In this document: positions 1 through 44,029 of the stretch, in pieces
Layout: every line of letters begins with the position of its first letter
Numbering within the stretch: position 1 is the first letter of the stretch
NCBI GenBank assembly: GCA_937911395.1
Contig: CALDSI010000325.1
Location: 1-44,029 of the forward strand
Origin: an uncultured Labrenzia sp.
GTDB taxonomy: Bacteria; Pseudomonadota; Alphaproteobacteria; Rhizobiales; Stappiaceae
Length of the DNA stretch: 44,029 bases
Direction: 5' to 3'
The notes under the pieces: model-generated
The model's database searches: none
What the model was told of the DNA's origin: nothing
What the model saw: only the letters and a program-made list of their open reading frames with translations
Program-made: the position numbers and the translations under genes

Positions 1-63
1 ACTCGCAATGCAAAAAACCGCGGCGGCTGAGTTTCAAACGCGAGAACTCTGCAAACGCGTGGT

Positions 64-93
64 TCCCGGATCTCCGCTGCACTTCGTCCGGGA
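64..93. repeat. REP-like palindrome downstream of dnaQ
   Basis: A 7-bp perfect stem TCCCGGA/TCCGGGA encloses a 16-nt loop. The complementary strand reads like the short palindromic intergenic repeats (TCCCGGAC...GATCCGGGA type) that recur in Rhizobiales genomes. That family assignment is from memory and only one copy of this form is in the window. It lies just beyond the dnaQ stop. The rest of bases 1-178 shows no gene I can support. Confidence 0.5.
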
Positions 94-178
94 TAACGAA
101 TAAGAGAAGGGCAGTTGCCTGATGATGCGGATCAAGCTTGCGAGTGACCGAGACAGTCGATCTTGTTCAAGATCCCGC

Positions 179-898
179 TTACCCGCCGTATTTCTTCCAG
201 AGCGCGCCATCGCCCATGCCGTCCACAAAGGCCTTGTGGGCGGTGAATTCGTCGTCTTTCAAAAGCGCAGACAAAGGTGCCGGACGGGGGCGGGCGTTGA
301 AGGAACCGAGTTCTCCAGGCTCTGATCCTGCGTCTCCAGACCCTCCAAGGCCATCTTCTTCATCCGGGTCCAGGATCAGCGCACGCTGTTTGCCGCCGAT
401 CATCTCCAGATAGACTTCGGCTAGGATTTCCGCATCGAGCAACGCGCCGTGTTTGACACGCTTGGAATTGTCAATGCCGTACCTTGAGCAAAGCGCATCG
501 AGCGAGTTCGGGCCAGTGGGGTGCTTGCGGCGGGCGATTTCGAGCGTATCGATCACCTGCGTGTTCGGGATGGTGCGCCGGCCAACCTTTTCGAGCTCGA
601 AATTGATGAAGCCCATGTCGAAGGCCGCATTGTGGATCACAAGCGTTGCATCGCCGACAAATCCCAGAAAGTCATCTGCGACCTGCTCAAAGAGAGGTTT
701 GTCGGACAAAAACTCTGCCGACAGCCCGTGAACCCGAAAGGCTTCCTCCGGCATGTCGCGCTGCGGATTGATATAGACGTGATAGGAGTTTCCCGTGGGA
801 ACGTGATTGATCAGTTCCACACCGCCAATTTCGACCAAACGGTCTCCACCGCGCGGATTAAGACCCGTCGTTTCCGTATCGAATGAGATTTCCCGCAT
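179..898 (-). CDS. dnaQ: DNA polymerase III epsilon subunit (3'-5' proofreading exonuclease)
   Basis: This is the proofreading exonuclease of the replicative DNA polymerase III core. The protein opens MREISFDTETTG, which contains the ExoI motif DTETTG with the metal-binding Asp and Glu. ExoII (HNAAFDMGF) lies mid-domain, and ExoIII is HGALLDAEILAEVY with the His of the DEDDh class. The ORF track extends 17 codons upstream, but family members begin at MREI, so I place the start at 898, giving 239 aa. The tail after about residue 170 is acidic/Gly-rich and then basic, as expected of the linker that binds the alpha subunit. It is the last gene of the leftward coaE-aroE-maf group, a conserved position beside the alphaproteobacterial origin. 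Confidence 0.96.
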   Translation of the reverse strand: MREISFDTETTGLNPRGGDRLVEIGGVELINHVPTGNSYHVYINPQRDMPEEAFRVHGLSAEFLSDKPLFEQVADDFLGFVGDATLVIHNAAFDMGFINFELEKVGRRTIPNTQVIDTLEIARRKHPTGPNSLDALCSRYGIDNSKRVKHGALLDAEILAEVYLEMIGGKQRALILDPDEEDGLGGSGDAGSEPGELGSFNARPRPAPLSALLKDDEFTAHKAFVDGMGDGALWKKYGG

Positions 899-1004
899 GG
901 TTCCGCCTGTTTTCCGTCTGTCCCATCTGCGCAAGCAGGCGCACTTCACGCAAGATCAGCGTCAGGTTTTCCCCGGTCTTCAGCAGGAAAAGCAGTGCAA
1001 ACCG

Positions 1005-1592
1005 TCAGCCTATTGCGGCCGAGGCTTTCAAGACAGCGGCGACCGACCGGTGTGCAGCGTCCATCCCCAATCCCGTATCAATGAGAAAATGCGCGCGCTT
1101 GCGCTTTTCAGCGTCCGGCATTTGTTTTGAAAAGATCGCCTCGAACCGGTCTTCGGTCATCCCCGGCCGGGCTAGGACACGATTTCTCTGGACAGCGGCG
1201 TCCGCCGTTACGACCACGACAGCGTCGACCCGCTTGTCGCCACCGGTTTCAAACAATAGCGGAATGTCCAGCACCACCACCCGGTGACGGTTAGTTTTGG
1301 CTTTTTCAAGAAACGCCAGTTCTTCCTCGCGCACCAAGGGGTGCACGATGGCCTCCAACCGCTTCATCGCTTCCGGTTTTCCCAGGACATGCGGGGAAAG
1401 CAGGGTTCGATCAACGGTTCCGTCAACCACGGTTCCGGGAAAAGCCGCTTCGATGAGTGGTGCCGCGCGGCCCGAATAGAGCGCGTGCACTGTCGCGTCT
1501 GAATCGTGGACGGGCACGCCCAGTTCAGCGAACATCTTGGCGGTGGTCGATTTTCCCATTCCGATGGAACCGGTCAATCCAAGCTTGATCAC
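1005..1592 (-). CDS. coaE: dephospho-CoA kinase
   Basis: CoaE phosphorylates the 3'-hydroxyl of dephospho-CoA, the last step of coenzyme A synthesis in the cytoplasm. The 195-aa protein is of normal family length. It starts [16 protein letters not shown], which contains the P-loop GSIGMGKS. It also has the conserved [10 protein letters not shown] segment and the HPLVR motif. The start codon overlaps the aroE stop by 4 bp, indicating translational coupling in an aroE-coaE operon. Recognition is secure. Confidence 0.96.
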
Positions 1593-2437
1593 GGTGTCAC
1601 CCCGAGATCAGCAAGAACCAGGTCGCGCAGTTCCTTATCGACCTCGGGCCGGACGCCAAACCAGCGCTCAAATCCCGGCACGGCCTGGTGAAGCAGCATG
1701 CCCAGGCCATCAACCGTTTTGTTGCCGCGTTCCGCGGCCTGTTTGAGAAGGTCCGTTTCCAAAGGCACATAGACGATGTCGGTGACAAGCGCGGACTTCG
1801 GCAACGGATCAAGATCAATTTCCAGCGGTGCTTTCCCCGTCATGCCAAGCGCAGTCGTGTTCACTAAAAGATCTGCCTCTCCAAGAAGTGTCCCCAGCTT
1901 GTCCCAAGCATGCGCTTTTGTTTTAGACCCAAATTGATCCTGAAGAACCTTCGCTTTTTCAAAGGTTCGATTGACGATATGCACTGCTGTGAATCCACGG
2001 GAAAGCAGAGCCCATATGATGGCCCGCGCCGCGCCGCCGGCGCCCAGAACGACAGCCGTTCCGCCAGATGCATCCCAACCGGGCGCCAATTGATCCAGAT
2101 TTCCCAAAAAACCAAGCCCGTCGGTGTTTGCACCGCATAATGCCCCGGTCTCATCCAGCCAGAGCGTGTTGGCGGCACCCATAGCCTTGGCCGCATCGTC
2201 CAGATGAGCGCAGGCTGCAGCGGCAACCTCCTTGTGTGGTACAGTCACATTCGCGCCGATCAATCCGGAGGCGGCAAAATTCTTGTAAAAGGCATTGGCT
2301 GTTTCCGGTGTGACCGGCACCCGGCCATACTCTCCGTCAAGGCCGTGTTTCTTGAGCCAATATCCATGCACGAGCGGAGACCGGGATTGATCAACCGGAA
2401 AGCCTGTTATCGCAGCTTTTCTAGTGCTTGCACTCAT
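1589..2437 (-). CDS. aroE: shikimate dehydrogenase (NADP+)
   Basis: AroE reduces 3-dehydroshikimate to shikimate in aromatic amino acid synthesis. The N-terminal substrate domain has the [11 protein letters not shown] motif and the catalytic-Lys segment NVTVPHKE. The dinucleotide-binding motif [11 protein letters not shown] is followed by the NRTFEKA loop that contacts NADP. At 282 aa it is of full length. It overlaps maf upstream and coaE downstream by 4 bp each, so the three are probably translated together. Confidence 0.96.
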
Positions 2438-3027
2438 GCCTCGATCACTCCGAGTTCCCGCAGCTGCGCCAACAACGGCAGCATCGGCAAACCAAGGATT
2501 GTGAAATAGTCGCCATCAATCTTTTCAAAGAGTTGCAGACCCAATCCTTCCAACTGATAGGCCCCGACACTCGACAAAACGTCGTCGCCGGCCTCAGCCA
2601 GATAATGACCGACAAATGCCGGCGAAAAGGTCCGCATGGTCAAACGCGCCGTCGACACGTGCCGCCAAATCGCTTCACCATCCTTGGAAATCACGACAGC
2701 TGACAGGAGTTCATGAGTTTTTCCAGAAAATGCAAGCAACTGCCGGCGGGCCGCTTCCATATCTTCCGGTTTGGTCCGGCGCTCGCCTTCAAACGCAAGG
2801 ATCTGGTCCGCACCAATCACCAGTTCGCCAGTACGGCGCGTGCTGACGTCATTTGCTTTTGCTTCCGCCAGAACACTGGCCAAGTCTTCTGGTGGGAACC
2901 CGGCTTCCAGGAGCGGAGCCTCCACGGCGCGTTCGTCCACATTTGCCGGATCGACATCGATGATCAGACCCGCATTTCTCATCAGTTCAGCGCGGATCTT
3001 GCTGCCGCTTGCCAAAACCAGTGCCAT
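2434..3027 (-). CDS. maf: Maf-family nucleoside triphosphate pyrophosphatase
   Basis: Maf/YceF-like proteins hydrolyse non-canonical or modified nucleoside triphosphates to monophosphates. The N-terminus [16 protein letters not shown] carries the phosphate-binding loop of the family, and [11 protein letters not shown] contains the catalytic Asp region. I chose ATG at 3027 rather than the ORF start at 3078, because AGAGGAT sits at good spacing before it and the family begins at this residue; this gives 197 aa. It lies between ppsR and aroE, as at other alphaproteobacterial origins. Confidence 0.93.
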
Positions 3028-3055
3028 GGTATCCTCTTGAAATGAAAAGTCCGGA

Positions 3056-3904
3056 TTACTCCGATACTCCGTTTTCACGTGCTGTCTTGTAGTCTTTGAA
3101 CAACGTCAGAATTTCCGCAGCCGTTTCCTCAATCGACCGGCGCGTCACGTCAATCAGCGGCCAATTGTGTTCCGAACACAGGCGCCGGGTCATGTTGATC
3201 TCCCGGGAAATCTCTTTCCGATCAACATACTGATCGTTATAACCTTCTGAATTTAATGATAAAACTCTGTTCCGGCGGATCTGTTGGATCCGTTCTGCAG
3301 AGGCGATCAATCCCACCACCATCGGGTTCTTCAAGGATTTGACGCTTTCCGGAAGCGGAATGTCCGGAACCAGCGGCACATTTGCCGCCTTGATGCCGCG
3401 GTTCGCAAGATAAATGCATGTCGGTGTTTTTGAGGTTCTCGAAATACCCAAAAGCACGATGTCGGCGGACTCCAGGTCGTCCCAAATCTGCCCGTCGTCA
3501 TGCATCATGGTGTAGTTCAGCGCTTCCATCCGGCTGAAATACTCCGCATCCATTTCATGCTGACCACCGATGCGGTGGGTCTGCGTAACATTCAAATAGG
3601 ATTGAAAGACCGCGAAAACCGGATCCAGAATGTTGACGAATGGCGTTCCCAATTCGCGGCACTTTTGTTCCAGCCTTTGAGCAATTTCCTCGTCCACCAA
3701 TGTGTAGAGAACAATTCCCGGGGCTTTTTCAATTTCACTGATCACCCGGTCAAGCTGTTTCTGGGAGCGCACCAACGGGTAAACATGCTCTATCTCCTGA
3801 ACATTTTCGTACTGAACCGTCGCGGCACGCGCGACCGTCATCAGGGTTTCGCCAGTGGAGTCCGAGACCAGATGCAGATGAAAGTAGTGTCTCGGATTAT
3901 TCAC
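3056..3904 (-). CDS. ppsR: pyruvate,phosphate dikinase / PEP synthase regulatory protein (DUF299 kinase/pyrophosphorylase)
   Basis: This family switches pyruvate phosphate dikinase or PEP synthase off and on by ADP-dependent threonine phosphorylation and Pi-dependent dephosphorylation. The protein has the N-terminal [10 protein letters not shown] motif and the P-loop-like [10 protein letters not shown] around residues 154-163, both diagnostic. Length (282 aa) is normal. It begins with GTG preceded by CTGGGGAT. The target enzyme is not in the window; in this group it is more often PPDK than PEP synthase. The gene is the left border of the presumed origin and corresponds to the RP001-type gene there. 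Confidence 0.92.
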
Positions 3905-3992
3905 GGTGTCATCCCCAGGGGTGTTGATGAGTTGGGAGTTGCTGTCATTGCTCTCTGCCTAGCACGGATTTATGCCCGCTCCGCCGATTTTA

Positions 3993-4008
3993 TTAACAAT
4001 GTCTAAAC
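3993..4008 (+). promoter_or_regulatory. CtrA-like site 1 in oriC
   Basis: TTAA-N7-TAAAC, one base off the CtrA consensus TTAA-N7-TTAAC. The same form recurs at 4102. CtrA blocks initiation at the Caulobacter origin; a similar role here is inferred. Confidence 0.4.
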
Positions 4009-4043
4009 GCCGGGAAACTGAAACCGGAATGGTTGTGAGGTTT

Positions 4044-4052
4044 TGTGGATCA
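4044..4052 (-). promoter_or_regulatory. DnaA-box-like 9-mer
   Basis: TGTGGATCA matches TGTGGATAA (complement of TTATCCACA) at 8 of 9 bases. Confidence 0.5.
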
Positions 4053-4101
4053 ACATGAGGCCTGTGACATTTCGACAGGCTATCCACCAACGCACAAATT
4101 C

Positions 4102-4117
4102 TTAACGAAAGGTAAAC
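4102..4117 (+). promoter_or_regulatory. CtrA-like site 2 in oriC
   Basis: TTAA-CGAAAGG-TAAAC, the same one-mismatch architecture as the motif at 3993, 109 bp away. Confidence 0.4.
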
Positions 4118-4229
4118 ATTTTTCTAAATCGCTGTAATTGCGCGCGAAATTTTGTTATCGACTCCTGGGGAGGAGTTAACGCGTGTTTGCTGCCGGATTT
4201 TTCCCTAAACAGTTATTGGAGTGACGGAT

Positions 4230-4238
4230 TGTGGATGA
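4230..4238 (-). promoter_or_regulatory. DnaA-box-like 9-mer
   Basis: TGTGGATGA matches TGTGGATAA at 8 of 9 bases and sits about 25 bp from the AT-rich tract. Confidence 0.5.
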
Positions 4239-4260
4239 AAAAAGATCCCGGTAATCCACG

Positions 4261-4310
4261 TTCTAATATAAAAAACAGATTCAAATATAGAATCTTATTA
4301 GATTTGAAAT
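4261..4310. other. AT-rich tract, candidate DNA unwinding element
   Basis: This 50-bp stretch is almost entirely A/T, in contrast to its GC-rich surroundings. It holds two GANTC sites as an inverted pair (GATTC at 4278, GAATC at 4290, 7 bp between). It ends at the hemE leader, so it may also serve as the hemE promoter region. Confidence 0.5.
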
Positions 4311-4329
4311 GTGGGAAAGGCGCGACCGT

Positions 4330-5358
4330 ATGAAGTCCAAAGACAGAACCGTAATGCGGGTTCTCTCCGGAGAAAAGATCTGGCCACCTCCCATCTGGAT
4401 GATGCGTCAAGCCGGCCGTTATCTCCCCGAGTATCGGGAAGTCAGAGCCAAGGCGAAAAACTTTCTCGACTTCTGCTATTCCCCGGATCTCGCAACCGAG
4501 GTCACTCTCCAGCCGATCCGCCGCTATGGCTTTGATGCGAGTATTTTGTTCTCGGACATCTTCGTCGTGCCGGATGCAATCGGATATCCGGTCAGGTTCG
4601 AAGAAGGACGGGGGCCAGTTCTGGAACCTCTATCATCAGAACTGATCGACCGTCTCGAACAGGATAAGGCCGAGGATCATCTCAAACCGGTCATAGAAAC
4701 GGTTTCGCGCCTCAGAGCGGATCTGCCTGAAGAAACGACATTACTCGGCTTCTGTGGCGCTCCCTGGACAGTTGCCTGTTATTCGGTTGCCGGTCACACG
4801 ACACAGGATCAAGTAGCTGCTCGTGTTGGTGCTTACAAACGTCCGGATTTGATGCAGCGATTTATCGACGAGCTCATCACTGCGTCGATTGCCTATCTGA
4901 TCCGCCAATTGGATGCGGGCGCTGATGCGCTTCAAATCTTTGATACCTGGGCTGGTGTTCTGGATGATGCCGGGTTTCGCCGGTGGTGTATTGAACCGAC
5001 GCGCAAGATTGTCGACGGTGTAAAAGCAGCCCGGCCGGATGCCAAGATCATCGGTTTCCCGAAAGCCTCATCCGCTCGCATGCAAGCTTACATCAAGGGA
5101 ACAGGTGTGGATGCGGTTGGTTTCGACTGGACTGCACCGGACCATTTGGCATTGGAGATCCAGAAACACGTTCCAATCCAGGGCAATCTGGATCCGATGC
5201 GTCTCGTCGCTGGCGGCAAGGCATTGGAAGACGGTGTTCAGCACATCCTGAAGACGTTCGACAAAGGGCCGTTCATCTTCAATCTCGGCCATGGGGTTAC
5301 ACCGGATGCGGATCCGGAAAACGTGGCACGGATGGTTGAGATGGTGAAACAGGGATAA
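4330..5358 (+). CDS. hemE: uroporphyrinogen decarboxylase
   Basis: HemE decarboxylates the four acetate side chains of uroporphyrinogen III to give coproporphyrinogen III in haem synthesis. Diagnostic motifs are PIWMMRQAGRYLPEYRE near the N-terminus, where Arg binds substrate carboxylates, the FSDI motif with its catalytic Asp, and GFCGAPWT. The ORF opens at 4309, but ATG at 4330 follows GGAAAGG at suitable spacing and gives the usual MKSKDRTV start (342 aa). hemJ begins 3 bp after its stop, so the two form a haem operon. Confidence 0.96.
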   Translation: MKSKDRTVMRVLSGEKIWPPPIWMMRQAGRYLPEYREVRAKAKNFLDFCYSPDLATEVTLQPIRRYGFDASILFSDIFVVPDAIGYPVRFEEGRGPVLEPLSSELIDRLEQDKAEDHLKPVIETVSRLRADLPEETTLLGFCGAPWTVACYSVAGHTTQDQVAARVGAYKRPDLMQRFIDELITASIAYLIRQLDAGADALQIFDTWAGVLDDAGFRRWCIEPTRKIVDGVKAARPDAKIIGFPKASSARMQAYIKGTGVDAVGFDWTAPDHLALEIQKHVPIQGNLDPMRLVAGGKALEDGVQHILKTFDKGPFIFNLGHGVTPDADPENVARMVEMVKQG

Positions 5359-5361
5359 TCG

Positions 5362-5790
5362 ATGGACCTTTATCTCTGGGTGAAGGCTCTTCACGTCATT
5401 TCCATCATCGCATGGATGGCCGGTTTGCTTTATCTGCCGCGGCTGTTTGTCTATCACGTGGACGCAGAGGTTGGCTCAGTCCAATCGGAAACATTCAAGG
5501 TGATGGAACGGCGGCTTCTGAAAGCCATCATGACACCGGCCATGATTGCGTCATGGGTGTTCGGGCTCTGGACAGCTTACGAGTTGAATGCGTGGAGTGA
5601 TGGCTGGTTTCACGCCAAACTTCTCCTTGTATTCATCATGTCCGGGTTTCACGGACATTTGTCAAAATGCGTGAAGGCGTTTGCCGCGGATCAGAATACC
5701 CGGTCCACCCGTTATTTCCGGATGATCAATGAGATACCGACAGTGATCATGATCATCGTAGTCATTTTGGTGATTGTGAAACCTTTCTGA
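5362..5790 (+). CDS. hemJ: protoporphyrinogen IX oxidase HemJ (inner membrane)
   Basis: HemJ oxidises protoporphyrinogen IX to protoporphyrin IX in bacteria that lack HemG/HemY. The 142-aa protein has four hydrophobic helices. The family's conserved His is in the first helix (ALHVISIIAWMAGLLYLPR), and a conserved Lys is in WFHAKLLLV. It is coupled to hemE and followed by a clear terminator. Older annotations call this family a CopD-like conserved membrane protein. Confidence 0.93.
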   Translation: MDLYLWVKALHVISIIAWMAGLLYLPRLFVYHVDAEVGSVQSETFKVMERRLLKAIMTPAMIASWVFGLWTAYELNAWSDGWFHAKLLLVFIMSGFHGHLSKCVKAFAADQNTRSTRYFRMINEIPTVIMIIVVILVIVKPF

Positions 5791-5815
5791 TTTCCAATTG
5801 AAAACTGACGTTAAG

Positions 5816-5849
5816 AAAGGCGGCGTTCGAAGGGATGGCCGCCTTTTTT
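5816..5849 (+). terminator. Rho-independent terminator of hemE-hemJ
   Basis: AAAGGCGGC pairs perfectly with GCCGCCTTT around a 13-nt loop and is followed by a run of six T. Confidence 0.88.
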
Positions 5850-6086
5850 GGGTGCAACGCAACAATGCCCAAAGAACCGGCAGAATTCCCGTCTTGCGCT
5901 CGCCGACAAAACAACGTATCTTCCGACCACTTCGATTTGGTGACGCTGCGTAGCCTAACATCCCGCGTTCACCGGCAATCTGGACACAGTTAGACGTCTT
6001 TCAGATTTTTCCGGCCCTCCCATCTTCCTGGGTCCGGAACGACCTTCCAAACCAATATCCATATCAACGTTAAGACCCCAAACTCG

Positions 6087-7352
6087 ATGCGGGAAATGAA
6101 ACTCAAAGACCTAAAAGAAAAAACACCGACCGAGCTCCTGCAAAAAGCGGAAGAGCTTGAAGTCGAAAACGCCAGCACCATGCGCAAGCAGGAGCTGATG
6201 TTCGCAATCCTGAAGAACCTTGCTGCTCAAGACGTAGAGATCATCGGCGAAGGTGTTGTTGAAGTCCTGCAGGATGGTTTTGGCTTCCTGCGGTCGCCAG
6301 ACGCCAACTACCTGCCGGGTCCGGACGACATCTATGTGTCTCCGTCTCAGATCCGGCGGTTCTCTTTGCGCACAGGAGACACTGTCGAAGGCCAGATCCG
6401 CAGCCCGAAAGAGGGCGAACGATATTTTGCGCTTTTGAAGGTCAATACCATCAATTTTGAAGATCCGGACAAAGCTCGGCACAAGGTTCACTTTGATAAT
6501 CTGACGCCGCTCTATCCGGATGAGAAATTCAAGATGGAGATCGAAGATCCGACCATTAAGGATCTGTCGTCCCGGGTCATCGATCTGGTCGCTCCACTTG
6601 GTAAGGGGCAGCGTGCCTTGATCACGGCGCCGCCGCGGACCGGTAAGACCGTCTTCCTGCAGAACATTGCAAAGTCGATCACCAACAATCATCCGGAATG
6701 TTATTTGATCGTTCTTCTGATCGATGAACGGCCGGAAGAAGTGACAGACATGCAACGGACGGTCGATGGCGAAGTGGTCTCGTCCACATTCGACGAACCG
6801 GCGTCCCGTCACGTTCAGGTCGCCGAGATGGTGATCGAGAAGGCAAAACGGCTCACCGAACATGGCCGCGATGTTGTTATCCTGCTGGATTCCATTACGC
6901 GCCTTGGCCGGGCTTACAACACGGTTGTTCCGTCCTCCGGCAAGGTCCTGACCGGTGGTGTCGATGCCAACGCGCTTCAGCGTCCGAAACGCTTCTTTGG
7001 TGCTGCTCGTAACATTGAAGAGGGTGGCTCGCTCACCATCATCGCAACCGCGCTGATCGATACCGGCAGCCGGATGGATGAAGTCATCTTCGAAGAGTTC
7101 AAGGGCACGGGTAACTCCGAAATCATCCTGGATCGGAAAATCTCCGACAAGCGTGTTTATCCGGCGATCGACATTCAACGGTCCGGTACGCGTAAGGAAG
7201 AATTGCTGGTTCCGCCGGAGCGTCTCAAAAAGACCTTCGTTCTGCGCCGGATCCTCAATCCGATGGGGACAGTGGATGCGGTCGAATTCCTGCTCGACAA
7301 GCTCAAGCAAACAAAGTCGAACGACGACTTCTTCGACAGCATGAACACCTGA
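6087..7352 (+). CDS. rho: transcription termination factor Rho
   Basis: Rho is a hexameric RNA helicase that ends transcription. The 421-aa protein has the N-terminal helical Rho_N region. The RNA-binding cold-shock-like fold carries GFGFLRS around residues 64-70. The ATPase domain has Walker A APPRTGKT at 181-188 and the [12 protein letters not shown] segment with catalytic acidic residues. The start could be codon 1 (MREMKL) or codon 4; neither has a strong ribosome site. About 240 bp of leader separates it from the hemJ terminator, room for the autoregulation known for rho genes. Confidence 0.97.
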
Positions 7353-7384
7353 TCGTTTTATCTCACGATCGTTGTTATCGGTGG

Positions 7385-7420
7385 AGGCGTGATCCAGATT
7401 GGGTCACGCCTTTACCTTTT
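7385..7420 (+). terminator. Rho-independent terminator after rho
   Basis: An 11-bp stem AGGCGTGATCC/GGGTCACGCCT (one G-T wobble) with a 5-nt loop precedes TTTACCTTTT. Confidence 0.82.
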
Positions 7421-7429
7421 GTTAAGACA

Positions 7430-7445
7430 TGTTTCACGTGAATCC
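7430..7445 (+). promoter_or_regulatory. parS: parS-like site 1
   Basis: TGTTTCACGTGAATCC has 13 of 16 bases of the parS consensus TGTTTCACGTGAAACA. Its right edge forms a GAATC (GANTC) site. It lies in the rho-GNAT intergenic gap. Confidence 0.85.
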
Positions 7446-7468
7446 AGATTTAGATTCGGACCCGTTTT

Positions 7469-8041
7469 ATGACCCAAAACTTTCTCTTGGAAACAAAGCG
7501 GCTGATCTGCCGTAACTGGCAAGATGCTGATCTCGAACAATTTGCCCGGATGTGCGCTGACCCTCAGGTCATGCGGTATTTTCCCGAGCCACTCACCTAT
7601 GATCAAACCGCTGCTTTGATTGATAGGGCGAAGGCTAAGCAAGAACAGGATGGCTTTTGTTTTACGCCAGTGGAAACCAGGGACACATCTGAGTTTCTCG
7701 GGTTCATTGGCTTGAGTATTCCCGCCTACGCCAAGCCGCTTCCTTTTGGTCCCTGCGTTGAAGTTGGTTGGCGTTTGAAGCGCTCAGCCTGGGGGAAGGG
7801 TTACGCAAGTGAAGCTGCAACAGCCTGGCTTCGATTCGGTTTTGAAACCATCGGTCTTGAGGAAATCGTTTCCTTCACTGCAGAAACGAACATTCCATCT
7901 CAAAAGGTTATGGCGCGAATCGGTATGCGCAGGGATCCGGCGGATGACTTTCTTCACCCGATGCTTCCAGTTGGGCATGCACTTGCACATCATGTTTTGT
8001 ATCGGCTGGACCGCAAAACTTGGGCTAGCCGTCAGGTCTGA
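7469..8041 (+). CDS. GNAT-family N-acetyltransferase (RimJ/RimL type)
   Basis: The protein has the Acetyltransf_3-type layout. LETKRLICRNWQDADL opens it, EVGWRLKRSAWGKGYASEA is the motif-A acetyl-CoA pyrophosphate loop, and TAETNIPSQKVMARIGM is the C-terminal Asn/Ser segment. Such enzymes acetylate protein N-termini or small amines; the substrate cannot be told. It is a single gene between rho and mnmE, bracketed by parS-like sites. Confidence 0.85.
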   Translation: MTQNFLLETKRLICRNWQDADLEQFARMCADPQVMRYFPEPLTYDQTAALIDRAKAKQEQDGFCFTPVETRDTSEFLGFIGLSIPAYAKPLPFGPCVEVGWRLKRSAWGKGYASEAATAWLRFGFETIGLEEIVSFTAETNIPSQKVMARIGMRRDPADDFLHPMLPVGHALAHHVLYRLDRKTWASRQV

Positions 8042-8071
8042 CCAACGCAGAACTGCTAAAAACAGGTTTAA

Positions 8072-8087
8072 AGATTCACGTGAAACA
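8072..8087 (-). promoter_or_regulatory. parS: parS-like site 2
   Basis: Its complement reads TGTTTCACGTGAATCT, the same variant as site 1 in reverse orientation, with a GATTC at its left edge on the plus strand. Confidence 0.82.
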
Positions 8088-8146
8088 CAGATCCGCACGG
8101 TGACGGGTGTTCGGGAACCTGATACCGGAATTAACAGTCCGAAAAA

Positions 8147-8162
8147 TGTTTCACGTGAATCC
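8147..8162 (+). promoter_or_regulatory. parS: parS-like site 3
   Basis: TGTTTCACGTGAATCC, identical over 16 bp to site 1. The 8042-8475 gap holds three such sites and no gene I can support. Confidence 0.85.
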
Positions 8163-8277
8163 GAATTGATTCGGGTACGGATTGTTTTCGGGCCAGGCTC
8201 TGAAATTGCCAAGACTGCGATAAGAGCTCCATAATCCACGTACTCAATGGGCGATCTTTCTGACAGGCAAAGGCGCG

Positions 8278-8293
8278 TGATTCACGTGAAACA
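8278..8293 (-). promoter_or_regulatory. parS: parS-like site 4
   Basis: TGATTCACGTGAAACA, one mismatch from consensus. Its complement is TGTTTCACGTGAATCA, the same variant as sites 5 and 6. It contains GATTC. Confidence 0.88.
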
Positions 8294-8475
8294 GACATAC
8301 CTATTAATCGCTCAAACGATCTAGTTTGATTCGGCTCAGCAACGTCTTTCGGTTCCAAAACCGGAGAATTCCTCGAAGCTGTGTTCCGACCATGGACCAG
8401 GTTCCCCACCACCTTTCTAACGTTCGTGCTTCTTGATAAAGAGGCACCAAGGATACCTCTGAAACGGAAAGTTAT

Positions 8476-9825
8476 ATGGCTGACACGATCTACGCATTGT
8501 CGAGTGGAGCGGTGCCTTCTGGGGTCGCTGTTATCCGCGTCTCGGGTCCCGAAGTCAGAACTGTTACAGAGGCGCTTTGCGGTAAGACGCCAGCACCACG
8601 AAAAACTATGCTTTCTAGGCTTCAGGATCCAGCTTCTCAAGAAATTATTGATGAGGCTCTGGTTCTTTTCTTTGAGGGGCCTGCAAGTTTCACAGGTGAA
8701 GATGTTGTCGAGTTTCAGTGCCATGGCGGCCGTGCTGTCGTTGCAGCGATGCTTCGCATATTGGGTGAGTTTCCAAACTGCCGCCCTGCCGAACCTGGAG
8801 AGTTCACACGCCGTGCCTTTGACCAGGGCCGGATGGATCTGACCGAAGTGGAGGGCCTTGCGGATCTGATTGCGGCTGAAACAGAAAGTCAGCGCAAACA
8901 GGCTGTCCGCCAGATGGGTGGTGCTCTTGGATCGCTCTATGAGAACTGGCGCAAGCGGCTCATACACATGCGGGCGATGATTGAAGCGGACTTCGATTTC
9001 GCCGATGAGGAGGATGTGCCCGGCAGTGTCGCGGATGAAGTCTGGAAAGAGGCTGCCGCGCTTCGAAAAGAAGTTACCGATCACCTGGAAAAATCTAAAA
9101 GCGGTGAGCGTCTCCGATCTGGTCTGCAAGTGGTTTTGATGGGGGCTCCCAATGCCGGCAAGTCGAGCTTGCTGAATGCGATCGCCGGCCGGGATGTTGC
9201 CATTGTGACTGAGGAAGCAGGAACGACCAGGGACGTGATTGAGGTGCATCTTGATCTTGGAGGTTATCCGGTCACCCTTGTCGACACCGCAGGTCTTCGG
9301 GAAACGGATGGGATCGTTGAGAGGGAAGGCATTCGCCGCGCGGAAGAGCGTGGCCGGCAGGCGGACCTTATTCTTTGGGCTGTTGAGCCAGGCGGTGTAG
9401 AAGCAGGGCATTCCCAAGCAGGTCTGCCAGAGGATGTCACCAACCAGGTTCCTATATGGACTGTGCGGACAAAGGCAGATCTTGAGACTCTTCCGGAACA
9501 AGACTCTTCCGGAATAACCAAGGAAATTCCTGCATCGAGCAAATCTGATGAAGGGACGAAGTGCCTGTTTGATGCTCTGACACGTTTTGCTGAGGAAACG
9601 ATTTCTGTCGGGGAGGCGCCCCTGGCGACACGGGCAAGGCACCGCCATTATCTGACCGACTGTCTGTCTGGCCTGGATCAGGCCGTCTCGTCGGATCATT
9701 TGCCGACGGAACTCCGGGCCGAAGATCTGCGGTGGGCAGCGGACAGCCTCGGACGGATCACCGGACGGATTGATGTCGAGGATCTTCTCGATGTGATCTT
9801 TCGGGATTTCTGTATCGGGAAGTAG
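8476..9825 (+). CDS. mnmE: tRNA-5-carboxymethylaminomethyluridine synthesis GTPase MnmE
   Basis: MnmE works with MnmG to modify U34 of certain tRNAs. The order is an N-terminal tetrahydrofolate-binding domain (MADTIYALSSG, EDVVEFQCHGG), a helical domain, and an inserted GTPase domain. The last has G1 GAPNAGKS at 223-230, G2 TTRD at 250 and G3 DTAGL at 270. The C-terminal FCIGK motif holds the Cys of the family. The G4 motif reads TKAD rather than NKAD. Length (449 aa) is normal. mnmG follows after a gap with two parS sites. Confidence 0.96.
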   Translation: MADTIYALSSGAVPSGVAVIRVSGPEVRTVTEALCGKTPAPRKTMLSRLQDPASQEIIDEALVLFFEGPASFTGEDVVEFQCHGGRAVVAAMLRILGEFPNCRPAEPGEFTRRAFDQGRMDLTEVEGLADLIAAETESQRKQAVRQMGGALGSLYENWRKRLIHMRAMIEADFDFADEEDVPGSVADEVWKEAAALRKEVTDHLEKSKSGERLRSGLQVVLMGAPNAGKSSLLNAIAGRDVAIVTEEAGTTRDVIEVHLDLGGYPVTLVDTAGLRETDGIVEREGIRRAEERGRQADLILWAVEPGGVEAGHSQAGLPEDVTNQVPIWTVRTKADLETLPEQDSSGITKEIPASSKSDEGTKCLFDALTRFAEETISVGEAPLATRARHRHYLTDCLSGLDQAVSSDHLPTELRAEDLRWAADSLGRITGRIDVEDLLDVIFRDFCIGK

Positions 9826-9827
9826 AT

Positions 9828-9843
9828 TGTTTCACGTGAATCA
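9828..9843 (+). promoter_or_regulatory. parS: parS-like site 5
   Basis: TGTTTCACGTGAATCA, starting 2 bp after the mnmE stop, with GAATC at its right edge. Confidence 0.86.
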
Positions 9844-9880
9844 TTTCAGGAAAAGACTGGATCGATTCAGAACCGGAATG

Positions 9881-9896
9881 TGTTTCACGTGAATCA
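9881..9896 (+). promoter_or_regulatory. parS: parS-like site 6
   Basis: TGTTTCACGTGAATCA, identical to site 5 and 53 bp from it in the same orientation, close to five helical turns. A further GATTC lies between them at 9864. The rest of the gap to mnmG shows no gene. Confidence 0.86.
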
Positions 9897-10119
9897 TGTT
9901 CGCTTTTTGAAACGTAAGGCGACCGGAGCTTCAGCATGGCTGCCTCCCGGTATCGAAATCTCTTTTGACCTAAGGGGCAGGTCCGGCGTATAAAGGCGGC
10001 AACAAGACCGGCTTTTGCTGTGTCTGACGCTCCGGTTCAGATCCGAATATGATCCCGAAATCAGAATGTGAATGGCCGGGCGCACGGCAAGAAGAGCGAC
10101 CCGGGCAAGCGGTGAGACT

Positions 10120-12003
10120 ATGAACGATCAGGTTCTATCGTTTGATGTTGTGGTAATTGGCGGTGGCCATGCCGGCTGTGAAGCGGCAGCTGCATCTGCG
10201 CGCATGGGCGCCAAGACTGCGCTCGTGACGCACAAGTTCGAGACCATTGGTGTAATGTCCTGCAATCCGGCAATCGGCGGACTGGGGAAGGGCCATCTCG
10301 TTCGTGAGATCGATGCGCTTGACGGTCTTATGGGACGCGTCGCCGATCAGGGCGGTATCCAGTTCCGTATGCTAAACCGTCGGAAAGGTCCAGCCGTCCG
10401 TGGGCCCAGGGCGCAGGCAGACCGGAAGCTGTACCGGGAAGCGATGCAGCGTGAGATCGCCGCTATCGAAAACCTCACCGTTGTCGAGGGAGAAGCGGAC
10501 CAGCTTCGGTTCTCTGGCGCTGATGCGGGATCGGTGACAGGTATCGTTCTTGGGTCTGGTCAAGTGATTGACTGCGGCGCAGTGGTTTTGACAAGCGGAA
10601 CGTTCTTGCGCGGGTTGATCCATATTGGGGACAGAAAGATCCCGGCTGGGCGGTCTGGTGAAGCGCCTGCTATGGGGTTGTCTCAGTCGCTGGAACAGAT
10701 TGGTTTTGAGCTTGGCCGTTTGAAAACGGGCACGCCTGCGCGGTTGGATGGCCGGACAATTCATTGGGACCGGCTGGAAGAGCAGCCGGGTGATGAATAC
10801 CCGATCCCATTTTCTACACTGACGGATAAGATTTCGATCCCTCAGATCCCGTGTCACATTACCCGGACGACACCGGAAACACATCGAATCATTCGGGACA
10901 ATCTTGATCGCTCTGCAATGTATTCTGGTGAGATCAAGGGGCGTGGTCCACGTTACTGCCCATCCATTGAGGACAAGATCGTCCGCTTTGGTGACCGGGA
11001 TGGGCACCAGATTTTCCTGGAGCCCGAGGGTCTTGATGACCACACTGTTTATCCAAACGGGATTTCCACCTCGTTGCCGGAAGATGCGCAGATTGCGTTC
11101 TTGCGGACAATCCCGGGTCTGGAGGATGTTGAAGTCATTCAGCCCGGATATGCCATCGAGTATGATCACGTCGACCCACGCGAATTGCGGGCAACCCTGG
11201 AAGCCAAGCGGTGTACCGGTCTTTACCTCGCAGGTCAGATCAACGGAACGACCGGCTATGAAGAGGCAGGTGCCCAAGGTCTTGTGGCTGGTTTAAATGC
11301 TGCGTTGAAGGTCGCGGACAAGGCACCGTTTATCGTGGACCGGTCCGAGGGCTACATCGGCGTTATGATTGATGATCTCATCACCCGGGGAATTACAGAA
11401 CCCTATCGCATGTTTACATCACGTGCGGAGTACAGGCTGTCGCTCAGAGCAGACAATGCGGATCAACGTTTGACGCCTCTAGGAATTGAGATCGGCTGTA
11501 TCTCCGGTGAGCGCCGTGTTGCCTATGAAGCGAAGATGGAAAAGATCTCAGCTGCGCGCGGTTTGCTGCAGAGCCTGACTGTAACCCCGAACGAAGCAAC
11601 AGAGAAGGGTTTGCCTGTCAATCAGGATGGAGTACGCCGCTCTGCCTTTGATCTCCTGTCGTACCCAAATGTCACGTTTGAAGGTCTGCAGAAGGTTTGG
11701 CCTGAGTTTGAGCAAATGGATCCCGTAGTTGTTGAACAGGTGACAACGGATGCTCTTTATGCCGTTTACCTGGAGCGGCAGACGGCCGATATCGAAGCTT
11801 TGAAGCGCGATGAGGCTTTGGGAATCCCCGATAGTTTCGATTACGAAGCGATTGTCGGGTTGTCCAATGAAGTCAAACAGAAACTCTTGGATATCCGCCC
11901 TGCGACACTGGGGCAGGCTTCGCGCATGGATGGGATAACACCTGCAGCCCTGACGCTTATCCTTTCCCATTTGAAACGTCAGTCTCAGCGAGGGGCGGCC
12001 TGA
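10120..12003 (+). CDS. mnmG: tRNA uridine-5-carboxymethylaminomethyl modification enzyme MnmG (GidA), FAD-dependent
   Basis: MnmG is the FAD- and NADH-using partner of MnmE in wobble-uridine modification. The N-terminal Rossmann motif is [14 protein letters not shown], followed by the GidA signature [20 protein letters not shown] and [11 protein letters not shown]. The ORF runs from 10072, but ATG at 10120 (MNDQVLSF) matches the usual family start and gives 627 aa. Its stop overlaps the rsmG start by one base (TGATG), so the two are coupled. Confidence 0.96.
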
Positions 12004-12659
12004 TGGGGCGTCCCGTGGTGTTGAACAGTTCTGGAGAGACTGTGTATAAGTTTGGGGATGTTTCACGTGAAACGTTGGATCGTCTCCAGATCTACGTGGA
12101 CTTGGTTTTGAAGTGGCAACCCGCACAAAACCTTATTGCTCCTTCAACAATTCCGGACATCTGGACCCGGCATGTGGCGGATAGCCTGCAAACGCAGTGG
12201 AGTTATCCAGAGGCGAAGGTCTGGGTCGATATCGGGAGCGGCGGCGGGTTTCCAGGTGTTGTGACGGCGATCCTTCTGGCGGACCAGCCGGATGCCCATG
12301 TGCACATGATCGAGAGCAATCAGCGCAAGGCGGCGTTCCTCCGGACCGCTTTGAGAGAGACCGGATCGAAAGGGACTGTCCATGCGGGCCGGATCGAATC
12401 GGTTGCGGAAGGGTGGACCCACGGTCCGGTAAATGCCGTTTCTGCGCGTGCCTTGGCTTCTTTGAAGTTGCTTTTTGAGCTTGCCAAGCCGTTTACAGCG
12501 CAAGGGGCAAAGGCTGTTTTCCACAAAGGTCAGGATTTTCGGCGCGAACTTGATGAAGTGTCTGACTCTTGGCAGTTCGATCTGGTAGAAAAGGAAAGTG
12601 TTGTTGATCCTTTGAGCCGGATGCTCCTTTTTTCAAATATTTTAGCCCGGTCAGAGTAA
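12003..12659 (+). CDS. rsmG: 16S rRNA (guanine527-N7)-methyltransferase RsmG (GidB)
   Basis: RsmG methylates G527 of 16S rRNA. The N-terminal VSRETLDRL segment, the RHVADSL motif and the SAM-binding VDIGSGGGFPG at 75-85 identify it. The VSRET codons coincide with a parS site, so the DNA encodes protein and a ParB site at once. Loss in other bacteria gives low-level streptomycin resistance. parA begins just after. Confidence 0.95.
   Translation: MGRPVVLNSSGETVYKFGDVSRETLDRLQIYVDLVLKWQPAQNLIAPSTIPDIWTRHVADSLQTQWSYPEAKVWVDIGSGGGFPGVVTAILLADQPDAHVHMIESNQRKAAFLRTALRETGSKGTVHAGRIESVAEGWTHGPVNAVSARALASLKLLFELAKPFTAQGAKAVFHKGQDFRRELDEVSDSWQFDLVEKESVVDPLSRMLLFSNILARSE
12059..12074 (+). promoter_or_regulatory. 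parS: parS site 7, inside rsmG
   Basis: TGTTTCACGTGAAACG matches the consensus at 15 of 16 bases. It is the only near-symmetrical site of the seven and the only one with no GANTC. It encodes the DVSRET stretch of RsmG. Confidence 0.92.
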
Positions 12660-12678
12660 CCAGGAAGGTGTGGTGGTA

Positions 12679-13503
12679 ATGAACATGCTTCCCGAAATGC
12701 CGCGTGTGCTTGCGCTCGCTAACCAGAAGGGCGGGGTTGGGAAAACCACCACGGCCATCAACCTTGGTACCGCGCTTGCCGCAATCGGGGAGAAAGTCCT
12801 CGTTATCGATCTTGATCCGCAGGGAAACGCCTCGACAGGTCTTGGGATCGAGCACCGTGACCGTGGCCTGTCAACCTATGAAATCCTGAGCGGCGATTGC
12901 TCAATGGACGAAGCGATCCGCGAAACCGCGGTTCAACGCTTGTGGGTGGCCCCGTCCACCATGGACCTTCTCGGCCTGGAGCTCGAAATTGCGTCGACCA
13001 GTGACCGGGCTTTCCGCCTGCGCAATGCGGTCGAAAACCTGACGCATTCTCGGCTGTTCAAGGAGATCGGCTTTACCTATGTCCTTGTGGACTGCCCACC
13101 GTCCTTGAACCTGCTTACGATCAACGCGCTGTCTGCAAGCCACTCGATCCTGGTTCCGCTGCAGTGCGAGTTCTTTGCGCTTGAGGGTCTGAGCCAGTTG
13201 CTGAGCACGGTCGAGCAAGTGAAATCTGCTTTGAACCCTGAACTTAGCATCCACGGCATCGTTTTGACGATGTATGACAGCCGGAACAATCTCTCCAGTC
13301 AGGTCGTTGCAGATGTGCGCGAAACGATGGGAGATGCCGTGTATGACACCATCATTCCGCGCAACGTCCGGATTTCCGAGGCACCGTCTTACGGTAAACC
13401 GGCGCTCCTTTATGATCTGAAATGTGCCGGAAGTCAGGCGTATCTCCGCCTAGCTTCTGAAATCATTCAGCGGGAGCGGCAGCTGCGCAGCGTGGCGGCC
13501 TAA
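12679..13503 (+). CDS. parA: chromosome partitioning ATPase ParA
   Basis: ParA binds DNA non-specifically as an ATP dimer and moves ParB-parS complexes. The deviant Walker A KGGVGKTT is at residues 17-24, followed by the VIDLDPQGN motif and the VDCPPS Walker B. The ORF track begins at GTG 12670. AGGAAGG at 12662-12668 is better spaced for ATG 12679, giving 274 aa. An upstream GTG remains possible. It sits with parB, rsmG and mnmG near the origin, the normal chromosomal arrangement. Confidence 0.96.
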   Translation: MNMLPEMPRVLALANQKGGVGKTTTAINLGTALAAIGEKVLVIDLDPQGNASTGLGIEHRDRGLSTYEILSGDCSMDEAIRETAVQRLWVAPSTMDLLGLELEIASTSDRAFRLRNAVENLTHSRLFKEIGFTYVLVDCPPSLNLLTINALSASHSILVPLQCEFFALEGLSQLLSTVEQVKSALNPELSIHGIVLTMYDSRNNLSSQVVADVRETMGDAVYDTIIPRNVRISEAPSYGKPALLYDLKCAGSQAYLRLASEIIQRERQLRSVAA

Positions 13504-13538
13504 AAGCCTGTCGAATCGGTTCCGAATTGACATGTTGG

Positions 13539-13573
13539 AAGGATCGGTCAGGCCACATATTCGACCGATCCTT
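13539..13573 (+). other. perfect 11-bp hairpin between parA and parB
   Basis: AAGGATCGGTC pairs perfectly with GACCGATCCTT around a 13-nt loop. It is not followed by a T-run (ATTAACTTATTG follows), so it does not look like a standard terminator. It lies 36 bp after parA and 36 bp before parB. It could be an RNA processing or stability element that sets the ParA:ParB ratio, or a protein-binding operator. Confidence 0.6.
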
Positions 13574-13608
13574 ATTAACTTATTGAAATAAAAAGAAAAA
13601 GGTGCGGA

Positions 13609-14514
13609 ATGGCGGACAAGGACGTCAAAAACAAGCGGCTGGGCCGCGGTCTTGCAGCTCTCATTGGCGATTCAGCACCGGAGGCGTCTCCGGCACCTGA
13701 AAAAGTGGTTCGCGACAGCCGCAAGGTCCCGATCGAGCATCTCGAGCCAAACCCGCGCAACCCGCGTAAGACCTTCACAGAGAAGGATCTAGCGGACCTT
13801 TCCGAGTCTCTAAAAGCCAAAGGCATCGTGCAGCCGATCCTCGTTCGTCCGGCAGCTGGAAAAGCGAATCGGTTTGAGATCATTGCCGGTGAGCGGCGCT
13901 GGAGGGCCGCGCAACGGGCAGGGCTTCATGAAGCGCCGATCATCATCCGGGACGTCACGGATCAGGAAGCATTAGAGCTCGCAATTATCGAGAATGTGCA
14001 GCGGGCAGACCTCAATCCGATCGAAGAAGCGATGGGCTATGAGCAGCTGACTGCCGAATTCAGTTACAGCCAGGGGGAATTGGCGAAGGTCATCGGTAAA
14101 AGCCGGAGCCATGTTGCCAATACCATGCGGCTATTGAAGCTGCCGAATTCAGTCAAAGATTATCTAGCTGAGGGGCTTTTGACGGCTGGTCATGCGCGGG
14201 CGCTGATCACCGTTGATGATCCAGCGGCCTTGGCTGAACTGATCGTTGAAAAAGGCTTGACGGTGCGCGATGCGGAAAAGCTCGCTCAGGATCCCGATGC
14301 ACTGGCCAAGTTGAAGGGCGACAAAACCCCGACCGAAAAGCCGCAAAAGGACGCTGATACGAAAGCCTTGGAAAAGCGGCTGGCAGACACGTTGGGACTG
14401 AAAGTCACGGTCGGTCACAAGGCTGGCAAAGAGTCTGGCGATCTGAAGATCAAATACACGTCTTTGGAACAGCTCGATCAGATTTGCCGGCTTCTGGGCG
14501 TTGAAAACCGCTGA
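13609..14514 (+). CDS. parB: chromosome partitioning protein ParB (CTPase, parS-binding)
   Basis: ParB loads at parS and slides along DNA as a CTP-bound clamp. The N-terminal peptide KNKRLGRGLAALIG is the ParA-stimulating region. The CTP-binding motif is GERRWRAA at 94-101. A helix-turn-helix lies around 155-175 (SQGELAKVIGKSRSHV), and a C-terminal dimerisation domain ends the protein. Length (301 aa) is typical. Its likely targets are the seven parS-like sites upstream. Confidence 0.96.
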   Translation: MADKDVKNKRLGRGLAALIGDSAPEASPAPEKVVRDSRKVPIEHLEPNPRNPRKTFTEKDLADLSESLKAKGIVQPILVRPAAGKANRFEIIAGERRWRAAQRAGLHEAPIIIRDVTDQEALELAIIENVQRADLNPIEEAMGYEQLTAEFSYSQGELAKVIGKSRSHVANTMRLLKLPNSVKDYLAEGLLTAGHARALITVDDPAALAELIVEKGLTVRDAEKLAQDPDALAKLKGDKTPTEKPQKDADTKALEKRLADTLGLKVTVGHKAGKESGDLKIKYTSLEQLDQICRLLGVENR

Positions 14515-14540
14515 AAATTAACATGAGACTGATTTGATCA

Positions 14541-14566
14541 AGGCCGGGATGTCCCGGCCTTTTTTT
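14541..14566 (+). terminator. Rho-independent terminator of parB
   Basis: AGGCCGGG/CCCGGCCT, 8 bp with a 4-nt loop, leads into seven T. It separates convergent parB and holA. Confidence 0.93.
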
Positions 14567-14567
14567 G

Positions 14568-15608
14568 TCAGCGGCGTTGATTGCGGGCGCGGGCGGCGCG
14601 GCCGACGGTCAGAAGGGCCTCGGAGAGGACTGGAACGCCTAGATTGTCATTCAGACGAGACACCCGTGTTGCCTCGCTCAAGATGTTCATGGCGCGTTCC
14701 AGATCCCTCAAGGTCCAAATTCGCAGCTGCTGGCTGAATTTAGGTTTGCGGCTGAAGAATATGGGCGGACGCTGACCGTCGACGACTTGCTGGGCACTTT
14801 TTCCAGCGTCGATTTCGATTCGCATCCGATGCAGTGACTGGAAGTGTTTGAGCGCCTGATTGGCAATGACCGACGCTTTGGATCCGGCATCGGTCAGGCG
14901 CTCCAGGCCATGATCAAGTGTCGACAGATCGCCGCCAGCGGCTGCATCGATCAACTCAGATGTTTCAAACGCCGAAGCGTCGCCGATGATGGCTTCCACG
15001 TCTTCGCTGTCAATGCGCTCTTTCTGCATTGCGTATAGGCAGAGCTTCTTGAGTTCGCCTCTGCTGGCCATTCTGTCACCGCCAAGGAGGCTGTGAAGGG
15101 CAGCGCGGGCTTCGCGGGAGATGGTGAGGCCGGCTTCGCGTGTTTCCTCATCAATCAAATGGTCAATGCCACGGTCGTTGTCGGCATAACACGGCAGCGC
15201 GACGGCCCGTTTATGTGGCTCGATCAGCTTGCGCAGGCCGATACCTTTTTTGATGTCGCCAGCTTCCAGAACGACCAACGTTTGCCAATCATCCAGCTTC
15301 AAGACCGGGTCGAGTGATGGTACCAGGTTTTTGCCGCTGGCATCCTTGACCCACACAATACGGCGGCCGCCAAACAGCGGAACGGTCAGCACTTCGTCGA
15401 TCAGCCGATTGCTGTCCGAACTGAGTTCAGAGGCGTCGATTTTGATCAGGTTAAAGGGGTCGCTGTCGCCTTCGGAGGCCTTGGCAACAAGCCGGCTGGC
15501 GCGCTCGGATACCAGACCGGTATCCGGGCCGAACACGAGGACCACGCCGCCGCCATCCGGGGGATTGGCGACGAACCGGTCAATCTCCGCGGCCTTGAGC
15601 GTGGACAC
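14568..15608 (-). CDS. holA: DNA polymerase III delta subunit
   Basis: HolA is the clamp-loader subunit that opens the beta sliding clamp. The 346-aa protein shows the family pattern: an N-terminal FGPDTGLVSERA segment, then LFGGRRIVWVKD, and a C-terminal collar domain with FSRKPKFSQQLRIW. It starts with GTG. It is the last gene of the leuS-lptE-holA group, a conserved order in this class. Confidence 0.93.
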   Translation of the reverse strand: MSTLKAAEIDRFVANPPDGGGVVLVFGPDTGLVSERASRLVAKASEGDSDPFNLIKIDASELSSDSNRLIDEVLTVPLFGGRRIVWVKDASGKNLVPSLDPVLKLDDWQTLVVLEAGDIKKGIGLRKLIEPHKRAVALPCYADNDRGIDHLIDEETREAGLTISREARAALHSLLGGDRMASRGELKKLCLYAMQKERIDSEDVEAIIGDASAFETSELIDAAAGGDLSTLDHGLERLTDAGSKASVIANQALKHFQSLHRMRIEIDAGKSAQQVVDGQRPPIFFSRKPKFSQQLRIWTLRDLERAMNILSEATRVSRLNDNLGVPVLSEALLTVGRAARARNQRR

Positions 15609-15626
15609 GTGTGTTTTGCCTTTTCT

Positions 15627-16193
15627 CTATGAGCCCTGATGGGTTGCGAAGTATCCGGCAATCCGGGCAGTAATGTCTTCTGCGACCGCCTTTGCCACAC
15701 GCTCTTCTGCATCGCGTTCTGCCCTAAGGTTCGCGAAACGCTGGCTGGAGAAGTCGTAAGAAGCGGATTGGAACGAACGGCCGGTCATTAGTGTCTTGTT
15801 TGTTTCAAGGTCACTCAGCACGAAAGACGCGTTCATGGTCAAGGTGTAGGCAGAGGGAACATCGGAGAACTGTTCGACTGCGACCGAAGCGGTGCTGGTG
15901 TCTTCCAGGACCTTCAACCGGTATTTCTTTGCAGGGGCAGTTGTGCCGCGCTCAAAATTGAAAGTCAGTTCGTTGTAAAGCGTTCGGCCAGAGACATCGG
16001 TACCGATGGATTCAATATCGATCGCTGCAAGATCGGAGGACACGGTTTGTGTTCCGCCAAAGCCTGTTGCTGTGGTGCCATAGAGCGGGCGGATCTGACA
16101 TCCGCCTGCCAATGCACCAAAGGCCAAAAGGCCTGCCAGAGCAAGGTTTCTGGTAATCCGGCTCGATGTCAAAACCTGATCAAACAACGACAT
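15627..16193 (-). CDS. lptE: LPS-assembly lipoprotein LptE
   Basis: LptE plugs the outer-membrane LptD barrel that inserts lipopolysaccharide. The protein has a hydrophobic signal ending in a lipobox-like GALAGGC, with the lipidated Cys at about residue 32 from the start I prefer. CQIRPLYG follows, typical of alphaproteobacterial LptE. ATG at 16193 has AAAGGA upstream and overlaps the end of leuS by 14 bp; the longer ORF starts at 16214. Assignment rests on the RPLYG motif and the leuS-holA context. Confidence 0.9.
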
Positions 16194-18807
16194 TGACAAT
16201 CCTTTGTGGCACAACGATCAGCTTCTTCGGTGACTTCCCGTCTAGCGCCTTTTGAACATAGTCCAGCGCCAAGGTAGCTGCTTCGACCTCCTCTTTGGAA
16301 GCCTCTTTTGAAATGCTCAGCTCGCCGCGCCGTTTACCGTTGATCTGGATAGGGTAGGTCACTGTATCCTCGGTCAATAGCGAGGGATCTGCTTCCGGCC
16401 AGGCCGCTTCGGAGATCAGGCTATCATGACCGAGTGCAGACCAGCATTCTTCGGCGAGGTGCGGCATCATGGGCGCCATCATCTGGACGAGGTAATCAAC
16501 CGTCTCCCGAACCGCGTATTCCTTGCCCTGATCTTCCAGGCCCTCGTTGAACGCCTTGCTCAACGTATTGACCAACTCATAAAGGCGCGCAACGGCGCGG
16601 TTAAAGCCGAGGCCTTCCAGATCGTTGGAGACAGCAGCCAGAGTTTTGTGGGCCGCGCGGCGCAGGTCTTCAGCTTTTTGAGACATGGCCGGAACAGAGG
16701 AATTGCGCGGCTCTGTCTTTTCAGCGATTTCACCGATCAAACGCCAAACGCGTTGAACAAAGCGCCACGCGCCCTGGACACCATCTTCGGTCCAGATGAC
16801 ATCGCGCTCGGGCGGGCTGTCTGACAACATGAACCAGCGGGCCGTGTCGGCGCCGTAAGTGTCGATGATGTCCGTCGGATCAACGGTGTTCTTTTTGGAC
16901 TTCGACATTTTTTCGATGGAGCCGATGGAAACGGTTTCGCCGCTGTCCAGCATGGACGCAGTACGCTGACCGTTCTTCTCCTCGATCTTGATTTCGGCCG
17001 GTGAGACCCACTCGCCATTGGAGCCGTCTCCACCGCGCCGGTAAGTCTCATGCGTAACCATGCCTTGCGTGAAGAGGCCCTTGAATGGTTCTTTCAGATC
17101 CAGTGCGCCAACCTTTTGCATCGCTCGTGTGAAAAAGCGCGAATACAAAAGGTGCAGGATCGCGTGCTCAATCCCGCCGATATATTGGTCGACCGGCAGC
17201 CAGTCGGTCGCGGCTTTCGGGTCTGTCGGCTGATCACAGTCAGGCGCGGTAAAACGCGCGAAATACCAGGACGAGTCGACGAATGTGTCCATCGTGTCGG
17301 TTTCACGTTTCGCCGGCTTGCCGCAGTTCGGGCATGTGGTGTCCCGCCATGTCGGGTGGCGGTCCAGAGGATTGCCAGGCTTGTCGAAATTGATATCGTC
17401 CGGCAGCTGCACCGGCAGATTTTCATCTTTTTCCGGAACAACGCCGCAGTCATCGCAATGGATGACCGGGATAGGACAGCCCCAGTAACGCTGGCGGGAA
17501 ATGCCCCAGTCGCGCAGACGGTAATTCACCTGACGCTCGGCTTGAGGTCCATCCTCAACCTTGATGGCTTCCAGCTTGTCCGCGACCGCGTTTTTCGCAT
17601 CGGCAATCGTCATTCCGCTCATGAAGTCGGAATTGAAGATTGTGCCGTCGTCGGTGTAGGCCTCGTCGCCAATTTCGAAAGTTGCCGGATCGGCGTCTTT
17701 CGGCAATACGACCGGTTTAACGGAGAGGTCGTATTTACGAGCAAAATCCAGGTCGCGCTGATCGTGCGCCGGACACGCGAAGATGGCACCCGTGCCGTAG
17801 TCCATCAGAATGAAATTGGCGACGTAAACCGGCAGCTCAATTGAGGCGTCAAGCGGGTGTTTGACCTTGAGACCGGTATCGATGCCTTTCTTCTCAGCCT
17901 TTTCAATGGCTTCTTCTGACGTACCGACGCGCCGGCATTCATCGATGAAGTCTTTTAGTTCCGGATTGGTCTCCGCCAGCTTCACCGAAATCGGATGATC
18001 CGGAGACAAGCCCATGAAGGACGCGCCATACAAAGTGTCTGGCCGTGTGGTGAAGATTTCCAGCGTCGTGTCGCCTGTCGGGGCGGCTTCGATAAATTCG
18101 AAGCGGACACGAAGACCCTCTGAGCGTCCAATCCAGTTCTTCTGCATCAGGCGGACCTTGTCCGGCCAGCGGTCCAGTGTTTCGATCGCTTCCAGAAGGT
18201 CTTCCGAATAATCGGAAATCTTGAAGAACCATTGGGTCAATTCGCGCTGCTCGACGAGCGCGCCGGAGCGCCAGCCGCGGCCATCGATCACTTGCTCGTT
18301 GGCAAGAACCGTCATGTCGACCGGGTCCCAGTTGACCTTTGCGTTTTTGCGGTAGACCAGACCGGCTTCCAGAAACTTCAGGAAAAGCGCCTGCTGCTGC
18401 TTGTAATAGGCAACATCACAGGTCGCGAATTCACGGCTCCAATCAAGGGACAGACCCATGATCTTGAGCTGTTCACGCATGGTGGCGATGTTTTCATAGG
18501 TCCAGTCTTTCGGGTGGACCTTGTTCTGCATTGCAGCGTTTTCAGCCGGCATGCCAAAGGCATCCCAACCCATCGGGTGAAGAACATTGAAGCCCTTGGC
18601 ACGTTTGAAGCGGGCGACCACATCACCCATGGCATAGTTACGAACGTGGCCCATGTGAATCCGGCCGGACGGGTACGGGAACATCTCAAGGACGTAGTAT
18701 TTGTCGCGTGGATCGTCATTGTGAGTGACGAAGACATCTTTGTCGTTCCAAGTCTTTTGCCAGCGCGCTTCTACTTCGCGCGCATTGTACCGTTCCGTTG
18801 CCATCAA
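16180..18807 (-). CDS. leuS: leucyl-tRNA synthetase
   Basis: LeuS charges tRNA-Leu. The class I signature HMGH (HIGH) is near residues 51-54 within [28 protein letters not shown] is the second signature. The editing domain between includes [10 protein letters not shown] and the zinc-type CPNCGKP segment. Length (875 aa) is normal. It starts at MMATERYN, with either of the two ATG codons. It leads the leuS-lptE-holA operon. Confidence 0.97.
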
Positions 18808-18953
18808 TTATGCCGTTTGCTTGCCGCCGGACCCGGCGGATTTCTTGAATGTCTGACCGCGGGACTGTCATCAGAATTCGGTGCCGCGGTCAACATGTCT
18901 AAAGTGAACTGTTTCTACCCTGCTGTTTAATGCGCAGAGTGGGGGCCGTAAAG

Positions 18954-19694
18954 CTATTGTGTGCGGGAATCGGGGCCGGAAACCGAGAGTTCCGTGATGC
19001 CTCTATCCCAGATTTCCATCATCCGGAGTGCATCCGGGTTGTGGCGGCTGAACATAATGTAAACCGGTATCGTCCGGAACGGCGCACTGCGGTCGATGTC
19101 ATCCATGTCGTTTCCAAGAAACTGCCGGCCTTGAATGTCACCGGAAACATCATTTTCGATAAAGATATCGGCTCTGTTGTGGAGCAGCATTTTCCAGGCT
19201 TGTTCCTCGGTTGCAACCGTTTGGAACACTACACCTGCCTTGTTCAGAACTGTCTCATACCAGTACCTCTCCACACCCACGACCGTGAGGGAGCGGGATT
19301 TAAGCTCACCGAATGAAAGCGGCGGCAAACCGTTCGGAAAGCGGTCCTTACGGAAGAAATAAACATCATTCAATTGATCGAGTGGCTGCTTTGGATAGAT
19401 GAAGTCGGCTTCTCGTTCTTTCAAATAGGACCAGGAATAGGTTGCCGGCAGTGTTCCGACCTTTGTCAATTCAAGAGCCAGGCGCAATGGAAAGAATTCC
19501 AGTTATAACGTATGGCCCTGGGATTCAAAGGCTTCCGAAATCAGTTGGCTATGAATCCCGTAATCTGGAGCATTGCTGGCGATGAAGGGAGGCCACTCAC
19601 CGACAGCGAACGAGAACTCTTCCGAAAGCGCTGGAAGCGTCGTAATAATGGACAATATTGCCAATGTATAAGAAGAAAACCATCTCCAAAACAT
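18954..19694 (-). pseudogene. extracellular solute-binding protein (SBP_bac_3-like), interrupted by an in-frame TAA
   Basis: Two ORFs on the minus strand, 63 aa (19503-19694) and 177 aa (ending 18954), are in the same frame and separated by a single TAA at 19503-19505. Read through, the 246-codon frame gives a signal peptide (MFWRWFSSYTLAILSI), then FAVGEWPPFIAS, GIHSQLISEAF, LEFFPLRLALEL and WSYLKEREADFIYP. That is the normal order of a periplasmic polar-amino-acid-type binding protein. ATG 19694 has GAGG upstream. No transporter permease is adjacent. The TTG start given in the ORF track for the second part is probably not used. Confidence 0.8.
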
Positions 19695-19950
19695 CCGAGA
19701 ACCTCAGCAAAAATGCACACCTTACTTAATATCTGGACTGCAAAGAAAAGGTAAAACATTGGTCCATCATTGTTTTATTGATCTGAATGAGAACGAAACC
19801 AGTTATACGACAAAGCAGAAAACTCTTTGGATGTTGCGGCAGCCTGCAAATAGGGCCGGCTGGCTGGGTTTTTCATGTCTCCCCTTGCTGCGGGTATGAC
19901 CTGAGTATATGTCACTAAAAACGACCAATCCCCAGATCAGAGCAGTCTTC

Positions 19951-20622
19951 ATGGCATCCGTTGTAGATCAGCTTTCCAGCGTTCTTTCAGACATTCGCAA
20001 GGCAGAAACAGAGTATGGCCGGCCCGAAGGCGCGGTGACCTTGATTGCCGTGTCCAAGACGTTTGAGGCAGATGCCATCCGCCCGGCGTTGGAGACAGGT
20101 CATCGGGTATTCGGTGAAAACCGTGTTCAGGAAGCCATGGGAAAATGGCCGGGACTGCGTGGGTCCTATGGCGGGATTGAATTGCATCTGATTGGCCCGT
20201 TGCAGTCCAACAAAGCAAAAGAAGCCGTCGCGACGTTTGATGTCATTCACACGGTGGACCGACCGAAAATCGCGAAGGCTCTCAAAGCTGAAATGGATAA
20301 GCAAGGTCGAGATCTTCCGTGCTTCATCCAGGTGAATACCGGAGAAGAACCGCAGAAAGCTGGAATACCGCCGAAAGAGGTCAATGAATTCGTGAAGGAA
20401 TGCAAGGAGATGGTCGGTTTGAACATCGTCGGACTGATGTGTATCCCGCCGGTGGATGAGGCTCCGGGGGAGCATTTTGCGCTTCTTCAGAAAATCGCCG
20501 GGCGCAACGACCTGTCTCAGATCTCAATGGGGATGTCGTCTGACTACGAGACCGCCGTTGGGTTTGGCGCAACCCATGTGCGTGTCGGATCCGCGATCTT
20601 CGGATCCCGGGATTACACCTAA
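19951..20622 (+). CDS. YggS/PROSC-type pyridoxal-phosphate homeostasis protein
   Basis: This family binds PLP without known catalysis and balances vitamin B6 and amino acid pools. PLP would attach to Lys36 in AVSKTF (numbered from ATG 19951). HLIGPLQSNKAK, IQVNTGEEPQKAG and SMGMSSDYETAV are family signatures. The ORF extends to 19909, but alignment with the usual start supports MASVVDQL (223 aa). Neither start has a strong ribosome site. Confidence 0.92.
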   Translation: MASVVDQLSSVLSDIRKAETEYGRPEGAVTLIAVSKTFEADAIRPALETGHRVFGENRVQEAMGKWPGLRGSYGGIELHLIGPLQSNKAKEAVATFDVIHTVDRPKIAKALKAEMDKQGRDLPCFIQVNTGEEPQKAGIPPKEVNEFVKECKEMVGLNIVGLMCIPPVDEAPGEHFALLQKIAGRNDLSQISMGMSSDYETAVGFGATHVRVGSAIFGSRDYT

Positions 20623-20682
20623 ATCTCCGTCCGCCATATTGCGGTCTGAAATTGCTACTTTTGACAATATTTTGACCAAGAC

Positions 20683-20707
20683 GTGACCGCCGAAGCCTGG
20701 CGGTCAC
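20683..20707. other. perfect 9-bp hairpin after the YggS gene
   Basis: GTGACCGCC pairs with GGCGGTCAC around a 7-nt loop, with no T-run. It may stabilise the 3' end of the yggS transcript or be a protein site. Confidence 0.45.
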
Positions 20708-20843
20708 AACAATGCCCCAACAGTTCCTTTGAGCGGCCTTTTGGCCGTCCCGATCTCAAATCAGTGTTCTCTCGCTCCGGTTCACCGGCCGCAGGGGTCT
20801 GGTTGAGCGACGGAGCACAAAGACCAAAACTGGAGGTCATATC

Positions 20844-21074
20844 ATGTCCAAGTCTCTCGCAGCTGCCGTGCTTTTCGGTGCCGTTACCGCTTCTTCAGCG
20901 GTATTTGCTCAGGGCATGTCTTTTGATGTTGTCGATAGCGACCGGGACGGATTTGTCAGCTTTGATGAAGTCACTGCCGTCATGCCGGATGTAACAGAGG
21001 ATGCCTTCAAGGCAGCCGATGCCAACCAGGACAACCTGCTCGACCCGGCAGAATTCTCGGCTGTTCAGCCGTAA
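20844..21074 (+). CDS. small secreted EF-hand protein
   Basis: The 76-aa protein has a Sec signal peptide (MSKSLAAAVLFGAVTASSAVFA) and two EF-hand calcium loops, DSDRDGFVSFDE and DANQDNLLDPAE. GGAGG precedes the ATG by a suitable distance. A periplasmic calcium-binding or buffering role is inferred from the motifs. No partner gene is evident, and it is flanked by a hairpin and a terminator, so it is probably monocistronic. Confidence 0.85.
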   Translation: MSKSLAAAVLFGAVTASSAVFAQGMSFDVVDSDRDGFVSFDEVTAVMPDVTEDAFKAADANQDNLLDPAEFSAVQP

Positions 21075-21133
21075 CTGGCTTGGGTGGATCGTAGCTTTCG
21101 GACCGCGGAAGGTGCGCGGTCCGCCCAGTAGGG

Positions 21134-21173
21134 ACCATCGCCGGGAGAGGTCACGCCGGCGATGGTTCTCTTT
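21134..21173 (+). terminator. terminator after the EF-hand gene
   Basis: The perfect 11-bp stem ACCATCGCCGG/CCGGCGATGGT has an 11-nt loop and is followed by TCTCTTTGTT. Confidence 0.75.
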
Positions 21174-21323
21174 GTTCAGGCGTTTTTTGACCGACATTGA
21201 GGTTCAAAGAAAAAACATCTGAAAAACAATGATTTAAATCTTTTTGCCTTGCGAGACGGACCCTGTATCTTTGGCCAAGTGGTCAGGGATTTGTTGACCA
21301 GAAAATTTTCGTTTGCCAGACTG

Positions 21324-21341
21324 CCTCCCATAACTGGGAGG
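21324..21341 (+). promoter_or_regulatory. hairpin covering the dctP Shine-Dalgarno
   Basis: CCTCCCA pairs perfectly with TGGGAGG around a TAAC tetraloop. The 3' arm is the ribosome-binding sequence of the gene starting at 21347. A second hairpin (TGGTCA/TGACCA, 21280-21300) lies upstream in the presumed leader. Initiation would require melting of the stem, so translational control is plausible but inferred. Confidence 0.6.
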
Positions 21342-21346
21342 AAATC

Positions 21347-22339
21347 ATGAAACTATTCACGTGGGCTCTAGGAGCCGCGATGGCGCTTGGTGTGACTGCC
21401 GGCTCATCCTTTGCGGCTGATACAACTTTGCGCATTTCGTTGCAGTTGCCGCTTACAAGCCACCTTGGTCAGAACCTGACCTTGTTCAAGGAAGAAGTGG
21501 AGAAGAACTCCAACGGTGATATCGCGGTCGAAATCTACGATTCCGCGCAGCTGTATAAAGACAAGGAAGTGCCGGCTGCTGTTGGGTCCGGCGCGATCGA
21601 GATGGGCGTGGCGTCCCTGACCCGATATGTCGGTGACATTCCGGCTGTCGATATTTTCTATCAGCCATTTCTTTTTGATACCGAGGACAAGGTCCGTGCA
21701 GCTGTTGCTCCAGGATCTCCTGTCCGCGGACCGCTCGATGAGGCCATCAAGGACACCGGGTCCACGGTTCTGTGGTGGCAGGCCTATGGTGGTGCGATCA
21801 TGCTGTCTCAGGACGGACCGATCAAAACACCAGAAGACATGAAGGGTAAAAAAGTCCGGGTCTTCGGCAAGACCCTCGGCGATTTCGTCACCGCTGCGGG
21901 CGGCGCTCCAACGCTCATTTCCGGATCCGAACAGTACCTCGCCTATCAGCGCGGCACAGTCGATATCGGCATGACCGGCGTTTCCGGGGTCAAGTCCCGG
22001 AAGCTTTGGGAAGTCATGGACACCATTACCGTGACCAACCACGCGGACATCGAGTTCATTGTCGTTGTGAACACGGATTTCTGGAATGGCCTGCCTGAGG
22101 CTCATAAGGAGATCATTCAGGCTGCTGCTTTGACAGCGGAAAATGATGTTCGTGACCGCATGTCCCAGATCGAGGCGGATGCGTATGCAGCTGCGGAAGA
22201 AAACGGCATGTCCGTTTACAAGCCGACAGCTGAGGAAATCTCTGCCTGGAGAGCGGTCAGCCAACCGGTTTACGACGCTTATGGCGAAAAAGCCGGTGAC
22301 CTTGGCAAGCAAGTCATGGACGCGGCGCAGAAGCTTTAG
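21347..22339 (+). CDS. dctP: TRAP transporter solute-binding protein (DctP family)
   Basis: This periplasmic protein captures an organic acid for the DctQM membrane subunits. A signal peptide ends near SSFAA. The mature part has the DctP pattern: TLRISLQLPLTSHLGQNL, FKEEVEKNSNGDIAVEIYDSAQLY and the ligand-binding GKKVRVFGKTL with its conserved Arg. The length (330 aa) is typical. It begins the operon dctP-lysE-dctQ-dctM-lyase. The substrate is unknown; the downstream lyase hints at a C4-C6 carboxylic acid. Confidence 0.93.
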   Translation: MKLFTWALGAAMALGVTAGSSFAADTTLRISLQLPLTSHLGQNLTLFKEEVEKNSNGDIAVEIYDSAQLYKDKEVPAAVGSGAIEMGVASLTRYVGDIPAVDIFYQPFLFDTEDKVRAAVAPGSPVRGPLDEAIKDTGSTVLWWQAYGGAIMLSQDGPIKTPEDMKGKKVRVFGKTLGDFVTAAGGAPTLISGSEQYLAYQRGTVDIGMTGVSGVKSRKLWEVMDTITVTNHADIEFIVVVNTDFWNGLPEAHKEIIQAAALTAENDVRDRMSQIEADAYAAAEENGMSVYKPTAEEISAWRAVSQPVYDAYGEKAGDLGKQVMDAAQKL

Positions 22340-22350
22340 GGCGTTTCGAC

Positions 22351-22995
22351 GTGTATATCGTTGAAGCCTATGCGGCGGCCCTGATCCTCACGGTCGCCGC
22401 GCAAGCTGCGCCAGGTCCAAACCTCGTTGCCGTTGCCGCTGCCGCCTTGGGGCAAGGTCGGCGTGCAGCCGTTTACGTCACCCTTGGCGTGGCTTCTGGT
22501 GTTCTTGTTTGGGTTACGGCTGTAGCGTTCGGTCTGGCTGTCTTATTGGATCTTTTTCCGGCTGTGTTGACAGCCATGAAGATCCTCGGGGGCTGTTATC
22601 TTCTTTATGTGGCTGCCAAGGCGGCGCGTTCGGTTTTATGGCCATCGTCTGGTGGGATGATCCGGGCTGCCGGTAACAAAACGTCTGATTTCAAAAACTG
22701 GCGGTTCGGTTTGTTCGTTGTGCTGAGCAATCCCAAGGCCGGCTTGATGTGGATTGCTGTTGCATCCTTTCTGTTCGGTCAGGGTTTAGAAGCACCAACC
22801 GTTCTTGCTTTCGGGCCGCTTGGGGCCGTTTCAGCCTTCCTTGTCTACGGCGCTTACGCTCTGCTCTTTTCGACGGGTCGGATGACCCTGGCCTATCAAA
22901 AATTCCAACGGGGATTTGAGGCCGCATTCGCTGCTGCCTTCGGCGCAATGGGCGCTGCTCTCATTCTTTCAGGATTGCGCGAAGCGCATCGGTAA
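22351..22995 (+). CDS. LysE/RhtB-family exporter
   Basis: The 214-aa protein has about six hydrophobic segments and the family motif AAPGPNLVAVAAAALGQGRRA near residues 19-39, followed by NPKAGLMWIAVASF. Such proteins export amino acids or related small molecules. It starts with GTG 11 bp after dctP and ends 4 bp before dctQ, so it is built into the TRAP operon. Exporters are not a normal part of TRAP systems. Confidence 0.9.
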   Translation: MYIVEAYAAALILTVAAQAAPGPNLVAVAAAALGQGRRAAVYVTLGVASGVLVWVTAVAFGLAVLLDLFPAVLTAMKILGGCYLLYVAAKAARSVLWPSSGGMIRAAGNKTSDFKNWRFGLFVVLSNPKAGLMWIAVASFLFGQGLEAPTVLAFGPLGAVSAFLVYGAYALLFSTGRMTLAYQKFQRGFEAAFAAAFGAMGAALILSGLREAHR

Positions 22996-22999
22996 CAAA

Positions 23000-23494
23000 A
23001 TGACTGTTTTCTCGAAGCTGACCCTCGCTCTAGCTTGGATATCGGCGCTTTTGTTTGTTCTTGCCGGCGGCATGCTTACCTTCGAGGTGACGGCCCGGTA
23101 TCTCTTTGTCGCGCCGACCATTTGGGCTGCGGAGCTGTCCCAGCTGAGCCTCATTTGGGGCTCCATGATCGCAATGCCCTGGATCCTTGGCGCGGGGCGG
23201 CAAATTGCCGTTGATGCGGTGACCAACCAGCTCAGTCCAACCGCGCAGCGCGTCTGTCAGGGCCTTGCGATGATTTTTGTCGCGGGGTTCAGCGCCATTG
23301 TGGCCTGGAAGGGCGTTGGGAGTTTCTATGATTCCTTCGAGCGCGGCCGGACAACCGGGTCCATGCTGGATTTGCCCACGTGGGTAACGGAACTCGCAAT
23401 TCCTGTCGGCTTCGGACTTTTGTTCGTGCAGGCGCTGATTGAACTTGGCATAGCGGCCAAGGGGCCGGTTTCTCTAAGCGGAGCCGGACATTGA
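23000..23494 (+). CDS. dctQ: TRAP transporter small permease (DctQ family)
   Basis: DctQ is the small membrane subunit that links the binding protein to the large permease. The 164-aa protein begins MTVFSKLTLALAWI and has four transmembrane segments, with FEVTARYLF and the WAAELSQLSLIWGSM pattern of the family. The ORF starts at 22916, but those extra residues overlap the LysE gene; ATG 23000 is the right start. It overlaps dctM by 4 bp. Confidence 0.92.
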   Translation: MTVFSKLTLALAWISALLFVLAGGMLTFEVTARYLFVAPTIWAAELSQLSLIWGSMIAMPWILGAGRQIAVDAVTNQLSPTAQRVCQGLAMIFVAGFSAIVAWKGVGSFYDSFERGRTTGSMLDLPTWVTELAIPVGFGLLFVQALIELGIAAKGPVSLSGAGH

Positions 23495-24765
23495 CCACGA
23501 TCCTAATTCTCGCAGCTCTTTTCACGCTGCTGCTCATCCGTGTTCCCGTTGCCTTCACGCTTGGTGGACTTGGGTTGGCCCTGCTTTTGTTCGGCGGCTT
23601 CTCGCCCCTGATGGCACCACAAGCGATCCTGTCGACACTCGACGGGTTCATTCTTCTCGCCGTGCCGTTGTTCCTGCTGATGTCCAACATTTTGCTGAAA
23701 GGCGGCGTCGGCAAAGATCTCTTCTCGGCCGTTCATGCCTGGGTCGGACATTGGCCGGGCGGCTTGGCAGTCGCCACCATCGTTTCCTGTGGCATCTTTG
23801 CAGCGATTTCCGGATCGTCCGTAGCGACGGCGGCCACCATCGGCACGGTCGCGATCCCGGAGATGATCAGCCGAGGCTATGAGAAAAAATTCGTCTATGG
23901 ACTTCTTGCCGCCGGTGGCACGCTTGGGATCCTGATTCCGCCATCAATCCCGATGATCGTTTACGGCTTTGTCACAGAGCAGTCCGTGATTGCGCTCTTT
24001 CTGGCAGGTATCGGCCCGGGCCTGCTGCTCGTAGCGCTCTTCATTGCCTTTGCCATGATTTACGCCCGCTGGTTTGGCGGTTACACGCCGGAGCCACCGG
24101 CAAGTGCCAAGGAACGCATTTCGAGCACCATTCGTGCCCTGCCCTCCATGGTTCTGGCTGGCGTGGTGATCGGTGTCATCTACACCGGCATTGCCACCCC
24201 GACCGAGGCCGCGGCGATCGGTTTTGCCGTTGCGCTCTTGATCACCGGCTTTTACTTGCGGACTCTGACCTGGCAGGGTTTCAAGGAAGCAGCCTTTGAA
24301 AGCATGGTGACCACCGTTGCGATCCTCCTGATCGTTGCCGGTGCCAAGGTCTTCGGAAAAGCGATCACGCTTTACCGGATACCCCAGGAAATCTCGATGT
24401 TTATCGGTCAGAACATCGATACGCCGCTGGCCTTCATTCTGGTGGTGTCGGTGGTTCTTCTGATCATGGGTCTGGTGTTCGAAGCGCTCTCTATGGTGTT
24501 GATCATGACCCCGGTTCTGCTGCCCGCCGCGATGGCGCTCGGTTTTGATCCGATCTGGTTCGGGGTCTATATGGTGGTCATGGTGGAATGTGCGCTGATC
24601 ACACCGCCGGTCGGACTCAATCTCTATGTCATTCAGTCGGTGGCGCGATCCAGTTTGGCGGATGTCTCACGAGGGGTTCTCCCCTTTCTGGCACTGATGC
24701 TACTGAGCGTTGTCATACTGTACCTCTGGACTGATTTGGCCCTCTATATCCCGTTTAAGCTTTAA
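23491..24765 (+). CDS. dctM: TRAP transporter large permease (DctM family)
   Basis: DctM is the sodium-coupled transport subunit. It has about 12 hydrophobic segments and motifs including GIFAAISGSSVATAATIG, GGTLGILIPPSIPMIVYG and TPVLLPAAMALG. A TTG start lies within the dctQ stop region (overlap TTGA). Length (424 aa) is standard. The lyase gene begins 9 bp after its stop. Confidence 0.95.
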   Translation: MTTILILAALFTLLLIRVPVAFTLGGLGLALLLFGGFSPLMAPQAILSTLDGFILLAVPLFLLMSNILLKGGVGKDLFSAVHAWVGHWPGGLAVATIVSCGIFAAISGSSVATAATIGTVAIPEMISRGYEKKFVYGLLAAGGTLGILIPPSIPMIVYGFVTEQSVIALFLAGIGPGLLLVALFIAFAMIYARWFGGYTPEPPASAKERISSTIRALPSMVLAGVVIGVIYTGIATPTEAAAIGFAVALLITGFYLRTLTWQGFKEAAFESMVTTVAILLIVAGAKVFGKAITLYRIPQEISMFIGQNIDTPLAFILVVSVVLLIMGLVFEALSMVLIMTPVLLPAAMALGFDPIWFGVYMVVMVECALITPPVGLNLYVIQSVARSSLADVSRGVLPFLALMLLSVVILYLWTDLALYIPFKL

Positions 24766-24774
24766 GGACATTCC

Positions 24775-25647
24775 ATGCCGTCTCAGGCTGACAAACTCCG
24801 CGCCCTCCTGGCGCAAGACAAACTCAATGTGATGCCGTGCTGTTTCGATGCGTTGTCGGCAAAGCTGATTGAACAAGCGGGTTTCGGGCTGACCTTTATG
24901 TCGGGTTTTGCCACCTCCGCGTCCCGCATCGGTCAGCCCGATCTGGGCTTGATGTCTTATGCCGAAGTCCTCGATCAGGCCCGAAACATCACCGATGCGA
25001 TTGAGATCCCACTGATTGCCGACGGGGATACAGGCTACGGCAATGCCATGAATGTGCGCCGTACCGTCACCGGATTTGCCAAGGCGGGCGCTGCCGCCGT
25101 CATGATCGAAGATCAGCTTGCGCCAAAACGCTGCGGGCACACACCGGGCAAAGCCGTGGTGTCGCGTGCTGAAGCTTTTGATCGGATCCGCGCGGCGCAA
25201 GATGCCAAGGATGCTGGTGCCGACATCCTGATCCTTGCGCGAACGGATGCCCGGCATGATCACGGGCTCTCTGAAGCGATCGACAGGGCTGCAAAGTTCA
25301 AGGAGCTCGGAGCTGACATCCTTTTTGTTGAGGCGCCGAAGACTGTCGAGGAGATGCAAACCATCTGCCGCGAACTCCCAGGCCCGAAAATGGCCAATAT
25401 CGTGGAAGGCGGCGAAACGCCGGAGCTCTCCCACAAGGAACTGGAAGACATAGGGTTTTCCATTGCGGCGTACCCCCTCACTTTGATGGCCAGTGCCATG
25501 CAGGCGATGATGGGTACCTTGGCCAAGCTGAAATCGGATGAAGATCGCACCTCGGATTTGATGAACTTTACTGAACTCCGCGATCGGATCGGCTTCAATG
25601 ATTACTACGAAGCCTCAGCGCATTACGAGACGTCCAAGCGGGAATAG
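24775..25647 (+). CDS. isocitrate lyase/PEP mutase superfamily enzyme (oxaloacetate decarboxylase or 2-methylisocitrate-/dimethylmalate-lyase-like)
   Basis: The 290-aa TIM-barrel protein carries DGDTGYGN (Mg2+ binding) and EDQLAPKRCGH, the catalytic-loop motif with Cys as in lyases of this superfamily rather than phosphonate mutases. ILARTDARHDHGL follows. The reaction would be retro-Claisen/aldol cleavage or decarboxylation of a 2-hydroxy- or 2-oxo-acid. Position at the end of the TRAP operon suggests it acts on the imported acid. The exact substrate cannot be read from the sequence. Confidence 0.85.
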   Translation: MPSQADKLRALLAQDKLNVMPCCFDALSAKLIEQAGFGLTFMSGFATSASRIGQPDLGLMSYAEVLDQARNITDAIEIPLIADGDTGYGNAMNVRRTVTGFAKAGAAAVMIEDQLAPKRCGHTPGKAVVSRAEAFDRIRAAQDAKDAGADILILARTDARHDHGLSEAIDRAAKFKELGADILFVEAPKTVEEMQTICRELPGPKMANIVEGGETPELSHKELEDIGFSIAAYPLTLMASAMQAMMGTLAKLKSDEDRTSDLMNFTELRDRIGFNDYYEASAHYETSKRE

Positions 25648-25708
25648 CATTTCGGTAAATGGCGCATGCAAAGCCATGCATTGACCGGCCCTTTTGCGAG
25701 TTGGTTAG

Positions 25709-25732
25709 CCGCCTGATTGCTTGATCAGGCGG
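25709..25732 (+). terminator. probable terminator of the TRAP-lyase operon
   Basis: A 9-bp perfect stem CCGCCTGAT/ATCAGGCGG has a 6-nt loop and is followed by GCTCTTGC, a weak T tract. The remaining leuC upstream stretch also holds a small inverted repeat AGTTGA/TCAACT at 25759-25777. Confidence 0.55.
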
Positions 25733-25922
25733 GCTCTTGCGCATCTGCAATCAAACTCAGTTGAATTCAGCTCAACTCGGAATGCTTGACCTTGACGCGG
25801 AGCTGCGCCATTCACTGGACAGAATTTGGCAGTAGCCCCATTCCGGGAGACAACTGTGAGAGAACGAAGGCTGGCGGCGCGGCTTGAATACGCGAAAGGT
25901 CAGCCTGACTGAGGAGAGACCC

Positions 25923-27335
25923 ATGGCCAAGGCACGGACGCTTTACGACAAGATTTGGGACGACCACGCGGTCGACATGCAGCCGGACGGAACCGGTTTG
26001 CTCTATATTGACCGCCACCTGGTGCATGAAGTGACCAGCCCGCAGGCGTTCGAAGGTCTGCGCATGACCGGCCGCAAGGTGCGGCGACCGGGCAAGACCC
26101 TTGCCGTGGTCGACCACAACGTTCCTACGACCGACCGCCGTCATGGAATTGACGATCCAGAATCCGCTATTCAAGTGGAGACCTTGGCCAAAAACGCGGC
26201 TGAGTTCGGCGTTGAGTATTATTCGGAACTCGATATGCGTCAGGGCGTTGTCCATATCGTTGGCCCGGAACAAGGGTTCACCCTGCCCGGCATGACCATT
26301 GTTTGCGGCGACAGCCATACGTCCACTCATGGGGCTTTCGGCTCGCTTGCCCACGGTATCGGCACATCCGAGGTTGAGCACGTTCTGGCGACCCAGACCC
26401 TGATCCAGAAAAAAGCCAAGAACATGCTGGTAAAGGTCAGCGGACAGATCCCTGCCGGTGTTACGGCCAAGGACATCGTTCTGGCGATCATTGGCAAGAT
26501 CGGAACGGCCGGCGGCACAGGTTACGTGATCGAGTATGCCGGTGAAGCGATTGAATCCTTGTCGATCGAAGGCCGTATGACGGTCTGCAATATGTCGATC
26601 GAAGGCGGAGCTCGTGCAGGCCTGATCGCGCCAGACGAAAAGACCTTTGAATACATCAAGGGCCGACCGAAAGCGCCGAAAGGTGAGGATTGGGATAAGG
26701 CCGTCGCCTATTGGAAGACCTTGCACTCCGATGCGGATGCCTATTTTGATAAGGTTATCGAGCTGGACGCAGCCAATTTGCCGCCGATCGTGTCCTGGGG
26801 CTCGTCTCCGGAAGACGTTGTGTCCGTTGAAGGGGTAGTTCCGGATCCGAAAGAAATCGAAGACGAGAACCGCCGTCAATCAAAGTTCCGGGCGCTCGAT
26901 TACATGGGCCTGGAACCGGGCACGAAGATCACGGACATCAAGATCGACCGGGCCTTCATTGGTTCTTGCACCAACGGCCGCATCGAAGACCTGCGCGCCG
27001 CTGCAGCTGTGATCGGCAATCACAAGGTCGCGTCGCATGTCAGCGCGATGGTTGTTCCGGGATCCGGTCTCGTCAAAGAACAAGCGGAAGAAGAAGGTCT
27101 CGATGTCATCTTCAAGGAAGCAGGCTTTGAATGGCGTGAGCCGGGCTGCTCCATGTGCCTCGCGATGAACGCGGACAAGCTCGCGCCGGGTGAGCGCTGT
27201 GCGTCGACATCCAACCGGAACTTTGAAGGCCGCCAAGGTCACAAGGGCCGCACACATCTGGTGTCACCGGCAATGGCCGCAGCGGCCGCGATTGCCGGTC
27301 ATTTCGTCGACATTCGCGACTGGACGGCCAACTGA
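25923..27335 (+). CDS. leuC: 3-isopropylmalate dehydratase large subunit
   Basis: LeuC with LeuD isomerises 2- to 3-isopropylmalate in leucine synthesis. The [4Fe-4S] cysteines are in [11 protein letters not shown] and [11 protein letters not shown]. The motifs [11 protein letters not shown] and [13 protein letters not shown] mark the aconitase fold. ATG 25923 follows AGGAGAGACCC and gives the usual [12 protein letters not shown] start (470 aa), shorter than the ORF from 25884. leuD is not adjacent, which is common in this class. Confidence 0.96.
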
Positions 27336-27364
27336 TTCGTCATTGACCGTTTGCGAAAATGTTA

Positions 27365-27393
27365 GGGGCGCGTCAAAGCGCCCCTTTTTATTT
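27365..27393 (+). terminator. Rho-independent terminator of leuC
   Basis: GGGGCGC/GCGCCCC with a 6-nt loop is followed by five T. Confidence 0.92.
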
Positions 27394-27628
27394 GCAAGAA
27401 AAAACTGTCGTAGCTTAGTGAATTTATCCGCATTTCGCTAAGTGATTCAGAAAGTTGTCGTTTTTGTCTCCCGAGTTTTCGACACCACCCGGCAAGGTGA
27501 AGAAATGAAATCATTGGTCTTCACAAGACTGTCACCTCGGCACTACAATACTCCCATCGCAACGGGACATTCTCTGCTGTCCGCTTGACTGGACACCAGA
27601 CGTTCTGATGAAGCGTAAGGAGTGGAAG

Positions 27629-28186
27629 GTGACGATAGCGGTATCGCCGGGGGCTCATCCGGCGTTGGTGCTCAATGCGGATTACCGGCCTTTGAGCTAC
27701 TACCCCTTGTCCTTGTGGAGTTGGCAGGACACCATCAAGGCTGTGTTTCTGGACCGGGTGAACATCGTTGCGGAATATGACGCAGCGGTCCGAAGTCCGA
27801 GCTTCGAATTCAAACTGCCCAGCGTCGTTTCCTTAAAAACCTTCGTCAAACCCAGCCGGCACCCCGCCTTTACCCGCTTCAACGTATTCCTTCGCGACAA
27901 GTTCCAGTGCCAATATTGCGGTAGCAAAGAGGAACTCACCTTCGATCATCTGATCCCACGCTCCAAAGGGGGCCTGACAACCTGGGAAAACGTGATCACT
28001 GCCTGCTCCCCGTGCAACTTGCGCAAATCCAACAAGTCCTGCGAACAACTTAAAATGTGGCCCATGCACATGCCGTTCCGCCCGACCATTCAGGACCTGC
28101 ACAACAACGGCCGCGGCTTCCCACCGAACTATCTGCACGAAAGCTGGATGGACTTCCTCTACTGGGATACCGAGCTGGAGCCGTAG
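27629..28186 (+). CDS. HNH endonuclease domain protein
   Basis: The protein has a zinc-binding HNH fold: CQYCG, then the ELTFDHLIPRSKGG core with catalytic His, an Asn in TTWENV, and a second CSPC pair. The N-terminal part (ALVLNADYRPLSYYPLSLWS) resembles single-copy HNH proteins I recall from many alphaproteobacteria. I prefer GTG 27629, since AAGGAG lies 6 bp before it and the family begins at about this point; the ORF track uses ATG 27608. The cellular role is unknown. It is a stand-alone gene with no toxin partner or phage context. Confidence 0.85.
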   Translation: MTIAVSPGAHPALVLNADYRPLSYYPLSLWSWQDTIKAVFLDRVNIVAEYDAAVRSPSFEFKLPSVVSLKTFVKPSRHPAFTRFNVFLRDKFQCQYCGSKEELTFDHLIPRSKGGLTTWENVITACSPCNLRKSNKSCEQLKMWPMHMPFRPTIQDLHNNGRGFPPNYLHESWMDFLYWDTELEP

Positions 28187-28470
28187 GATCGTTTCAAATT
28201 TTTCAGCTGGCGTTCATTTAATAACGTCCATGTGTGCCGGGAAGTGAGAGGATGCGTCTTTCCTCTAAATCACGCATGGATGTAGGCACAAATTATCATT
28301 CAGTCTGGCATTTCAGAGGAGAGATTTGACGTTTTGGCGTCTTGATTCGTAAAAAAAGCGTAAATACTTCAACAATTCTAGTAGCATTTTAATTGTTTAG
28401 GTACTTTTCTTTAGTAGCTATTCCGTAACGTGCCTGATGGGCATTCGTAGAAACGGGATTGCGTGGCTAA

Positions 28471-29919
28471 ATGATAAAAGCCCTGATTTCAAAACTTAAC
28501 CGAAATCAAGATGGGTCCATCCTGCCGATATTTGCGGGAATGGTGTTGGTTCTGGTCGTCATTGGGGGCGCAGCTATTGATATTTCCAGGTCTGTTAACG
28601 CACGGGAAAAATTGGCTTATGCTATTGATGCAGCTGCACTTTCGGTTGCAACAGATCTTTCGACATCTGCACTGTCAGATGCACAGATTAAACAGCGGAT
28701 TGAGAACTCATTTCGCGCAAATCTTGCCGATGCAGAGTTTCTCGATCAGGCGATAGAGAATTTGAGTTTTGTTATCGACGATGATGAAGGCACCGTAACT
28801 GTCACCTCTTTTGCTGGTCTTAATAACTATTTTGTCAATATTGGCGGATTAGGGAAAGACTTGCTCGGGCCGGATGCATTTAACTTCGGTACCAACGCGC
28901 GTGTTAATTATTCCAGGTTCGATGTTGAGCTGGCTTTAATCGTAGATGTCACCGGGTCTATGAGGGGTGACATGCCTGCCTTGCGGGAAGCATCGACTGA
29001 TGTTGTGAACATCCTACTTCCTGAAGATCAGGATCAGTCAGAAGCCAAGGTCCGAATCTCTCTTGTCCCTTACAGTACCGGCGTGAATCTTGGCGTATAT
29101 GCAGATGTTGTGAAAGGTGGAGCCTATGGTTTTGCCGACAGTTCGGACTGCGTTACAGAACGTCAAGACTATGATGACGGCACCGAACTGTACGACGTAA
29201 AATACACAGACAGCGCTTATAACTATTATACAAAAAGCAATCCGCCTCCTAAAGCGACCTTCTATGGAGACGGAAGCAATGATGGCTGCTCAAGTGACTC
29301 CGTAATGATTCCGCTAACAGATGATCGGGATGAATTGATCGATGCGATTGAAGATCTGGAGGCGGACGGTTGGACGGCCGGGCATACTGGTGCAATTTGG
29401 GGCTGGAACGTTCTATCTCCCAACTACGCAAATCTCTGGCCGGCGGCCAGCGTACCGGCTGCATACAATGATGATAACATTCTGAAGTTTGCAATCATGA
29501 TGACCGATGGTGACAACAACCGGGCGTTTGATTTGCCGTTGACGGAGTACAAGAAGGTCGGCGAAGAAAACTGCCGGTGGGTTTGGCGCAACGGTGGTTG
29601 GAGATGGCGCTGCGATGATATCTATGATTGGGTTGATATTCCGGAAAGCGAATTAGAATGGGAAGTCAACAGTGACACTGGGGAAGGCTACAGTAATGAG
29701 GCATCCGTCCGGCACCGGGCATATTGCACCGCTATGAAAGATGCCGGTATCGAGGTCTTCGGCGTCTACTTTGGCTCAAACAACTCCTCTACAGGAGCTC
29801 GTAATATGCAAAACTGCGCCAGTTCCGGGAACTACTATCAGGCGAGTTCCTCTGAAGGTTTGAAACAGGCTTTTTCGAACATCGCTAAAAAAATTCAGTC
29901 CATCTACCTTTCGAGATAA
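28471..29919 (+). CDS. TadG-like pilus-associated protein with von Willebrand factor A domain
   Basis: The 482-aa protein starts with a TadE/TadG-type N-terminus: NQDGSILPIFAGMV, one hydrophobic helix, then AAIDISRSVNAREKLAYAIDAAALS. A VWA domain from about residue 153 has the MIDAS motif DVTGSMRGD and a later FAIMMTDGDNN. The C-terminal half carries several Cys and aromatic residues. TadG proteins are membrane- or envelope-associated and accompany Flp/Tad pili, but no tad or cpa gene is adjacent. The 284-bp upstream region is AT-rich. Confidence 0.85.
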   Translation: MIKALISKLNRNQDGSILPIFAGMVLVLVVIGGAAIDISRSVNAREKLAYAIDAAALSVATDLSTSALSDAQIKQRIENSFRANLADAEFLDQAIENLSFVIDDDEGTVTVTSFAGLNNYFVNIGGLGKDLLGPDAFNFGTNARVNYSRFDVELALIVDVTGSMRGDMPALREASTDVVNILLPEDQDQSEAKVRISLVPYSTGVNLGVYADVVKGGAYGFADSSDCVTERQDYDDGTELYDVKYTDSAYNYYTKSNPPPKATFYGDGSNDGCSSDSVMIPLTDDRDELIDAIEDLEADGWTAGHTGAIWGWNVLSPNYANLWPAASVPAAYNDDNILKFAIMMTDGDNNRAFDLPLTEYKKVGEENCRWVWRNGGWRWRCDDIYDWVDIPESELEWEVNSDTGEGYSNEASVRHRAYCTAMKDAGIEVFGVYFGSNNSSTGARNMQNCASSGNYYQASSSEGLKQAFSNIAKKIQSIYLSR

Positions 29920-29940
29920 CGTTATCTCTCATTAAATACA

Positions 29941-29970
29941 AAAGGCCCGTCGCTAAACGGGCCTTTTTTT
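29941..29970 (+). terminator. terminator between tadG-like gene and acs
   Basis: AAAGGCCCG/CGGGCCTTT with an 8-nt loop and seven T. The genes converge here, and the minus strand also gives TTTTGTATTT, so it may work in both directions. Confidence 0.93.
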
Positions 29971-29996
29971 ATTTCTGGGCACCGGGCTGAACGGGC

Positions 29997-31934
29997 TTAC
30001 GCCCGGTTCTGGCGGTTGTCGATCAGGTCGTCGACCACGGCCGGGTCTGCCAGTGTCGAGGTGTCACCGAGATTGTCGAAGCTGTCCTCGGCGATCTTGC
30101 GCAGGATGCGGCGCATGATCTTGCCCGAGCGTGTTTTCGGCAGGCCGGGTGAGAACTGGATGAGGTCCGGTGAGCCGATGGGGCCGATTTCTGCCCGGAC
30201 ATGTTTGACGAGTTCTTTTTTCAGCTCATCCGTCGGTTCTTCGCCTTCCATCAGGGTGACATAGGCATAGATACCCTGCCCCTTGATGTCATGCGGATAA
30301 CCGACCACGGCGGCCTCTGAGACTTTCTCATGAGCAACCAGCGCGCTTTCCACTTCCGCGGTGCCCATGCGGTGACCGGAAACGTTGATCACGTCATCAA
30401 CGCGGCCGGTAATCCAGTAGTAGCCGTCCTCGTCCCGGCGGCAGCCGTCACCGGTGAAGTAGAGGCCTTTGTAGGTGGCAAAATACGTCTGCACGAAGCG
30501 GTCGTGGTCACCGTAAACCGTGCGCATCTGGCCTGGCCAGCTATCGGTGATGACCAGATTGCCCTCAGTTGCCCCTTCCAGGAACTTGCCTTCCGCATCA
30601 ACGACGGCCGGCTGCACGCCAAAGAACGGACGGGTTGCAGAGCCTGGCTTCAGGTCGGTTGCGCCCGGCAGTGGCGTGATCAAAATGCCACCGGTCTCGG
30701 TCTGCCACCAAGTGTCTACAATCGGGCAATTCTGTTTGCCGACGACGTTGTAATACCAGTTCCAGGCTTCCGGGTTGATCGGCTCACCGACCGAGCCGAG
30801 CAGGCGCAGCGAGGACAGATCCGACTTGTTGACGAAATCGTCACCAGCCCCCATCAGGGCGCGGATTGCGGTCGGGGCTGTGTAGAAGGTGTTGACCTTG
30901 TGCTTCTCGCAGACTTGCCAGAAGCGGCCGGCATCCGGATAGGTCGGCACGCCTTCGAACATCAGCGTTGTCGCACCGTTAGCGAGCGGACCATAGACGA
31001 TGTAGCTGTGTCCGGTGACCCAGCCGACATCCGCCGTACACCAGTAGATGTCGCCATCTTGATAGTCGAAAACATACTGGTGGGTCATTGAGGCGTAAAC
31101 GAGATAGCCGCCGGTGGTGTGCACCACACCCTTCGGCTGTCCGGTGGAGCCGGAGGTGTAGAGGATGAACAGCGGATCTTCCGCGTTCATTTCCACAGGC
31201 TCACAATGATCGGACACCCGGTCTGCTTCGTCGTGGTACCAGACGTCGCGGCCATCCTGCATGGAAATGTCGCCGCCGGTGCGCTTGACCACGATCACGC
31301 TGTCGACCGGTGCTTTTTCGCATGCCTTGTCGACATTCAGCTTCAGCGGAACCTTGCGGCCACCGCGCAGACCCTCATCGGCTGTTACAATGCAGCTGCT
31401 TTTACAGCTTTCGATACGCTGGGCGAGGCTGTCCGGAGAGAAGCCGCCAAACACGATGGAGTGGATCGCGCCAATGCGGGTACAAGCCAGCATCGCATAA
31501 GCCGCCTCTGGGATCATCGGCAAATAAAGCGTGACGCGGTCGCCCTTCTTGACGCCCTGGGCATGCAGCACGTTGGCGAACTTGTTCACCTCGTGGTGCA
31601 GCTCCTTGTAGGTAATCACCTTGCTTTCAGAAGGATCGTCACCTTCCCAGATGATGGCCGGCTGATCACCACGCGTTGCCAGATGACGGTCGATGCAGTT
31701 GGCCGAGACGTTCAGCGTGCCGTCTTCAAACCATTTGATCGAGACATTGTGGTAGTCGTAAGAGGTGTTCTTCACCTTGGTGAAGGGCTTGATCCAGTCG
31801 ATACGCTTGCCGTGCTCGCCCCAAAAGCCATCCGGGTCGCTCACCGACTGCTGATACATTTCCAGATATTTCGCGTTATCGACATGTGCCCGTGCGGCTA
31901 CTTCCGCCGGAACGGGAAAAACAGATGCGGACAT
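29997..31934 (-). CDS. acs: acetyl-CoA synthetase (AMP-forming)
   Basis: Acs activates acetate to acetyl-CoA through acetyl-AMP. The adenylation motifs are [18 protein letters not shown], the TWWQTETGG substrate segment and [20 protein letters not shown]. The catalytic Lys is Lys605 in [11 protein letters not shown], the site acetylated in related enzymes to switch them off. Length (645 aa) is standard. It is transcribed alone, about 180 bp from the DUF1761 gene. Confidence 0.97.
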
Positions 31935-32115
31935 TTAGGACCTCCCAGAAACCCCGATTTGAACCGGCGGTCGCATTTGCTCTCCTCCCGCCAGTCTTTT
32001 TTGCTGGTGGCCATTATGCGTATGGCCTTCCCCAGCGTCCATAACTTAACTTTCGTACTTTCGTAGGCGCGACATTGGTCTAGTGCGTTCAAATACGTAA
32101 GGATTTACGCTTGCG

Positions 32116-32529
32116 TCAGGCAATGACAAAGGGCGAAAGCAGCCCGATGACCACTGCCTGAACCAGCAGAACCAGCAGCCAGTGACCGCCGTCAATTGCA
32201 GTCAGGGCCCATGGCTGGCTCTGAAAGCGATGGTTGATGATTTGGGTTGTCATCACGATCCCGATCCAGACCATGATGGCCGAGACGATGCCTGCACGGA
32301 CCGTCACTTCGCCTGTGTGATAAATGATCCCGGCAAAAACGATGGCCATAACCACTTGGCACAAAAAGGCAATAATCATCGTGACCGGGTTCGGCCGTGT
32401 CTGTTCTTCGGTTAAACCAGCGGCTTTCATCCAGGCTTTTCCAAGAACACCATACCAGATCGCGCCGACGATAAACGAGGCAATCGCCGCGCCTCCGGCT
32501 GCCAGCAAATTGATACCGTCGAACATCAT
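32116..32529 (-). CDS. DUF1761 family membrane protein
   Basis: The 137-aa protein has four hydrophobic helices and the family pattern AAIASFIVGAIWYGVLGKAWMKAAG. Function of the family is unknown. It lies between acs and the end of the urease cluster on the same strand, separated from both by more than 100 bp, so it is probably monocistronic. Confidence 0.8.
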   Translation of the reverse strand: MMFDGINLLAAGGAAIASFIVGAIWYGVLGKAWMKAAGLTEEQTRPNPVTMIIAFLCQVVMAIVFAGIIYHTGEVTVRAGIVSAIMVWIGIVMTTQIINHRFQSQPWALTAIDGGHWLLVLLVQAVVIGLLSPFVIA

Positions 32530-32656
32530 GTTTGGACTCTCCCTAACGCACTGCGATGCGCTCTTTTCGAACGGACAATGAAATCAATCAGGCCGGAGAT
32601 CAAGCGCACTGGCTAGAAAAGTACTTGTCAAAAATGCGAGGCATCTGACGCCAGAA

Positions 32657-33364
32657 TCAAAGCTTTTGCCAGACCGTTAGGGTTCCAACATCTTCAAAAC
32701 CGATCTGGCGATAGACGGGCAACAGCTCTGTGTCGGTCTCATAGGTGCAGATTGGCCGATGCGGGAACGGCTCGATGAGCGCATGGAGGGCTCCATAGAG
32801 CCAGCTCTTGCGATGGAAGATGTTGGAAGCACCAACAATTTCCTTGCCTGCGTGAGAAGGCCCGTAATTCAGGACAGCCCCGCCCTGAATTTTGTCGTCC
32901 CGCCGGATGGATACAAAATCAATGTCTGGAAATTCCAGCAGTTTTGGCGGAAAAAGCGTATGAAGACTTTCGCTCGTATTCCAAGCCGTAAGCCATTTAC
33001 CGAGCGCCTCTGAGGTCTGTGCTTTTTGCCAGTCCGGCGGCGAAGTGGGTTTTCGTGTGCCTTTTTGTGACCGGAACAGCCAAGTGCTGCTGAAAAGTTT
33101 TTCAAAACCGGACATGCGAAGATCGAGGCAATCGAAACTGTCCTTTACCGCCGCTTTGGAGGGCAGCTCGGAAAGCGCTGTTGTTAGATCCGAACTGTGC
33201 TCTGCGTTCAATGTGACGATGTTTGGGAACAGAGGAACTTGTTTGCCGGAGGCGTGCCAGTAGCCATGGTGAAAATCTGTTTTTGCGCCGGCAGCTTTCA
33301 GGACGGCATCGCACCAAAGCGCATTATTTCTTGCGCAAAGCTGAACAGTTTCTGCCGGTGTCAC
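32657..33364 (-). CDS. GNAT-like protein of unknown function at the end of the urease cluster
   Basis: I do not recognise a precise family. The C-terminal third resembles the end of a GNAT acetyltransferase fold (IGGSNIF-like region, ALHALIEPF, then PVYRQIGFEDVGTLTVWQK). The usual R/QxxGxG acetyl-CoA loop is not clear. It starts with GTG 2 bp after the ureG stop (TAG), with AGGGCGG inside the end of ureG, so it is coupled to urease transcription. It may be a passenger or an unstudied accessory gene. Confidence 0.6.
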   Translation of the reverse strand: MTPAETVQLCARNNALWCDAVLKAAGAKTDFHHGYWHASGKQVPLFPNIVTLNAEHSSDLTTALSELPSKAAVKDSFDCLDLRMSGFEKLFSSTWLFRSQKGTRKPTSPPDWQKAQTSEALGKWLTAWNTSESLHTLFPPKLLEFPDIDFVSIRRDDKIQGGAVLNYGPSHAGKEIVGASNIFHRKSWLYGALHALIEPFPHRPICTYETDTELLPVYRQIGFEDVGTLTVWQKL

Positions 33365-33366
33365 AC

Positions 33367-33978
33367 CTAAAGACCGCCCTTTTCGACGATGAACTCCACG
33401 ATCTTTTCTATACCATCTCCGGCTCGCATGTTGGCGAAAACAAACGGTCGGGCCTTGCGCATTTTGGTGGCGTCCCGGTCCATCACGTTTAGATCTGCGC
33501 CGACATAGGGGGCCAAATCCGTTTTGTTGATAACCAACAGGTCCGAGCGGGTGATGCCGGGACCGCCTTTTCGAGGAATTTCCTCGCCTGCTGCAACATC
33601 GATGACATAGATCGTCAGATCCGCGAGCTCGGGCGAAAAGGTCGCTGCGAGATTGTCGCCGCCCGATTCAATCAGGATCAGGTCGAGATCGGGGATCTTG
33701 TCACTCAGATCCTTGACCGCGGCCAGATTGATCGAGGCGTCTTCACGGATTGCCGTATGCGGGCAGCCGCCGGTTTCCACGCCGCGGATCCGGTCGCTGG
33801 TCAGCGCCTGTGACCGCATCAGCGCTTCGGCATCTTCGCTGGTGTAGATGTCATTGGTGATGACCGCGAGAGAATAGCGATCCCGCATCTCCTTGCACAG
33901 TTTGTCCGTCAGCGTCGTTTTACCCGCGCCGACCGGGCCGCCGATGCCGACGCGCAGAGGACCGTTTTGAGATTTCAT
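33367..33978 (-). CDS. ureG: urease accessory GTPase UreG
   Basis: UreG uses GTP hydrolysis to deliver nickel to urease through the UreDFG complex. It has the P-loop [10 protein letters not shown] at 13-22, the metal-binding [15 protein letters not shown] segment (Cys-Pro-His) and the guanine motif NKTDL. The length (203 aa) is normal. It overlaps ureF by 4 bp. Confidence 0.97.
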
Positions 33979-34700
33979 GAGCGGAACAACCTCGAATATT
34001 GTGTTTCGTGCGCCATGGAGGCGATGTCGGCGAGAAAGGTGGAGGTGCCAAGATCGTCAAGACCGGAGCCCATCGCATCGGCAGCCACTTCTAAGATGAC
34101 TGGTTCCAGCGCGGCCAGCACCCGTTGGCCCTCGTTTTGCCCAAGCGGCACAGCGCGGACAGCCGCCGAGATGAGATTGGCCGTAAAGGAGTGGAGAAAA
34201 GCCGCCAGGCTTGCGTCTTCTGGCAGTTCATGGGTTGCGCAGATCAGACCCAACGCGACGGGATAGGGCCACTCGGTCAGACGCGTCTCACTGTTTTCAA
34301 AGGTCAGGCTGCTGAAAACAGCCCCTGCTGTGGTTTGTGAGTCCGGCGGCCAGCTCGCAGTCACAGTGTCAACAAATGCCGTGCCTTGAGCGGATGTTTC
34401 CAGATGCCGTTCCTTTGAAGGTTGGAGCGCGAGGCCAAGCTCTGCCAAATCCCGGACACCCTCATGCGACCCGGCAAACGCCGTCCGGTAGGTCTGGCTC
34501 ATCAGGATTGCGTCGCTTCGACCGGCACCGTGGGTCAGTATGTCCTTGAGCCAACTCTGTAGCGCTTCAGCGGAACTGACACCGCCGGCGTCGATGACCT
34601 GTTCAAGCCCATGCGAATAGGTGAACGCCCCAATCGGAAACGCCGGAGAGAGAAACGTCAGCAGCCGGTAAAGCGAGGATTGGGAATCGGACCCTGTCAT
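33975..34700 (-). CDS. ureF: urease accessory protein UreF
   Basis: UreF bridges UreD and UreG in the nickel-insertion complex. Family features are [23 protein letters not shown] at the N-terminus, an all-helical body, and a C-terminal [13 protein letters not shown] tail that contacts UreG. Length (241 aa) is normal. It overlaps ureG by 4 bp and is separated from ureE by a palindromic repeat. Confidence 0.96.
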
Positions 34701-34733
34701 TGCCGTTCACCTGCAACCGGGGTCTCCACACGG

Positions 34734-34846
34734 GTCATCCCCGCATTGAGCGGGGATCCACTCGTTCGCAGAGCCGCTGCTTGGATAGCTCCCAGGCTAC
34801 GGCAAGAGGACGTGCGAGTAGATCCCGGCTCGGAGGCCGGGATGAC
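34734..34846. repeat. nested palindromic repeat between ureE and ureF
   Basis: Imperfect inverted repeat of about 113 bp. Both arms begin GTCATCCC and end near ACTCG(tt)CGCA. Each arm carries its own hairpin: CCCCGC/GCGGGG on the left, CCCGGC/GCCGGG on the right. The arms are related but not identical (about 34-37 bp each). This looks like a REP/BIME- or MITE-like intergenic element of Rhizobiales. No coding potential was seen inside. Confidence 0.8.
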
Positions 34847-34871
34847 ACCCTTAAAAAAGACCCGGAAAACA

Positions 34872-35336
34872 TCAGCCATGAGAGTGCCCATGGCCGTGTG
34901 TCTGACCGTGGCCGTAGGCGCCGCCCTCCGGATCGAAGGGAGCGGTCAACGCCGTCAGCTTGCCGCCAAGCTGTTTGACCATATCCTCAATCACGTGATC
35001 CCGCCGGATGCGCAGTGTGTCGCCCATCAGCTGGGTCGGCAGGTGCCGGTTGCCGAGATGCCAGGCGATCTTCACAAGATGCGCCGTGTTCTCGGCAAGG
35101 ATCTCGACCAGGTCTTCCGGCTCCGCCAGCACTTCGATGATCCGGCCGTCTTCCAGAACGAGGCCGTCCCCATGATGAAGATGAACCGCATTAGCCTCAT
35201 CCAGAAGGAAAGTAAGGCCATTTGCTCCCGTCATTGCCGCACGGCGGCGATGACGGTCTTCGCGATCCAGCGTGATTGTATCTGCGGATTGGCCGGTCCA
35301 TTCACCGGCCGGTTTGATGCTGGCAACCCGGATCAT
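34872..35336 (-). CDS. ureE: urease accessory nickel metallochaperone UreE
   Basis: UreE carries nickel to the urease apoprotein. The 154-aa protein has an N-terminal peptide-binding domain and a metal-binding domain with LGNRHLPTQ, in which the conserved His binds Ni. The C-terminal tail is a His-rich, nickel-buffering sequence ([13 protein letters not shown]). It lies between the GST-like gene and ureF on the same strand. Confidence 0.95.
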
Positions 35337-35390
35337 GAAGTCCTTCCTGTTAGATGAGCTTTGGGCGTTTTCATCAAAATGCCCAATCCT

Positions 35391-36002
35391 CTAGGCCGCT
35401 GCAGCCGCAACGACCTTGGCCATCATGGCCTTATAGCCGGGGCGGTTGCGAAGGGCCTTGAAGTAGTCGTAGATGCGGCCTTCCTTTGGCAGGTCGAACT
35501 TGGCGGTAACCGCCCATCCGCCGCAATGACCGATGATGATGTCTGGCACGGTGAAAGTCTCACCCATGACATATAGCCCCTCGCCCATACGCGCGTCGAG
35601 GATCCGTAAACCTTCAGCGAATTCCGCCTTGCAGACAGGCTTGATCTCTGGAACGCGAAGTTCTTTCGGGTGAATGAAACTGTTCTTGGCTGCCGTCCAA
35701 AGCGCCCCTTCCAGAACGTCGACGGCCAGTTGCGTGAAGCTGTCCTGGATGGCGCGCTCTTTGGTGCCTGCCGGAAAGGTAAACTTTCCATGTTTGTCGG
35801 CAAGATATTGGCAGATGGCAATGGATTCCGGGAGCACCAAATCGCTGTCGATCAGCACTGGCACCTTACCGGCCGGATTGACCGCGCGAATGCCCTCAGA
35901 TTGGGGCATTGCCGGATCGATTTCATATGGTTCGCCTAGCTCCTCCAGAAGCCACATGACGCGCATTGCCCGGGTCTGCGGATAGCCGACAATCTTGTAC
36001 AT
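35391..36002 (-). CDS. glutathione S-transferase-like protein in the urease cluster
   Basis: The 203-aa protein has an N-terminal thioredoxin-like fold: YKIVGYPQTRAMRVMWLLEELG, then NPAGKVPVLIDSDLVLPESIAI with the cis-Pro and glutathione-binding Glu-Ser motif. A helical C-terminal domain follows. The ORF extends to 36083 into ureC, but ATG 36002 follows GGGAGAA and fits the family start. It begins 31 bp after ureC and ends 54 bp before ureE, so it is part of the same transcript. Its role in urease maturation, if any, is unknown. Confidence 0.88.
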   Translation of the reverse strand: MYKIVGYPQTRAMRVMWLLEELGEPYEIDPAMPQSEGIRAVNPAGKVPVLIDSDLVLPESIAICQYLADKHGKFTFPAGTKERAIQDSFTQLAVDVLEGALWTAAKNSFIHPKELRVPEIKPVCKAEFAEGLRILDARMGEGLYVMGETFTVPDIIIGHCGGWAVTAKFDLPKEGRIYDYFKALRNRPGYKAMMAKVVAAAAA

Positions 36003-36033
36003 TCGTTTCTCCCTTTGCGTGTTTTTAGGGAGA

Positions 36034-37746
36034 TTAGAACAGGAAGTAGCGCTGTGCCATCGGCAAAACGTCCGCCGGTTCACAGGTCAGCAACTCACCG
36101 TCGGCGCGGACTTCATATGTCTCCGGATGCACCTCAACATGCGGGGTGGCGTCGTTCAGGACCATGGACTTCTTGGAGATGCCGCTGCGCACGTTTTTGA
36201 CGGGCAGAACCAGACTGTCGAGACCTGCCTTGTCCTTGACGCCGTTGTCATAGGCGGCCTTGGAGACGAACGTCACCCGGCTCTGAGTCATGGCCTTGCC
36301 GAATGCGCCAAACATTGGCCGGTAATGCACCGGTTGCGGTGTCGGAATCGAGGCATTCGGATCGCCCATCGGGGCGGCGGCGATCGTGCCGAGTTTCATG
36401 ACCATGTCTGGTTTAACGCCGAAAAATTTCGGATCCCAGAGCACCAGATCTGCGAGCTTGCCGACTTCGATGGACCCAATGTGTTCGTCAAGACCGTGCG
36501 CGATTGCCGGATTGATGGTGATCTTGGACATGTAGCGTTTGACGCGGAAATTGTCGTTTTCGCCCGCTTCATCGGACAAGCGTCCGCGCTGGACCTTCAT
36601 CTTGTGCGCCGTCTGCAAGGTACGGATGATCACCTCGCCAACCCGGCCCATCGCCTGGCTGTCAGAAGCGATGATCGAGAAGGCGCCCATGTCGTGAAGG
36701 ATGTCCTCCGCCGCAATCGTTTCCTTGCGGATCCGGCTTTCGGCAAAGGCAACATCTTCGGGGATCGAGCTGTCGAGATGGTGGCAGACCATGAGCATGT
36801 CGAGATGCTCTTCCAGCGTGTTCACCGTATAGGGGCGCGTCGGGTTGGTCGAGGACGGCAGGACATTCGTCTCGCCGCAAACCTTGATGATGTCTGGAGC
36901 ATGGCCACCGCCGGCGCCTTCGGTATGGAAGGCGTGGATCGTGCGGTCCTTGAAAGCGGCTTTCGTGTTTTCAACAAAGCCGGATTCGTTCAGCGTATCC
37001 GTATGAATCATCACCTGGACATCGTATTCGTCCGCGACGGAGAGACACGTGTCGATGGCTGCTGGGGTGGTGCCCCAGTCCTCATGCAATTTGAGTGCGG
37101 AGGCACCGGCGAGGATTTGTTCTTCGAGCGCTGCCGGCAAGGAGGCATTGCCCTTGCCGGCAAAGGCAAGGTTCATCGGGAAGCTGTCGGCCGATTGCAG
37201 CATACGGGTGATGTGCCAGGGGCCCGGCGTGCAAGTGGTGGCGTTGGTGCCGGTTGCCGGCCCTGTGCCGCCGCCGAGCATTGTGGTCACGCCGGACATC
37301 AGCGCATCCTCGATTTGTTGCGGACAAATGAAGTGGATATGAACGTCGAGCGCACCAGCGGTCAGGATCTTGCCTTCTCCGGCAATGGCCTCCGTACCTG
37401 GTCCAACGATGATATCGACGCTCGGCTGGACATCCGGATTGCCTGCTTTGCCAATGCCGACAATGCGGCCGTCTTTGAGGCCGACATCGGCTTTCACGAT
37501 GCCCCAGTGATCGACAATCAGCGCATTGGTGATGACGGTGTCCACCGCCCCAGCGGATCTAGGTGCTTGGCTTTGCCCCATGCCGTCACGGATCACTTTG
37601 CCGCCGCCGAATTTCACCTCTTCGCCGTAGGTGGTGAAATCCTTTTCCACCTCGATGATGAGATCGGTATCGGCCAGCCGCAACCGGTCTCCGGTGGTCG
37701 GTCCAAACATGTCCGCATAGGCGGCGCGGGACATCTTATAAGCCAT
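36034..37746 (-). CDS. ureC: urease alpha subunit
   Basis: UreC carries the dinickel active site that hydrolyses urea to ammonia and carbamate. Nickel ligands and catalytic residues are visible: His136 and His138 in LDVHIHF, the carbamylated Lys219 in [11 protein letters not shown], the HTDTLNESG and [12 protein letters not shown] segments, the flap His in MVCHHLD, and Asp in SDSQAMGR. Length (570 aa) is standard, so the catalytic gene is intact. It is preceded on the transcript by two DUF1311 genes and followed by the GST-like gene. Confidence 0.97.
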
Positions 37747-37780
37747 TCATGTCTCCAATCAGCGATCAGACCACAGTCTG

Positions 37781-38194
37781 TCAGCCGCCATAGTCCTCGA
37801 CCATGGCGTTCAAATCATCGATGCGCTGCATGGTCATGACGATCATGCAGTTACGGTAGAGTTCGTTGCCGCGGGTGCCGCCCTTGAAGGGGAAGCTGTA
37901 GGCGGTGCAATCCTTCTCGCGGAATTCGGTCCAAGTCTCTTGCGCAGCTTTCAGAGCACCGGGGCTTCCCTTCAAATGCTCAGGCAGAGAGCTGTCGACC
38001 TCCGTCATTTTTTCCAGTGCGCGTTCATAAGCCGCCGTCAGATCCTGATTTGCCTGATCCAGCGCCTTTTCTGCGCAGTAGGTGCGTTCCGAGTTGTTCA
38101 GCGGATAACCGCAATCAATCTTGTCGTCGGCGAGGGCCGGCATGCACAGGCCCAAGAAGATCGCCGGTAAGACTGCTTGGCTCCAAAAACGCAT
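37781..38194 (-). CDS. DUF1311 (LprI-like) secreted protein, second of a tandem pair
   Basis: The 137-aa protein has a signal peptide (MRFWSQAVLPAIFLGLCMPALA) and a mature domain with Cys at CGYPLNNSERTYCAEKAL and WTEFREKDCTAYSF, the pattern of DUF1311/LprI proteins. The ORF track begins at 38263, but ATG 38194 overlaps the previous gene's TGA by one base (TGATG) and gives the signal peptide. It is a paralogue of its neighbour. The function in the urease cluster is unknown. Confidence 0.82.
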   Translation of the reverse strand: MRFWSQAVLPAIFLGLCMPALADDKIDCGYPLNNSERTYCAEKALDQANQDLTAAYERALEKMTEVDSSLPEHLKGSPGALKAAQETWTEFREKDCTAYSFPFKGGTRGNELYRNCMIVMTMQRIDDLNAMVEDYGG

Positions 38195-38607
38195 CAATTC
38201 CCAAGCCCCTGTGTCACGTCTTTCAGCTCGGATGTGCGCTGGCGTGTCAGATCCGCCCGGCATTGCAACACCAGCATCGGCTCCATGGATCCGCCGCGGG
38301 TCAAAAAACCATAGGACTCACAGGCCTTGTCGCGGAACGGGATCCATGCGCGCTGGGCCGCTTTCAGCGTTTCGGCGGCTCCCTTGAGGTCGTCCGAAAG
38401 GTAGCTGTCGGTCTGCTTCATTGCTGCTATGGCTGCTCTGTACGCCGCATTCAGCTCCGCATCCGCTGCTTCCCAGTCCTTTTTGGCGCAACTGGTCATG
38501 TCCAACTGGGTTTGCGGTTCTTTGCAGTTAACATCCTGCGCCTGAACAGCAGGTGCCAATGCTCCACTGAAGGCAACACCCGCCAGACCGACAACAAGAA
38601 AACGCAT
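38194..38607 (-). CDS. DUF1311 (LprI-like) secreted protein, first of a tandem pair
   Basis: The 137-aa protein starts with signal MRFLVVGLAGVAFSGALAPAVQA and continues with Cys-rich QTQLDMTSCAKKDWEAADAELN and RAWIPFRDKACESYGF. It is exactly as long as the next gene and shares MRF, the DLKGAAETLKAAQ/HLKGSPGALKAAQ block and the Cys spacing, so the pair arose by duplication. It begins 5 bp after ureB. Members of the family inhibit lysozyme in mycobacteria (LprI), but this should not be assumed here. Confidence 0.82.
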   Translation of the reverse strand: MRFLVVGLAGVAFSGALAPAVQAQDVNCKEPQTQLDMTSCAKKDWEAADAELNAAYRAAIAAMKQTDSYLSDDLKGAAETLKAAQRAWIPFRDKACESYGFLTRGGSMEPMLVLQCRADLTRQRTSELKDVTQGLGN

Positions 38608-38612
38608 CTGGC

Positions 38613-38924
38613 TTACCCTTTAAGCTTTCCCATGACTTTCTGATTGAAGCCATAGACCGTGCGGTCCCCGCGATATGGCACTAGGGTCACGGACCGGGTT
38701 TGCCCAGGCTCAAACCGCACAGCGGTCCCGGCAGGAATGTCGAGGCGCATGCCCATGGCAGCATCCCGGTCAAAGGAGAGCCCAGGGTTCGTTTCGGCGA
38801 AATGATAGTGACTGCCCACCTGGATTGGCCGGTCGCCGGTGTTCGATACATCCAGCGATAATGTCGCCAGTCCGGCATTCAGCTCGATATCACCGTCCGC
38901 AGCAAAGATTTCTCCCGGGATCAT
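38613..38924 (-). CDS. ureB: urease beta subunit
   Basis: UreB is a structural subunit of urease. The 103-aa protein has [16 protein letters not shown], the [17 protein letters not shown] motif and [15 protein letters not shown], all family signatures. It overlaps the 67-aa gene upstream by 4 bp. Confidence 0.96.
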
Positions 38925-39124
38925 TGGTCGAGATCCTTTCTGCGCTTCATCCAGGCGAGCGTCGCGCCGATCGAGAGGCCGACGGCGAAGATGAGGAGTG
39001 TCTCAACAGTGAAATAGCTGGCCGCATCTGTGTGAGGATGGGCATGTTCCTGAATGCTTGGATGAGCCAAGGCCGAGCCTGTGGAAAGTGCCAGGGCAGA
39101 TGCCGCTGTGATAACTCTGGTCAT
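38921..39124 (-). CDS. small His-rich membrane protein between ureA and ureB
   Basis: The 67-aa protein has a signal peptide ([20 protein letters not shown]), a short exposed stretch [15 protein letters not shown] with five His, one transmembrane helix ([16 protein letters not shown]) and a basic tail MKRRKD. It sits 21 bp after ureA and overlaps ureB. The His cluster at the periplasmic face suggests metal (nickel) binding, an inference from position and composition. I do not recognise a named family. Confidence 0.72.
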
Positions 39125-39145
39125 AACAAATCTCCTTCAGTCAAT

Positions 39146-39448
39146 TCAGCGGATCGGTTCGTGAACGGTCACAAGTTTTGTTCCGTCTGGAAACGTTGCT
39201 TCGACTTGAACATCGTGGATCATTTCCGCGATCCCTTCCATGACCTGGTCGCGGGTGAGAACCTTGGCGCCTGCGGCCATCAAATCTGCGACGCTGCGCC
39301 CGTCCCGGGCTCCTTCGACGACGAAATCCGTGATCAGGGCAATGGCCTCAGGGTGGTTCAGCTTGACCCCGCGCTCAAGCCGCCGGCGGGCCACCATGGC
39401 TGCCATGGAGATCAGCAGCTTGTCTTTTTCCCTTGGTGTCAGGTTCAC
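39146..39448 (-). CDS. ureA: urease gamma subunit
   Basis: UreA is the smallest structural subunit. The 100-aa protein shows [34 protein letters not shown] and the C-terminal [18 protein letters not shown]. It starts with GTG, preceded by GGAGAA. The TAA that ends the extended UreD frame lies 15 bp upstream. Confidence 0.96.
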
Positions 39449-39463
39449 AGGTTTTCTCCAGAA

Positions 39464-39628
39464 TTAGCAGTACCAAACGCGCGGCAGGCGGGCCGACCGA
39501 TAGGTTTCAAGAAAGGCCATCAATGACAGTCGTAGAGCCCGGCTGTCGGTGGCAACAAAACGTAAGATGAGATGCCCGATCCAGGCGCTTGCGGCCGCTT
39601 GATCAGAGCCAGATGTAGCGCTTTCCAG
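39464..39628 (-). other. in-frame continuation of ureD beyond the TGA
   Basis: Directly after the TGA at 39629-39631, the same frame stays open for 54 codons to TAA at 39464-39466. The translation includes AASAWIGHLILRFVATDSRA and ends ARLPRVWYC. This is the normal UreD C-terminus, where members end in a LPRVW-type motif. With it the protein would be 283-284 aa, the usual family length. Confidence 0.8.
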
Positions 39629-40318
39629 TCAGCTTCGGGCACTGTCCAGTCTGTCTTCGGCGTCAGGCGCGCAGTCCAGCAGCGTTGCCATGGCCTTCGC
39701 GCCTTGGCCAGTTGCCGCACCGGAAAAGAAGTCGCCTGGGTCACCGTTGAGACGCAGATCGTCGGCGAAGACAAGCTTGCCATCCCGGCGGATCCGCCAG
39801 CTGTCCTTGAAGAAGACGCGGGTCAGTTGCTCGCCCATCGCCGTGCGGCCCAGAATAACACTTTCAAGGATCAGGAGCCGGGCGGAGCCGGTAAGGTCTG
39901 CAGTGATCCGGCGCGAAACGCTCGAATTTTCAAACAGAATCGTTTCCTGGGGCAACCATTCCAGTGTGGCTTTCGCACCAACAGACAGCTGACCTGTTAC
40001 TTCTGCGAAGGTCCCGAGACTGCGGTAAGCCCGTTCGGCAGTCTGGGTTGTCACGATTGCGTGAGCATCTGCGCCGATTGCGATATCATAGTCCATGCGA
40101 TCGCCGCCGGTGAGGCCGCCAGCTGTGTTGATCAAAACGGCGGTCGCGGGTTCGTCATAGACCTTGGGGAGCCGGACCTTTGCTGAACCACTTTGGAAGA
40201 GATCTTTCAACCGGGTATGGCCAGCCGTATTCGCGAAGGCGACGCGTGCAGTGCCGCGCACCCGCTGCATTGCAGGTGCGGTTTTTCCAATTTCCGATGC
40301 TGTTGCAGCATCATACAT
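39629..40318 (-). CDS. ureD: urease accessory protein UreD, reading frame closed early by TGA
   Basis: UreD (UreH) is the scaffold for nickel insertion into urease and is normally about 270-280 aa. The ORF gives 229 aa with INTAGGLTGGDRMDYDIAI, TTQTAERAYRS and QETILFENSSVSR. ATG 40318 follows GGGGAGG. At codon 230 an in-frame TGA is followed by CTG. The recognisable C-terminal 54 codons continue in the same frame. Either the gene is nonsense-mutated, the sequence has an error, the TGA is read through, or the short form works. It is the first gene of the urease transcript. Confidence 0.88.
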   Translation of the reverse strand: MYDAATASEIGKTAPAMQRVRGTARVAFANTAGHTRLKDLFQSGSAKVRLPKVYDEPATAVLINTAGGLTGGDRMDYDIAIGADAHAIVTTQTAERAYRSLGTFAEVTGQLSVGAKATLEWLPQETILFENSSVSRRITADLTGSARLLILESVILGRTAMGEQLTRVFFKDSWRIRRDGKLVFADDLRLNGDPGDFFSGAATGQGAKAMATLLDCAPDAEDRLDSARS

Positions 40319-40646
40319 CCTGGAAGCCTCCCCGCTTCGGATCCGTCTTGTTCTTCTTTCTACCGTGCCCGCTCTCTGTTTGATTGTCCACGGTCAGGCG
40401 AAACCGGCATCTTGTCGTTTCCGACAGTAGCAACAACCGGGCCAAGACGGCTCGTGTAGAATACTGACGGCAATTAGCCTTCAAAGTGCTGATAAATCGA
40501 AACTATTCTTGTTGTCAGGAAGCTGATTTGCACAAAAAATAAGCGGGTGCTCAAAAGATTGCCGCTGGATGACTCCATCGCAAGGGTTGCTCTTGCGTCT
40601 CTGATCCGGTTTTTTAATTGGAACTTTCCGCTAAGGTGCTTTTGAT
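40319..40646. other. intergenic region between divergent ureD and the dac gene
   Basis: These 328 bp hold the ureD ribosome site at one end and must contain the promoters of the urease cluster and the carboxypeptidase. I see no confident -35/-10 pair, no operator repeat and no plausible small gene. Confidence 0.5.
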
Positions 40647-42113
40647 TTGAAGCAGTCGTGTTCGCCCATGGGAAGACAGCGAGGATTTCCGGTGTACGCA
40701 AGCCTATTCGGCCGTCAATCAGCCCTGCCCATTCTGGCGGCAACTCTCGGATTGTTTCTGATAGCTGCGCCAGCTCGAGCGGAAATCGGCACCTACATCC
40801 TCGTGGATGCCCGCAATGGCGCCGTGGTTGACCAGAAAAACGCGACCCGCAAATGGTATCCGGCATCCCTGACCAAGATGATGACTGCCTATGTGACCTT
40901 CAAGGCGATCCGTGAAGGACGGGTTGCCCTGGATTCTGCCGTTGTACAATCCAAAAACTCTGCAGCTGAACCGCCTAGCAAAATGGGTTTCAAGGTTGGC
41001 ACGAAATTTACCATCGACACGGCGCTGAAGATCATCCTGATCAAATCGGCCAATGATGTGTCTGTCGCACTGGGCGAAGCAGTCTCCGGATCCGAAAGCG
41101 CCTTTCTTGCGGAGATGAATGCCGAAGCCCGCCGGTTGGGAATGACGAACACCCGCTTTACAAATCCGCATGGCCTGCCAGACAACCGCCAGGTTACGAC
41201 GGCTCGCGATATGGCGATCCTCGCAATGGCACTGCGCGCGGATTTTCCGGAATCTCGCGACTTCTATAAGCACCCAGGCATCCGGTTCGGTAAGAAAACC
41301 TTGCGCTCGGCCAACCGGGAGTTTCTGCTTCGGGTTCCGGGCGCCAACGGGATGAAGACCGGCTACATCTGCAATTCCGGTTTTAATGTTGCTTCTTCGG
41401 TAACGCGCCGGGGGCGAACGCTCATTGCTATCATCATGGGCGCTTCTTCGGGTCTTGAGCGGACAGCCTTTGCCCGGCAATTGTTTGATGAAGGGTTCCG
41501 AAAGGGCAGCCGCGGCCAGAATGTAAAGAGCCTCAGTGGTTCGTCCGGTAATCCGCCGGCCGATGGCTATTGCCGCCGGAACAAGAAGCTGAGTTCCAAA
41601 CAGTATATGGCCCGTTACGACATGCAGAATGAGCCAAACGGCGGCGGGTTGCTGTTCTTCGGCAAACAAAAGAACCCCAAAGAGGCCAAGGTCGACACCA
41701 GCAGCTTTACCAAGTCGAACGGCAAACCGGACTGGGCCAAGATCCTCGATCGAACTTTGGGACCACGCCGGGTTGCGTACAAGCCGTTGCCCGTTGGCCT
41801 CGGCAATCCGAAAGGCACACCGGTCGTCAGTGCGTCCGTGCCGGCAGAAGACATTCCGTTGCCGACTGCCAATCCGATCCGTTTGGCAGAAATCAAGATC
41901 CGCAATCAATTGCAAACAGCCCAACCCATTGGAACAACTGGTACTCCGCAGACTGCACAGGCGGGCGCTGGATCAATCCCGCAGGTTGAGGCGACTGCGC
42001 AACGACCTGGATCTGCCGTGGACACGTCCCGGACGGCCCCTGGGTCGATCTTTAGAAAAGGGCTCGATTTCACGGTGCCCGTTCCTGCGCCCAGTCCGTC
42101 GCGATCCAACTAG
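40647..42113 (+). CDS. D-alanyl-D-alanine carboxypeptidase (penicillin-binding protein, S11 family)
   Basis: The enzyme trims the terminal D-Ala from peptidoglycan pentapeptides in the periplasm. A long N-terminal signal ends at APARA. The serine-peptidase motifs are SLTK (Ser74), SAN (133-135) and KTG (236-238). The C-terminal extension of about 200 residues is low-complexity, Pro/Gln/Ala-rich (PIGTTGTPQTAQAGAG). It is unlike the beta-domain of E. coli DacA and resembles alphaproteobacterial forms. The ORF starts at TTG 40647; ATG 40668 is an alternative that keeps the signal. Confidence 0.92.
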   Translation: MKQSCSPMGRQRGFPVYASLFGRQSALPILAATLGLFLIAAPARAEIGTYILVDARNGAVVDQKNATRKWYPASLTKMMTAYVTFKAIREGRVALDSAVVQSKNSAAEPPSKMGFKVGTKFTIDTALKIILIKSANDVSVALGEAVSGSESAFLAEMNAEARRLGMTNTRFTNPHGLPDNRQVTTARDMAILAMALRADFPESRDFYKHPGIRFGKKTLRSANREFLLRVPGANGMKTGYICNSGFNVASSVTRRGRTLIAIIMGASSGLERTAFARQLFDEGFRKGSRGQNVKSLSGSSGNPPADGYCRRNKKLSSKQYMARYDMQNEPNGGGLLFFGKQKNPKEAKVDTSSFTKSNGKPDWAKILDRTLGPRRVAYKPLPVGLGNPKGTPVVSASVPAEDIPLPTANPIRLAEIKIRNQLQTAQPIGTTGTPQTAQAGAGSIPQVEATAQRPGSAVDTSRTAPGSIFRKGLDFTVPVPAPSPSRSN

Positions 42114-42306
42114 ATCCCGTTGGTTTGAAAGCGGGAACAGCATCACTCTCTGGTCTGCTTAACTTATTTTTAACGCTGTTCTTTAACGATGCAGTAAGCG
42201 TCGATCTGAACTGAGGTCATTGCCTTGCCGGATCGTCAGCCGCAGCACAAGAGGTGCTGCTATAGGCGAAGAAACGCCGTGTTGATGAGGATCGAGAGAT
42301 CACCGC

Positions 42307-42603
42307 ATGATAGAACCGAGATCAACTGCCACAATCCGCGCCCTTGCGAGCCTTGCAGAATTGTCTGCAGACCAGCTGGAAGAAGGCACATCGGTCGAAG
42401 ACGTTATCGCAACTTTACGGAAGGCTGCGGAAGCTGTCCGGATGGTGATCGACGAGACAGAAATGGAAGGCGGCGCGCCGGAAGAAGCAGATCTGGCGCA
42501 AGATCTGACCCCGATGGACCTTTCCGGCGATGACGCTGCCGAGCTGTCGGACGACGATAGCGAGACAAAGAGCGGCGAGATTCACGTTCTCAACGCCGGT
42601 TGA
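42307..42603 (+). CDS. small acidic hypothetical protein
   Basis: The 98-aa protein is strongly acidic in its second half (APEEADLAQDL, DDAAELSDDDSETKSG) with an N-terminal helical stretch (SVEDVIATLRKAAEAVRM). No signal peptide or known domain is visible. The ribosome site is weak (GAGAG). It stands alone between the carboxypeptidase and the COG0523 gene. I cannot name a function. Confidence 0.55.
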   Translation: MIEPRSTATIRALASLAELSADQLEEGTSVEDVIATLRKAAEAVRMVIDETEMEGGAPEEADLAQDLTPMDLSGDDAAELSDDDSETKSGEIHVLNAG

Positions 42604-42780
42604 TATTGTCCAGCGCAACTCCAATCAATCGATGCTTCCAAGCATCAGGCTTTCTGCTTTGACGCTGCGCCCTCACAGATGCTAGCCATAGCCCCGTGTG
42701 GAGCACAGGCGGTTTTTCATGTCCGCCACATCTCATTTCATCAATGAGAGTATGCTCCGGGATTCTATGGAGCGAAGTGC

Positions 42781-43992
42781 ATGAGCGTTGCGGACGCATC
42801 CCCCGTATCTGAAAAGCCGGCAAGAGCCCCCAAGCCGCCGATCCCTGTGTCCGTTCTGACCGGGTTTCTGGGATCTGGAAAAACAACGCTTCTGAACCGT
42901 ATCCTTCAGGATCCGGCCATGGCCGATACGGCCGTGATCATCAACGAATTCGGCGAAATCGGCCTGGACCATCTGTTTGTAGATCAGGCAGGCGATGGCA
43001 TCGTTGAGTTGTCGTCAGGGTGCTTGTGCTGCACGATCCGTGGTGATCTCGTAACCACGCTTGAAAACCTGCTGCGCCATCTGGACAACGGGCGGACCGA
43101 ACGGTTGGCCCGCGTGGTCATTGAAACCACCGGTCTTGCCGATCCTGCGCCGATTCTCCATACGATCATGCTGCACCCCTATCTGGTGATGCGCTACCGG
43201 CTGGACAGTGTTGTGACCCTGGTGGATGCCGTCAACGGGCTTTCCACGCTTGATGAGCATGAAGAAGCGCGAAAACAGGCCGCTGTTGCAGACCGGATCG
43301 TTCTCACCAAGACGGATCTTCTCGATACCGAGGAGAGCCAAAGGAGTTATTCGGAGCTCAAGTCCCGGCTTCTGACTTTGAACCCGAGCGCCAGGGTGCT
43401 TGATACCCAAGCCGGTGAAGCGACCCCGGAAACGCTCTTCAATGCAGGGCTCTACAATCCGGAGACCAAGATTCCGGATGTTGCCAACTGGCTGAACGCG
43501 GAGGCCTATGAGCCTAACCATCATGATCATTCTCATGGACATCATCACCATGATGGCGATCACCACCATCACGGTCATGATCATGCGCATGACATAAACC
43601 GGCACAGTGACGCGATCCGGGCCTTTACCCTGTCAACGGACCGCCCGGTCTCGGCTTCCGCGCTGGAAATGTTTCTGGATCTGCTGCGCTCGGCGCACGG
43701 CCCAAAGCTCCTTCGGGTCAAGGGCATTGTTCAGATCGCCGAGGACCCGGCCCGGCCCGTCGTCATTCACGGCGTTCAACACGTCTTCCACCCACCGGCA
43801 ACGCTGGACGCCTGGCCGGATGAGGACCGGCGGACCCGGATGGTATTCATCACCAAGGATCTGCCCGAAGGGTTCGTGCGCAAGATGTTCGAGGCTTTTA
43901 CCGGAGCGCTCCGGCCCGACACGCCGGACAGCGAGGCCATTCTGAACAACCCCCTCGCCGTCTCCGGCTTCACCAGCCCGTTGCGGGATTGA
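42781..43992 (+). CDS. COG0523 (CobW/ZNG1-like) GTP-dependent metallochaperone
   Basis: COG0523 GTPases load or traffic Zn, Co, Ni or Fe. The P-loop GFLGSGKTT is at 28-36. The metal motif is GCLCC at 80-84. The guanine motif TKTD and a CobW C-terminal domain follow. A His-rich insertion of about 35 residues around 245-275 (HHDHSHGHHHHDGDHHHHG) should bind several metal ions. The metal cannot be told from sequence. No Zur box or B12 element was recognised upstream. The nearby urease cluster raises nickel as a possibility. Confidence 0.93.
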   Translation: MSVADASPVSEKPARAPKPPIPVSVLTGFLGSGKTTLLNRILQDPAMADTAVIINEFGEIGLDHLFVDQAGDGIVELSSGCLCCTIRGDLVTTLENLLRHLDNGRTERLARVVIETTGLADPAPILHTIMLHPYLVMRYRLDSVVTLVDAVNGLSTLDEHEEARKQAAVADRIVLTKTDLLDTEESQRSYSELKSRLLTLNPSARVLDTQAGEATPETLFNAGLYNPETKIPDVANWLNAEAYEPNHHDHSHGHHHHDGDHHHHGHDHAHDINRHSDAIRAFTLSTDRPVSASALEMFLDLLRSAHGPKLLRVKGIVQIAEDPARPVVIHGVQHVFHPPATLDAWPDEDRRTRMVFITKDLPEGFVRKMFEAFTGALRPDTPDSEAILNNPLAVSGFTSPLRD

Positions 43993-44029
43993 GCGGGACA
44001 GCCTCCAAGGCAAAATTGGAATACCCTGC

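Follow-up and report, generated by a model that had tools for sequence, protein, structure and literature searches.

The question raised by this locus is whether the 425-bp gap between ppsR and hemE (positions 3905-4329) is the place where replication of the chromosome starts, as a preliminary description had proposed. The gap lies in a window of 44,029 nucleotides, the whole stretch of DNA that was analysed, which is a stretch of one contig from a draft genome of 4.86 Mb in 563 contigs; those of its relatives that bear a name belong to Roseibium and Labrenzia. The two flanking genes are divergent as described, with ppsR on the minus strand from 3904 and hemE on the plus strand from 4330. To the left of ppsR we found maf, an aroE-like and a coaE-like frame and dnaQ, and to the right of hemE follow hemJ, rho, mnmE, mnmG, a rsmG/gidB-like frame, parA and parB. 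Profile searches back maf, dnaQ, hemJ, rho, mnmE, mnmG, parA and parB, and the identities of aroE, coaE and gidB are readings of the translated frames. This is the gene order of the Caulobacter/Rickettsia origin neighbourhood, which the preliminary description had recognised, and the pairing of hemE with COG1806 is as published (PMC1914354). The features discussed below are collected in Table 1.

Table 1 Features of the putative origin region and its surroundings, in window coordinates.
Feature	Position	Strand	Remark
Intergenic gap ppsR/hemE, almost certainly oriC	3905..4329		skew minimum of two relatives at orthologous gap; near-constant length
ppsR (COG1806/DUF299), left neighbour, start 3904	3056..3904	-	NCBIfam NF003742, 343 bits
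hemE, right neighbour	4330..5358	+	TIGR01464, 387 bits
CtrA-like TTAA-N7-TTAA (TTAACAATGTCTAAA)	3993..4007		1 mismatch; ≤1 mismatch in 33/46 orthologues
DnaA-box-like TGATCCACA	4044..4052	-	1 mismatch to TTATCCACA
Weak DnaA-box-like CTATCCACC	4080..4088	+	2 mismatches
CtrA-like TTAA-N7-TTAA (TTAACGAAAGGTAAA)	4102..4116		1 mismatch; ≤1 mismatch in 43/46 orthologues, perfect in 10
Weak DnaA-box-like TTATCGACT, overlapping GANTC at 4160	4155..4163	+	2 mismatches; conservation 0.89
DnaA-box-like TCATCCACA	4230..4238	-	1 mismatch; within strongly conserved block 4227-4261
DnaA-box-like TAATCCACG, facing AT-rich tract, best conserved box	4252..4260	+	mean column conservation 0.94, top 3% of gap
AT-rich tract, probable unwinding element	4261..4310		80% AT, top 0.025% of local 50-bp windows
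CcrM site GATTC in AT-rich tract	4278..4282		kept in 43/46 orthologues
CcrM site GAATC in AT-rich tract	4290..4294		kept in 46/46 orthologues
Predicted parS, hybrid with GANTC	7430..7445	+	
Predicted parS, hybrid with GANTC	8072..8087	-	
Predicted parS, hybrid with GANTC	8147..8162	+	
Predicted parS, hybrid with GANTC	8278..8293	-	
Predicted parS, hybrid with GANTC	9828..9843	+	
Predicted parS, hybrid with GANTC	9881..9896	+	
Predicted parS, canonical palindrome within gidB/rsmG-like coding frame	12059..12074		
parA	12670..13503	+	ParA/MinD-type ATPase matches (profile search)
parB	13609..14514	+	TIGR00180, 197 bits

Since the contigs of the draft could not be ordered and its own GC skew is readable only within the 44-kb window, we turned to the skew of relatives. 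Among the near-complete ones the closest is G006, which has a 5.30-Mb chromosome (contig of 5,300,256 bp) with a gap 94% identical to the one studied here, and 60 stretches of up to 20 kb each, 1.18 Mb in total, were taken from it. The skew was negative in every sample between 1.25 and 3.825 Mb, forming a uniform negative arm to 3.845 Mb, and positive in all those lying from 3.845 Mb across the contig ends to 1.145 Mb. In a contiguous profile of 355 kb the cumulative minimum was located at 3,845,058, which is 69 bp from the gap (3,845,127-3,845,552). The skew switches back between 1.145 and 1.25 Mb, at a distance from the gap of roughly half the 5.30 Mb, as expected for a terminus. In the complete chromosome of Labrenzia sp. 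THAF82 (NZ_CP045354.1, 6.395 Mb) a local minimum at 331,688 lies 582 bp from the start of the gap at 332,270, and the opposite switch, which is roughly half a chromosome from the gap, falls between 3.3 and 3.7 Mb; among its 20 samples, one at 2.1 Mb and one bordering the origin had near-zero skew. Within the window the minimum falls at 3842, at a distance of 63 bp from the gap. It is clear that the skew minimum expected here by the preliminary description is found at the orthologous gap in both relatives, at the resolution of about 1 kb that skew alone provides.

The same profiles bear on the possibility that the gap is nothing but a conserved divergent promoter region of ppsR and hemE, and that the real origin lies elsewhere, for instance beside dnaA. 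Divergent promoters would be conserved likewise, and replication starts next to dnaA in many bacteria. However, the dnaA gene of G006 is 333 kb from the gap and its second dnaA 1.09 Mb, with a skew switch at neither, and the skew of THAF82 also speaks against an origin of this kind, to which we give practically no chance. As a marker of the origin, dnaA is rejected by the skew profile of G006.

The content of the gap was then compared with chance expectation, scoring DnaA-box-like 9-mers against the E. coli consensus TTATCCACA. Two such 9-mers occur at no more than one mismatch, against a mean of 0.15 in shuffled sequences (P 0.004), and nine at no more than two mismatches, against a mean of 1.5, a count that was reached in 0 of 1000 shuffles; none of the boxes in the gap is a perfect match to the E. 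coli consensus. Across the 1.18 Mb of G006 only 6e-5 of all 425-bp segments attain the box count of the gap, and the DnaA-box maximum of the contiguous 355-kb stretch starts at 3,845,116, at the gap. The boxes read in the preliminary description are therefore beyond chance and form a local peak, and the AT-rich tract that it had listed with them is locally extreme (Table 1), in a gap with an overall AT content of 56% compared with approximately 44% in the surroundings. The T-to-G change in the TGATCCACA box at 4044 is like that of the moderate-affinity "G-box" described for the Caulobacter Cori (PMC4468827).

At this point an origin located nearby has to be weighed, such as one between rho and mnmE (about 7353-8475), an intergenic region with parS sites, which would leave the hemE gap as a mere divergent promoter region. 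GANTC and parS are dense at 7.4-8.3 kb, and to the limited resolution of the skew minima come shifts over about 20 kb in other genera (PMC1914354). Against such a neighbouring start, the minima of the window, G006 and THAF82 all lie on the ppsR side of the gap and not on the parS side, and the segment richest in DnaA boxes within 355 kb of G006 is the gap itself. We regard it as very improbable that the origin is in this neighbouring region instead of the gap between ppsR and hemE.

The gap was further compared with its orthologues, a set of 46 distinct gaps mostly from Roseibium and Pannonibacter, plus Breoghania and Pseudovibrio. Their identity to the gap of the window lies between 43 and 98% (median 69%), and their length is 420 to 444 bp; this near-constant length despite such divergence suggests that the spacing of the sites is constrained. 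The strongest conserved block is found at 4227-4261 (GATTGTGGAT...TAATCCACG); after it, within the AT-rich tract, comes AAAAAACAGATTCAAATA. CtrA-like motifs and GANTC sites had also been listed for the gap, and both stand in part. By count alone the two imperfect CtrA-like sites are not significant (P 0.08 against shuffles), which makes them weak in this sequence taken alone, but they are conserved in 33 and 43 of the 46 orthologues, and conservation is higher in their half-sites than in the spacers (0.81 vs 0.68 at 3993, and 0.90 vs 0.78 at 4102). We therefore treat them as predicted CtrA sites that are only moderately supported. The three GANTC sites are present and conserved in position, the one at 4160 being kept in 41 of 46 orthologues and those at 4278 and 4290 as given in Table 1, but an excess of GANTC in the gap was rejected, the number being within chance (P 0.19, shuffles). 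The CcrM sites at 4278-4294 in the AT-rich tract adjoin the last DnaA boxes. No IHF-like site was found in the gap at one mismatch or less to WATCAANNNNTTR, the E. coli consensus, which may not be that of this species.

Origins at this position have been published before. The Cori of Caulobacter crescentus lies between hemE and COG1806 and measures 404 bp, and Rickettsia origins of 383-396 bp, 384 bp in Rickettsia prowazekii, lie between the same genes (PMC1914354). Cori contains weak G-boxes, W-boxes and CtrA sites (PMC4468827), and the gap resembles it in flanking genes, in length (425 bp compared with 404 bp), in being AT-rich relative to the genome, and in its weak DnaA boxes, including the TGATCCACA type, its CtrA-like sites and its GANTC sites. 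In contrast to Cori with its five CtrA sites, the gap has two conserved CtrA-like sites, and no IHF-like site was found in it. The origin of R. prowazekii shares the flanking genes and the approximate length but is far more AT-rich (82.6% compared with 56%), and whereas GANTC is conserved in the gap, Rickettsia branched off before CcrM is inferred to have entered the Alphaproteobacteria, which was after the divergence of the Rickettsiales (PMC3973325). By its position between hemE and COG1806, its skew switch, its DnaA boxes and its AT content, the gap fits the hemE type of origin (Cori type).

Collectively, the skew switch in two relatives, the peak of DnaA boxes, the conserved layout and length and the cluster of parS sites described below leave us in little doubt that the probable origin of the preliminary description is indeed the single bidirectional chromosomal oriC, of the type of Caulobacter Cori and the Rickettsia hemE origins. 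Judged from the arrangement of the sites, DnaA would bind several boxes, most of them weak, in an array that ends at the conserved inverted pair 4230-4260, and would open the adjoining AT-rich tract on the hemE side. CtrA would probably be a competitor of DnaA at 4102, and perhaps also at 3993, and the CcrM sites in the AT-rich tract would become hemimethylated when the fork passes. ParB would load at the parS sites 3-8 kb away and move the new origins apart.

The genome to which the window belongs encodes two full-length DnaA proteins that score over the family cut-off, at G000:C17:36913-38349 (L111) and G000:C330:11027-12439 (L112). At least two full-length DnaA proteins are found in 33 of 37 Roseibium genomes, while none of 24 genomes sampled from the other families of this order has two. 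As read by eye, the DNA-binding helices of the two proteins are near-identical and both proteins retain the Walker A and B motifs, and for this reason both could bind the same boxes; the ATPase domain of the second DnaA (L112) has diverged. One Roseibium genome (G016) apparently has three full-length DnaA genes on one contig (C1:34-1449, 1133427-1134866 and 4909991-4911370).

The preliminary description had also placed parS and parAB close to the gap. Seven near-matches to TGTTTCACGTGAAACA are located 3.1-7.7 kb to the right of it, compared with 0.2 expected in the whole window, and parA and parB end 9.2 and 10.2 kb from the gap, in agreement with that claim. By their sequence and their clustering near the origin together with parAB, the seven near-matches are predicted to be chromosomal parS sites. 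In six Roseibium genomes no exact GTTTCACGTGAAWC site is farther than about 9 kb from the gap. In some relatives one further hybrid parS site occurs on the other side of the gap, that of ppsR (L034 11833 / G061:C1:330424, and G034:C1:4210801).

All predicted parS sites except the copy within the gidB-like frame are asymmetric, with one half reading GTTTCAC and the other GATTCAC, so that each of these six contains exactly one CcrM (GANTC) site. GANTC is approximately three-fold depleted in the window (1-44029; 71 sites compared with 232 expected from shuffles), which makes the six inside parS a notable share. At 31 named Roseibium loci, belonging to related genomes that are not independent samples, we counted 151 hybrid, 1 double and 28 canonical parS copies, each genome having roughly one canonical copy, which sits at the gidB position. 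With a free choice of the second base in each half, one would expect many canonical and double forms outside gidB, and both are almost absent. Among 150 genomes of the order Hyphomicrobiales GTTTCACGTGAATC is present in 69, compared with 19 for the variant with G or C at that base. In a phylum-wide sample it occurs in 21 of 41 Hyphomicrobiales, in 0 of 72 genomes from the remaining orders of Alphaproteobacteria and in 7 of 186 others, and the canonical GTTTCACGTGAAAC occurs in 220 of the 299 genomes.

The genome from which the window comes has a gene for a CcrM-type methylase (N6_N4_Mtase + RAMA). We judge it unlikely that the presence of CcrM alone is the cause of the hybrid parS, because CcrM has been described as conserved in most Alphaproteobacteria (PMC3973325) although the hybrid is found in none of the 72 genomes from the other orders of this class. 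Most simply, the ParB of this lineage may instead tolerate an A at this base. Methylation near parS is no new idea in itself, since a measurement of GANTC methylation at "the parS locus" exists for Caulobacter, where extra methylase left it unaffected (PMC5172544); a search of the open literature available to the analysis gave no match to the hybrid parS sequence string. A more far-reaching idea, which we put forward tentatively and consider rather unlikely, is that the centromere itself serves CcrM as a target in Roseibium and in some of the Hyphomicrobiales, and that the methylation state could control ParB loading or re-initiation. Each non-coding parS would then keep one canonical half and one methylatable half, GTTTCAC and GATTCAC, respectively. 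If this idea is true, the passage of the fork would turn the origin, at the strictly conserved CcrM sites of the unwinding tract, and the centromere hemimethylated together.

As an origin the gap between ppsR and hemE is of an ordinary, known kind; less ordinary are the methylatable parS sites and the second DnaA that accompany it in this account. The result locates the origin in a genus from which many marine isolates and draft genomes are at hand. A known origin allows estimates of replication rate (peak-to-trough) and the correct rotation of assemblies, where numbering from dnaA misplaces the origin because the dnaA copies of the relatives are far from it. Finally, the methylatable parS sites and the second DnaA raise questions on the timing of initiation and segregation in the Hyphomicrobiales.
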